Below, in pieces: positions 1 through 64,000 of a DNA stretch of 64,000 nucleotides. Location: the NCBI RefSeq assembly GCF_040054535.1, contig NC_090782.1, forward strand, positions 20,553,001-20,617,000, read 5' to 3'. The position numbers were made by a program, and so were the translations under genes. The stretch comes from Antennarius striatus. Lineage: Eukaryota; Chordata; Actinopteri; Lophiiformes; Antennariidae. The notes below the pieces were generated by a model that saw only the letters and a program-made list of their open reading frames with translations, searched no databases and had not been told where the DNA came from. The first letter of the stretch is position 1; each line of letters opens with the position of its first letter.

Positions 1-839
1 AAAATAGCAGTTTCTGGTTCTTGGACAGAATGAAGATTGCCTTTACAGCCCTGAATAAACAAGGAATATGAAGGGTCAAGAGAGTATATTTACATTATGC
101 AAATAAGTTATTGGTATTATTAACACAAAAACATTCATTAGAAAAAATTGGACTAAAATTATTAAGTATTTGGGCTTGTCAACATATGAATATTATATTT
201 TTAACTCATGTAACGCGAACAGCGTTGCTCTTCGAGGGAGCAGTGATGCTGCGCTTTGGACTGAAGGATGGCTGGTCTGGAGTCAGTTTGGTGGTTGAGA
301 TGCGAAAAACATCACAGAGATGCTGTCAGTTGTTTTAATTTTCGATCTGCTTTTGTTCAGAGGTAACAGAAAATGTTGACCCACAAATTTATGTTGAGTA
401 GCACTGACTGAATCATCCTTGACTTTGATGATCCCCTTGCTTTTATTTGAGTGCCACCACAACATAGACATTTGTGGTTGTAAATGAAATATTTTGCAAG
501 GATGCAGCAGAGACTGCATGATGTAAAAGCTTTGATTATGCCTCAATTTTACACCCAATTCCACCGGTTCAGAATTTACGTTTACCAAACACTCAGCTAT
601 ACGTTGGCATACTGTGATGTTTAACTGCCTACGTAGCACCTCACAGGGCTGTTGGCATAGGTGTGAAATCAGTCTGGTTGTCATGAAATGAAATGCTGTT
701 GTTTATTTTTAACCAGGTATATGCACATGGTTGTTTTATTACAATACAGATGAGAGTGTCCAGACCCTGAGAGGGTGTTTGTCCAGCTGTGATCTGTTAA
801 AGGATCTTTGTCAGTTACTATGTTTATTTTTCTCCACAG
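1..839 (+). other. mllt1: mllt1 intron (left edge of window)
   Basis: Non-coding sequence that ends in a pyrimidine-rich stretch and a CAG acceptor immediately before position 840. I take it as the intron preceding the disordered central exon of mllt1. I see no other gene; the short open frames on both strands have no recognisable content. Confidence 0.7.
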
Positions 840-1493
840 GAACCCAGCAAAGAAGGAAGTGGTAGCAGCAGTAAAGGACCCAAACCACACAAACTGACAA
901 AGGAGCACCGTGAACGACCCAGAAAAGACTCTGAGAGCAAAGCCACATCGAAAGGGGACAACGACCGAGACGGGAGTAGCAAAAGTGGGCGCGATCCTTC
1001 CTCTTCGTCGTCCTCTTCTTCAAAAAAGCCGTCGGAGATCAAAGTGAAAGATGACGTGAAGGTTCTACCCAAGGCTGCCTTCAAGGAGCCCAAACTCACT
1101 CTGAAAGAGTCAAAAATGGAGGGTATGTCTCCTAAAGGAGGGGGCGCTGGTAGCGGCGGGGGTGGAGGGGGAGGCGGTGGGGGAGGGCCCACAGAGTCTA
1201 AAGTCCCGGGGAAACGGCCCTCCAACGTCGAGTCCCCAAAACCCAGTACAAAGAAGCAGAAGAAGGGCAGCTCAGAGGGGCCGAAGGGGCCAAGCAGCGG
1301 GACCTTCACAGGAACGTCTCCTCGAGTGTCGTCCTCATCTGCAGCCAACCAGCCCTATGCAGAGAAGAAGCCCCCCAAGGAAAAAGGTCGTTGGACTAAG
1401 GGCAAGAATGACACACCAGAGGCGAAAGAACCCAAGAAACTCCCAGATTCTGAAGAGTCGAATTCAGAGGATGAACCGTCGTCAAAGTCAGAG
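840..1493 (+). CDS. mllt1: mllt1 disordered central exon (218 codons)
   Basis: A 654-nt in-frame exon between a CAG acceptor (838-839) and a GTATGT donor (1494). It encodes a low-complexity Lys/Ser/Glu/Pro-rich linker with a poly-Ser stretch near 1000-1020 and a run of about twelve glycines near 1156-1188. Basic KKQKKG-type clusters could serve as nuclear localisation signals; this is inference. The length and low complexity are as expected for the ENL/AF9 linker. Confidence 0.9.
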
Positions 1494-3713
1494 GTATGTC
1501 GGCAGCAAAGGGAAGATATTCATTTACCACGCAAATTTTTCAAAGCATTCGCCAAACTTGTAGGTGAAAATGTGCTTTTTTCCATCTATTTATTGTTTAA
1601 TTCATGAATCCCGCTTGATGAGTGTCTTCATAGATTAACCACATACATGCTAAATGCTGTATCTTTCTTGTTCCTTTCAGTTCTGCATAAAAGTAAAGCC
1701 TGAAGACTGTGGACATGAAAATGTCACTCTTATTATAACACTCCTATTGGCTTGAAAAGCACCTTTTCAAGCTAAGGTTTTCATTGATAATTCTGCAGTG
1801 CTCATGTTGCTGAAACTCTCCTAAAGTCAAAAACAGCACAGTGGCCTGATGTGTCCATCCCAAACTCATCAGCCCTTTCTGTTTCTGTTTTCTGATTTGC
1901 AGCAGTCGGCCCCATCAAGTCCCTCCAACTCTAGTTCGAGCTCTGACTCCAGTTCCGACTCGGACTTTGAGCCCGGACAGAAACAGGGGCAAGGTACAGC
2001 AGCGTCCATTCACCTTGTGGTATCACAGAGTCTGACTTGTAATTTGGGTGTGTTAAAGGTTGTCCCTTTTTTTTTTTTGAATCGGGTTGAAATCGGTAGC
2101 TTTCTGTTTTTGTGAACCTTCCTTCCTTCCTCCTCCAGGCCCCCTTCGATCGATGGTGGAGGAGATCCAGTCAGAGGAGTCGGATGATGATGATAGCAGT
2201 TCAGAAGAGGGGACGCCCATCAAGACCAACCCCTCGCACCGCGATTCTCGGTCAGTCTCGCTGAATCTACTCTTTTGTGTTCGTTCGTCAGAATCTGTGA
2301 GTTGATTGCACGAGTTTACCTTTAAATTTAGTTTACTGTTTTTTTGATACGGAGAATCAGCGCTAGAAAATTCATGCCGTGTTAAAATGAATTTCAGGAG
2401 TTTCTCTGTTGGAATCTGATTTTTGGTATCAGTTATCTGATAGGGTGGCATTTCACTTGCAGACCAATTCTACTTAAAAAATTTTTACTTTCTAAATGGG
2501 ACAACATTAATTCACTTTCACATTATTCCAAATAAGGTGTTGCACCATTGCCTCTTGACATGAAAATCTGATGCACAGAGGTCAGGTGCGTTAAACCGTT
2601 GCGGGCGCTCATGTTTTACTGTCAAACGTGAAATAAATCGATTCCTGATCACCAGCTCTGCGTCAGCAGCAATAAATCAATATATCTGATGCCATCCAAG
2701 TGTAATGTGAAGTGGAATGGCGGTGTGTGATTGAACTCTGACCTCCCCCCCCTTGTCCCCCTCATCAGACTCAGCTTGGACAGCGAAAGTGACAGCAGCG
2801 ACGGCTCGCACAGCCCCAGTCGAGACCCCGCCCCTCCCCCAGTGAAACACAACTCTTCAAATAACAAAGTGAGTCACATCCACCCCATTATCCTGACAGC
2901 CTAGTTATTCTTATTATCAAGTCCCCCCCCTCCATCCATAATATGTGAATTTGAACTTCCCTGAGCTTTAATTTCTCTCTTTTCCCTCTTTTGCTCTTCC
3001 TGTTTTCTGCAGGTTTCCGGCAGAAAGAGTCCGGATTCCACGTTTCGCTCCGAGAAGATGTTGAAGAAGGGATACGACAAGGTAGGAAGGGTAAATCAAA
3101 CTTTTTATGCTTTAACTTTCACTCAACACAACATTGTTTTTAGTCATTATTCATTTAAATTTGATTTAAAAAAAAGAGCCTGTCGTACTCTCTCCTGACT
3201 GCGTCCACCGTCTTCTCTGCAGGCCTACACAGAAGAACTGGTGGATCTCCATCGCAGGCTGATGGCTTTGAGGGAGCGTAACGTACTGCAGCAGGTGGGT
3301 GTTGGTTTTTTTGCTCAATGCAGGTTCTCATGTAGAGAAACAACATGGAAGTGGCGAATCTCATACATTATACATTATAACATTAGTAATATGAGGCAGT
3401 AAAGTCAGATTGCAGGCTGCCTGGAGACATCATGCTGCTATAAACTGCCACTGATGGTTGTTCAAATGTGTTTTATTCGACACCATCAGACCAGCAGCGA
3501 GGGAAGGCGAGGCCTCCCCATTGGCTGCCTGGCTTCGCAGCGCAACCTAACGATAATTAACCGCTGCTTTTTCTCTCCCGTCAGATCGTCAACCTGATCG
3601 AGGAGACGGGCCACTTCAACGTGACCAACACCACCTTTGACTTTGACCTCTTTTCACTGGACGAGTCTACCGTCCGCAAACTACAGAGCTACCTGGAGGC
3701 GACGGCTACGTGA
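840..3713 (+). CDS. mllt1: MLLT1/ENL, C-terminal half (seven exons, 5' part off window)
   Basis: YEATS-family chromatin reader subunit (ENL) of the super elongation complex; nuclear. Exons: 840-1493, 1903-1993, 2139-2250, 2769-2868, 3013-3081, 3223-3294, 3585-3713 (stop TGA 3711-3713). Phases match throughout. The first exon is a disordered Lys/Ser/Pro-rich linker with a long Gly run. The middle exons carry the Ser/Asp/Glu-rich stretch, including [17 protein letters not shown]. The last three give the ANC1-homology domain, with [20 protein letters not shown] and a final [10 protein letters not shown]. The family uses this domain to bind AF4-type proteins, DOT1L, CBX8 and BCOR. The residues after NLIEETGHF ([16 protein letters not shown]) and the EA-AT ending fit ENL better than its paralogue AF9 (HITNTT, LETSGTS), as I recall those sequences. 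The YEATS domain is upstream of the window. Confidence 0.95.
3013..3713 (+). CDS. mllt1: mllt1 exons for the ANC1-homology (AHD) domain
   Basis: Exons 3013-3081 (23 codons), 3223-3294 (24 codons) and 3585-3713 (43 codons including stop) encode the C-terminal helical [23 protein letters not shown], then the LRERNVLQQ helix, then NLIEETGHF. In ENL/AF9 this segment folds on binding partner peptides (AF4 family, DOT1L, CBX8, BCOR). It is the best-conserved part of the gene in this window and looks fully functional. Confidence 0.93.
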
Positions 3714-4234
3714 CAGGAAGTAGGAACTGGTGTGGGGAAAGCGGCTGGCTGCGGCAGAGGTAGACTCACCACCATGCCTCCTCTTTTTTGAAGCAGGGGA
3801 GACGAGCAGTACTGTCACAGCCGCCGTCTCGCAAGGCCTGACTGAACAACGACCACACAAAACACACGCACACAAACAAACACAAGCACACGTGAAGACA
3901 CACACCACCTTCAGGTGACGCCGGGGAGGAAACTGAAAGAGGAGGCGGGGAGCGGCAGGTGGGAGAGGAGGAACTCCATCTGCAGTCAGGATTTTCACTA
4001 CACATCGATTTTTGGGAGCCCGTGCAGAGCGATGGAATGCACTGCCCCACACACACACCCTCACCCTCCTGCACTCATATTGCTCCTGCCTTTGCAAAGC
4101 CAATACCCCCCACCCCACCCCTTTCACCACGCGCACACATACATACACACACACACACTCTCAGCAGAGCACTCCAGTTCCCTTCCCCCTGCTGACAGCT
4201 GGAGCTCATTTTTCTCCCGACACACTCTCGAGTC

Positions 4235-4354
4235 GTGTGTGTGTGTGTGTGTGTGTGTAACTGTGAGTGCGTGTGTGTGTGTAACTGTGAGTGCGTGTGT
4301 GTGTGACTGTGAGTGCGTGTGTGTGTGTGTGTTGACTGTGCGCGTGTGTGAGTG
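4235..4354. repeat. Compound GT microsatellite
   Basis: Interrupted GT tract with AACTGTGAGTGC-type interruptions. A CA tract follows at 4454-4497. The long open frames here on both strands are products of the repeat. Confidence 0.95.
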
Positions 4355-4960
4355 CATGCGAGGGCTGCTGAGGTTTAAGAGGAAATGTTGTGGTTACTGA
4401 CTTCTCTTTGTTTGTGAACCTCCAGCACAAACAACAGCCGGCTTCTCTCCTTTCACACACACACACATAGACACACACACACACACGCACACACACAAAG
4501 ACTCACACACTGCAGCCAATTCCAGATTCAGGTGATACCTAACATTAAAGTCCCACATTTAGCATTTTAAGATCGATATGAACATTTAATGACTCACAAA
4601 TAAGACGCTATAATGTAGTCATAAGCAGGTATGTTTTATTTATGTATTTGTCAACAATTATAACTCCCACTGCAAAAATGGATGCTGGTGTTTAACCAGG
4701 AAATGAATGAACATTGTTGTAACAATGTAAAAAAAAAAGTCTTAATGAAAGCATCTATAATTGTGGACAAATTCCTTACATGAATGAACTTTCATGTTGT
4801 AGCTGCTAAACTAAATTACAGTGTGTTATATTCCATTTATTAAACGATAAGAGCTCTCAAATGCTAAATGCTGGGCATAGGTTCAAGTTAATGCTGTACC
4901 CAGAATCCTGCATGTTCATCTCACTGGTCCTTACTGTCAGCACTGTACATGAAAACACTG

Positions 4961-5078
<118 letters not shown>

Positions 5079-7012
5079 ACGACTGGGTTTGAATGAGGTT
5101 TCTGTCATCTGAACATTTGAAAACATGTCGAGTTTCCCGTCACCTTCTTCGCACTGAAAGCTGAGCCTTGACCTCCTACCAACAGCCCTCCCCTCCCCTA
5201 ATTTCATCCTTTCTCTTTAACCCCCCTCGCCCTGTATTCCCATATTGGTGTGCATGAAAGGGCTCGACTGCCCATGGCCAGTGCAGTAGAGGATCACTCC
5301 TGAATCGCCTTCTAAAGCAGTGGATCGGGTGGAGGAGGTCTAAAAAAGTCGTGAAAAAGTAGCCATACTCTCCCAGAATCAAAAAAAAAAAAAAACCAGG
5401 AAAAATTTGGGGCCATGCTTTTTTTCCCCTTTCTTTTTGTTTTACATTTTATTTTTCTACAAGTGCATTTTGTGTATTTTTTTCCCCAAGTTCCAACTAA
5501 AATAACCCTTGATATGAATGTATCTCATTTTTACTCCTCTACAGCTAGCAACAGCCTCAATCTAGTGCCTTTTACTGCGACTTGCAGTGTGTGGGGAGGG
5601 GAGGGGAAGGGCGCTCTGTCAGCCATGATCACACAGATTGGACGCCCCACCACCACCAAAACCTTTGAGGAAACGAGCGTTGCTAAGGAATGCCTGAATA
5701 TCCAATATTGTCTTAAAAGGCCTCCATCCTTGCTTGTCGCCCCCCAGTGTCTTGATAGGCTGTTGCCATTTTGTAACTCATGGCAGTCATGTGTGTGTCC
5801 TTCTCTCTGAGATTAGCTTCACTGCTTCAAAGAGGAAGCATCAGGTGACGTTTGTTAGCTACTCATTCATTAGTTCTAGTGATGTTCCTTCAGTTGTGTC
5901 TCGCTTTTTTATTTTTTGGAGGATAGTTGTCAATCTTCTTGGAGCCCTTCCTCCTGGTGTACCATTTCCTTCCGGGATATTTGGCAAGAGCGTAGACAAA
6001 AAAAAATAAGCTAAAAGAAATGCTCTTTAAATGTGTTTCCCAGGGGTCTGCATCATAAAGCAAGATTAGTTGTTTAGATGACCGTAACCCCGGCAGGTCA
6101 GCCTCACTGAGCATCGCTGCACCTTAGCTGGCTCAGCTAACCTGCTTAAGAGAAGTTTGGTTTTCATCAAAACATGTCAATGATTAGTAATAATGAGCAC
6201 AAAACATGTTTAACAGATGCTAAATTCACTTGGCTGTACATCCTATAAACTGACAGATTTAGGAAATGTTTGCAGCACAACCAGTGGATGAGGAAATTTA
6301 GCTTAATCCCAAACTGCAGGGCTGACTCGCTCCTCCAGCGTGACGCAAGTCGGTTAACGTCGGGTCGCCTCGTCGCTCGTGCAGAAAACACTTACATTCG
6401 TAAGTTTAATAACTCTAGCCTTACTCAATGCATTATTTGCTATTCCTGATGACTATTTATCAGGGAGACCACGCTTACTCCAAACTTTCACTTTTATTTA
6501 TCAGTGATTATTTGTTTTATGTACTCCTTTTTGCACTGCCTGCAAAGTTCTGTGACAGGGTCTGCCCTGTTAACAATGAAGCACTGAAGTGGTGCCTTTA
6601 GCTGATGAGGAACTTTTATCATTTCTATTGATTATTTGTTCATTTTAATGTCTTACAAAGTGACTCATGTAAGATATTTTGTCGCGTGAGATCATCTTTA
6701 GTTTTTCACAAAACCTTATTGATGCCTTATTTGTTTTGTTTTTTTCATAAGAATCTTGATTTTCCTTCATCAAATTTTGAAAATTGAGCAAGATTTTTTT
6801 TTTCTTTTTATGTTCATGTGTAAGTATGATTTACTGAGATCGGTTGTCTGACAATAACTAGAACTTGTAGCATGTGAACACCAGTTAAATGTCAACAAAC
6901 TTCTCCTTTGGTTAACTGAGCCACGAACCAGTTTTGTAAGACTGATGTTCAAGATCGCCAACAAGCTTCTTCATTCAGGCCCTTGGTGTGTTAGTTCCTG
7001 TGGCCCATACAG

Positions 7013-7066
7013 GCCACACACATACACACACGCACACACACACTCACACACACACACACATACACA
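7013..7066. repeat. CA microsatellite
   Basis: Interrupted CA tract (CACACATACACACACGCAC type) in the mllt1 3' region. Confidence 0.93.
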
Positions 7067-9239
7067 GGCCCCTGTGTTACAGACTTTCAATGAGTGATTC
7101 CCTCCTTGCCTCCCTCCCCCTCCTGTCTTTCTTCCTGCCGTCAGTGTTTGTATTCTGACCCTTCAATAGCTTTAATACTTTGCTCTCCTTTTCTGTTGCC
7201 TGCCTGGCTCAGCGACAAACACACTCCCTCTGTCCTTACTGTAAACGCCGTCTGAGCACGGGAAACACGTCAAAAAATACAAGAACAAAAAAAATGACGA
7301 TAAACCAGGATCCTTGCCACCTTATGTGCCCTGCAGTAGCCTCCTCCTGCCCTGACTTCTTCCCCGTCCCACCCTCATTTTTTTTTTTCTAGGTGTGCCT
7401 CTGTCAACAGAACTTCAGGCCATGATAACTGAGAGTGAACTTTGAAACTGTGTGAGTGACTTTTATGCATCTGCGAGCGTGTTTGTCATCGATCGAAGAG
7501 ATTTAAAAACCAACCTTCCTGTCCACTTCTCTGTGCATCAATGTGGGAACTTTTAAGTCCTAGTTCATGAACTTTGACCCTAGCCCAGGAACTCATTCAG
7601 TCAGTTGTTGTGATGGTCGAAAAGGGAAGTTATGAAGGGACTGAGAGAGAAGCCCCGCTGTCTGCCCACAGTCAATATTTTATTTATGGACCTCTGCACT
7701 TTTGGCTGTGATGACTTCAGTACTTAAGTAGTTACCTAAACTGTATTTTTAAGGATTTTATACAATATTTACATGCAATACCTTTTTTTTTTCTTTGCCA
7801 ATTTTTTTGTTTGTTTCTTATTTAATTGTCTTTGTTTTTGGCATGATTTGTTCCTATTATTCACAAACATGGCCATTGGATCTATTTTAGGTGAAAAATG
7901 TTATGGGGGATGTTCCCTCTGTTTTTGTGAGTCATGATTCTGATGACAGCTGAACACCAAGAAACAGGTGTTGGAAAATATTTTCTGGATGAGTTAAACT
8001 TTGGTATCATCCTTTTGCTTCCAGTTGGAATAACCGCAGCAGAACGGGGGCTGGAGGAGTCCACATTGTGGTTCAGGCAACTGAATTGTTGAGTGAAAAA
8101 ATGTTTATTTTCTGTGTCATGTCCGGTTCTGATTTCAGTGTACCCAAAAAATTTATTTTATTGTTGTAACTTGAGCCTGAAGAAACACATCGTAGGAAAC
8201 GAGACGGAAAGTAGGGTTGAGTTTTGATTTGTTTGGGGTTTTTTTTTTGTTTTTGTCATCCCGTGCTTCAGATGTAATAGTGCAATTAATTTTTTGTTAA
8301 GGCAGAATCATGACAGTTGAAGCACTTCTACAGCTTTGGTAAGCATTTAAGTCTTCTGATTAAATTTTCAGCTTAAATGATTATCTGCATTATAAAATAT
8401 CAGCTTTGGTTACGTCACCAAAACGTAAAATGTTCATTGAATTTGACATCAATTCATGTTACACTCTTTGGGTCACATTTGGATGCTTTCCACCACCAGG
8501 ATGTATGAGGCCAAGTTCAGATGAATAGAATTTGTAATTTGATTTATCCCTCTGACTGGCTTGTTCTCCATGGCAACAGCAGCTGGGGCTGGTGGTATTG
8601 TAAAATCTTGTGCTGCGGCTCATGTCAAAGGGAATGAAACATCTCCAAAACAAAAGTGAAAAAAATTGAAACCAGTAGCCCTTATAGAAACCTGCGTAAT
8701 CTTTACAATTTCGGTCTGTGTCCCATTCAAGACATGAATGAAAAGTAAAATAAAAACTGGAAAAAATCACTTTCAGAACTTGCAGTCCCAACCACTCCGC
8801 TGTGAAGATATCTGGGGGAGTGGAGGCACTTCAGTGTGACATCCTGTTATAAGACAAGTGTATAGTTCAGCAAAGGTAGAGTATCTACTGCTCGAATCTT
8901 TACAGGAAAAAAGCAAAAAAGTATAAAGCATATTGGGGGAAGGGTGGGAGGGTATATATATGTGCAGACGGGATGTGTCCGTAGTTGTCAATGTCTGACA
9001 AGGGGACAGGGTTGCCTGTATTTATAAAGGTTTTTTTTAATGTACTGGGGTATCAAGGGGTGGATGGAGTCCCAAATGTGTTCCATATATGTGGTCCATG
9101 CTGCAAATGATGGAGAGAATAAAATGAACTGGATGGCAGAACAATTGGGTATTTTTGAAAATGAAAACTTGGAATTACACTGCCACCATGTGGCTACATG
9201 ATGCAAGTTAACAAGGACAAACGTTATTTTAATGTCATT

Positions 9240-9263
9240 TTTATTTGAAATCATATTAATAAA
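9240..9263. terminator. Facing polyadenylation signals for mllt1 (+) and acsbg2 copy A (-)
   Basis: TTTATT at 9240-9245 is AATAAA on the minus strand, about 0.8 kb past the copy A stop. AATAAA at 9258-9263 is on the plus strand, downstream of mllt1. The two convergent genes may therefore end within a few tens of bases of each other. Seen in the sequence; use of either signal is inferred. Confidence 0.45.
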
Positions 9264-9284
9264 GTCATTAAGTACTGTTGTCCC

Positions 9285-9500
9285 TGTGTGTCCGATCTTT
9301 GACCGCTGTGTGGGAAGGGTTCATGTAAAGTTCAAGTCATGGTCACTGCAGACGGTGGGGTTAAAAGGACAAGCACCAGGCTGGGCCGTAACGCTCGTGA
9401 TGCATTGACCATCTATCGGGGAAATGTCACCATGGGGAGGGACAGGGACAGAGGCTGAACAATATAATGCACTCTGTAGCAGTTCTGCACTGAGATAACA
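9285..9500. repeat. Conserved block, copy 1 (of three)
   Basis: About 215 bp, visibly more GC-rich than its flanks, very similar to 20836-21055 and 31396-31615 (shared core ACCATCTATCGGGGAAATGT). This copy lacks about 19 bp between two GTGTG motifs that the others keep, a typical microhomology deletion. One copy lies downstream of each acsbg2 stop, so it probably travelled with the tandem duplication. Function unknown. Confidence 0.85.
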
Positions 9501-10037
9501 GAGCTGTGGACCCTGAGCTGCACCAATTTAAAACCCATTATTCCTCGTGTTTGGCATCTCACTAGTAATTGCACTCAAGGAAGTCAGAAGATGAATTTAA
9601 ATACGATGGACGTCATTTGGTCTGGCTTTTTCTTTTAATTGTGGGGAACCCAGAGCCCCTGGAGAAAACCCAACTTCATTCTACTGACTTTGATGACTTC
9701 AACGTTTCTGCAACATCTGAGATCCTAAAGTATTCAGAAAAAATAATATATATGTCACCAAGCGATAAGCTGGCTTGTCGCCTGGAGTGTACCCCGCCTC
9801 TGACCTTAGCCTGCAGGACTATGCCCCCATAGAATGATTGGAGATAAGATGGAAGTAAGTGCGATGGAGAGCACCTGGAGGAAACCCTACTTCAGCCTTT
9901 CTCAGGCTATACTAATTGAACTTATTGGAAATTGAACTTGTTTTCAAACCAAAAAAAGCTGTAAATAGACAAAACATTTTTTTTGCCAATATCATGTCTG
10001 CATATCTTGGAGGTTGAGAACTTGTCATGGGAGAACG

Positions 10038-13000
10038 TTATGGTTCCAAATAAAGCTTGTCAATCAGGTCCTTGTAATTCTCCAACACCACTGACCTTTT
10101 TAGCTTCATGGTAGGACCTGTTGAAGGATTAAAAACAAAAAAAAGAGGATTATCTCAAGCACCAGCTGCTGCATTGTGTCTTCAACAAATTTTTTAGTGA
10201 CTGCACTGTTATTGTTTAAAAACCAAGAGCCACGCTTATCCCAGTTCCACTTACCCAGTTCTCCTCTAGAGATGGAGAAATCCTCAGCGAGAATCACCCA
10301 CCTCTGAACTTTTTGTGCATTGGAGGTTGCCTTCTCGTTAACTTGTTTGATTCCGACCGTAATGGCATCGTGGATAAATTTATCTCGACCTCCTATGATT
10401 TGTGAGACTCGTGTGGCATTGCTGCCTAACTTCCGACAGATCTCTAGAGCTTCTGGAGTCAGCTCATCCTCAGGGTCGCCTGTCTCTGTGTTTACCTGAG
10501 TCTGGGTAACAAATATATTTAAATTTAATTGACTTTTTGTAATTTCAATGTATTGAGAGGGTTTCGTGGAAAATGTTCACTATTCAAGTATTGTATTGTT
10601 ATCCCTACACTGTGTAACATCCATGCAGAAATGTCCAGCACTCTTTTGACTGTGATTAAGCATAAATCAAACTGAAACGATGTACATGCATATATTTTCT
10701 GAAGCTTTTAATACATCTGTCTTTTGGGTCAAGTCCCCAAACTTACCTTGAGGGTTATCAGCAGTGATAGAAACTTCCTATTGTCTCCAACCAGCATGGC
10801 ATTGCTGATGAGCGGCAGGGCCTCCTTCACTGCATCCTCAATAGGAACAGGAGGAACATTCTCTCCTCCTGCGGTGATGATCATCTCTGAAATCAACAGT
10901 ACAACCACAGTTTCATGAAAAGTTCAATAATGAGGAAAAAAAATGTTCTATCGCTTGATATTTCTGTCGGCGAGTCTCCTAAATCTGGTATTTTTTGCTC
11001 TACACGAAATCTAGAATTCAAACCTTTAATTCTTCCAGTGATGTAAATGAATCCATCATTGTCGTGTTTGCCCAGGTCACCAGAGTGCAGCCATCCCTCT
11101 GCATCCAGAGTCTCCTCGGTCTTTTCGGGCATGTTGAGGTAACCCATGAAGACGTGACGGCCCCATAAACAGATCTCACCAATTCCATTTTCGTCTGGGT
11201 TGTGTAACTTCGTCTTGCACCCAGGAATTTCTTTACCACAACTGTAAGACAAACCAGAAAATTTCAAAATATAAATTAACAATCAAATGTTAATACATAG
11301 CAAATTTGAATTTGTCAAAATAAGGGGAATTTTCTGACACATCAAAATGAGGTAAGTAAAGAAATCACCTGGTGAGCTTGAAGATTCCAGGAAGGGAGAC
11401 GGTGTGAGGGCCGGTGCTCTCGCTCATTCCATAGATTTCATACAGAGGAATATTAAGGCTGAGGAAGAACTCAAGTGTGTCTTTGCTGATGGGAGCGGCG
11501 CTAGTGAAACACAATCTGGAACGCTCGAGACCGAGAGCCTTACGAATCTTTTTGAACACAAGGAATTTGGCTAAGTGAAAGCTGATTGGTTTTCGGCCAG
11601 CTTCTCCGTTCCTGAGGAGAAACACACCCCATAAAAAGCCAATGTGAACATAAAAATTGAACACTGACATATAACCTGACACAAAATGTCATGATCTATT
11701 TTAAAGTCTGTCTGGATGTCTGAATTTGCCGGTACAATGATAATATTTGTATTATTATATAATATATAATAATAGAATATTATCTTCATCCAAATCTCGT
11801 AACATACGTACGGATTCATCCTGGTCAGATTTGCCTCCAGACCAACTCTTTTGGCCCAGGCAGCCACCCTCCTGAGTATCATTGGAGACTGCTCTCCGAC
11901 ATTTCTCATCTTTTCCTGCATCTTCTCCCAGACACGGGGGACGCCCATGAAGGCTGTGGGGTTCACCTCCTTCATGGTGTTTACTAGAGAGCCCTGATAG
12001 AGGAAACACAAACAACATCTGTGGGTTACAGCTCCTTCAAAACCAACAAAAACTATCCAGCATCTTTTCCATGCATCTACTATCGCAAATGTGTTATCAG
12101 GCATGAAATTTCTTCAACGTAAAACAATATACTGCATTGATTAACAATACTGTGACAGATTTCAGTCCTTTTTCGTTGTATGAAAAACCAATGTTCACTG
12201 ATAGTATTTATCTCAAAGCTCCGCAGAAAACAATGACCCATGTAATTTTAGCAGCCCTGGATTTGTATATTTATGACTTAAGAGTTTTCAAATTGATTTA
12301 ACAAATTGATTTAATTGATTTAACACGCTGGGATACACTCCAGCTCCCCGCGACCCGCGACAGCGGATGAAAATGAATGAAAAAGACGCAGTCGATGTGT
12401 CTCACCTTCAGTGCGTCTGGCTGAGCGAAGCACGTCTTCCCTCCGACTTTCATGATGATCCAGATGTCGATCATCTGTGCGGCGATATGGCTGAGTGGCA
12501 GGTAGCTGACCACCACCTCCTGAGCTTGAGGGGGTTCCTTCAGATTCGCGTGGCGGCTGATAGATAGTGCAGTCCAGGTTATCTGAGGAGAAAGAAGAAG
12601 ACTTGTGGTTCATATGATGGTCTGCAGCTGGCTAGGCAAACCCCTGTGACCCAGTAAAGTGAAAGAACCAGATAAGATAAATGAATGAATTAATAATATT
12701 ATAATATAATATATAATAATATAGTATAATGAGCACATCAGTACATTTGTCAATTCCTCAAGTGTAATTTGCTGCCCTGTATCTCAGAAACCTAAGTAGC
12801 CAAACTTATGTCACATCTCTTACGTTATCATGGCTGAGCATGACTCCTTTGGGCTGTCCTGTGGTTCCTGAGGTATAGATGAGCGTGCAGCATTGGTTGG
12901 GCTTCTGACTGGAGATGATAGCATCAAGGGGTTCTTCAGGCTCATCACGTCCGAGCAACAAGAACTCGGCCCACTGCAGAACAAAAAAGAATCAGTGAGA

Positions 13001-16000
13001 AGATGTCGACTGGCTGAAATACATTTTCTCATATTTCTCATGCATATCAAATGCTTACTGTGTATAGATTTGATCTCTTCTCCTTCACTTCGCCTCTGTA
13101 GTAGATTATTGCTTTTAAGTGTGGTAGCTGGTCTTCAACCTGTCAGCAAAAAAAAAAAAAAAGCACAAGAACATAATGGATCGCTTGCAGGTAATGAGAA
13201 AGTGGGTCAGTGTGCGGATTTCTACTAACTCGACTACAGAAGCGGAATTCATCTCACATGTTCTGATCTCACCTGAAGGATCTTGTGCAGCTGTCTCTTG
13301 TTCTCCACCACAATGATGTTGGCTTCGCAGTGTTCTGCTACATACTGGCAGGCTTCAGCAGAGTTGGTGGTATATATCCCCACTGCACACCCACTGCAAC
13401 ACATATGACAAGTCTGATTTAACATCGTCTCTTAAACATGTACTGTTGTGGTTCTCAAACATTTTTTGCGGGCCCCCCTTTTGCTACACAAGAACGTTTT
13501 TGGTGACCCGTTAGGTCTTTTAAGAGTAGAACAGGAGGCAGAAGTTTTAGCTATCTGGCTACTCAAAACTTTTCTCATTGATGAAGCTTACAATTAGGAA
13601 CAACACAGCTTCCGTTGGATAAGCTGCTACAGGCCTAGACTGCTGAGGGTACTTTCTTTGTCTTTCCTGTTAAAGAGAGTTACATTAATCACTTTAGGTT
13701 TTGTTATTTCTTTTCTTTGCTTTTTCTTGCTCATAATACATTGATGCTTCACAAGCTTGCAAGATACTGCCACTATCTATGTGGGGAACAAGTATAGAAG
13801 ACAGGAAATCCAAAGGCCTGAATGTCCTGTCTCCACTTCAGCGACTAGAGTTCAACTTTATACACTGACTACAATTCTATCTGCTACTCTGTCTCTCTCT
13901 CTTTTTCTTGCCCTGTCTCTATCCCCAGTGTATTTCCTTTCCGACCCAACCGGTCAAGAGGGATGACCACCCCCCAGAGTCTGGGTCCTGCCCAGAGCTT
14001 CTTCTTCAATGAGGGAGTTTTCCCCTGCCGCTGTCACTTCTGCTTGCTCTGCAGGGTTCTGCTGGGTTTCCTTCCCTGTTAAAGCGTTTTGAAATGTCTG
14101 CGCTTTACAAATAAAAGTTGATTGAATTAATAGTAAAGACAGCCTGCTGACAATGGCAGTTTGCAAGTTTTTTTCTGACAAAACTCAAGTGACTCGTCTT
14201 TGCGGTCTGGATCATATCTTCACATCTTTGTTAGGGAAGATAATTGCTTTGGAGGCACATCGGACAGTGCTTCATCTTCTGCTGTACATTTACACATCCT
14301 GATCCGAAAGTTGTCCGTGTTATGCTGGCTGTGTCAATTTTTGATTCATTCATTCCCCCATGCCCCCTCAGCAACTGCCCCCTAGGGGGCGCAACCCTTC
14401 ACTTTGGGAATCACTGTTGCACTGCATTTCATTTAGACTCTCCCCTAGAGATATGCTGGAAGGCCTTGTATCAATAGCCTAAGGTCAGCCTATCCCATAA
14501 CCTGTTTACATTTAATATCGAATTAAATGTAGACAAAAAAGACTTACCCCGCCAGGATGGCTCCAATGTTGGCGATGAACCACTCGGGAGAGTTGTAGCC
14601 CAGGATGCAGACACCGTGGAACCGCTGCAAGCCGAGCTGTAGAGCGACAACACCTAAGTTTAAATGTGTGTTCCGAGTTGCACATAACTGGATTTATGTT
14701 ATGTTTAATTTACCGTAAATAATAAGATAAATAGTTTGTCGCTCTATCGCGGAATCCGTTAATCGCGTGTGGTTGTTGAGGAACGAGGACGCACTGTATA
14801 TCATAATCGTAGCTCATAAACGCATACAAGTGTAATTTTTCAGCAGACTGATACAGCGCCCGTATCACTGCAGACGTTGCCAAGATCAATTGGTTTATCT
14901 CTGATTTACTACCTGCTGATCTTCATCACAGCCATTTAATATTTCCTGCAAACCATCCCAAAGACAGAGGTTCCAGTGCGATGAAGCTATCAGGACCACA
15001 TCATCCACAAAAAGGTTACGTGACCCTCAGGCACAATGTAGCACCTAAAATTCAGTCTGCAACAATCAGGAACAGAACCGTTGACAAATGGCCACCCAAG
15101 TGGGAGGTTAATGCTTATCTATTTTAAGCTTAAACAGAAATGTTTTAAGTTTGAATTTAGTCGAGAAAAAGATCTAAACTTACAAATACAACTTGGCAAT
15201 GCATACCGTACATCGCAGAAGCTTCATTTATCAACCAATGATAAATAAAAGCCTTTTTTGAAGTCATAAAACAAATCCGGAAATTGATATTATCGAGTAA
15301 AATGCCGCAAAACGTGATTTTATATTTTTCCTTGTATTTTTTGTGAAAACATACAATCAACGTATAATCAAGAATTTTAGGCGTGGTATACCTGTACTGA
15401 AATTGTTTGATCATTTAATGTATATGACTCTTGTTTAGGTGGATACTAAAAAAAAGTTTAAAACAACTAAATCACCTTCAGGAAGCTCCTGGCAGCCTGG
15501 CGACAGATCAGGTAGTATTCCCTATAGTCCACGTCTGTCCATTTCCTTTCTACTTTAAGACTGAGAGCTGGTTGGTCGCCGTAGCGCTCCAGGGACAACA
15601 TAAACATATCATGAATGGTAAGAGGTTTTTCAGCAGACGTCTCCGAATCCCCAATTCTTAACTCTACTTCTCCATCCTTCAGAGTTGTTAATACAGAAGG
15701 TTGTGCTGCTGCTGGCAATAAGAGGGGAAAGAAAAGAGGGAAACAATAAGCAAATGGTTACCAAAGGACCTCAGAAACATGCAAAGGAAACACATATTGA
15801 TGAACTTCATTGGGATGAAAATACAGTATCATTTCATTTGCAATATGAGTTATGAATAGTAGTAACAGACTTTTGAATGTGAGAAAACATCAGAGATATT
15901 TATTTTGTATTAGTTAACTTTCATTCATTCATCTTCTTAACCGCTGTTTCTGGTTACATGGGTCACAGGTTTGCTGGATCCTATCCAAGTAGACTTACTG

Positions 16001-19000
16001 ACAAGAGGCAGGGGACCCTCAGGGTGCGATGTCAGTGCACCGCTAAGCCACATGAAAGACAAACAACCACTCACCAATTGTTAACTCTGCCTCTGCATCA
16101 CTCAGAGATGTTGAAGGAGAAGGTTTTGGTGTTGCTGGCACTAAGAAGGAAATAGAAAACAGGGAAGATGTTTTAATAAATAATGGTTTACAAATGGTTA
16201 CCAAGGTATTTCAGGGAAACACATATTGATGATCTTCATTACTACAAAAATACAGTATCATGTCATTTCATCTGCAAAATAAGTTATGAATAGTAGTAAC
16301 AGACTTTTTAATGTGAGAAAACATCAGAGATACTTATTTTGTATTAGTTAACTTTCATTCACTCATCTTCTTAACCACTGTTTCTGCTTACATGGGTCAC
16401 AGGTTTGCTGGATCCTATCGTAGTAGACTTACTGACAAGAGGCAGGGGACCCTCAGGGTGCGATGTCAGTGCACCGCTAAGCCACATGAAAGACAAACAA
16501 CCACTCACCAGTTGTTAACTCTGCCTCTGCATCACTCAGAGATGTTGACGGAGAAGGTTGTGTTGCTGGCACTAAGAAGGAAATAGAAAACAGGGGAAAA
16601 AAGAGGGAAAAAATGGAAGATGTTTTAATAAATAATGGTTTATAAATGGTTAACCATTTGTATTTCAGGGAAACACATATTGATGATCTTAAATACGAAA
16701 AAAATACAGTATCATGTCATTTCATCTGCAAAAAAAGTTATGAATAGTAGTAACGGACTTTTGAATGTGAGAAAACACCGGAGATACATGCATTTTGGAT
16801 TAGTTAACCTTCATTCACTCATCCTCTTAACCACTGTTTCTGCTTACATGGGTCACAAGGTAGCTGGATCGTATCCGAGTAGACTTACTGACAAGTGGCA
16901 GGGGACCCTCAGGGTGCGATGTCAGTGCACCGCTATTCCACATGAAAGACAAACAACCACTCACCAATTGTTAACTCTGCCTCTGCATCACTCAGAGATG
17001 TTGACGGAGAAGGTTGTGTTGCTGGCACTAAGAAGGAAATAGAAAACAAGGAAAAAACAGGGAAGATGTTTTAATAAATAATGGTTTACAAATGGTTCCC
17101 AAGGTATTTCAGGGAAACACATATTGGTGATCTTCATTACGACAAAAATACAGAATCATGTCATTTCATCTGCAAAATAAGTTATGAATAGTAGTTACAT
17201 CAGAGATACTTATTTTGTATTAGTTAACTTTCATTCATTCATCTTCTTAACCGGGCGGCACGATGGTTAGTGCTGCCGCCTCACAACATGGCGGACCCGG
17301 GTTCGAGTCCCGCTCTGTGCGGAGTTTGCATGTTCTCCCCGTGTCTGCGTGGGTTCTCTCCGGGTTCTCCGGCTTCCTCCCACCTCCAAAAGCATGCGCG
17401 TCAGGTTGATTGGCCGTTCCAAATTGCCCGTAGGAATGAGTGTGTGTGTGCATGGTTGTGTGTCTTTGTGTGTGGCTCCGCGGTGCACTGGCGTCGTGCC
17501 CGGAGTGTCCCCCGCCTCACGCCCTATCTTGGCGGTGGTAATCTGAAGATGACTTACTGACATCTTCTTAACCGGTGTTTCTGCTTACATGGTGGATCCT
17601 ATCCCAGTAGACTTACTGACAAGAGGCAGTATTGCACCCTCAGGGTGCGATGTCAGTGCACCGCTAAGTCACATGAAAGACAAACAACCACTCACCAATT
17701 GTTAACTCTGCCTCTGCATCACTCAGAGATGTTGAAGGAGAAGGTTTTGGTGTTGCTGGCACTAAGAAGGAAATAGAAAACAGGGAAGATGTTTTAATAA
17801 ATAATGGTTTACAAATGGTTCCCAAGGTATTTCAGGGAAACATATATTGGTGATCTTCATTACAACAAAAATACAGCATCATGTCATTTCATCTGCAAAA
17901 TAAGTTATGAATAGTAGTAACAGACTTTGAATGTGAGAAAACAGGGAAGCATGCATTTTGGATTAGTTAACCTTCATTCATTCATCTTCTTAACTGCTGT
18001 TTCTGCTTATAAGGGTCACAGGGTAGCTGGATCCTGTCCTGATGGACTTATGGACACCAGGCAGGGGACACTCGGGCACCGCTAAAGCACATGAAAGACA
18101 AACAACCACTCACCAATTGTATCACTCAAAGGAGTTGACAAGGTAGGTTGTGATGTTTCTGGTGGCACTAAGAGGGACAAAAAAAAAAAAAAGGAATTTG
18201 TTTTAGTAAACATGGCTACCAAGGGATTTCAGAAACATACAAGGAAACACACATTGATGATCTTCATTAGGACAAAAATACAGTGTCATTTCATTTCATT
18301 TGCAATATAAGTTATGAATAGTAGTAACAGACTTTTGAATGAGAGAAAACACAGGAGATACATATTTTGGATTACAGTAATCCCTCGTTACTTGTGGTTA
18401 ATGCGTTCCAGGATCAACCGCAAAACATGAAATTCTGCAAAATATCGACCGAGGATTTATTTTATTGTTTACTGTATTTTAAACGTTTATGAACCCTCGC
18501 CATACCTATATTAAACCACTTTATATCTGTATTGCCTTTTCCCACACTCTCAGACTTGTAACGCCACCAGTGTTTCTTATGGTGGGCCAGGATGACACAC
18601 ACAATATTCTTTGAATGGTCTTAATTTGGTGTCCAGCCTTAACAAGGAACAAGAACTGACTACGATCTCCTGCTTACACTCTCATTCTCACTCTCATGCC
18701 CCTTTCTTAGTCTTGCAAACACATGCAGAACACACACACGTAGGCAAACTCAGGGCAACACACACACAAAACAACAACACGGGTTATCACAGACTGTTTA
18801 AAAATACTTTTGTATTAAAGTTGCCAGAAGAACAGTGAGTCTCGGAAGGCAGTGCACACACGCTGCTTCTGCTTACACGAGTCAGGGGGTAGCTGGATCA
18901 TATCCTAGCGGACTTGCGGACAAGAGGCAGGGGACACCTCCAGGCGCAATGTCAGTGCACCACTGAGCCACATGAAAGACAAACAACCACTCACCAATCG

Positions 19001-20074
19001 TAAACTCTTCCTCTGCATCACTCAAAGATGTGGACGGGGTAGGATGTGGTGTTGCTGTCAACAAGAAGGAAATAGAAAACAGGAAAAATTCTTTAGTAAA
19101 TAAGCAAATAGTTATCAAGTGATTTCAGACACATTCAAGGAAACACATATTGATGATCTTCATTAGGACAAAAATACAGTGTCATTTCATTTCATTTGCT
19201 ATGAGTTATGAGTAGTAGTAACAGACTTTTGAATGTGAGAAAACACCGGAGATACTGTACACATTTTGTATTAGTTAACTTTCATTCATTCATTCATCTT
19301 AACCGCTGTGCGGCGACAATGCTACCCACTGCACCACCGTGTCGCCCATTACAAATTCAGTAGAATCAATTTATTTATTTGAGGAATGTAGCGCGTTCAT
19401 GGTAAGACCCTCAAAAGTGGCTAATTTAGCTTCATCACTAAATTAGTGATGAAGTTGCAGATAGCTGCCATGCCACCTCCAAGCCTGCTATCAGGTGCTA
19501 TATGAGTGTTAACATGGCTGGGAGGAGAGGCTTCATTAATGCTAACATACTCATTCTTATCTCGTAAGAACTAAAAGGAAGTACATGTAATCTATTACAA
19601 ACATCATAAAGTACAGGGAGTACAATACATTATACAGTGCGCCCTTGTTACTCACGGTTAATGCATTCCAGGAGCCACAAGTGAATAACAAATTACGTGA
19701 TAGAGCGACAAACTATTTATCTTATTATTTACAATAATTTAAACATTTATGAACCCTCCCCATACTGATAGTAAACCACCGTCTCTCTGTATTTCCTTTT
19801 CCCACACTCTTATCGACTGTTTAAAGCACTTTTGTGTCTCACGGAAGTGCGTTGCGTTCCGAGACTCACGGAATGTAGCACACTTCCGTATGCCGTAAGA
19901 CAATAGAATGCTCGACTTCCTGCTAAAAAATCCGTGATGAGGTGAAATTATGCGTGTTGATGCGGGAATGTGCGAGGGATTACTGTATATACAAATGTGT
20001 ACAGACTTACATAGACATATTTCATCTTCAAGCACAGCGATATTTTCCACATGTACACAGCATGGAGTCGTCAT
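10038..20074 (-). CDS. acsbg2: Acsbg2-like acyl-CoA synthetase, copy A (with mini-exon array)
   Basis: Bubblegum-type long/very-long-chain acyl-CoA synthetase (ATP + fatty acid + CoA to acyl-CoA + AMP + PPi). Exons, 5' to 3': 20074-20011, six mini-exons (19054-18995, 18167-18114, 17761-17696, 17027-16965, 16571-16509, 16140-16075), 15711-15476, 14636-14548, 13393-13273, 13139-13059, 12973-12824, 12582-12406, 11993-11812, 11611-11369, 11241-11024, 10886-10747, 10501-10255, 10117-10038. If all are joined: 2400 nt, about 799 aa. Seen: P-loop [50 protein letters not shown] and the C-terminal MKLK lysine region. This is the most diverged copy ([15 protein letters not shown] in the first shared exon) and has a short tail ending LYLEP. 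No frameshift or stop was found. Exon 1 and mini-exon use are inferred. Confidence 0.9.
12336..12372 (+). mobile_element. Short SINE/LINE 3'-tail fragment
   Basis: ACTCCAGCTCCCCGCGACCC followed by a TGAATGAA tail, matching the 3' end of the fish repeat seen complete at 32248-32582. It lies 34 bases from the 5' splice site of the copy A exon 12406-12582. Confidence 0.6.
13446..14421. mobile_element. hAT-like non-autonomous element in a copy A intron
   Basis: The left end reads GTGGTTCTCAAACATT and the right end, reversed, AGTGATTCCCAAAGTG: imperfect terminal repeats resembling the CAGTGGTTCTCAAAC ends of hAT/Charlie-type elements. The roughly 975-bp insert explains why this intron is longer than its counterparts in copies B and C. 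No transposase was seen. A second repeat (13850-14130) is nested inside. Family assignment is by memory of terminal motifs. Confidence 0.5.
13850..14130 (+). mobile_element. Dispersed fish repeat with TTGATTGAATT tail
   Basis: Contains CCCAACCGGTCAAGAGGGAT and CCAGAGTCTGGGTCCTGCCC, and ends GCGCTTTACAAATAAAAGTTGATTGAATT. This resembles the 3' part of a very common teleost retroposon. Nested in the hAT-like insert; no coding potential. Confidence 0.55.
14700..14815 (-). mobile_element. Fragment of the CAGTNN-CCCTCG terminal-repeat element
   Basis: The reverse complement starts TACAGTGCGTCCTCGTT and includes GATAGAGCGACAAACTAT, matching the left end of the full element at 19635-19985. Only one end is present. 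Confidence 0.6.
14840..15115 (-). mobile_element. Degraded LINE fragment
   Basis: Contains a GATACAGCGCCCGTATCACTG-like stretch and CCACATCATCCACAAAAAGG, which resemble the antisense of a common teleost LINE reverse-transcriptase region. Heavily decayed; assigned from remembered family features only. Confidence 0.4.
15476..15711 (-). CDS. acsbg2: Copy A first shared coding exon (parent of the mini-exons)
   Basis: 236 nt, acceptor TTGCCAG and donor GTGATT, in phase with its neighbours. It encodes the N-terminal segment up to AARSFLK. Its first 60 nt ([20 protein letters not shown]) align with every mini-exon, but where those end in ATTG followed by GTGAGTGG this exon reads on as ATTGGGGAT (Ile-Gly-Asp). 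It therefore keeps the ancestral uninterrupted structure, also seen in copy C (KLRMGDSG). Confidence 0.88.
16075..16140 (-). CDS. acsbg2: Mini-exon 1 (66 nt, 22 codons)
   Basis: Acceptor CTTAG|TG, donor GTGAGTGG. Encodes [20 protein letters not shown] plus Ile. A second in-frame acceptor six bases in (GCCAG|CA) would give a 60-nt form. Confidence 0.72.
16509..16571 (-). CDS. acsbg2: Mini-exon 2 (63 nt)
   Basis: Acceptor CTTAG, donor GTGAGTGG. Encodes [20 protein letters not shown]. One codon shorter than mini-exon 1 (an in-frame loss in the CCAAAACCT/CAACCT region). Confidence 0.72.
16965..17027 (-). CDS. acsbg2: Mini-exon 3 (63 nt)
   Basis: As mini-exon 2 but ending in ACAATTG rather than ACAACTG (Ile instead of Thr). 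Intact splice sites and frame. Confidence 0.72.
17253..17545 (+). mobile_element. SINE-like element with tRNA-like head
   Basis: Begins GGGCGGCACGATGGTTAGTG (A-box-like) and has GGGTTCGAGTCCC (a B-box) about 30 bases on, then the fish-typical GGAGTTTGCATGTTCTCCCC body and GTGCACTGGCGTCGTGCCC. It sits between mini-exons 3 and 4 and lengthens that unit. A second copy is at 32248-32582. The tRNA-like head is a promoter relic, not a tRNA gene. Confidence 0.75.
17696..17761 (-). CDS. acsbg2: Mini-exon 4 (66 nt)
   Basis: Identical in length and very nearly identical in sequence to mini-exon 1, including the PKPSP variant. Acceptor CTTAG, donor GTGAGTGG. The similarity to unit 1 rather than to units 2-3 suggests repeated unequal exchange in the array. 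Confidence 0.72.
18114..18167 (-). CDS. acsbg2: Mini-exon 5 (54 nt, most diverged)
   Basis: Encodes [17 protein letters not shown]. It has lost 12 nt near its 3' end (the AEAEL part) but keeps the frame, an acceptor behind a 13-base T tract, and the GTGAGTGG donor. Frame conservation despite divergence argues for selection, or at least use. Confidence 0.7.
18376..18560 (+). mobile_element. CAGTAATCCCTCG-type terminal-repeat element, left part
   Basis: Starts TACAGTAATCCCTCGTTACT and includes GTTAATGCGTTCCAGGA and TTTATGAACCCTCGCCATA, shared with the complete element at 19635-19985. The right end is not clear; the sequence continues in CA-rich material to about 18850. Confidence 0.6.
18995..19054 (-). 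CDS. acsbg2: Mini-exon 6 (60 nt, 5'-most coding unit)
   Basis: Acceptor TTGTTGACAG|CA, because the usual CTTAG is mutated to CTTGT and the inner site must be used. Donor GTGAGTGG. Encodes [20 protein letters not shown]. Remains phase 1-1. Confidence 0.7.
19635..19985. mobile_element. MITE-like element, 351 bp, TA-flanked
   Basis: Left end CAGTGCGCCCTTGTTACTC; right end, reversed, CAGTAATCCCTCGCACATT; TA on both sides. No coding capacity. Its right end lies 20 bases from the donor of the copy A first exon (20011). Related fragments lie at 14700-14815 and 18376-18560. Confidence 0.65.
20011..20074 (-). CDS. acsbg2: Copy A first coding exon (inferred)
   Basis: ATG at 20074-20072, then 21 codons plus one base to a consensus GTAAGT donor (20010-20005), leaving phase 1 as every downstream acceptor needs. 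Encodes [20 protein letters not shown] then Leu. The homologous stretch upstream of copy B (29154-29178) ends at the same donor and in the same phase, which supports it as a real exon. No promoter element was identified. Confidence 0.6.
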
Positions 20075-20835
20075 CGTTGACGTTTGTCACTAAGAAAACA
20101 CAATCCTATATAGTTATATTTGATCAAAGCCATAATGTTCCTACCATGTACATCAAAGATAGGTAGCAACTCAACCTTTTATCTTCAGTTGCATTGTTAA
20201 TATGCACAAGGGATTTTTGAGGGGAATGAAAGCTACCCCCTATCAACAGGCTGTTATCAGGAACATATCGACAAATATTACTGTGTCTAATTAAGTCCAT
20301 AATGAATTACACTCAAACCCCTTCTAGTTAAGCATGGAATGTAAAATGACATCACACATTGTCCATTTTGTGCGCTCGGCACAGTATATTATTAGGGCAA
20401 TCAGTTCTTTATTTGATCAAAGCCATAAAGTTCATCATATACATCAAAGATATGTAAGGCTATTTTATCTTCAGTAAGATTCAAAGGGGAGTTGATCAAT
20501 TTAGTCTCCTTTGTCTACTCTTTGTGCTCTGATCTACTCTCTGTGTGAAAAAACTTAACAGAAGGACAAAGACAATTATAAAAAGACAACATTCTTCAGG
20601 AAAAAAGCTGAGTCTATCAACAGCAGGGTTACACCTTGCTGTTGATTGTGGACAAAGACATCAGGGAATTTGTCAACACCAGTTGTGCAAGGAATATTTA
20701 TTCCTACTGTGGGGTTTGGAAGGCTTGCAAGAGCTGGAGCCTGTCTCAGCTGGGTACTCCCCGGACGAGATGCCATCTCAGTACACTTATTTGAAATCAT
20801 ATTATTAATAAAGTTATTGAGCACTGTGTTCTATC

Positions 20836-21055
20836 TGCCAGATCTTTGACCGCTGTGTGACCCGGTTGTGGCCGTGTGGGAAGGGTTCATGTAAAGTTCA
20901 AGTGATGGTCAGTGCAGACGGTGGGGTGAAAAGGACAAGCACCAGGCTGGGCCGTAACGCTGGTGATGCATTGACCATCTATCGGGGAAATGTCACCATG
21001 GGGAGGGACAGGGACAGAGGCTGAACAATATAATGCACTCTGTAGCAGTTCTGCA
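20836..21055. repeat. Conserved block, copy 2
   Basis: About 220 bp, near-identical to 31396-31615 and close to 9285-9500. Similarity with copy 3 extends rightward through an ATAATAATAACAACAAT tract to about 21300. It contains an open stretch of about 57 codons with no start, which is frame-broken in copy 1, so a coding role is unlikely. Confidence 0.85.
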
Positions 21056-21442
21056 TGAGGTAATTGTGTGAGAACTCACTCTGAGCTGCATCAGTGTCAA
21101 TCAATCCTGCATTATAATAATAACAACAATAATAACAGGCCATATTTTGGGACCATTGAAATTTGCTTTCATAACTAGTATGATATCTTGTTTTCAAATG
21201 AATGCTACCACAATTTTACTCATGAATCACTTGATGATAATCCATTTGAATAATATATTTGCCCTAGCCAATGGAAAGTAAATGGTTGTACACCTTGCTG
21301 GTACAAGGTGCTGGTACATTATAGGGTCAAGGGGTAGCTGGGTCAAGGGGTATCCAGTAGACTTACGAATAAGAGGCAGGGGACACTCCGAGCGCGATGT
21401 CAGTTCGCCACCAAGTCACATGAAAGACAAACAACCACTCAC

Positions 21443-21508
21443 CAATTGTTAACTCTACCTCTGCATCACTCAGAGTTGTTCACGTGGAAGGTTGTGGTGT
21501 TGCTGGCA
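21443..21508 (-). pseudogene. Displaced mini-exon 7 with in-frame stop
   Basis: 66 nt with the same CTTAG acceptor and GTGAGTGG donor as the coding units, but codon 9 in the family frame is TGA (CCT TCC ACG TGA). It lies 1.4 kb upstream of copy A exon 1, outside the inferred transcript. It is embedded in a 540-bp module flanked by the same fish repeat on both sides (21308-21440 and 21720-21835). Confidence 0.75.
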
Positions 21509-21719
21509 CTAAGAGGGAAATAGAAAACAGGGAAAATTCTTTAGTAAACAATAAACAAATGGTTACCAAGGGATTTCAGAAACATGTAAGGAAACACAAA
21601 AATACAGAATCATTTCATTTACAGTAGTTTGCAATATAAGTTATGAGTAGTAGTAACAGACATTTGGATGTGAGAAAACATCAGAAATACCTATTTTGAA
21701 TTAGTTAACTTTCATTCAA

Positions 21720-21845
21720 TCATCTTCTTAACCGCTGTCTCTGCTTACATGGGTCACGGGTTTGCTGGATCCTATCTTCGTAGACTTATGAACAAAAGAC
21801 AAACAACCACTCACGCACACACTTAAATCTACGAACAATTCATTC
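21720..21845 (-). mobile_element. Dispersed fish repeat, copy extending past the donor motif
   Basis: Minus-strand reading gives GTGAGTGGTTGTTTGTCTTT preceded by TAAGTGTGTGC. The repeat therefore normally continues 5' of the GTGAGT motif, and the copies behind the mini-exons are 5'-truncated exactly there. Confidence 0.65.
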
Positions 21846-22375
21846 TGTCCCTTTCTCCTTCAAAACTTGATAGAGAAGAATTGTGCTAATTGTGTGTACT
21901 GTATATCGTAATTGGTTCCTTCAGTTTTCTTATTTTTCCGGTGCAGATATTTCTTACGCATTTTCCCATATTGAGCAATAACTGAGACAATGATCTACGG
22001 TATCTAGTTTGTGTACCAGGCCCATCTGTGTCTTTGGGCTCAAACTTTGCCATCCAATGAAGTATTTATTAAGATTGTTTGTTAAGATGCTGTTTATTTG
22101 TCATATAAGAAGTTGATAAGTTCATGACACCATATTAGAACAGATCTGGAAGTCTTTCAATACAACTGACTTCAAAATTAAACATCATGGCAGACAAAAT
22201 AACTTTTGACTTTGAGCAATCAAACTTTCCAGAATTGTTTTAGTAATGGCCTTTTTGTGTTGTATTTATACCCTGTATCATTGCTAAACACAGCAAATAC
22301 TTCATATTCAGATATATCGATAAATAGATCAAAAACAAGGAAAACACAGGGGTCAGTGTATCAGCTTGACCAACT

Positions 22376-22381
22376 TTTATT
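22376..22381 (-). terminator. acsbg2: Polyadenylation signal of copy B
   Basis: TTTATT on the plus strand (AATAAA on minus), about 590 bases beyond the stop. The homologous site for copy C is at 32770-32775. Confidence 0.45.
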
Positions 22382-22967
22382 CCATAACTAATTTAAGACA
22401 GAAATCTACATTTGGATGCTAGATAAGAGATAGACTTCAAAACACCCCATAATACTTTTAGCCATTGTTGACTTAATGTAAATACTGCAGTAAGAAATGT
22501 AAAAAATAAATCATTTCCTTTGGAATTCAACTGACAGATGAAGAAAAATACCGAGCATGCACAAAGGACCACCGTTGAACGGAATTTCACACCTTGTCAA
22601 ATTTCAATTTAGCCCACACGTTCTTTGGCAAACTGAATATAAATATGATCAAAAACAGTCCACCTTTACCATAAACCTGTTGTTGGATTTTCTCTTCTAT
22701 TTCAAGTAAAGCAGAGTGATGAACCGTCTTATGTACAATGGCAGCTACTTCATCTATCCTATTTTTATCCAAATAAATAGTTGAATTCATAAACCACAAA
22801 GCTATTTCACAATGAGCTTTTTTCACTTTCCTTTTGGATAGCACCCACAAACAAACCAAGACAGAAAAGCCAAAAACTAAGGTAATCAAAACTTGAGTGA
22901 ATGGCAGTAAAAACAGATCAACTAAATGATTCTGGAACTCCCTGCCTATTTTGCAGGAAGTGGGTTG

Positions 22968-25900
22968 TTAGGTGTCTGTTGGAGTTGCCAGGTCCTGATA
23001 AAAGTTCTCAATCTGCTCCTTGTACATTTCCACCACCACTGGCCTCTTTAGCTTCATGGTAGGACCTGTTGAACAAGACAAAGAATTCACAAGATTTAGC
23101 TCATACAATAAAGCAAATTATAAATGAACCATTTTTGTGAGTAGTCTTGAGTGTCAAAACACCTTTTTGTAGCTCAGGATTATTTCAAATTCCAGGCACT
23201 GCATTGTAAATATGCTATTTCATAATTCCAAAAGTCAAGATCTATGTTACATCCCAGTCCCACTCACCGAGTTCCCCTCCTGATACGGAGAAATCCCGAT
23301 CCAGAATGACCCACTTCTGAATGCGCTGAGCATTGGAGGTTGCCTTCTTATTAACACGGTTGATTCCGTCCTGAATGGCATCGTGGATCACTTTATCTCG
23401 ACCCTCTACGATCTCTGAGACTCGCATGGCGCTGCTGCCCAGCTTCCGACAGATCTCTAGAGCTTCTGCAGTCAGCTCATCCTCAGGGTCGCCTGACTCT
23501 GCGTTTACCTGAGACTGGAGAGATAAGTACCGTTGATTTCATTTTCTCATTCATGTTGCCTCACACATTATCCATCTTCTCAAGTACTTTCTTTTTTGTC
23601 ATCTACAGCCGTTTATCCACCTTATGGGTCACAGGTCAGCTTGAGGCCATCTCAGCCGACTACACTTCACTGGATATTAGTGAGTGTAGTACTGCAAATT
23701 CACCACTAGATGGCTGCATCAAGGGAGAAATGCCCATGACTCTCTTGTGGAAGGTCATTTTTCTTTCAATGAAGGGAATATGCGTAAATGCTAACAATCA
23801 GTCATGTTTTGAAATGCACATCTCCAGATAGCGCTGGTAATGGATTGTAGTGTTGACACGATTCACTGGTCACCAGCCTTTTATATTGGTCTTTATAAAA
23901 GCAAGTACTCGGTGAGACATTCATGAAAGTTTGAATGTAGCAAGGGAGAACATATTGGGTAGATTCATAAAACAATAATCAAATTAGCAGTGCTTTTTTG
24001 AATTTCATAAAACTAAACCCAGGTTAGAGTCTGTAGACTTACCTTGATGGTGAGAAGTATAGAAAGAAACTTCCTCTTGTCTCCGACCAGCATGGCATTG
24101 CTGATGAGTGGCAGGGCCTCCTTCACTGCATCCTCTATGAGAACAGGAGGAACGTTCTCTCCTCCTGCGGTGATGATCATCTCTGGGAAATCAACAGAAA
24201 TGTACTCACAGATTAAAGGAAAAGTCTAAGGATAGCCTTTTAAGTTGTATTGCTCAAACAGGAAATACAGAATTCAAACCTTTAATTCTTCCAGTGATGT
24301 AGAGGAATCCATCCTTGTCATGTTTGCCCAGGTCGCCAGAGTGCACCCATCCCTCTGCATCTACAGTCTCGTCAGTCTTTTCGGGCATGTTGAGGTAACC
24401 CATGAAGACATGACGGCCCCAGAAACAGATCTCGCCAATTCCATTTTCGTCTGGGTTGTGTAACTTTGTCTTGCACCCAGGAAGTTCTTTACCACAACTG
24501 TGAGACAAATAAAAAAATTTAAAAATGGAAATTCACCATCAAATGTCGAATTGGATTTGTCAACGAAAAGAAATTTAATGAGGTTAGAAGAAAAAAAAGA
24601 AAAAGAAAGAAGAAATCACCTGGTGAGTCTGAAGGCTGCAGCGAGGGAGAAAGTGTGAGGGCCAGTGCTCTCGCTCATTCCATAGAGCTCATAGATGGGA
24701 ATATTAAGGCTGAGGAAGAACTCCAGTGTGTCTTTGGTGATGGGAGCAGCGCCTGTGAAGCACTTAGTGCAACGCTCAAGGCCGAGAGCCTTACGAACCC
24801 TTTTGAACACAAGCTTTTTGGCTAAATGGTATTTGATCGGTATTCGGCCAACATGTCCAGCCCTGAGGAGGAAGATGCAAAAACAAGCAAATGAGAATGT
24901 TTGCAATGAGTATCTCAAGCCTCTGGATGTTATATTGTTGTCACGGCTACGTCTCTGCAATATTGCGTTGATGACAGGTACAGAGCCTCTAGAGTGGCAG
25001 ACTGGGGTGTTTCTCCTTTTTATGAAGGAGGGACCAAAGAGTGTGTTCCAACAAACTGCCGGACTCTCCTGGAGAGGACCCTGTTAGTTACCCTTCAGAT
25101 CCAGTAAGAACAACGCAGTTTTCGCCCTGGTCGTGGAACACTGAACTACTTCTATACTCTTCTGAGGCTGCTGGAGGGAGCATAGGAGTTTATTCAACCA
25201 GTACTTTTTTGACCTGGAGAAGGCTTACAACCGTGTCGCCCCAGCCATCCATTGGGTAGTGCTTTTGGAGTATGGGGTGGACGTCTCATCTTTATGGGAT
25301 GTTCAGTCTCTGTATTCTGGAATCAGAGTCTGGTTCACATTGCCAGCAGTAAGTCAGACTCACTTCCAGTTGTGGTTGGACTCCGCCACGACTGCCCCTT
25401 ATCACCGGTTCTGTTCATAACGTTTTTGGACAGAATCTGTAGGTGCATCCAAGTGACGAAGAGTGTTGGGTGTGAAGCGGCGATATAAATCTATAAATCT
25501 GAGACCATGGTCCTCAGCAGAAAAAGTGTGGAGGGCCCAATCTGAGCTGGAGAGGAGCCCCTCAAACAGAGGAGTTCAAGTATCTGAGTATCAGAGATTC
25601 TTGAACTGCTCAAAACTGAAACAGGGAATAGACAGGTGATCGGTGTGGTGTTCACAGTGATGCGGTTGCTCTAGTGGTCCGTAGGGATGAAATGGGAAAT
25701 AAAATAAGGTAAAGATAAACCTTTATTGTCCCACAGTGGGGAAATTTGTGAGCCACAAGGTGAAACTCACCATTTACAACTCTGTCCACAATCCAACCCT
25801 CACCTATGGTCTTAAGCTCTGGGCAATGACCGAAAAGGTAAGATTGAGAGTATTCCACGCATGTTCATCAGGGAGGAGACCCAGAGGCAGACCCCTGACT

Positions 25901-28900
25901 AAAGCCTTGGGATCCTCCTGGAGGAGTTGGTGGAGATGTCTGGGGAGAGGAATGTCTGAGCATCCCAGCTCAAACTTAAAGTTTGACAATTGTATTCAGA
26001 AGAATGAAGTGCTAATGCAGCACAAATATTGACCCAGCTGCGTTATTTTTGTACAATAAAGTTACTTGCTTAAGTCATACCGTCTTTTCTATACTTATCC
26101 TGTCTATACTTGGTGAACAAATATCTCAACACAAACACAGACTGCCTATTGCATGACCTGATCAACTTGTCAATTGGCCTGAACAAAAAAAACACCATGC
26201 AGTGTTTCTTAAAACTCATCCTGGGGGCACTATGAATGCATGGTCCCCACAGGATGAGTTTTAGGAACTTTATTACTTATTTATAAGAAAAAATTAGAAT
26301 ATGAGGGAAACAAATTAATTGTCTGCGCTATTTCGGAATGCAAAGTCTTCTCTCAAATCACTCATGACTGATGTTGGAGTCAGGGCATCAACATAAACTC
26401 TATCTATCCTCATCACTTATACGTACTGATTCATTTTGGCCAGATTATATTGCAGACCAATATCTTTGGCCCAGGCAGCCATCTTCTTGCGCATGGTTGA
26501 AGACTGGACTCCAACGAGTTTCATTTTTTCTTGCATCTTCTCCCAGACACGTGGGACGCCCAGGAACGCAGTGGGATGCACCTCATTCATGGTGTTTACT
26601 AGAGAGCCCTGATAGAGGAAACACAAACATCCCTCAAAAAAGAGAAGAATCTGCTTCTATCTTATGTCTGTATGAAAATACTGTCCATTGATAGAATTGC
26701 ACTCAAAGCTTTGCAGTAAACAATGGCCGGTTTATTTTTAGTAGTCCTGGATTTGTATAGTCATGACTCATAGGTACAGTGGATGTGTCTCACCTTCAGT
26801 GCATCTTGCTGAGCAAAGCAAGTCTTCCCTCCGATTTTCAAGATGATCCAGATGTCGATCATCTGTGCGGCGATATGACTGAGTGGCAGGTAGCTGACCA
26901 CCACCTCCTGATTTAGATGGGGTTCCTTCAGATTTGCGTAGCGGCTGACAGATAGTGCAGTCCAGGTTATCTGAGGAGAAAGAAGAAGACAAGTCATGGG
27001 CATGTTGCTGATATGTGTATCACAAAAAAAATTCCACTGACTTGGCTCTGACTGATGGACCATCATGCTGTGGGATGGTGGGCCATTGCTTTCATGGGAA
27101 AAAACTTACAAAGCAAATTACCTAATGAGCACATTTTTCAATCCCTCGAGTGAAATTTGTTGTAACATATCTAAGTAGCCAAACTTATGTCACATCTCTT
27201 ACGTTATCATGGCTGAGCATGACTCCTTTGGGCTGTCCTGTGGTTCCTGAGGTATAGATGAGCGTGCAGCATTGGTTGGGCTTCTGACTGGAGATGATAG
27301 CATCAAGGGGTTCTTCAGGCTCATCACATCCGAGCTTCATGAACTCGTCCCACTGCAGCACAAACAAAATCACTGAGAAGATGTTGGCTAGTTGAAATAT
27401 TTCATATTACTCATATGCCCATCAAATCCTTACTGAGTATAGATTTGGTCTCTTCTCCTCCATTTCATCTCTGTATAGGATAATTGCTTTTAAGTGTGGT
27501 AGCTGGTCTTCAATCTTTCAGCAAACAAAATAAAACATGAGTACATAATGGATTGCTTGCAGGTAATGAGAAAGTGAGTCAGTGCGCTGATTTCTACAGA
27601 ACCAGAATTCATCTCACACGTTCTGATCTCACCTGAAGGATCTTCTCCAGCTGTTTGTTGTTCTCCACCACAATGATGTTGGCCTTGGAGTTTTCTGCTA
27701 CATACTGGCAGGCTTCAGCAGAGTTGGTGGTGTAGATCCCCACACCAAACCCACTGCAACACATATGACAAGCCTGATTTAACATCGTCTCTTCAACATG
27801 TTGTACCCCTAGAGATATTCTGGAAGGTTTGTATCAATAAACCAGCTTCCAAATAGTGGATTAAAAGATGATCATACCAATAATAATTTCAACTTCTCTA
27901 CAGAGCGGTGATGTCAAAGTTAAATACACAGAGGGCCAAATTTGCTACAAGCTGAGGGCCGAACTGGTTCAATGTTTATGAAAACATTTTGAAATGACAC
28001 ACACACAACCAAAATGGAATGAGAGCGGGACTCACCCTGCCAGGATGGCTCCAATGTCGGCGATAAACCACTCGGTGGAGTTGAAACCCAAGATGCCGAC
28101 ACTGTGATACCTTTCCAAGCCGAGCTGTAGAGAGACGAAACCCACTTTTAAAGACCAATACAAAAGGGAGGAAAGGGAATACTTATTGGGAATACTGCTT
28201 GATCATTTCATGCATGTGACTGCTCTTCTCAGTGGATGGCGATGACATGAATCACCTTAAGGAAGCTCTTGGCAGCCGTGCGACAGGCCTGGTAATATTT
28301 CTTATAGGTCATGGTCTTCTGCTCCTCTCCCTCCTTCCAGCTGAAAGCCGTGTAGTTACCAAATCGTTTCACAGACAAGGAGAACATATCATTTATGGTC
28401 AAAGCCGTCCTCGCGGCCATGCCGGAATCTTCCATCCTTAGTTTCACCTCCACGTCACCCTGGGATGTCCACAGGGGGAGTTCTCCTGCTGCTGGCATGG
28501 ACTTTGAACTCCGGGCTTTCGCTAGAAGGCAGGGCATTTAGAGATAAATAAGCAAATAGCTGCCAAGGGATTTCAGTGATGCACATGCAAAACTAAATTC
28601 TGACAGTGTCCCCCTAATCTTCATTAAAAATATTGCTGTGATCATAAGGTAAGGGCGTCTGCCCCCCGGACTGAAGTCTAGAGGTTGTTCCAGAGTAAAG
28701 GAGCCAGATAGCTAAAACTTCTGTTCTACTAAGCTTGACGGGTTTTCAAAAATCCTGCATCCTCAGAGACTAAGATCCCAGGGACGGTGATACGGTTCTG
28801 TGATATTTTCCATGTAAGACAGAGCCTCATCGTGAAGACCTTTACATGTGATCATGAGAATCTTGAATTTTATTTTTACTGGGAGCTAATGTTAGTTTAC

Positions 28901-29178
28901 CAGGACAGGAGAGATGTGCTCCCCCAGTTTCTCCTCCCAGTTCAAGTCAGTAGGCGGGCAGCTACATTATGAGCTAATTGTAAAATCCTCATAGAGGAGC
29001 TTGGACATCTTGATTGTAAGAATTGCAGTATTCTAATCCAGAAGTCTAATCTGAATGAATGAATGAATGAATGAATGAATGAATGTCACCATCTCTACAT
29101 CTTCCAGTAAAGTATGTATATATTGCAATGATTTAATAAAGTGTAAGACTTACATGCACGTGTTGTGTCTTCCCCCAT
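22968..29178 (-). CDS. acsbg2: Acsbg2-like acyl-CoA synthetase, copy B
   Basis: Bubblegum-type acyl-CoA synthetase, likely membrane-associated by family. Exons, 5' to 3': 29178-29154, 28521-28256, 28124-28036, 27753-27633, 27514-27434, 27352-27203, 26970-26794, 26608-26427, 24862-24620, 24497-24280, 24182-24043, 23514-23268, 23065-22968. Total 2037 nt, 678 aa, no stop or frameshift. Motifs: [50 protein letters not shown]. Shortest N-terminus of the three (exon 1 is eight codons, MGEDTTRA). The tail ends DLATPTDT, because a one-base difference from copy C brings the stop forward. An alternative start is the ATG at 28537 if the first exon is skipped. A LINE fragment enlarges the intron 24863-26426. 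Confidence 0.92.
24980..25985 (+). mobile_element. Degraded LINE (non-LTR retrotransposon) reverse-transcriptase fragment
   Basis: Frame-shifted remnants: [11 protein letters not shown] and [18 protein letters not shown], then [14 protein letters not shown] (family usually [14 protein letters not shown]), [20 protein letters not shown] and [10 protein letters not shown]. It matches a common teleost LINE reverse transcriptase in the order fingers, palm, thumb, but with gaps and stops. Present only in copy B; the matching copy C intron is about 1 kb shorter. Confidence 0.75.
29050..29085. repeat. (GAAT)n microsatellite
   Basis: About eight GAAT units just downstream (minus sense) of copy B exon 1; possibly the tail of an old retroposon. 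Confidence 0.9.
29154..29178 (-). CDS. acsbg2: Copy B first coding exon (inferred)
   Basis: ATG GGG GAA GAC ACA ACA CGT GCA T then GTAAGT: 25 nt ending in phase 1, matching the acceptor phase at 28521. It aligns codon for codon with the last nine codons of copy A exon 1. The copy B ATG corresponds to a GTG in copy A, and the copy A ATG to a GTG in copy B, so the two genes start 13 codons apart. Confidence 0.58.
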
Positions 29179-29487
29179 TGCAATACTTTGCACTGTTTCA
29201 CAAAAAGGATGTGTCACTACTGACACTTGTCACTCAAAAAACATACTGACTGTGTATTTGATCAAAGCTATAAAGTTCATAGCACGTACATCAAAGACAT
29301 GAAAGGCCACCTTTTATCATCAGTAAGATAAAAGGTGAGTTTTATCAGTTTCCTTTGTCTTATTCTTCTTTGATCTTTGATCATATTTTCTTGTGCTATG
29401 GTCTTTGCTATGGTTGTGCGAACTAACAAAGCGACAAACGCAATTAGAAGTAGATAACAATCAAGAATACTTACACCCTGTTGTTGA

Positions 29488-30748
29488 TAGACTTATTTTT
29501 CCCCCCCTTGCATGGAAACAAGGTTTTCACAATACTGGACCTGAGTGCCTACCACCACTGGATTAGGGAGAGGGATGAGTGGAAGATGGCATTCAATTCA
29601 CCACTTGGCCATTTTGAGTTCCTTGTGACGCGTTTTGGTTTACAAAATGCTCCTGCAGTTTTTCAGTGCTTCATGTAGGACGCACTTAGACATTTAATAG
29701 GGCAGTTTGTTTTTGTTTATTTGGATGAAGCAATTTTCTCATCTGATCTCAACATTCATCAACAGCACATCCATTTGGTTCTCCAATGACTTTTGGAGAA
29801 CAGCGTATTCGTCAAGGTGTTGAAGAGAGAGTTCCAGTTAACTAAAGTGTTTTTTGGTTTTGTCACTGTGCACAGACAGGTAATCATAGATACGGCTGAG
29901 GCGAAAATTGTTTCTGGTCTGCCTACACCCACCTCAACCCAAAAGTTTTTGCAGCGCTTTTTGGGCTTTGCAAATTTCTATAGGCGGTTCATTAAGAACT
30001 ATTCCTGCCTAGCAGCCCCTCTCACTACTCTGACTCCTACCACCAAAACCTTCCACTGCACAGCAGAAGCTGACATAGCCTTCCAGGAACTTAAGCATTG
30101 AGTTACCACAGCTCCCATATTTACCCAGGTTGACCCTGAGCTTCAGTTCATTGTGAAGGTGGATGCATCTGAGACTGGGTTCACAGCTATTCTGTCTCAG
30201 TGTTCCCTCATAGACCATAAACTGCATCTTTGTACTTTTTATTCCCACAAGCCCTCCTCCCCTGAACAGAATTGTAATGTTGGGAACCGGGAGCGTCTGG
30301 CTGTTAAGCTGGCCCTCAAGAAATAGTGTCACTAGTTGGAGGGAGTCAAACTACCATTCATCGTGCGGACAGACCACTGAAAATCGCCTACAAGCAAGCC
30401 AGGGGGACCTTGTTTTTTGGGAAGCTTAATTTCACATTGACTGACTTCCAGAAACACAAAACCTGACGCCCTGTTCCGTCAGTTTACGGCCAACCCTCCT
30501 TCTCAGTCTGACCCCATGCTGCCTCCCTCCTGCTTTGTCACACTGGGAACCTGGGACAGAGAATCTCATGTCTGCCAGGCCCAGCTGACCCAGGCTGATC
30601 CAGGCAAGGCCTCCCCTTACTCTCTTTTTGTGGCTGATTTAGTCCACTCATAAGTCCTCCAATGGGTCCATTGAAAGAGGCTGACCTGCTATCCCGAGGT
30701 GGGTTGTACCTTGGCCTTCCTTCATCGGTGCTTCTGGTGGATGACTGG
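29488..30748 (+). mobile_element. Degraded Ty3/gypsy retrotransposon fragment (RT and RNase H)
   Basis: Order of remnants: [11 protein letters not shown], then [16 protein letters not shown] (RT), FVYLDEAIFSS where the family has a YLDD-type catalytic motif, then FLGFANFYRRFIKNY (connection), then VKVDASETGFTAILSQ and NRERLAVKLALKK (RNase H). Stops and shifts break the frame and no LTRs were seen. Inactive. The A-B spacer at about 20640-20660 retains the uninterrupted flanks (AAAGACATCAGGGAATTTGT), so the insertion followed the duplication. Confidence 0.85.
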
Positions 30749-31395
30749 AAAAAGACATCAGAGAATTTGTCAGTTTGATCTGTGCAAGGAATGAATCATC
30801 TACTCAACCCAGGATGAAGTATTCTGCCCCCTACCTGTGTCCAGTCCTACCCCTGCACAAGCTCCCATTTTCTCGAGAAACTGCTGACCCCTTATTGTTG
30901 CCTTTTCCATTTACATGGCATACACACAGATATACCAGTTTTTATGGTGGTTATATCATTTTATTTTTTTGTACTTATCAGCCACACCTTAAAGACCTGT
31001 CCGTGAAAATATTGTCTGACGTTAAACCGGTCCATGGGGCGAAAGGTTGGGAGCCTCTGCTCTATGATGAAGTGGACAATGATAACACACACACGCAAAC
31101 ATTCTTGTCTCTGTGCTAATGCGGCTTGCCCTTCAGTTATTCATCTGGATTTTTTTTTTTAAAGCTTGACGTTACGCTGCCACCATGTGGCAACATGATG
31201 CAAGTTAACAAGTTAATCCCATTTTTTATTTGATTTATTCTTCTACAGCCACTTATCCATCTTGCAGGAGCTGGAGCCTATCTCAGCTAGCTATAGACGA
31301 GAGGCGGGGTACACCTTGGATGAGACGCCATCTCATTGCAGTTATTTGAAATCATATTATTAATAAAGTTATTGAGCACTGTGTTCTATCTGCCA

Positions 31396-31615
31396 GATCT
31401 TTGACCGCTGTGTGACCCGGTTGTGGCCGTGTGGGAAGGGTTCATGTAAAGTTCAAGTGATGGTCAGTGCAGACGGTGGGGTGAAAAGGACAAGCACCAG
31501 GCTGGGCCGTAACGCTGGTGATGCATTGACCATCTATCGGGGAAATGTCACCATGGGGAGGGAAAGGGATAGAGGCTGAACAATATAATGCACTCTGTAG
31601 CAGTTCTGCATGAGG
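31396..31615. repeat. Conserved block, copy 3
   Basis: Near-identical to 20836-21055, with visible differences only at a few positions (GGGAAAGGGATAGAGG for GGGACAGGGACAGAGG). Similarity continues to about 31800. Confidence 0.85.
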
Positions 31616-31984
31616 TAATTGTGTGAGAACTCACTCTGAGCTGCATCAGTGTCAATCAATCCTGCATTATAATAATAACAACAATAATAACAGGCCATAT
31701 TTTGACACCATTAAAATTTGCTTTCATAACTAGTTTAATATCTGGTTTTCAAATAAATGGTACCACAATTTTACTAGTCAATCACTTGATGATTGATCAA
31801 CAGCTTTGATAATCAATTTGAGTAATATATTTGCCCCAGCCAATGGAAAATAAGAGGGTACACACCTTGCTGGCACAAGGGACTTCCTGTCCCTATCTTC
31901 TTCAAAACTTGATAGAATTACACACATGCTCATTGTGTGTATTTCATGATTGGTTCCTTCAATTTCCTTAATTTTACTGTGCTG

Positions 31985-32031
31985 ATATTTCCTATGCATT
32001 TACTCACATTGAGTAAATGCATAGGAAATAT
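31985..32031. repeat. Perfect inverted repeat, 22-bp arms, 3-nt loop
   Basis: Left arm ATATTTCCTATGCATTTACT then CA, loop CAT, right arm exactly complementary. The homologous stretch near 21943-21990 has only the left-arm sequence, so the palindrome arose after the duplication. Confidence 0.92.
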
Positions 32032-32247
32032 ACATTTACTCAATGTAACTGAGTAATGGTCTATCTAGTTTTGTGTATCAGGCCCACCTGTATCTTTGGA
32101 CACAAATTTTGACAAGCAATGAAACATTTTTTAAAGATTCCTGTTAATATCCCAATGAAGAAGTTAATAAGTTAATGACACCATATATATGGAATTCTTT
32201 CAATACGACTAACTTCATAATTAAAAATCATGGCAGACAAAATGCTG

Positions 32248-32582
32248 GACGGCACGGTGGCGCAGTGGTTAGCGCTGTCGCCTCACAACACAGCGGTTCC
32301 GTGTTCGAGTCCCGCTCTGTGTGGAGTTTGCATGCTCTGCCGTGTCTGCGTGGGTTCTCTCCGGGTTCTCTGGCCTCCCACCTCCAAAAGCATGCGCTTC
32401 GGGTTGATTGGCCGTAGGAGTGTGTGTGCGTGGTAGTCTGTCTTTGTGTGTGGCTCCGCGGTGCACTGGCGTCGTGCCCGGAGTGTCCCCCGCCTCACGC
32501 CCTATGCCAGCTGAGATAGGCTCCAGCTCCCCGTGACCCGCTGCAACGGATAAAGCGGCAGAAAATGAGTGAATGAATGAAT
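32248..32582 (+). mobile_element. SINE-like element with tRNA-like head and TGAA tail
   Basis: GGACGGCACGGTGGCGCAGTG head, CGTGTTCGAGTCCC B-box-like motif, GGAGTTTGCATGCTCTGCCG body, TAGGCTCCAGCTCCCCGTGA 3' part and (TGAA)n tail. In copy B the flanks are joined directly (CATGGCAGACAAAAT near 22190), an empty site. Confidence 0.8.
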
Positions 32583-32769
32583 TTCAGAAAAAATAACTTG
32601 TAACTTTGCGCAAACTTTCTACTGATGTTTTCGTAATAGCCTTTTTTGTGTTGTAGTTATGCCCAGTATCACTGCAAAAAAAACAAACAACTACTTTATA
32701 TTCATACATGTCAATAAATAGATCATAAACACGAAAAACACAGAGGTCCGTCGATCAGCTTAACCGATT

Positions 32770-32775
32770 TTTATT
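32770..32775 (-). terminator. acsbg2: Candidate polyadenylation signal of copy C
   Basis: AATAAA on the minus strand, 1.4 kb past the stop; homologous to the copy B signal at 22376-22381. Nearer hexamers such as that at about 33003 are alternatives. Confidence 0.35.
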
Positions 32776-34179
32776 CCATAACCGATCGAAGACAAATTCA
32801 CAAACCCATTTCTCCAACAGCGTCATGCATCGTTCAGTTAAGTTCTTTCTGGTCAGGTAAATCCAGTTTTCTGTTCAGGGTCTTGTGAGCTCTCAAAACT
32901 TTGAGAGGATTGATAATAAGATTTGTGTTGAATAGTCAATAATTGCTATAATTAAAACATCAGAAAAAGGAGACATCTTTGATGTTATAATTAGATACAA
33001 AACCTTTATTGTAGGCTGTTAAACAATTGTAATTGAAGTTCAATGCACATTTTAGGTTTCAAACTATTTAAAGACCACAACTCTGGATTAAACCTTCATT
33101 TCCTCACTTAACTTCATTCATATGTGAAGGGTTTCATTTTTACCTTGAACTTCAGTTACTTTGATGAAACTATCATCTCCAGTCCTTCACTTTTGCTATA
33201 AATACCTATTAGCTTATTAACAATTACTTTATACATGAGATGAGTTTTTTGGAGTCCAAAAGCTTTTTTTCCTTCCGTAAAATGTTTTCTTTTTGAGAAT
33301 TTATGAATCCTATCTTCAAGCAATTTTGAGCCTTTTAGGTGTGAAACATAACCATATGAACAAACAACCAAGGCCAGATGACACATTCAACATAATCCTA
33401 CATAAATTCTAACCTATGTACATTTTCTTTACACTTCCTTTCATGTTTGAGCACAAGAGACAGTGCAAAAAATGTTGAGTAAACAGCAGAAAAATCAAAT
33501 CACAATACAATCATAGACAAATAAAAGAAGATGTAGGCAAAAATCATTTACAAAATCACAGCACAGCACCCAGACTCACAGATCAACAGTCTGACTTCAT
33601 TACAAATGGCAAAAGATATGGCTTCAGTGGTGTATTTTTACATGTCAGAAAACAACATTTAGATGCTAGATATGAGATAGACTTCAAAACACCTCTAACA
33701 TGTTAGCCATTGTTGACTTAATGTATATATTAAGACATGTCAAAAAAAAATTATTTCCTTTGGAACCCAACAGACAGATGAAGAGAATTACCAAGTACAT
33801 GTAAAAGACCAGTCAACATTGAACTGAATTTCACACAAATTTTGGCAAACTGAATATAAATATGATCAAAAACAGTCCACCTTAACCATAAACCTGTTGT
33901 TGGATTTTCTCTTCTATTTCAAGTAAAGCAGAGTGATGAACCGTCTTACGTACAGCGGCAGCTACTTCATCTATCCTATTTTTATCCAAATAAATAGTTG
34001 AATTATAAACCATAAAGCTATTTCACAATGGCTTCTTTTTTCACTTTCCTTTTGGACAACACCTACAGACAAACCATGAAAGAACAGCCAAAAACGAAGG
34101 CAATCAAAACATGAGTGAATGGCAGCAAGAACAGATCAACTAAATAATTCTGGATCTCACTGCCTGTGGAGAATGAGCT

Positions 34180-37100
34180 CTATTTTGCAGGAAGTGGGTT
34201 GTTCGGGGTTGTTGGAGTTGCCAGATCCTTATAAAAGTTCTCAATCTGCTCCTTGTACATCTTCACCACCACTGGCCTCTTTAGCTTCATGGTAGGACCT
34301 GTTGAACAAGACAAAGAATTCACAAGATTTAGCTCATACAATAAAGCAAATTATAAATGAACCATTTTTGTGAGTAGTCTTGAGTGTCAAAACACCTTTT
34401 TGTAGCTCAGGATTATTTCGAGTTTCAGGCACTGCATTGTAAATATGCTATTTAATGATTCCAAAAATCAAGATCCATGTTACATCCCAGTCCCACTCAC
34501 CGAGTTCCCCTCCTGATACGGAGAAATCCCGATCCAGAATGACCCACTTCTGAATGCGCTGAGCATTGGAGGTTGCCTTCTCATTAACACGGTTGATTCC
34601 GTCCTGAATGGCAGCGTAGATCACTTTATCTCGACCCCCTACGATCTCTGAGACTCGCGTGACGCTGCTGCCCAGCTTCCGACAGATCTCTATAGCTTCT
34701 GGAGTCAGCTCATCTTCAGGGTCGCCTGACTCTGCGTTTACCTGAGACTGGAGAGATAAATACCGTTGACTTCAAATAGCCTTTAATGTCATCCATGTAG
34801 CTTAACACATTATCCATCCGTCCATTCTTCCAATTCCTTTATTGCCTACAGCCGTTGTGGGTCACAGGTCTGCTCACAGGTCAGTAGAAACAACACTTTA
34901 AAAATAAAAAGAAAGGTGGTCTAAACCACAGAGGTGGTCTAAAATTTTATGTTACTGATTGATATCTTCCCATTACTTAACATTCTAGTGGAATACAGAG
35001 TGACATTTAGTGTCCACTGACGGATTAACACATTCTCATCCTTTTTAAACAGAGCGAGTCTTGACAGTAGCAGCTGGGTCCCCCAACATCCACTGCACAG
35101 ATTGATGCAGTGAGACAGACGTTCAGTAAACACCAGCGGTACATTCTGTGGAGTTAATATACACAAGTCTGCTTGAGGCCATCTCAGCTGGCCATAGATT
35201 TCAGTTTGTAGTGAGTGTAGTACTGCAATTTTACCACTAGATGGTAGCATCCACTCAGAAATGTCTACTACTCTCTTGAAGGTAACTTTGCTGTAAATGA
35301 ATGGACTCCTCTAAAATGATCACAGCTAGTCATGTTTTGAAATGCACATCTCCAGATAGTGCTGATAATGGGCTGAATTTTGTTGATACCCTTCATTGAT
35401 CACAAGCCTTTTATATCGGTCAAACCAAGTACAGTATTTTCCGCACTATAAGGCGCAAAAGCCTTTAATTTTCTCAAAAGCTGACAGTGTGCCTTATAAA
35501 CCAGTGAGCCTTATATATGAAAAAAGCTTTCAAATAGGCCATTCAATGAAGGTGCGCCTGATAGTCCAGCGCGCCTTATAGTGCGGAAAATACTGTACTT
35601 ATTGGGAAACTTTGATTGGGGAATGTAGCCAGGAAGAACTTTTTTTGGGTAGATTAAGAAATCAACAATCACAATAGCAGTGCTATTTAAGTTTCATAAA
35701 TCTAGGCCCAGGTAAGAGTCTGTAAACTTACCTTGATGGTGAGCAGCATAGACAGAAACTTCCTCTTGTCCCCAATCAGCATGGCGTTGCTGATGAGTGG
35801 CAGGGCCTCCTTCACTGCATCCTCTATGAGAACAGGAGGAATGTTCTCTCCTCCTGCGGTGATGATCAGCTCTGAAATCAAATTAAGTGCAACCACGGGT
35901 TCATGAAAAGTCTAAGGATAGCCTTTTAAGTTGTATTGCTCAAACAGGAAATACAGAATTCAAACCTTTAATTCTTCCAGTGATGTAGAGGAATCCATCC
36001 TTGTCGTGTTTGCCCAGGTCACCAGAGTGCAGCCATCCCTCTGCATCCAGAGTCTCCTCGGTCTTCTCGGGCATGTTGAGGTAACCCATGAAGACGTGAC
36101 GGCCCCAGAAACAGATCTCACCATTTCCTTCATTGTCGGGGTTGTGTAACTTTGTCTTGCACCCAGGAATTTCTTTACCACAACTGTGAGACAAAATAAA
36201 AATTTTAAAAATGGAAATATGGTATGACATGTCAAACTGGATTTGTCAACGAAATGAAATTTGATTAGGTTAAGAGAGAAAAAAGAAAGAAGAAATCACC
36301 TGGTGAGCTTGAAGGCTCCAGGTAGGGAGACGGTGTGAGGGCCAGTGCTCTCGCTCATTCCATAGAGCTCATAGACGGGAATATCAAGGCTGAGGAAGAA
36401 CTCCAGTGTGTCTTTGGTGATGGGAGCAGCGCCTGTGAAGCATTTCTTGCAACGCTCAAGGCCGAGAGCCTTACGAACCTTTTTGAACACAAGCTTTTTG
36501 GCTAAATGATAACTGATTGGTGTTCGACCAGCTTCTCCGGCCCTGAGGAGAAACACACACAAAAAACCAAAAGAGAACATTTTAAACCAGCCTGGACCTC
36601 GGGAGGAAATTTTTATCTGGTCTGGGCAAACTTAATGTCTCACAGTTGTAGTCATGACGACAGTCATTCAAAGCCATGCTTTGTTTAATTTGTTGTGTGG
36701 TTTTAGCTCATGTAGGTTCATTTTTGTTCATTACAGCTTAATCCTAATCCCTAATCCCTAACGGTTAGCTAACACTGTGTGAATGAAGTGCTATTGCAGT
36801 GCAAATATTGACCGAGCTCAGCTATTTTTGTACAATAAAGTTACTTATTCAAGTCATCCCGTCCTTGTGATCACTTTGTTCTAAGTCATGCCTATACTTG
36901 GTGAATATCTGAACACAGACATAACTTGTTAATTCACCTGAAAAAAAAAGTCATAGGGAAACACTGCATGGAAACACAGTCATGATCCCCACAAGAATTT
37001 ATTATTAACCGTTACATTAAAAAAAAAATAGAATATAATGGAAAGAAAATAAATTGTCAGCTATTTCAGAAAGCAAATTCTGCTTTCAAATCAGAGTCTG

Positions 37101-40100
37101 AGCATCAACCCAAACTATATCCTCATCACGTATACGTACTGATTCATTTTGGCCAGATTAGAATGCAGACCGACGTCTTTGGCCCAGGCAGCCACCTTCC
37201 TGCGCACTGCAGAAGATTTGGCTCCGACAGATTTCATCTTTTCTTGCATCTTCTCCCAGACACGGGGGACACCCATGAAGGCTGTGGGATGCACCTCATT
37301 CATGGTGTTTACTAGAGAGCCCTGATAGAGGAAACACAAACATCCCATGTGGTTCACATGTGGTTCCCTCAAAAACAAGAAGAATCTGCTTGCAAATCTC
37401 ATGCATGACTGGTTTATTTTTAGTAGTCCTGGATTTGTATATTTAAGACTCATAGGCACAGTTGATGTGTCTCACCTTCAGTGCATCTGGCTGAGCGAAG
37501 CACGTCTTCCCTCCGACTTTCATGATGATCCAGATGTCGATCATCTGTGCAGCGATATGACTGAGTGGCAGGTAGCTGACCACCACCTCCTGAGCTTGAG
37601 GGGCTTCTGTCAGACTCGCATGGCGGCTGACAGATAGTGCAGTCCAGGTTACCTGAGGAGAATGAACAAGACAAGTCATGCACATGTTGCTGGTAAAAAA
37701 CCTAAGTAGCCAAACTTATGTCACTTCTCTTACGTTATCATGGCTGAGCATGACTCCTTTGGGCTGTCCTGTGGTTCCTGAGGTATAGATGAGCGTGCAG
37801 CATTGGTTGGGCTTCTGACTGGAGATGATAGCATCAAGGGGTTCTTCGGGCTCATCACGTCCGAGCTTCATGAACTCGGCCCACTGCAGAACAAAATAAA
37901 AAGTCACTGGTAAGTAGTCGACTGGTTGAAATGATTTTTTTCATATTTCTCATGCATATCAAATCCTTACTGAGTATAGATTTGGTCTCTTCTCCTTCAG
38001 TTCATCTCTGTACTGGATAATCGCTTTTAAGTCTGGTAGCTGGTCTTCAACCTGTCAGCAAACAAAATAAAACATGAGTACATAATCGATCGCTTATAGG
38101 TAGTGAGATGGCATAGAATCGAGAATGGAATCGCCTTTATTGTCATTGTAACAAATACTATGAAACACAACAAAATTAGGGTGCTGCTCCATTGGTGCAT
38201 TTACAAAAAAATAATAATAAAAATAAAAAGACAGCAATATACAGTAACAGTAACAGTAACAGACACATGCCAGATATATGATGTCACATTTATAGTAGTA
38301 GTGACATCCTATGTGCAATATAGGATGATAAAAAAGTGGGTCAGTGTGCTGATTTCTAATATCTCAAATACAGAGCCAGAATTCATCTCACATGTTCTGA
38401 TCTCACCTGAAGGATCTTCTGCAGCTGTTTGTTGTTCTCCACCACAATGATGTTGGCCTTGGAGTTTTCTGCTACATACTGGCAGGCTTCAGCAGAGTTG
38501 GTGGTGTAGATTCCCACAGCAAACCCACTGCAACACACAAGACAATTCTGATTTAACATGTTGTAACGCATTTCATTTAAACTCTCCCCTAGAGATATTC
38601 TGGATGGCCTTGTATCAATGAACCAGCTTCTAAATATTGGATTAAATGATGATCAGACCAACAGGAATTTTTTTAACTTCACCATGGATGAATAATCTTC
38701 ACTGTTTACTCATTAACTTCACTGACAAGAGGAATGGATGGAAAAAGATTCATTATCTTCACTACTTTCATTAATATTATCCTCGTAAGTAAAAATGGAA
38801 AATAGAAACTAATCCAACAGCATTGTGTTGATAACTGCATCTCCCTGTGGGAATACGTCAGGAAAAACCCAGAAGTCACGCAGCATGTGACCAATCATTT
38901 GGTCACGTTCTTATTTAAAAAGGTCTTTTATTCTCTGATCTTGGTTTATTTCACCCCCAAATGAAGCACAAAGATCGAGTTCAGTTACAAGAATCAATAC
39001 GAGGTATTCATACTAACAATGTACGGGAGATGATTTGTGAGGATTATGAATAAGCATCACATTTTATTACATTTACCTTACTGTTCAACAGTTTTCCATT
39101 TGTTTATCAGTCAAAACGTCTATAAACTGGTCCGGTCTACTTGCATAGGGTATGGGGTATAGGGTACATTCACACATACACACACACACTCACAGCGGTA
39201 CTCACCCTGCCAGGATGGCTCCGGCATCAGCAATGAACCACTCGGTGGAGTTGAAGCCCAAGATGCCGACACCGTGGAACCTTTGCAAGCCAAGCTGTAG
39301 AAAAATGAACCCACTTTAAAGACCAAGACAAAAGGGATGAAGGGGAATACTTATTGGGAACACTGCTTGATCATTTCATGCATGTGACTTGTCTTTAAAT
39401 GAATCACCTTAAGGAAGCTCTTGGCAGCCGTGCGACAGGCCTGATAGTATTCCTTGTAGGTCATGCTCTTCTGCTGCTCTCCCTCCTTCCAGCTGAGAGC
39501 CGTGAAGTCGCCAAATCGCTTCACGGACGAGGTGAACATGTCATTTATGGTCAAAGGCGTCTCTGCGGTCATGCCGGAATCTCCCATCCTCAGCTTCACC
39601 TCGGCGTCCCTCTGGGATGTCCACAGGGGGAGTTCTCCTGCTGCTGGCACCGACAGGGAGTTCGGGCGCTGGGCTTTCACTAGAAGGCAGGGCATTTAGA
39701 GATAAATAAGCAAAAGCCTGCCAAGGGATTTCATTGATGCACCTTTTGTTCCAAGAAAACTAAATTCTGTCAGTCTCCCTTTAAATCTTATCGCTGTGAT
39801 CATCTTAAGAAGCTTTATCAAAAATTTCTCTGCATTCAAAATACCTAAAAATATATTTTGGAAAGCCTTAACTCAACATAAGCAACAAAAAAGCAACAAG
39901 AAAAGAACCCTCAGTTATAATAAACAATAGATTATTTTCTAATCAGCACAGAGAGAAGAACCTCTTGTGGTTTTTCTGTAAAATAGAAAAAAAATGTGCG
40001 ATCGACCCTTCAGTCAGCAGAATATTTTCAGTTAAAGGACATGATGGAGGGTTTAACACTAAAGGCAAACAGTTGGTTATCAGTATCAGCATATGGTGGG

Positions 40101-40990
40101 AGGGGGGCAGGATGGTGAATCTTTTCCCCAAGGCAGACACATGCAGTCACGTCTCCGTTCAGTGAATCTAATGAAAGGAAAATTAAACTAACATTTAATT
40201 CAGATTAATAACCTACTTCATAGGTCTTGTTCTCAGTAGTTTTGTATTTTCTGTTAAATGAAAGGAACTTTGAAGGGAGCTTATTTGAAGAAAACGCATC
40301 ATGTATACAAAGATTGTGAAACGCAAAGGATGTGTTTCTTTTTCCTGTCAGCCACTAAAACAGGAAGTCATGTGAAAACAAACCGCTAGAAAAGAAAGGA
40401 AAATTGTTCTGCCAGAGAATGTTGATTCACTTCCTCGGTTAAAAAAAAAGAGCGTTTGGTGAGACTGATTTCCACAGCTGACGTCAGTCACGTCCGTGTA
40501 ACGCTCACCATTAACCCGGCTTCCGCGACTGGAGGCGCCAAGAAGAAAGTAAACACACTCAACCACTTCAGTCCTCACCTGCTTGTGCGTTTGAGGTGAT
40601 GCAGTTGACTTTGTTTTGTGCTCCTCTCTCCTCTTCTCTTTCCCCCGCGGACTCTTCCTCAGAAGACTCACTGCAGAGGAGGAATGGAAAACATCTGATT
40701 TTAATTATACATAACACACACAAAAAGTGGAACAGATTTCACAGGAGGTGTTTTCTGGCTGCAAGTTGCTGAAGTCCAAAATTATACCTTAACCTTACCT
40801 GTTAAGCATGTTAACACTTGTTACTACTTGTGTCAAAGCCAAATTTCTATCATTGGTGCTTTTCATTAAACCTTTTTAGCAACTTTAAGCAAAAGCGATA
40901 AAACCATGAAACATTACCGTAATACTACACACAATGGAACTTCACAATCACTATTATCACATGCTCACGAGATAGTGACAACATCGTGCA

Positions 40991-41041
<51 letters not shown>

Positions 41042-44000
41042 CAACAGGGCATACTTTGCTGTGATGTCATCAAGGGAGGCCCCGCTGTCTCCCACAGCGC
41101 AGGACGACTCCAGGAAGTCGTTCCCTCGGGAAGAATCCATCAGGACGTCTTCGGTCACGGCAGCGGGTTCACACACGGTCACTGCAAAAGGAGCGACGGG
41201 GCGTTAGCCGCCATGCATTTGACAAACAAATCACTGACAAGCATTTACTTTGTCTGACTAACACTATAAAATCTCAATATAGTTGGTTTATAGTGATGTA
41301 AAACATCCCTGTTTAACAGCTGACCAAACAACTAAACATTTCTTGATGTTGAAGAAATGCCTCCAACATTATTATTGATTTCTTTTGTCAAAACTCCAAA
41401 TTTTTCAAAACCTCTTTGCACCATTTATTTTAGTGTATTTTAATGTTAGTGTTGCCTTTCTGTGTATTAAGTCTGGATTTGCTCTTTGCACTCTGCATTT
41501 TTTGTGTGTGCACCAATTCTGCTTTATGTGCCTTCAATTGCCCCTTGGGAACAAATAATGTTTTTTGAATTGGAATTTTTTTGTTGATTTTTTTTTTAAT
41601 GAATAATGCTGAGTCATCTAGTGCTGCATGTATCTGTGAAGAACGTCTTCTGTATGATCTGAACTCGAGCAGCTCTGGTCTTTCTCCTGATAATTATATC
41701 TAATCCCATGAACTGTACTTGGAGGGACGTTCAAACCCCGTTTGAGGGACGCCCTCTGACCTAAAAGCGTGGGTCTCGTGGGTTAAAAGTGAGAGTGGCA
41801 CCGAGATGTGACAGCAAGTAGTTTCTAGTTCTCACAAGACTCACACCCGAGTGTCCTTGACATCAGGTCGCCTCAGTATTTCTAGCAGCTTGGCTTAAGT
41901 TTAAACATCCATTCCTGTTCTTACATACAATAAAATATTTAGACATGTCGTGAGGACCAGGAAACTTAATGATATACTCTATGTTGAACAGGTGCAACAC
42001 AGAAAGTCCTTTTTATCTCCAATTTCATTTTGTTTACTATACAGCTGTATGGCTGACCTTATCGGCTGCCATGACTGCAATGTTGACAATATCTGGTGCT
42101 ACGGCAACGCTTGTGAGGAGCATAATGGAGCAGAGTATTCAAACTGGAAAGTCCAAGTGCAGGTCACATTTGGCTTGCTGCAATTATCGAGTCACCTTTC
42201 ATTGCTCTGTTCTTCTAAAAGCTTTTCTAAGAGCGTAGCAATAAAATATGTGAAGAGACAGAAAAGACTGTTGATGAGCTGCTTTTTTTCTTCCTGAGTC
42301 GGTCATCCTGCATCATTTGCATCCTGTTATTGAGTGCAAGAGGAGATCAGGGCTGTTGAGAAGTTAAAAAGAAAATAGATTTCTGCCCTTAACCCGAGTT
42401 CATCGCAGGAAAGAAAAACATTCACCACACTACAAACATCAAACACACGTCATCATTACACTCCTGCTTATTTAAACCACTTCTTAAATACAATTGCAGG
42501 CCCGAGCTACTGCCGGCTTGTTTATTTAAGTGGGTGAAAACACATACCAGTGGCTTTATCTGCCTACTGTGGCAGCAGCCCATCCTGAATCCACTTTCAG
42601 GGAAAGTTGGGCTCCAAAAAGTGGAAAGAAAACAGGATCCGGGTCGACCAGAGAGCATTACAACAGTATGACCCAACAGGCTTTAACAGGCTCTTACAAG
42701 ACTTTAAAATGGAACAATGGAATAGTTGAAGTATGAATCTAGAATGGCACAATAAAAATGACAACATTCTGAATCTGAAAGGAATCAGCAGCCTTCACCT
42801 CAAACTGGGTCCTGAAATCACTTATTCCTGTCATGTGACATCCTGCCAGCAGAGCACAACAAAGGTCCAAGGTGATACCCACTAAGGTCTGAAGTGTGTG
42901 TAGCTAAGGATACAAATGTCACAAGAGGTTCTCAGAAGCACGCCGTTTAATTCCACCCCTTCCTGCTTTTCCACTGCAGCTGGACATTCCTCAGATATAT
43001 AGTTTAAAGCTGATTTCCAGAGGGTGGAGGCGGAAAGCAGTGAGTCAGGATACTTCCCTTTATTTCCTGACACTTCGTGACTGTTATCGTCTCTAATTAT
43101 GTGGTTCATGAATAGGAGATGTGAGGACCATGACACCAATCTCACTTGTAGCATCCAAGTCGGGATCAAGAAGCTAACGTCAAACAGGACACGATAAAAG
43201 ACTCAAGGCTATTTTCTGCTTGCCTTTATTTTATTTCCAACCTTCACATCTTCCCTTCATGCCATTTCCATCTGATGAGCCATCATCACATGAGCTCAGA
43301 ACTCTTAACTCGTGCACAAAGGCTTGAAACGCATGCTTCTGACGCTACTCTGGCCTGATGATCACTTCCTGAAGCAATAGTGACAAATACCTTACATCAT
43401 CAGTCATTCATACAAGATATACAACAAAATACATCTCTAACATGGTTTGGCAGATTTCCACTTTCAATTTTATCAGGTTCACTGCGTCCACCCATGGGAT
43501 GTGTTTTAGGACTTCTCCCTTACTTTAATGTTGCAGCAACGACACCAAAGCTAGTTTAAAAGGCTGCAGCTTATTTTGGTATGGATGAACCTGTCTGTTA
43601 ATTGATTTGTCAGTAGGATGTGTCATCTGTTAAATGGCCCGTCTCACTTTCTCAGAAAGCAAGTGTACAAAAAGCAGGACAAAATTTTTAAAATTAAAAC
43701 AACAAATAAAAAACATTTCCCATCCTCTCATGTGGTTTATTTCTGTTGTTGTTGCATTGCCTCGTCACGATCTGTTGGATTTAGTCTCACATAAAGCAAA
43801 CACTATTCTAGCAGCTGCAGTCATGCAATCAGGAGAGTTGTGAATGCAGAGGCTGGTGCTGCACCAGCTTTTTCATTCAGGACGAGAAGAGATGAAAAGA
43901 ACAACAACACTTTTTAGTTTCTCCTTGGAATCATGATTCTAACCAAACACGGGACTCCAGCCAACATGAAACATTTAGTTGTGTTAATCCTCATCACAGA

Positions 44001-44758
44001 GTTCACATAAAAACCCCACCCTTGTCTTCAGTTTGGTCTCTATTCTCATGCAGCTCAACCAAACCAGCACAACAACCTCCTCCATCAGCACTCCAAGCAT
44101 TAGTGATTATGTTCTACCACTTTGGTATGAATACATCATCTGAACTGCATCACATCTTTCACACTGCTGTCTGTGCTTTGAGTGGATATAATCATCAGCA
44201 TCCTCACTATGGTAACCTCATCATCTATGATTTTAAATGTCTGCATGGGTCCCAACATTTACAAAAAAAAAACCCAAAAAGGGGCAAAATCGTCATTTAA
44301 AAAAAAACGTCCATTTAACGTTATTCATTTTTGCATGGGGGGTGGGGGTGTTACACCCTTGTTACACCCTTTTTTAAGCAAGCAGATATTAACCTGCTCC
44401 GAGGGATTTCATTTCACTAGAAATTCAAGTTTTAATGCGTTTCAGTTCAGGCTGCGTGTATAAAACCTGCATTTATCTATACAATATCCAATTTACATCA
44501 GCATGGGTCATTTTAATTAAGACATTCTCCATTATTAGTATTGTTATACTAGTTAACCTGTTAAATCAGACTATGGTGTTAAATTGTTGGTATTAGATGG
44601 TATTAATACAAATTACTTTGATGTATGACCGCTTTTTATTCAGCAAAACGGTCGCTAAGTTTTATTAGCAACCGTTTTCCAGGATGGAAAGCGGAGAACT
44701 ATAAGAACTGGATATAATAATGAATGAAATAACGTAAATTGAACTACTCACGATGCAT
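34180..44758 (-). CDS. acsbg2: Acsbg2 acyl-CoA synthetase, copy C (ancestral-type 5' end)
   Basis: Bubblegum-type long/very-long-chain acyl-CoA synthetase; the mammalian orthologue acts mainly in testis and brainstem. Exons, 5' to 3': 44758-44752, 41181-41055, 40670-40579, 39679-39408, 39294-39206, 38527-38407, 38051-37971, 37883-37734, 37652-37476, 37321-37140, 36542-36300, 36183-35966, 35871-35732, 34747-34501, 34298-34180. Total 2265 nt, 754 aa, no stop or frameshift, all phases consistent. Motifs: [11 protein letters not shown] (ATP loop), [44 protein letters not shown] and C-terminal MKLKRPVV. Its N-terminus has an acidic stretch ([16 protein letters not shown]) absent from A and B. Tail ends [11 protein letters not shown] rank it the parent copy because it alone has the long 5' exon set. 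Confidence 0.94.
35432..35595. mobile_element. MITE, 164 bp, 25-bp perfect terminal inverted repeats, TA target duplication
   Basis: Ends CAGTATTTTCCGCACTATAA GGCGC and its exact reverse complement, flanked by TA. It lies in a copy C intron. The same intron of copy B (23901-23910, GCAAGTACTC) preserves the empty TA site. The TA duplication suggests a Tc1/mariner-like mobiliser; family not certain. Confidence 0.88.
38120..38270. mobile_element. Dispersed repeat insertion in a copy C intron
   Basis: GGAATCGCCTTTATTGTCATTGTA followed by AT-rich and CAGTAA-repeat sequence, a widespread teleost retroposon 3' end. Absent from the equivalent copy A and B introns. A related TTTATTGTCCCACAGTGGGG motif lies at 25719-25745. 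Confidence 0.5.
40579..40670 (-). CDS. acsbg2: Copy C exon 3 (acidic N-terminal segment)
   Basis: 92 nt, acceptor CTCTGCAG, donor GTGAGGAC. Enters in phase 2 and leaves in phase 1. Encodes [20 protein letters not shown] and on. No counterpart was seen upstream of copies A or B. Confidence 0.82.
40993..41040. repeat. (GT)24 microsatellite beside a 5' splice site
   Basis: On the minus (gene) strand this is a CA repeat that starts 15 nt downstream of the exon 2 end (41055, donor GTATGC). CA-repeat RNA near a donor is a known binding site for hnRNP L. Confidence 0.95.
41055..41181 (-). CDS. acsbg2: Copy C exon 2
   Basis: 127 nt, acceptor TTTTGCAG, donor GTATGC. Phase 1 in, phase 2 out. Encodes [17 protein letters not shown] and an Asp/Ser-rich continuation. 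Joins exactly in frame to exon 3 (AA + T giving Asn). Confidence 0.8.
44752..44758 (-). CDS. acsbg2: Copy C first coding exon: ATG CAT C (inferred)
   Basis: ATG at 44758-44756 is followed after seven coding bases by a GTGAGTAG donor (44751-44744). The single left-over base matches the phase of exon 2 and would give Met-His-Leu-Thr. A promoter-like region lies just upstream. No other ATG upstream of exon 2 was seen with both a donor and the right phase. An out-of-frame ATG at 44979 lies upstream. Confidence 0.5.
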
Positions 44759-44759
44759 C

Positions 44760-45180
44760 GCTGGAAACTCAGAAATTCTTTTTTTGTGTTAAATTCTATT
44801 CTTGAATTATCCAGTTTCCGTCCTCCGTATCTGTAAAGGCTGTAACCTCCGATAAAACCGCCTTCCAGTATTTCCACTACTAAAACAGCATACCATTCAT
44901 TTTCAAACACGAGCCGGCTCGGTTGGTCCCACCCCCTGAAAACCCCACCCAGACAGGCCCGCCAGCTTCCTCTAGACATACTCCCCCCACACCCCCTCCA
45001 TCATTCCGGAGCAACGTGATTGGTTAAAATTTCTCACACCACAAGCCTCACTTTCCAAATAAGGCTACGCGAGCCAATTGAATCAAGTGGAGGTGGGAGG
45101 GGGGTGGGGGAGGAGTGGACGCCCGGATATGCAGAATTGAGAAATGACGCTATGAAACCGAGGCCCCGCCCCCTCCTCTT
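44760..45180 (-). promoter_or_regulatory. acsbg2: acsbg2 copy C promoter region
   Basis: GC-richer than its surroundings. On the minus strand there is CCAATC (plus GATTGG at about 45018) and a GGGGCGGGG GC box (about 45163-45172), at plausible distances upstream of exon 1. No TATA box was seen. Inferred from motifs and position. Confidence 0.5.
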
Positions 45181-45199
45181 GTACACAGAATCACACGAT

Positions 45200-48100
45200 G
45201 CGGCTGAGGTTACTCTCGGTCGAACAGTAAGCCGAGGTCTCCGGCGTGCAGCTGCGCTGACTCGGCTTTATGACTTTACATCGACTGAAATAATTGTCAT
45301 GCACCATGTGAAGACACCCACACCCTACAGACCGAATTATTAAAACAAATCATTACATTTCCTCCTCCTAGGACATGTTTTCATCCGTGTTTCCTCGTTT
45401 ATACGTGTGTCAGCAGAATTACAGAAAAACTATACGGTGGATTTGCATTAAAGTTGAGGACAGGATGGGTTTCTGGTCCAGACTGACCGTAGTGAACTTT
45501 CTTTTGGATGAATGATGGTGCATGACTGGATATTTTATTTCTGCTTTCAATGATTGTGCAAAATGTGATGCAAATCCAGATCCATAAAATTTAATCAGAG
45601 TCTGCAGCTTTTATGAAATTATTTTATTTATTACCACTTGATGCATTGGTAAAGGCGGCCTATTCATACTTTCTGCTAAAGATGATACAGCCAGAGACTT
45701 TCACTTGACTTTAAGTCTACATACAAAAATAGATGTGTCCTTTTCAATGACGTATCCATCAACCACATTATTTTATGTCTTCGACTCTGACATTGATGCA
45801 TCCACAAGAGGGCAGTGAAGAGTTAAGAGTCTTTTCAAAAAATTAGTTACAGTACCTTACAATTATAATTGTTTAAAAATAGAGAATAGAGAAATAGAGA
45901 ATGTAATAATTTGGCTATAAAATAAAAAGTGAAAGCACTGAAGGCAGTGCATCTGTAATTCAAGCAAGACATGGAAAATGCCTATAAACTTACATATGGA
46001 ACATTGGCAGCTCATCCTTCATAGTGTTTTATAGGCACATTGCCACCTCTTCTGTTGTCATCAAGAATACAACAGTACTGAGCAGAGCAGACAAATAAAA
46101 CTTTAAAGCGGCAAAATGCAGTAATAGAAAGAGGCACGTTCCTTCATTTGATGTTATTTAAACAACAAGGCATTTTTACACTTATTTATGTGAAGGATTT
46201 TAGTTTGCCTCACCAGTGCTCATTAGATTGAATAAATACTTGTGTTTATTTTTGTGCCAAAAACACAACAGTGGTATTAAAAGTTCAAAGTGGGTCACTG
46301 AGCAAAAAAGTCTCCCTTGATAGACGGGATTTGCGTCAGACTTAAAAGAGTGACACCTTCCCATGATACTTGCATAAACCTAAATTGTAGCTCTCAAGTT
46401 AGGAATCAAGCCTGTCAAGCAATTACAAGGTTTGACAGGTCGATCTTGTAGTTCCAGTTCCTTCTGCCATGGCTTAATTCACAGAGTACTCAAACCATAA
46501 CTGTTTCTAAAGAGGAAGTAAGTAAGTGAGAAGGGAAACAAAGCCTTGAAAACTCCCCATACAAAAAATGTTTGCTTTTTGCAAACAATGGTGGTTGATA
46601 CAACCTAAAAATAAAGAAGTGAAGCAGGTCATGAGCCTGGGTATGAGTATGAGTGTGGGTATGGATCGACCGACATGAAGACCTTTCGACACTAACCTTT
46701 AGGTGGTAACTCCAAATAACAGTAAGTTGTCATTGGTATGTGCGGGTAAAAAATCATTAACCCCTACTAATGAAAAGATAAGGTGGAAAAAATGCACGAC
46801 CCATTAAACATTAAGCTCTCGTTTTATATTTAACCTTCTTTCTTTTGTCACCATCTGTATAATAAGCTTAATTCAAAAATCACAGAAAAATTCATTTATG
46901 TATCCTTGAAAATTGTGATCAGATAGAAGATCAGCCTGAAAGCCTGAAATAATATAGATGCTTAAGTTACTTCAACAAATAGAATGATCAAGCTCAGCCA
47001 ATCACCATGAGAGATGAGGATGCAGTCACCACACCACAGCATCACATGACAATCGTCGCATGCGCAAACACTGACACGCTGCAGGATATGCTTCTGCACC
47101 CTGCACTGAGGTTACTGTCGGGTAACGACGTGCTCCGTCTCATACCATGCTCTGTCGAGACTGTTGAGGCAATGCTGAGATCAATAGTGAAAAGAACATC
47201 CATTCAAGTACTGTAAAACAATTGTGCAATTTTGAAGTACTTGTACTCTATTCAAATATTTTGCTTTTCAGTATCTTATCATTTGTGTTACTCCATACCA
47301 CCTGTCCACTAATGTAGAATAAAATATTGATTTCTTACTTTAAATGTAACTGACAAATAATTTATGAATTATAATAATATTATTAATTTACATAAAATAT
47401 TTTTGTCAGTTATTCCTAATTGCCTTCCTTTTTTCAGAGGTGATATTATCTTAAAAACATGTTGTTTTACCATTTGTATTTTATTTTTTAATGACAATAC
47501 TTGTAAATATACAGTATATACACATGTCTTTACACATGTCTAAAATCACTTTTGATTAAAGTGGAATATTTGAGTTTTTTTCTCTCACTACTGGAACTGA
47601 CTGTAGCTCCAATATCAGTCTCAGCAATAAAATATTTTACGTTTACACAGGATAAAGGTTAAGTTACCATAGAAGGAGTGTAATATACATGGATGGATTA
47701 CTTTTGTGTCATGTTTAAAGATTAAACAGTCCTTTGCTATGCATTCAGGATGACATCCTCCCAAAATATAATATTTAAAATCGTGATTTTACAGAAAAAT
47801 ATCCATTAGGGTATGTTGTACTTATTAAACCTTTTTCAACATGGAGGAAAGTAAGGTGGTAAAATATGTAGTTAACAGGTCAATCCTGTATTTGCATGTA
47901 AAGCAGTGAAGGTGGCTTTGAACGCACCAGGGGGAAACCGGTTCTCACTCGGTATATATGAAGTCGTTTTGTAATTAGTTTCAAGCAACAGAAGGAGCAT
48001 ACCTTAATGCTGCATGTCTGAATTCAGCCCCTCAGGACGGTAGAAAGAAGTCCTGGGAGACAATCATTATTTCTATGGAATTGAATGGTCAGTATTTATC

Positions 48101-51100
48101 AGTGTATGCTGTCCTGCATTGAGTAAATGCATCAATACTCCCACCTGAATGGTAGAGGAGTAAAACTATATTAAATATTCAACAAAGAACCAAATAAAAC
48201 AAGTATTTTGTTCTATGCATTTATAAAAAAAGCGATATTATAGATAAAATTAATACAAATAATACTAAAAAGACATTGGCAAGGGATAAGACTCGTGGAA
48301 AATGTTGAATTCTAACAATTCAAACAGTATCCTTTATCTTGGGTAAAATCAGGGGTTTTAAAATTTAATGCTGTGATGGATTACAACAAAGCAATTACAG
48401 TATACCAGATTATGATCAGACAAGCTCAGTAATAGTTTTAAAAACATTTTTAATTTTAAAAAATACCACAGATGCCAATGGAGTTCAATACTGACGTACA
48501 TAGCTAGCAGTGGAAATATGGCCTTGTTGTCAGAAAAATCTCAATCAAGACCGGAAAAACAGCTACAGTACATTTTCCAGTTCTTATATGGACCAGACAG
48601 TCTTCTTCAGATAGCATTGTGACGTTAACCGTTTAGTGGAAATAGTTCTGAAGAGTCACTTTTCATACAGTGAGTCCTCAGTACTTAATTGCATTGATTC
48701 ATTATATTTGGGTCAAATAAGTTTTTTATTTTTATAATTTTCAACATGAATGGGACCTTTTCACATGTTAACATGTTAAAATCAACCAGATTAAAACATG
48801 CATCTTTTACAAGCGTTTAAAAACAACTTGTTTTATTGATGTTAAGATGAATGAAGATCACCAGAAGGTCAGGCTAGAAATGTATTAGCAGAAAATAGTA
48901 CGACTCACCACAGGAAGAGGATGTGTCGGTCTTGAGAGTTTAAGTGAATGAGCAACTGTGAGCAGTCGCTTCTATATCGACTTTTGCGCTGCGACTTATT
49001 CCTCTATAAAGTTTTATGATGGTCATCATGCATATCTCTGGGACCTGCTAACAGTCGCAATATGAAGGTGGAGCACCAACCAATCCATATTTTCATACAT
49101 TACTGTTTAGCCCCATATTTTTTTTACATTCTACCATTTATTTACTTGCTGCCCTTATTCCTACAGGATAGTTAGAGTGTTTAAAGCGCAAATGTATTCC
49201 ACTTATAAACTGAGAGGAAAAAGAATTCATGCCAAGTGTTCAGGAGGTTGTGCCAGTCTATGAGGAGGAGGATTGCTGCTGTTATCAACATAAATTGCAC
49301 ACTCTGATAACTGATTACCGGTAGATGTACTTTCAGGTATTGTCAAATTAAAAACATTTTTTTTTGTTTTTTTGTTTTTTTGATTACAGATAGACTTTGA
49401 AAGTTTTTATTTTCAACATGTGTATGACCCATCATTCTACAACAACATGTTTTCAAAGTTCGATATGATCTGAGATGCAACGATTAGCTTTAAAAGGATT
49501 TGATCAAAATATTATTGGTCATAAAACTAAATGTAACCTGGATGAACTCAACCCATCCTTGCATCGTGTTGTACCTGCAGAATTGTCTTGTTTTTATCAA
49601 TCGGAGCTGATTTCACAACATAGATAAATGCTGCCACCGTGTGGCGAAAATCTGCAATACAGGAGGACATGGTTGGTTCCACTTATGCAATAAGAAAATA
49701 AAAAGTAAAAATCATATCGGTGTGCAACAAGCAGACTTGTTTTGACCGTTGTTAAAATTCCATACATACATACATTTTCTTCTCCAAATCCAGGGTCATG
49801 TTGCAAGTGGCAGCAGACAGGTATTTCTCATGTCCCTCTCACCAACAACATTTTCCAGCTCCACCTGGGGGGGGATTCAGAGCCACTCCTTGGCTGGATG
49901 AGATATGTAATCCCCTTCAGCAAGACCCGGGTCTACCTAAAGGTTTCTCCTCCCTGTTGGAAGCGTCTAAATCAATTTTCAGATTTGTGAAATGTTTTAA
50001 TCTAAAAAAAAAAAGTGATAAAGGGAGACTTCACTGTATTTTTCATATTTCAACCATACTGAACCAGATTTCTATCAAAAACTATTATATCTATTTTACA
50101 AGTCTGGACTAGGGAGGATGAAAAAAATCTTTAAACCATATTTTCAAAATTGTGAAACATCTATGGTATTTTTGAAATTGCATGACAATATGTATTATTA
50201 TTAATTATAAAGATTTAAAAATTTACCAATGAATTTCAGATTGCCATGTATATTCTATCTTTCTTAATTTCAAAATAAAAACAGAAAAGTTATGTTAACT
50301 TTTTTCATAACAAGAAACACGTCATAGATTGGTTGGTTCTTTTGTTCCTTCCTATAACTCTTTCAAAATGATTAATTTTTTTCTCCCTCCTTTCTCAAAC
50401 TGTCCACGTTTCATTACAGCTGCCAACAATTTTTTTTATCACTTTTTCCAAAGCCTGTTTAGTTGCCTGTTAGAAACATTCAATCATAACTGTGTTTATT
50501 TCATTATAATTTTCAACATTTCACTGACAATCATGTACTTCAACTTCTTTATCTGCCGTCTAAAGTATGCTACGTTTTTAAGTGCTGCTGTGTATAGGTT
50601 CTCATTCATTCGGGTCAGGTTTATCAAAAGTTGTTTAAATCAATACACTGAACTTCAAAAGTTCCTTGAAGGAATGTGTTTGATGGATGCCAAGTTCCAG
50701 CAAGGACCAACCCAGCCAAGTTTTTCTCTGCCCCAAATTTTTCTACAAATGGGAAATTTATACAAAAAAAATCTTCTTTACTATGATTAATTAACGATTG
50801 GAAATTGAGCAAAAAATTGACATGCTGACGATATATGCTTCAAATGAGTTTTATTTTTAATCTTTTGAACTGTGCTTTGACAAATTCAGTCCATATATGA
50901 AAAACCCACTTATCGGTGGTTTTTGAAAGGGGCCTGAAAAATCTAAATCCGAATCTTTGTAGTGTCACTGGAATAATCAATTCGAGATTTGAAAAGTGCA
51001 GATGTATAAATTTTTGAAGCAGATATTGTCCAATAGATGTCAGCAAAATAGTGAAAACTCTTTTTTTTTGCATAATTATAGAGGAAATGGTCATTTTGAA

Positions 51101-51240
51101 TTATTTTATTCACTCTTGTTCCAGTATATAAAGAGTTCTGGTAGATTAGTTATTGATAGAACACTTAAATATCCACAAATTATTTAAACAAATTGAAAAG
51201 AGGGTTTTAGGGATTAAGATAATAACGTTTTTTAATCCCA
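45200..51240. other. AT-rich spacer between acsbg2 copy C and rfx2
   Basis: Six kilobases of AT-rich sequence without a supportable gene, exon chain or RNA gene. Open frames such as 50329-50790 (153 codons, hydrophobic, no domain) and 47007-47216 look like chance. One LINE remnant at about 49785-49975. Confidence 0.6.
49785..49975 (-). mobile_element. Degraded LINE fragment
   Basis: CATTTTCCAGCTCCACCTGG, then ACTCCTTGGCTGGATGAGAT and CAAGACCCGGGTCTACC: the decayed antisense of a common teleost LINE 3' region (TCCAGCTC ... CCCAGGCCAG ... CCTGGGTCTTCC). Assigned from memory of the family. Confidence 0.45.
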
Positions 51241-51279
51241 TCCGCAACTGAGACTAGCGGTTCAAACGTCTGGCTCTAT

Positions 51280-51480
51280 CTGAGTGGGCGGGGCCGGTGT
51301 CCTTTTGGCCCCTCCCTTTCATAGTGAGAGCGATGACGTATGATTCGAGGGTAGCAACAGTTGCCTTGAGACCCCCTCGCGCCATAGTGACTGTAGCCGT
51401 GGAGACAGTTACTTACCAACGGGCGCAACACTCAGCAACAGCAGCAGCATCTGGAAGTCACGAGCGAGAGGGAGAGAGGT
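51280..51480 (+). promoter_or_regulatory. rfx2: Putative rfx2 promoter / 5' non-coding exon
   Basis: GC box GGGCGGGGCC at 51286-51295, a CRE-like GATGACGTATG at about 51332, and paired RFX half-sites AGCAAC-A-GTTGCC at 51353-51365, in the most CpG-rich stretch of this part of the window. It lies 9 kb upstream of the rfx2 start codon exon, fitting a non-coding exon 1. Exon limits not determined. Confidence 0.5.
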
Positions 51481-53538
51481 GAAAAAACTTTTCTTAAGGC
51501 AAAGGTGACTATATTTTATAGAATTTAGTTCGTATATTTATCTGGTTATGGAGAGGAAACGTCTGTGTTCGAGCGCGTTGTTAGAAGTCTGGGTGTATTT
51601 TCCACAACACAACTTTCTCTTCTTCATGGCATCCGCCGCAAGTTGAGAACGGCTTGCCTTGTTCGATTTCACCGACACACACTCACCTATGGCCGGCAAC
51701 TGTTTCTCGCACTCGGTATCGCTGTGGAAAAGCAAATCTTTGTCCTCTCTGAATCATTTTTTTTTTTTTTGGCTGCACTTTGCTTCCACGCCACGCGAAG
51801 CCAACAACGTCTCTCCAACTGCAAAAACCGAGTCGACATCCCTTCACACTTGTTGCGTCGTTCGTGCAGACCGTGAATACACTCCCGGCTGAATGCTAGC
51901 AGGACGGATGGTCAGGCAGCTAGTCAAGCTAGGGCTAATGCTAACTTATGCTAGCAGCGGCGAATGAGAGACACTTCAGCTGGGTTCAACTTCTGTGTGT
52001 TGCGTTATTAACGACGGACATTCTCATTCGTCACAGCCAGAAATACTTCAGTTTGTTTTGTCTTTTTTTTTTTTCCTTTGGTGACGTCTTTTCCGAACAG
52101 CTTTCAAGCAGGTGGAAACGTAGCTAGCCAGTGTTAGCAACGTCTCTGCTCGGAGTGGAGGAACCGAACTCTGTTGAAGCTTAACGTCAACTTTTATTTC
52201 AACGCGCACTTTGTTTCCCTTCACCAATTCAGTCGGAAAGTGAATTAAAAAAATTGCACATCCTTAAGTGTGGAAACGTGAAATTGTGACATGAACAGTT
52301 CATCTCTCCGTAGTTTTTTTTGGGGGGGGATGAAATAATTCCTCCTAATCAAACGCATTGAGGCGATCGTTTGGTATTCGATTAGGGCGAAGTTTGCAAA
52401 GTTTCTCTGCTTGTATTCATGTTAGAAACAGCTTGAATAAGTCGATCTGTTGCAGCTAGGTGGTGCTAAGATGGATAATTCACACAGCTGTCTTGGCTTT
52501 TGAAGTCGCTTTTAGAAATGGATTTTTAAAGTACCTTTTTTCTGTTCTTTTCTTACCTGACATTGAATGGATTGCTCGTCTATACTTGGTATTAAGCTGA
52601 ATTGATCATTGGACCACATGTTTTGCTTCTCATTCATCTTTTAAGTGCTTCGTTTAGTGATCTTTCCAGCTCTGCTGAGGAAAGACCCAGAAATAAATAA
52701 TTTTATACTAACTACTAATACTAAGTTGTTGTTTTTTTTAAATTTTGCTTTATTTTTTAGGGTTAAGTAGACTTACAGTTATGTTGTGGTTTTCCTTCTC
52801 TTTTTTTCAGCAATATGTCATTTTTTGTCTCCTGAGATGAATTTAGTCTCATTAACTGTCTTTTTAGAGGCTGCCTTCATGTGTTCGGTCATATGAAAGG
52901 TTTGCTGTGATGCATCAGGAAGAATCATGACACCATGAATGTTTATCCAATTAACACCGTCGCTGCTTGCAACTAATACACAAAATATTAATTTTTGAGC
53001 ATGTATTTACATGAAATATTAACGTTGAAAGAACAGAGTTGTTCCTTCATAGTGATGTATTATTGGTGATGCACAATCGTATAAATTATTTTAGTATCTA
53101 ACCTTTAACAGTTCAATATAGAGACACAGCTTGTTCAGAAGTGCAAGTGAAGGAAGCTTTACTTCAATTGGTCAGACAACTGACTGCTGCAGTGAACCCC
53201 CCCAGCTCAACACCCCAATTTAAGTGTGACATTGTTATATTTACATGACAACATGATAAACAAATACAGGGTCACCCAAGTCATTGAAATACTGAATCAG
53301 GCCAAGGGCAAAATGTTATTTCTGGAAAGTCAGTATTTTTGATCAGGTTGTTGTTGTTGTTTTATCTCCTTTGTGGTAAAGTGCATAGCTTTGGCTTGCA
53401 GAGACAAGTCCGACAGAAATAGTGGTCAGAGAGATTTAAACAAAGTTTAAGTGGTGAGAGGATAATTTTGGACTCCAGTATCTTTCTGTAATGTAAAGAA
53501 AATCATTAATGTGCATTGAAGGTGGAGGTGGAATGAAA

Positions 53539-53579
53539 AAAGAAATATGCTCACACTATTTGTGTGAGCATATTTCTTT
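53539..53579. repeat. Inverted repeat, 18-bp arms, 5-nt loop
   Basis: AAAGAAATATGCTCACAC, loop TATTT, exact complement. Imperfect pairing continues outward (GAATGAAAA / TTCATTC). Confidence 0.85.
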
Positions 53580-53956
53580 CTTCATTCGTTCTTGTATTTT
53601 GTGTCCTGAATTTCTCTGACTGATCTGTTTGTCAGTGATTGATCATCTTTGGTCCATTTCAGAAATGACTGCTTCTCCATTTGTGATTTTTAGACAATTG
53701 TGCTTCATCTATACTTCTTCTTTATCGCTGACCTCCACTCCTCTAACTTTAATAAACCATCCTCGGAGTTGCTTGTATGTTTGATTTAAACAGCTTTGGA
53801 TGGTTTGTGCTTATAGCAGAGTGCCCATGTGCCAATTAGAGTCTTTAATGGACTCCAGTGAAGTACAGTCCAGCTATCAATAGGACAGCTGCAGTTGTCT
53901 CTCGGGCGACGGGTGACCCGACATAGCTTTTAGTCACATGTTCTGTGTGGATGTGC

Positions 53957-53993
<37 letters not shown>

Positions 53994-54599
53994 CATGCTG
54001 TATTTAGCTTATCTGGATGAGGCCTACTGTTTCCTCTGGGAGATGTTCTCAAACCATTAGGTTGCTACAGATATAGACCTGGTCATTGCATTCCAAATCG
54101 TAGCATCTGTTTAGAGTTGATCATGTAGTATTGCATTTATCTCACACTGCTAACTCAGCTGCACATTTTATTATCCCTTATTGACGTGGTTTTGATGTGT
54201 TGTCCCATAATGCAAGTTTAAGGGATGTTAGGAATTCATAGGGCAAAGAAGAAGTAGTGAATGGAGAATGCCTTGTGGGGATTGTTGAGTGGAATATAAT
54301 AGCAGAATTCGTAGACTTTAAATGTTTCAGTTTAAATCTCGATAGTAATTGTAATTGTGGTGGGTTTCTCATTTAAGATGTTTGTGTTTTATGCAAATCA
54401 GTAGCAAGGAAGGATATTTTGTGCCCTTCTGCCTCTGATATCAAATTGTTCAGCCGCAAAGATTTTGGATGTTATTGTTGGTTTTTGCTGCTAGGATACA
54501 CAGAAACAAATCCTGTCATATACCAAAAAAATGTTGCCGTTGATTGGCTCTCAGGCTGCAGCAACAAGTTGAAACTCGTTGTTAAATGAAATGTTTTTC

Positions 54600-54664
54600 T
54601 GTGTGTGTGTGCGTGTGTGTATGTGTGTGTGTGTGTGTGTGTATGTGTGTGTGTGTGTGTGTGT
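54600..54664. repeat. GT microsatellite
   Basis: Interrupted GT tract with GC and AT interruptions. A second GT tract is at 53959-53988. Confidence 0.93.
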
Positions 54665-57600
54665 TCATGAGCATTCTTAACATTCCACCTGTTTGTATCA
54701 CAGCCACACAACTGCTAATTAAATTTCCTGCCACAAACAGCAGACAAGGCAGTGACATTTGCATTACAATAACCCCCCCTCACCCCACTCCTCCTTTTTT
54801 TCGTCTTTCAGACAGGGATAGTAGCAGCCCCCCCCCCCTAATCTTGTCCTTACTTTTCCTTTCTTGTATGGAGTTTTAGGGTAGTTTGCTAAGAGATGTT
54901 TGTTTGGTTTAAAAAGACGTCAGTGTAAAGCTGTTTCATTGTATTTAACGGAGAAGAAATGTTGGTGGGGTGAGATTCAACCAGATCCTGACAGTACTTG
55001 GCCCTTGAATATGTTAGCTCTATACCAAGAAGAGCTCAGGTATAAGCTTTTTAATTAGGAGATTTGGTGGGGAACAATGGCGGAGGATGCCATTGTCTCA
55101 AGTGGAAACAACCTGGTTTCAGCTCAATGCATGCTCCTTTGTTCAGCCCTCAGATCCATACAGAACCCTGTCGACCCATTCATTGACTTCAAAGGAGAGC
55201 AAATGTTAATGCTGTATGTTAAACTATATAGTTGATATAAAATCAGCACGCTTTGCTATTTTTTTTAAAGCATTCCAATAATCTGGAATTGGACTCTGAT
55301 CTTCGAAAGGTAAAATTTTAGAAATTTTTGTGAAGAGGTCATTCAGTTAAACAGGTATAGAAACAACAACCGGATAAAGTTTGGTCAAATGTAAACATCT
55401 AGATCAACAATATGTGAATGATGTCACTGGCCTTTGCCATCTTTATGAAATGAAAGATCTCTTAGTTAAGTCAATAATGAATAAATAGTAAACGGCCACA
55501 GAATAAGACACATCTCTATACCTTAGCACAGATCATATCATTAAAATCCACACTGCCTGTAGCATCTATGTGAAGGATTGTAAACAGTGAGTTAAGGTTG
55601 TGTTAATTTGAAAGATTAATGCAGTTATTTGATGTATATGCACCATAGCAGGTTAAATCACCAGAAAACCTTTCTATTTAACACATTAGATGCCATGGTA
55701 ACGGAGCTAATGAAACGTTTCTCTATGACAACTATCTTTTTTATCAACCGTGAGTTACAACGTGAAGCTGTGGTTAAAATCTCCTGTCTTGTAATGGCTT
55801 TAGGGTGAAAGAGTTCAGATCTGAGTCTGCAGTGAGGATCAGTTTGAAGAGAAGACATAAGGATACGTCTTCAAATTAACTGGTGACTCATTGTTTTTGT
55901 TAAATTTTGCCTACTGTGGATACAGTATAGTGTTCCTCCGCGTCATATCTTGTACAGAATGAATGCTTGCCAAAAGGACAGACTTCCAGCGTCACAGATG
56001 TCATATCTTAGGTTCATCGGTCAAGATCAAGACGGTTCACTGCCAGCATCTGAGGTAATTCCTGCAGAATGTAGTGTTTCCAAATCCACAGATTGGAAAC
56101 GCTGTGGATTTAAGAGAGCAAATTTAAGAAGATTACGGTGAGCTTTATGCATCTAGAGTGAGTTTTATTATTTTTTGGTAGAATCGGACACAAGTCTGGG
56201 CTAGACTGTAGCCTTAGGTTACTAAATCACTCCAAATTGCCAGTGATGGTGGTTGATTTTGATTTAATGCAGTCGCTACTTGAAAATTTTCAGCTAGAGA
56301 GAAACATTTCCAGTGGCAAGTAGGCTGTGTTTGCAGTTTCAGCTGATAATTGATGGTTTAGTTCGTATTTGTTTGTTGACAGGTTCTATAAACTTAGGTG
56401 GAAAACGTAAGCTGTGTCCCGGGAACCAAGAAATGAGTCTTATACACGAGTATAATGCACGACTTCAAACATCTCATCTTTACAAGTGGATTTTCAAATA
56501 GATTTTCTCCAATATCTTATGAAGAGCTACTTCTTACGTGCACCTCAATGCAATGTCAACTTTCAGATGATTGCATTTCCAGGTTTATCTACTCTTTATA
56601 TCCTTTCTTTAAGCAAAAGCAAGGACGTGAGTCATCAAACAATCAACGTCACATTATAATAATGGTATTTTTGTGCGCCAGTGTTAAAGATGAGGGCTGG
56701 AGCTCATTGGAGGTGGGGGCCAGTGGAAATCTGGAAAAGGTTAGAAGAGGTGGGGTGGTTGGGGGTGGAGGGGGGTGTCGGGGGTTGCAGTTGCAGAGCA
56801 TAGGCAAACACACCATCTCCATGGCAATGGTTTGATCTTCCTCTCCGTGGCTGCCAGGCCTGCAGCGCACACGATGACAGAGTGGACAGGTTGTGCTGAC
56901 GGTCACGGGTGGGGGGGGGTGAGCAGGAGAGGGGACGTTTGGTGGTTGGCGTCTACCGTTTCCCGTCTCTCTCTCTCCCCCTCTCAGACTCTTCCATCTC
57001 CAGACCCCGAGAGCTGCCTTGATTGGATTAGCCATGAATGAATGAGACAGGCTTGAAGAACAACCTCTATTGTGGAAATCTCTTATCATATCTTAATTTG
57101 CTCTTTGTGTGAGCGCCGCGTGTGCCTCTGTGATCCTGTGAGATCTCCGGTCAAGAGTAATTCTAATTTCAACCGATCAAATAACAATAAATACAAATGT
57201 ATGTAAAGACCTGTATGACAGGCATTAATCTGCAGAGTGTGAAACTGATTCTCCCCATAGATGTCCCTTTAAAATCAAGAAGTGTTTGTTTTATCCAGCC
57301 CTCAGCTGAGGGAAATCTTAGTCTTGAAAAGCTATTTCATGATCTTTTTTGCCCAAGGGACTTTGGAAGGACTCAAATGGTTTTTGGAAGTGTTGTTTTT
57401 GGGTTGTATCATGACTGTAAAGCAACCTCGAAGAATAGACTGTTTACTTGATGACTTAAACATTCCTCCTCCTTTTGAGCACACAGTAGTTACAAAACAG
57501 AGCACCCTTCATTCTGTCGTCTTCAATCCAGCCCAAACCAGCATAAAGTCTTCACATTTTTACAGAACGGACACAGACGTATCTCCATGCCTCCACCGTC

Positions 57601-57757
57601 CCCTGTGTTCAAAATTAAAAGCTTACATACTATTTATTGTGGTAAGTTTCTACTTAGCGTGCAATGAACTGATCAGGTGGGGGGATGGCATTGTTTGGTT
57701 TGGGATGTATTCTGTTGGTTGCATAGCAACAGGCTCCTGGAAACGGGAGTGGACGGT

Positions 57758-57772
57758 GTTGCCACTAGCAAC
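57758..57772 (+). promoter_or_regulatory. X-box (RFX-binding consensus) in rfx2 intron
   Basis: GTTGCC-ACT-AGCAAC fits GTNRCC-N(0-3)-RGYAAC exactly. A near-perfect palindromic relative GTTGC-ATA-GCAAC lies 27 bases upstream (57718-57730). Binding is inferred from the consensus. Confidence 0.55.
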
Positions 57773-60340
57773 AGTTGTTGCTCTGCAAACAATGTGGGCC
57801 TGTGCAAACATGAGCCAAGACTGTGTGCTCCTGCTTTTAATTGAACATCTGTATGTATTTTTCTCTGATTGAGCCCTGTTCAAGGGGGATCTATTAGTGA
57901 TAGATGGTCTTGTCTACAGTGGTAATGTTGTATAGCCTATGCTAAAGCATTAATCGAACTTTTCGTAGCTTCTTTTTCCTGTGTAGTTTTTAAAACTCCT
58001 GAAAAAAGGGTGTCTTGTTTCAGTTCTTGTGGGATTTGCATGAATGACACCAGGTTCACAGACCTGACGTGAAACTGGAAATGTGTGAGAAGTTGTCTCC
58101 GGGTCGGAGGCAGGAATGGTTTGGCCTCACACAGCAGAACATCCAGAGGAGCTGGTTTCACAGTAGTATGTCAAGTCTCATTCTGAGATCTGTGCTTATG
58201 CTTTTTGAAACTGTTTGTGGGGAATTTGCGTTTTTAAAAAAAAAAATTTTACGTTCCCTGAAAACTTGGCTAAAAGACTCCCGTTTGTGAGCACTGTCTC
58301 CTGCCTCTCTCTCCTCCAGTCCATAAATTTGACACACGTCATCATGCATATTAAAGTCAGTGCTTTAATGGGACTTTAATGGATGAAAACATGCCGGTTA
58401 GCACTGCGCTGCCTAATCATCCGCCATCTTGATGTGTCACCCACCCCATTGTGGCATGACAGAATCCCCCAGGCTTGTGTTACATCCTGAAGTCTGAAGA
58501 TAAATGAAGAGATTGTTTGATGCTAATTTATAATGTAATTGACAATGTTTAGAAGAATTCCTTGCTTTTATAAGATGTTTGGTTTATAAATCTTTAAATA
58601 CATTCCCTCCTTGGTAGAGTCATTTTGATTCGAAGTGTTTTTGTTGGGAGAAATACATCAAGGATGGACTCTGGGCTGCCCAGGATTTTGTGAAGATTGA
58701 CACATATCAGGAATTTCAACATGAGCTTCTTTCACTCTGTTAGTCATGAAGGCAGAGAGAAGCCTGTGGCAAAACATCCACATGTGGAAAATGTCAGTGG
58801 TGGCACACCCAAAGCTGTTGCTTTTGTATCTTAAAGGTACACCCTCACCCTAAATACCCTCTAAAGGTACTCCTGATGTCGACGACTTTCACTCAGGTGA
58901 AAGTTGGCGTTCAAACTTTTAGGCCTTTGTGGTTAGTTTTAAGGTGGTTTTGTGAATTTAGTTCTGTTTTGTTCTCTTATATGTGGTTACTCATTTCCCT
59001 GTTTCACATCTCCTGTTTAAATGCAAAGACTTGCCATATTCACTGTTGTTATCCCCCTTTCTGTCCGTTTGCCACATGGTCTAAGGTTGCCTTGTTATTT
59101 ATAGATGAATTGTAGAGACAAATTTAGATCGCGTCCTCTGATGTAATCGCTCCAGGAAGGGTTGCGTTTTAATTTTTATGTAAGCAGGAGCCCGAATCGA
59201 AATTCTAAGTATGTTTTTTTGGCTTAGGCCAATCAGGAAGTGTAGGCAGGGCCTGGAGAGGCCGGAAGCCAAGGATAGTTGCACCTGTTGCTTGTTTCTT
59301 ATTGCTTATGAACCTTGAGTGTTAGTCAGACCTCTTCCATTAATATGAAATAACATTGCAGGTCATGCTTTGTGACTAATCGCTGAATGTCTGGAACAAG
59401 CTGCGTCTTGTGCCGTTTTGCGCTAAGCACCAGGTTCTTGTCTACCTACTGCTGGATTTTTGCCTTAAAGCTAAGACTGCTCATCAACTCCCCCCCCCCA
59501 ACTGTGGCGTATCTCCCTCTCCTTTCTCTCCCTTATTCTAATCCTCCTCCCCCTCTCCTCTTTGCTTTCGCACTCGAAAGTTCCTCTGCAAGAGCTTCAT
59601 AAATGGGGGAGGCGGGGGTGGCAGAAGGGAGGGGGTTGCGTTGGGGGTGGTCGTCATGGATTTCCTCACCATAGCAACCGACAAACGTTTACAAAGCATT
59701 GAGGAATTTCCTCATATCAGCTGGATTATTGGAGCCCTCGGAGAGCGACTCTGGTTGGAAACAAACGCTGGATATCATCAGAGCAGGAGTCCCACCGCCA
59801 TCTTCATCTCTTCCTCCTTCATCTTTTTTCTTTTTTCCCCCCGACAAAGTGGTGATGTCTTGTATCCGCTTATTCCCCCTCGCAGTTCCATTCTTGTCCC
59901 GTCCCCTGCCTGATTTCAGCTCTCTGTTCGTTTCTGAAAAAGCCTTTGTGCCGCTCCATTTTTAGCTCCCCTTTGCTATGCTGTGCACATTGTCCCCCAG
60001 TGGAAAACTGAGTTGCAGTGGCGGGTTTGGTCCTCAGGGACCACTTCAGTACTGCTGGTAACCTGTTGGGCAGCCAGTGATTAAGGTCAAAGGTGGGCGA
60101 CTTGTGAGCATCAGAACTTCACTGGCTCAGTCTGACCTTGTGAAGCCAAACCCACTGCGGGCACCGAGAACACCCTGGTGGCTCCAAGAAAGAAGGGATG
60201 GAAGCACATTTATTCCACTTGGTTTTCTGTGTGTGTAGACTTGATGTTACCATTTCCTTTCAAACTTGTGTGTTACCTGTTTGGCGTTATATTCCCTCCT
60301 ACTCACATTGTTTTCTCTTTTCCTATTCCTGCGTCCCAGC

Positions 60341-63300
60341 ATGCAGAGCTCCGAAGGAGGGTCGGACACCGCCACCAGCGTGGCGACGCTGCGGACGTCC
60401 TCATCAGCTCAGGCTCCTGTTGTACAGCCTGTTCCCGCCTCCCAGCAGGTAGGGCACCAGCGTTTCCCTGCTAGTACTCTGATAGTGGGGAAAGTAGGTC
60501 TGTATTCAGTTAAGGTTAAAGTTTTTTGGGGTTCCCAGTTGAATTCCAGTAGTATAAAGCAGTAGTATTTTTGAAACCAAACAAGCCATTCTGGATTTAA
60601 GATTTCCTACACATGGTGTCTGAAAAGATACAGTACAATATTTGACAGAATGTCTCCTGGAAGGACACATGCGTTATTATATACAATAAATAAAAAGACT
60701 TTTAATGCAGCTTCTAATATGCAAAGTGCTTCATGGGCCTGTGTACTGTCATCCACCAAAACTTTTCCTTTCCTCTCTGCAGTAGCACATCCAATTCACC
60801 ACGACCACTTGAGGACCTAGAAAAGTGACAGTGCTGTAAACACAATCAATAGAACACAGTGTAAACATGTTACTGTTATACGCGTCTCCATTTACTGTAA
60901 CTGCAGGGAAAACGCTGTATCCGACAAAGAAATCTGTCAGCACAGCTAAAATACTTGTAGGGTGGCATTGTCTGCACTTTCCCATGTTGTCTTGACTGCT
61001 TTTTACAAAGGTGTGCGTGTGTGTGTGCATGTGTGTGTGTTTGTGTGATTGAATACCTGTGTAATTGAGTTATGTCTTGTATCCACACAGAGGGTGCTGG
61101 TTCAAGCCACAGGCTCAGCTCAAAAGGAAGGAAAAGTACAGCAGATTTCAGTACCCAGGGTTCAACAGGTCGCTCAGCAGGTACACAGTGCTGTACATAC
61201 ATGTACAGTGCTGTGGAAATATTTGTACACCCCTTGACATTTTGAATTCTTTTATTTTTTAATTAAAGTATTTTGACCTTCTTTAGAGGCTGTGATTCAA
61301 TTTATTACAATTCAGTGAAATAAATGAAATCAGAATAAGCATGTAGCCTTTTTACTCACAAATTCAGGCAGAATATACTTTGGGCTCTAGTGTGACCTTT
61401 GAATGCATGAAATAGTACACAAATAAAAATGTAACCAAACCTTGTTTGTGTTAAAAATGAAACTCAGAAGATTCCAAACACGATGGCCCTTTCTTTCAAT
61501 CGCTCCTGCTTCCTGTGCTCCCTCAGATGGGTGATAGTCTACACAACTCTTTGTAGCTTTCAAAAAAAATGTTATTATATCAAGTTTTGAAAAAAATAAG
61601 TGTATTCATTATGATTTTGTCCTTAGCTGCATCCTAGGGTATAATGTGAAGTTGCTGCAGAACCTGGCGATTCCTGGGGGCTTGAACCAAACCCAAGAAA
61701 ACAATTTGTGATGTTGGCGTCCAATGATGAAAACTAGGAACTGATAGCTTGTTGTTAGCCAATCTTAAATGGGTGATTTCACACACCTCAACCTCAGCCA
61801 ATAGCGTTTGGACTTTTCATTAACCTGCTTTTCATCATTGCCCTGCTTCAGTAAAGCGTTCCTTATCAGGTGTGATGTTTGTCAAATCAAGCTTGCCCTA
61901 CATTAAACGACTTAAATCTGTGTTGGTACAAAGTTTAACTACCGTCAGTCACCAACTACGTTTTTAAATTACAAATCACTGGATCATGTAAAAACCAAGG
62001 GGTGTGCAGACTTTTTCACTGCACTTTATGGTCGCACCCACCCTCATTTTACGCAGTGCCTGTATGTTTTAACAAGACTCGACTGCTGTTCCAGATGTAT
62101 ATGAAATTTAAATTAAATTTGCACAAATAGACAGTTATCTGAATTTCTTTTCTTTTCTTGCTTTGATTTCCTGTTTCCTGTTGTCTTCCTGCAGGTGCAG
62201 CAGGTGCAACATGTCTACCCATCCCAAGTCCAATATGTAGGAGAAAGTGGAGAAGCTGTGTACACAAATGGAACTATGTAAGCAATGTTTTGATTACTCC
62301 CAAGATGCAACAGGTAATATGTGTCACCTTATGTAGGTGAAGGACACTGAAACTGAATGAAGTGAATTCTACTCAGACAAGCATATATTTTATTTATAAC
62401 TACAACAAGTTTTAGTGCTTGTATAACTTTGTTTACAAATGGAAGCCATTATATGTATTGAATATTTGTAGGATGTAAACAACAACACACACGATGTTTG
62501 TCTTTAGCCGCATTTCTACTCGACTCCATACAGCTGTGGTATCAAGTACTTTTCCATAGATCACTTTCCATTAGACAATACCACCGCCTCAGTGTAGCTG
62601 GTCGTCATGGCAACTCAGCGTGACACCTCCGTAGCATAGTCTTCAAAAACGACACACACCTCTCATCCCCCCGTCTAGTAATCCTCTCTTTGGCAATCAG
62701 AAGGCGACACACCCGATAACAGCAGCGGTAAAACAAATGTTACGCCGCTAATGTAGTGCTGCTTCTTAGGTACGGCGGCTGATGATCAGCAGAGTAATCA
62801 ATCAGTCACACGAGTGTTTCACGTGACCTTTCCTTTAGTATATACACAGCGTGAACTTGGAACGTCACCTGAGTTGATTAGAGTGGAGTAGAGCTGGTAC
62901 CGGTGTGTGAATGGATGCTGGATGAAGACTATCCTCACCACTTTTCTCAATATTTGAACTCCTAACCTAAAGTGATTCCTAATTGAGGCCAAAGTTATTT
63001 TCCTTGCCCAGCCTGATAACAGCAGGCTGTTGCGTACTTTAATAAGAATATGTATTGTATGACCCAAAACACTGGCTATAATAGAATAACCATGAACTGC
63101 TCTTGTGCTCGTGGCCTTCTTAAAAGTTCTTCAAATGTCATGAAACACACTTTTATCATGGTGGTGGGATGACATAACTAGACACTAACAGCTATCATCT
63201 CTCTCCCAGCCGAGCGGCGTATTCCTACAATCCGGAGGCTCAGCTGTATGGGCAGAACAGCGGCGGCACCTACTTTGACTCCCAGACCGGAGGGTCACAC

Positions 63301-63480
63301 GTCACCACGGTGGTCTCCTCCGCCAGCGGTGGGCTGTCCCCTCATGGCATGGTGGGCATTGCCATGGATGTCGGCAGCAGCCACATCATTTCCAGTGGAA
63401 GCTCTTACTTAATCCATGGAGGAAGCATGGAGGGAAACCGTAACCACATATCACACTCGTCACGCTCCTCCTCGGCTATG
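60341..63480 (+). CDS. rfx2: RFX2 transcription factor, N-terminal part (continues off window)
   Basis: RFX-family winged-helix factor that controls ciliary and spermatogenic genes; nuclear. Coding exons: 60341-60448 (start ATG after a CCCAG acceptor), 61091-61180, 62195-62277, 63210-63480; phases 0, 0, 2, 0. Seen: MQSSEGGSDTATSV, then RVLVQATGSAQKEG and ISVPRVQQVAQQ, QHVYPSQVQYV and AVYTNGT, then AAYSYNPEAQLYGQNSGGTY, GMVGIAMDVGSSHIISS, SYLIHGG and HSSRSSSAM. These follow, in order, the Gln-rich N-terminal activation region of RFX2 as I recall it (MQNSEGG, RVLVQA, VQHVYPAQVQYVEGG, AYTYNPE, SRSSPA). The DNA-binding and dimerisation domains are to the right of the window. Confidence 0.95.
61013..61048. 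repeat. GT microsatellite before rfx2 exon 3
   Basis: Interrupted GT tract ending about 43 bases before the exon at 61091; it forms part of the acceptor-side intron. Confidence 0.9.
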
Positions 63481-64000
63481 GTGAGCAGCACCCCTCCCAA
63501 TATGTCTGTGGAACTTTCCAATAGAAGGTGATGATTGATGGGATATGTTTAGAGAGATTTTTGTCTTTTTTTTTTCACATGCTACGTAGCCGACAGGCAA
63601 AAAGAAAGAACATGATCAAGTTGTTTCTGTGACCTCTTAGTGAGCGGAGATCCCCATAACCACACGGCGTTCTGAGATGCTCACCGCTGCCTGAACCTGC
63701 GTCCAGAAAGCTAAGCCTTAAAGACGAGGGAGTCATGTAGGGTTAGCGCTAGCCTGATTCTGGACCCTCCAGCTCTGCATTAACTAACACGCAGAAAGCA
63801 GAGCTGAGCGAGGCAGAGAGCCCGCAGAATCGGGACACTGACTTAAATAATTCAGCGCTGCCTTGTTTCAGAGGTTTTCACAGGCACTTGAGCGCCCTGT
63901 GAAACAAATCAACCCCTGGGGCTCATTACCATTTGGCCGTGAGCCCTCTGGAGCCTTCTTAAGCTTTGGAACGCTGCCGGGCCTCTTTTTCCTTTTCTTC
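63481..64000 (+). other. rfx2: rfx2 intron (right edge)
   Basis: Begins with a GTGAGC donor. The frame stays open to 63531, with another GTGATG donor at 63529, so a longer exon is possible. No further exon before the edge. Confidence 0.65.

Follow-up and report, generated by a model that had tools for sequence, protein, structure and literature searches.

How does an acyl-CoA synthetase gene come to carry six very small exons in its first intron, and are these exons used? We explored this question in a window of 64,000 nucleotides of the Antennarius striatus genome (NC_090782.1, positions 20,553,001 to 20,617,000); positions below are those of the window unless another contig is named. Three acsbg2-like genes lie there in tandem on the minus strand, namely A (20.07-10.04 kb), B (29.2-23.0 kb) and C (39.7-34.2 kb). 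The label acsbg2-like is provisional and comes from a comparison with one protein only, human ACSBG2. The parts of gene A that matter here are as follows.

20011..20074, minus strand: exon 1, with an ATG at 20074 and a donor in phase 1.
20010-15712, minus strand: intron 1, 4.3 kb, which houses the mini-exons U1-U6.
15476..15711, minus strand: exon 2, the parent of the mini-exons by sequence comparison.
10038..14636, minus strand: exons 3-13, none of them damaged, by exon reading.

Gene A has 13 exons and is stop-free, encoding 675 aa when exon 1 is spliced straight to exon 2. This short product matched the Pfam families AMP-binding (8e-74, beginning at residue 62) and AMP-binding_C_3 (5.9e-12), and it is full length, intact and AMP-binding, as the ACSBG (bubblegum) acyl-CoA synthetase fold demands. 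The dN/dS ratio of gene A was 0.42 against B and 0.37 against C (549 codons, exons 3-12). Because the exons are intact, the AMP-binding match is present and dN/dS is low, gene A is a constrained gene and a pseudogene reading is excluded. The codon aligned with the ATG start of gene B and of a paralog on another contig (D, below) is GTG in gene A, and an in-frame ATG lies 39 nt upstream of it, at 20074. Thus, translation of gene A into the array requires the ATG at 20074. Elsewhere in the cluster, inspection by eye suggested that gene C probably has two further N-terminal exons upstream, at about 41180-40578, and that the opposite strand ahead of gene B (about 29480-30400) holds a stretch resembling part of a retroelement polymerase.

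The mini-exons, numbered in order of transcription, are listed here.

18995..19054, minus strand: U1, 60 nt; the usual acceptor is lost and an AG 6 nt further on serves.
18114..18167, minus strand: U2, 54 nt, with changes of +3 and -15.
17696..17761, minus strand: U3, 66 nt, AG/GT, phase 1-1.
16965..17027, minus strand: U4, 63 nt, AG/GT, phase 1-1.
16509..16571, minus strand: U5, 63 nt, AG/GT, phase 1-1.
16075..16140, minus strand: U6, 66 nt, identical in sequence to U3.

A preliminary description of this DNA had claimed six symmetric, frame-neutral exons of 60, 54, 66, 63, 63 and 66 nt in the first intron of gene A, copied in tandem from the 5' part of exon 2. Our alignments agreed with it on the lengths, on the parentage, and on the AG before and the GT after each unit, with phase 1-1 and an open reading in the frame of exons 1 and 2. 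Its claim that any combination of units could be spliced safely also held, since all 64 of 64 inclusion patterns gave an uninterrupted reading frame to the natural stop, from 675 aa without units to 799 aa with all six; the frame therefore enforces no exclusivity of the kind found in a mutually exclusive exon cluster. The 54-nt unit, U2, is indeed in frame with a net change of -12, but its supposed single loss of 12 nt is best read as a gain of 3 and a loss of 15. The count of six is right for the intron of gene A, but a seventh unit, U0, exists outside the gene.

21443..21508, minus strand: U0, with an in-frame TGA, upstream of exon 1; found by genome search and translation.
21309..21844, minus strand: a 536-nt insertion bearing U0, composed of partial SINE, X, unit and partial SINE.

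The insertion that bears U0 has no counterpart in the homologous spacer between genes B and C. Each unit combines an intron piece from the 3' part (X) with the 5' part of exon 2 and with repeat sequence. A 135-nt intron piece occurs in seven copies, one of which belongs to exon 2, at a spacing of 407-896 nt; in addition, a 167-nt piece is repeated five times and the donor region six times. An assembly artefact is an unlikely cause of this pattern, because the units differ from one another and have different neighbours. Intron 1 of gene A also holds a 178-nt repeat (75% alike, at 18373-18550 and 19633-19810), which is probably a further dispersed element because similar stretches occur on contig C3.

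The repeat sequence at the 3' side of the units was then the key to their origin. Directly after each of the seven units come the 17 bases GTGAGTGGTTGTTTGTC, which are also present at 21814, where no exon adjoins them. They belong to a SINE family with the following relevant copies.

32240..32595, plus strand: reference SINE copy, a stretch of 356 nt including a few flanking bases.
15919..16074, minus strand: 3' half of the SINE after U6; position +1 of the donor is position 187 of the 356-nt stretch.
19280..19348, minus strand: remnant of a SINE ahead of U1, its head placed by alignment (19348-19301) and its tail by eye.
17264..17527, plus strand: SINE-family copy in reversed orientation in the intron between U3 and U4, by alignment.

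We aligned the SINE with the right flanks of six units (U0, U1, U2, U4, U5 and U6). The alignment began at the first intron base in five of the six (U0, U1, U4, U5 and U6), and the local match of U2 started later because of a deletion. After U4, U5 and U6 the match extended to the SINE tail; after U1 and U0 it was shorter and started at the same position. Our genome searches spanned 548 Mb in 42 contigs. When U6 with its flanks was the query, 40 of 129 candidates were scored, and all 33 scored matches outside the array started at query position 110 or later, where 110 is the donor. For the 20-mer beginning at the donor we counted 697 genomic matches with at most one mismatch, 8 of them at this locus (reversed control, 1). 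A strict SINE head motif lay within 260 nt in two of ten genomic 20-mer places inspected, and the copies without it nearby may be diverged or belong to related subfamilies. The full repeat copy as query returned 5716 first-look candidates, the best 40 of which were scored, and ARAGORN found a tRNA-like structure at the SINE head in 4 of 11 loci. Because of the many genomic candidates and the tRNA-like head, we call the repeat a tRNA-type SINE. Judged from these alignments, the units take their donor from inside a dispersed tRNA-type SINE, an origin that the preliminary description had overlooked. The units thus have a splice site within SINE sequence, as in SINE-assisted exon birth.

The array would have arisen by a duplication that fused exon 2 to this repeat. 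A SINE would have inserted into intron 1 of gene A, and a tandem duplication would have joined a break in exon 2 (after ...AATTGG) to a break inside the SINE (TGAGTGG...). With one break in the exon and the other in the intronic SINE, such a duplication would create a usable 5' splice site, made of SINE sequence, at the junction itself, TTG/GTGAGTGG (TTG/GTGAGT). Having kept its own acceptor, the 5' part of exon 2 in the copy would immediately have become a symmetric phase 1-1 mini-exon, and later duplications would have given six intronic units and the stray upstream unit U0. We regard this origin as highly probable; its anatomy can be read from the junctions themselves, and the order of events is our reconstruction.

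Several observations bear on this reconstruction. In all five places tested (before U0, U3, U5, U6 and exon 2), a SINE tail stands ahead of the duplicated intron. Two paralogs on contig C24, D (4545 kb) and E (4536 kb), have a single exon 2 each, and no mini-exon array was found at either in the 26 kb of that contig searched. In intron 1 of D, X is present and no SINE precedes it; about 280 nt in gene A, including the SINE remnant at 19348-19280, part sequences that are adjacent in D. Exon 2 of D and E reads AATTGGTGATTC. An ancestral GGT codon, which D and E have, would give the junction a microhomology of four bases (GTGA), and an ancestral GGG, which A has, one of a single base. As side observations, paralog E (C24:4532-4536 kb) looks degenerate, with no match to gene A at about residues 325-443, and the end of its exon 2 reads differently from that of D. 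We also counted genomic copies of the exon-SINE junction word (at most two mismatches) and found seven, six of them at this locus; the reversed control gave seven as well, so this count carries no weight and was discarded.

D was the farthest from all units and from exon 2 of gene A (24-30%, X plus exon) and was set as the outgroup of the unit tree, in which node support was weak (47-70) except for U3-U6 (100). U3-U6 were 2-9% apart and formed one recent lineage, the nearest to exon 2, and U0, U1 and U2 differed by 14-21% from each other and from the remaining units. Because U3-U6 form one recent lineage, the six open frames amount to about three independent lineages.

Whether the units could be recognised as exons was explored with a position weight matrix for which genes A, B and C supplied 35 donors and 36 acceptors, the thresholds being set at the weakest unit. 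In the 4.3-kb intron 1 of gene A the scan gave 13 acceptor-donor pairs, of which six were in frame and open, and these six were U1-U6; no other in-frame open exon was found in this intron. The numbers of in-frame open pairs were 0 of 8 in a 12-kb control and 0 of 3 in the spacer between A and B, and intron 1 of B contained no acceptor-donor pair. Since the thresholds came from the units, U1-U6 pass the scan by construction; however, the absence of other pairs in frame is not fixed in this way. The mini-exon acceptors scored 8.1-14.2 bits, against 2.0 bits for exon 2's own. Their donors, at 5.3-5.7, were mediocre, equalling or exceeding 7 of the 35 real donors. A second SINE-internal donor, CA/GTAAGT, follows U3-U6 (17617, 16889, 16433 and 15999) and outscores the first; exons extended to it would, in order of length, be 139, 139, 142 and 145 nt, all 1 mod 3 and all four with in-frame stops.

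We then analyzed the divergence of the units. The indels between their exon parts were of 3, 3 and 15 nt, and 5 of 18 intron indels were multiples of 3. A neutral simulation (intron tree, midpoint-rooted, with intron-derived indels and the right flank of U3 trimmed) kept the splice sites, frame and open reading of all six units in 1.6% of runs (P = 0.016). For three lineages (U1, U2 and U6) the corresponding value was 7.5% (P = 0.075), and U0 as a single unit was kept intact in 26% of runs. For the exons of U1 and U2, divergence from the other units was 0.99-1.62 times that of the introns. Among U3-U6, 2 of 63 exon columns had changed against 48 of 296 intron columns (Fisher, 0.0044). We rejected this low exon divergence as a sign of constraint, because the nearest intron bins were about equally low: 3 of the nearest 60 upstream intron bases had changed, and much of the intron excess lay at the alignment ends. 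There was no clear difference between exon and intron change over seven units (Fisher, 0.08) or six (0.26). The dN/dS ratios were 0.28-0.75 among the in-gene units (13 of 15 pairs; 2 undefined) and 0.92-1.92 between U0 and the in-gene units, all on very few changes. Between A and D, dN/dS was 1.17 in the exon 2 segment homologous to the units, 0.72 in the rest of exon 2 and 0.39 in five other exons. We therefore also rejected dN/dS as evidence of purifying selection on the units, the counts being tiny and the parental segment itself having a ratio of 1.17. This N-terminal segment seems able to vary freely. Such freedom would account for tolerance of the array, and it means that dN/dS is lost as a test. 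A record of splicing in retrocopies of exon 2 was not found either; all six genomic exon 2 matches lay in loci interrupted by introns.

These results have to be weighed against three other explanations. Instead of a duplication that fused exon and SINE, a SINE might have entered an already duplicated exon and truncated it. The final junction would be identical, but the join lies in the interior of the SINE (position 187 of the 356-nt stretch), away from its end, and a SINE tail before the duplicated intron in five of five places is what a tandem duplication predicts; we consider an insertion of this kind very improbable. The second SINE donor raises another explanation, in which its use would yield frame-shifting poison exons, decay of the mRNA and thereby a tuning of gene A expression. 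It can be said for this that the extended pairs have the highest scan score, 22.3 where the units have 13.8-19.8, and that all four extended exons shift the frame and bear stops. However, only 35 donors underlie the matrix that ranks them. The scan shows no extended pair for U2, and for U1 just one of 247 nt that uses a different donor. Poison exons would also not need frame-preserving indels, and an array kept for this purpose appears improbable.

The units could also be neutral intronic duplicates that the spliceosome skips, with open frames inherited from exon 2 and an array whose decay has been forestalled by its young age or by homogenisation. This would fit the single recent lineage of U3-U6, the exons of U1 and U2, whose rate of change is similar to that of introns or higher, and the neutral probability for three lineages, only 0.075. 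Moreover, substitutions alone seldom create a stop (P(no stop) = 0.80 after 9 changes). However, six intact units would be kept with a probability of 0.016 and the exon indels are all in frame. A stop does occur in U0, the sole unit outside the gene, but this is a single case, and a lone neutral unit would stay intact with a probability of only 0.26. We think it unlikely, though with an appreciable chance, that the units are such duplicates. On sequence evidence, we lean towards the reading that at least some units are spliced in frame as cassettes of 18-22 residues each. In favour of such use stand the intactness and low dN/dS of gene A, the 64 open patterns, the lack of any further in-frame exon in the scan, acceptors stronger than that of exon 2, the in-frame exon indels and the neutral value of 0.016; the mediocre donors, the better second donor, the three-lineage value of 0.075 and the unclear contrast between exon and intron change weigh against it. 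An origin by SINE fusion together with in-frame cassette use is then the best explanation of the whole, and one that we hold to be somewhat probable.

If the cassettes are used, all six would add up to 124 residues ahead of the AMP-binding domain, and, measured on the short form, about 40 residues would separate the predicted insert from the AMP-binding match. As the preliminary description had proposed, the insert predicted from the sequence is rich in Pro, Ser and Thr, with 52% P+S+T against 16% in the short protein. It contains nine SP/TP and ten S/T-x-x-D/E motifs, and the tail would presumably be disordered and phosphorylatable. That this tail has a role, for example in phosphorylation or localisation, is a speculation that we hold to be rather doubtful. 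Similarly doubtful is the wider picture in which the SINE interior acts as a portable donor, so that one duplication landing on it makes a frame-neutral cassette of an exon fragment in one step, and the cassette has been amplified and kept in frame by selection, providing a Pro/Ser/Thr tail of adjustable length that can be phosphorylated and perhaps varies in copy number among individuals.

The locus can be compared with several known systems. Tandem exon duplication occurs in about 10% of animal genes according to a 2002 study cited in PMC9013439. In the sense given there, homologous exons adjoin within one gene, and U1-U6 are likewise homologous tandem exons with splice sites in one gene; in contrast, they copy only the 5' part of an exon and take their donor from a SINE. 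For Drosophila hydra, PMC9013439 describes repeated initial exons, seven of nine flanked by DINE-1. This resembles our array in its recurrent tandem exon duplication and in the transposon 3' of the units. However, the hydra exons described there are initial ones, some with alternative transcription starts, whereas U1-U6 are internal units in a coding frame, and here, unlike DINE-1, the repeat itself forms the 5' splice site. Schistosome MEG genes, as described in PMC4350168, share with U1-U6 very small symmetrical exons that permit splice variants. They are platyhelminth genes made mostly of micro-exons and carrying a signal peptide, whereas here the array lies within one vertebrate-type enzyme gene, whose exons 2-13 of 80-247 nt do not fit a coding region made mostly of small symmetrical exons. 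In primate ACSBG2, PMC2671141 reports a duplicated exon 7 that, like the U array, is an intronic exon copy with an open frame, and that has no Ka/Ks sign of constraint. That copy is single, in opposite orientation, derived from another exon and attributed to break repair.

Among the open-access matches listed, no ACSBG mini-exon array or SINE-donor duplication of this kind was present. The locus offers a base-by-base view of a partial exon copy gaining an instant donor from a common repeat, with the array, array-free paralogs and the source repeat all within one genome. The 697 near-exact copies of the donor word would allow the same route to be sought genome-wide, and if the units are used, they would form a still-varying repeat tail on an acyl-CoA synthetase. 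Set beside these systems, the array is a real and well-explained case that belongs to no new kind of system; it is an unusual form of tandem exon duplication.
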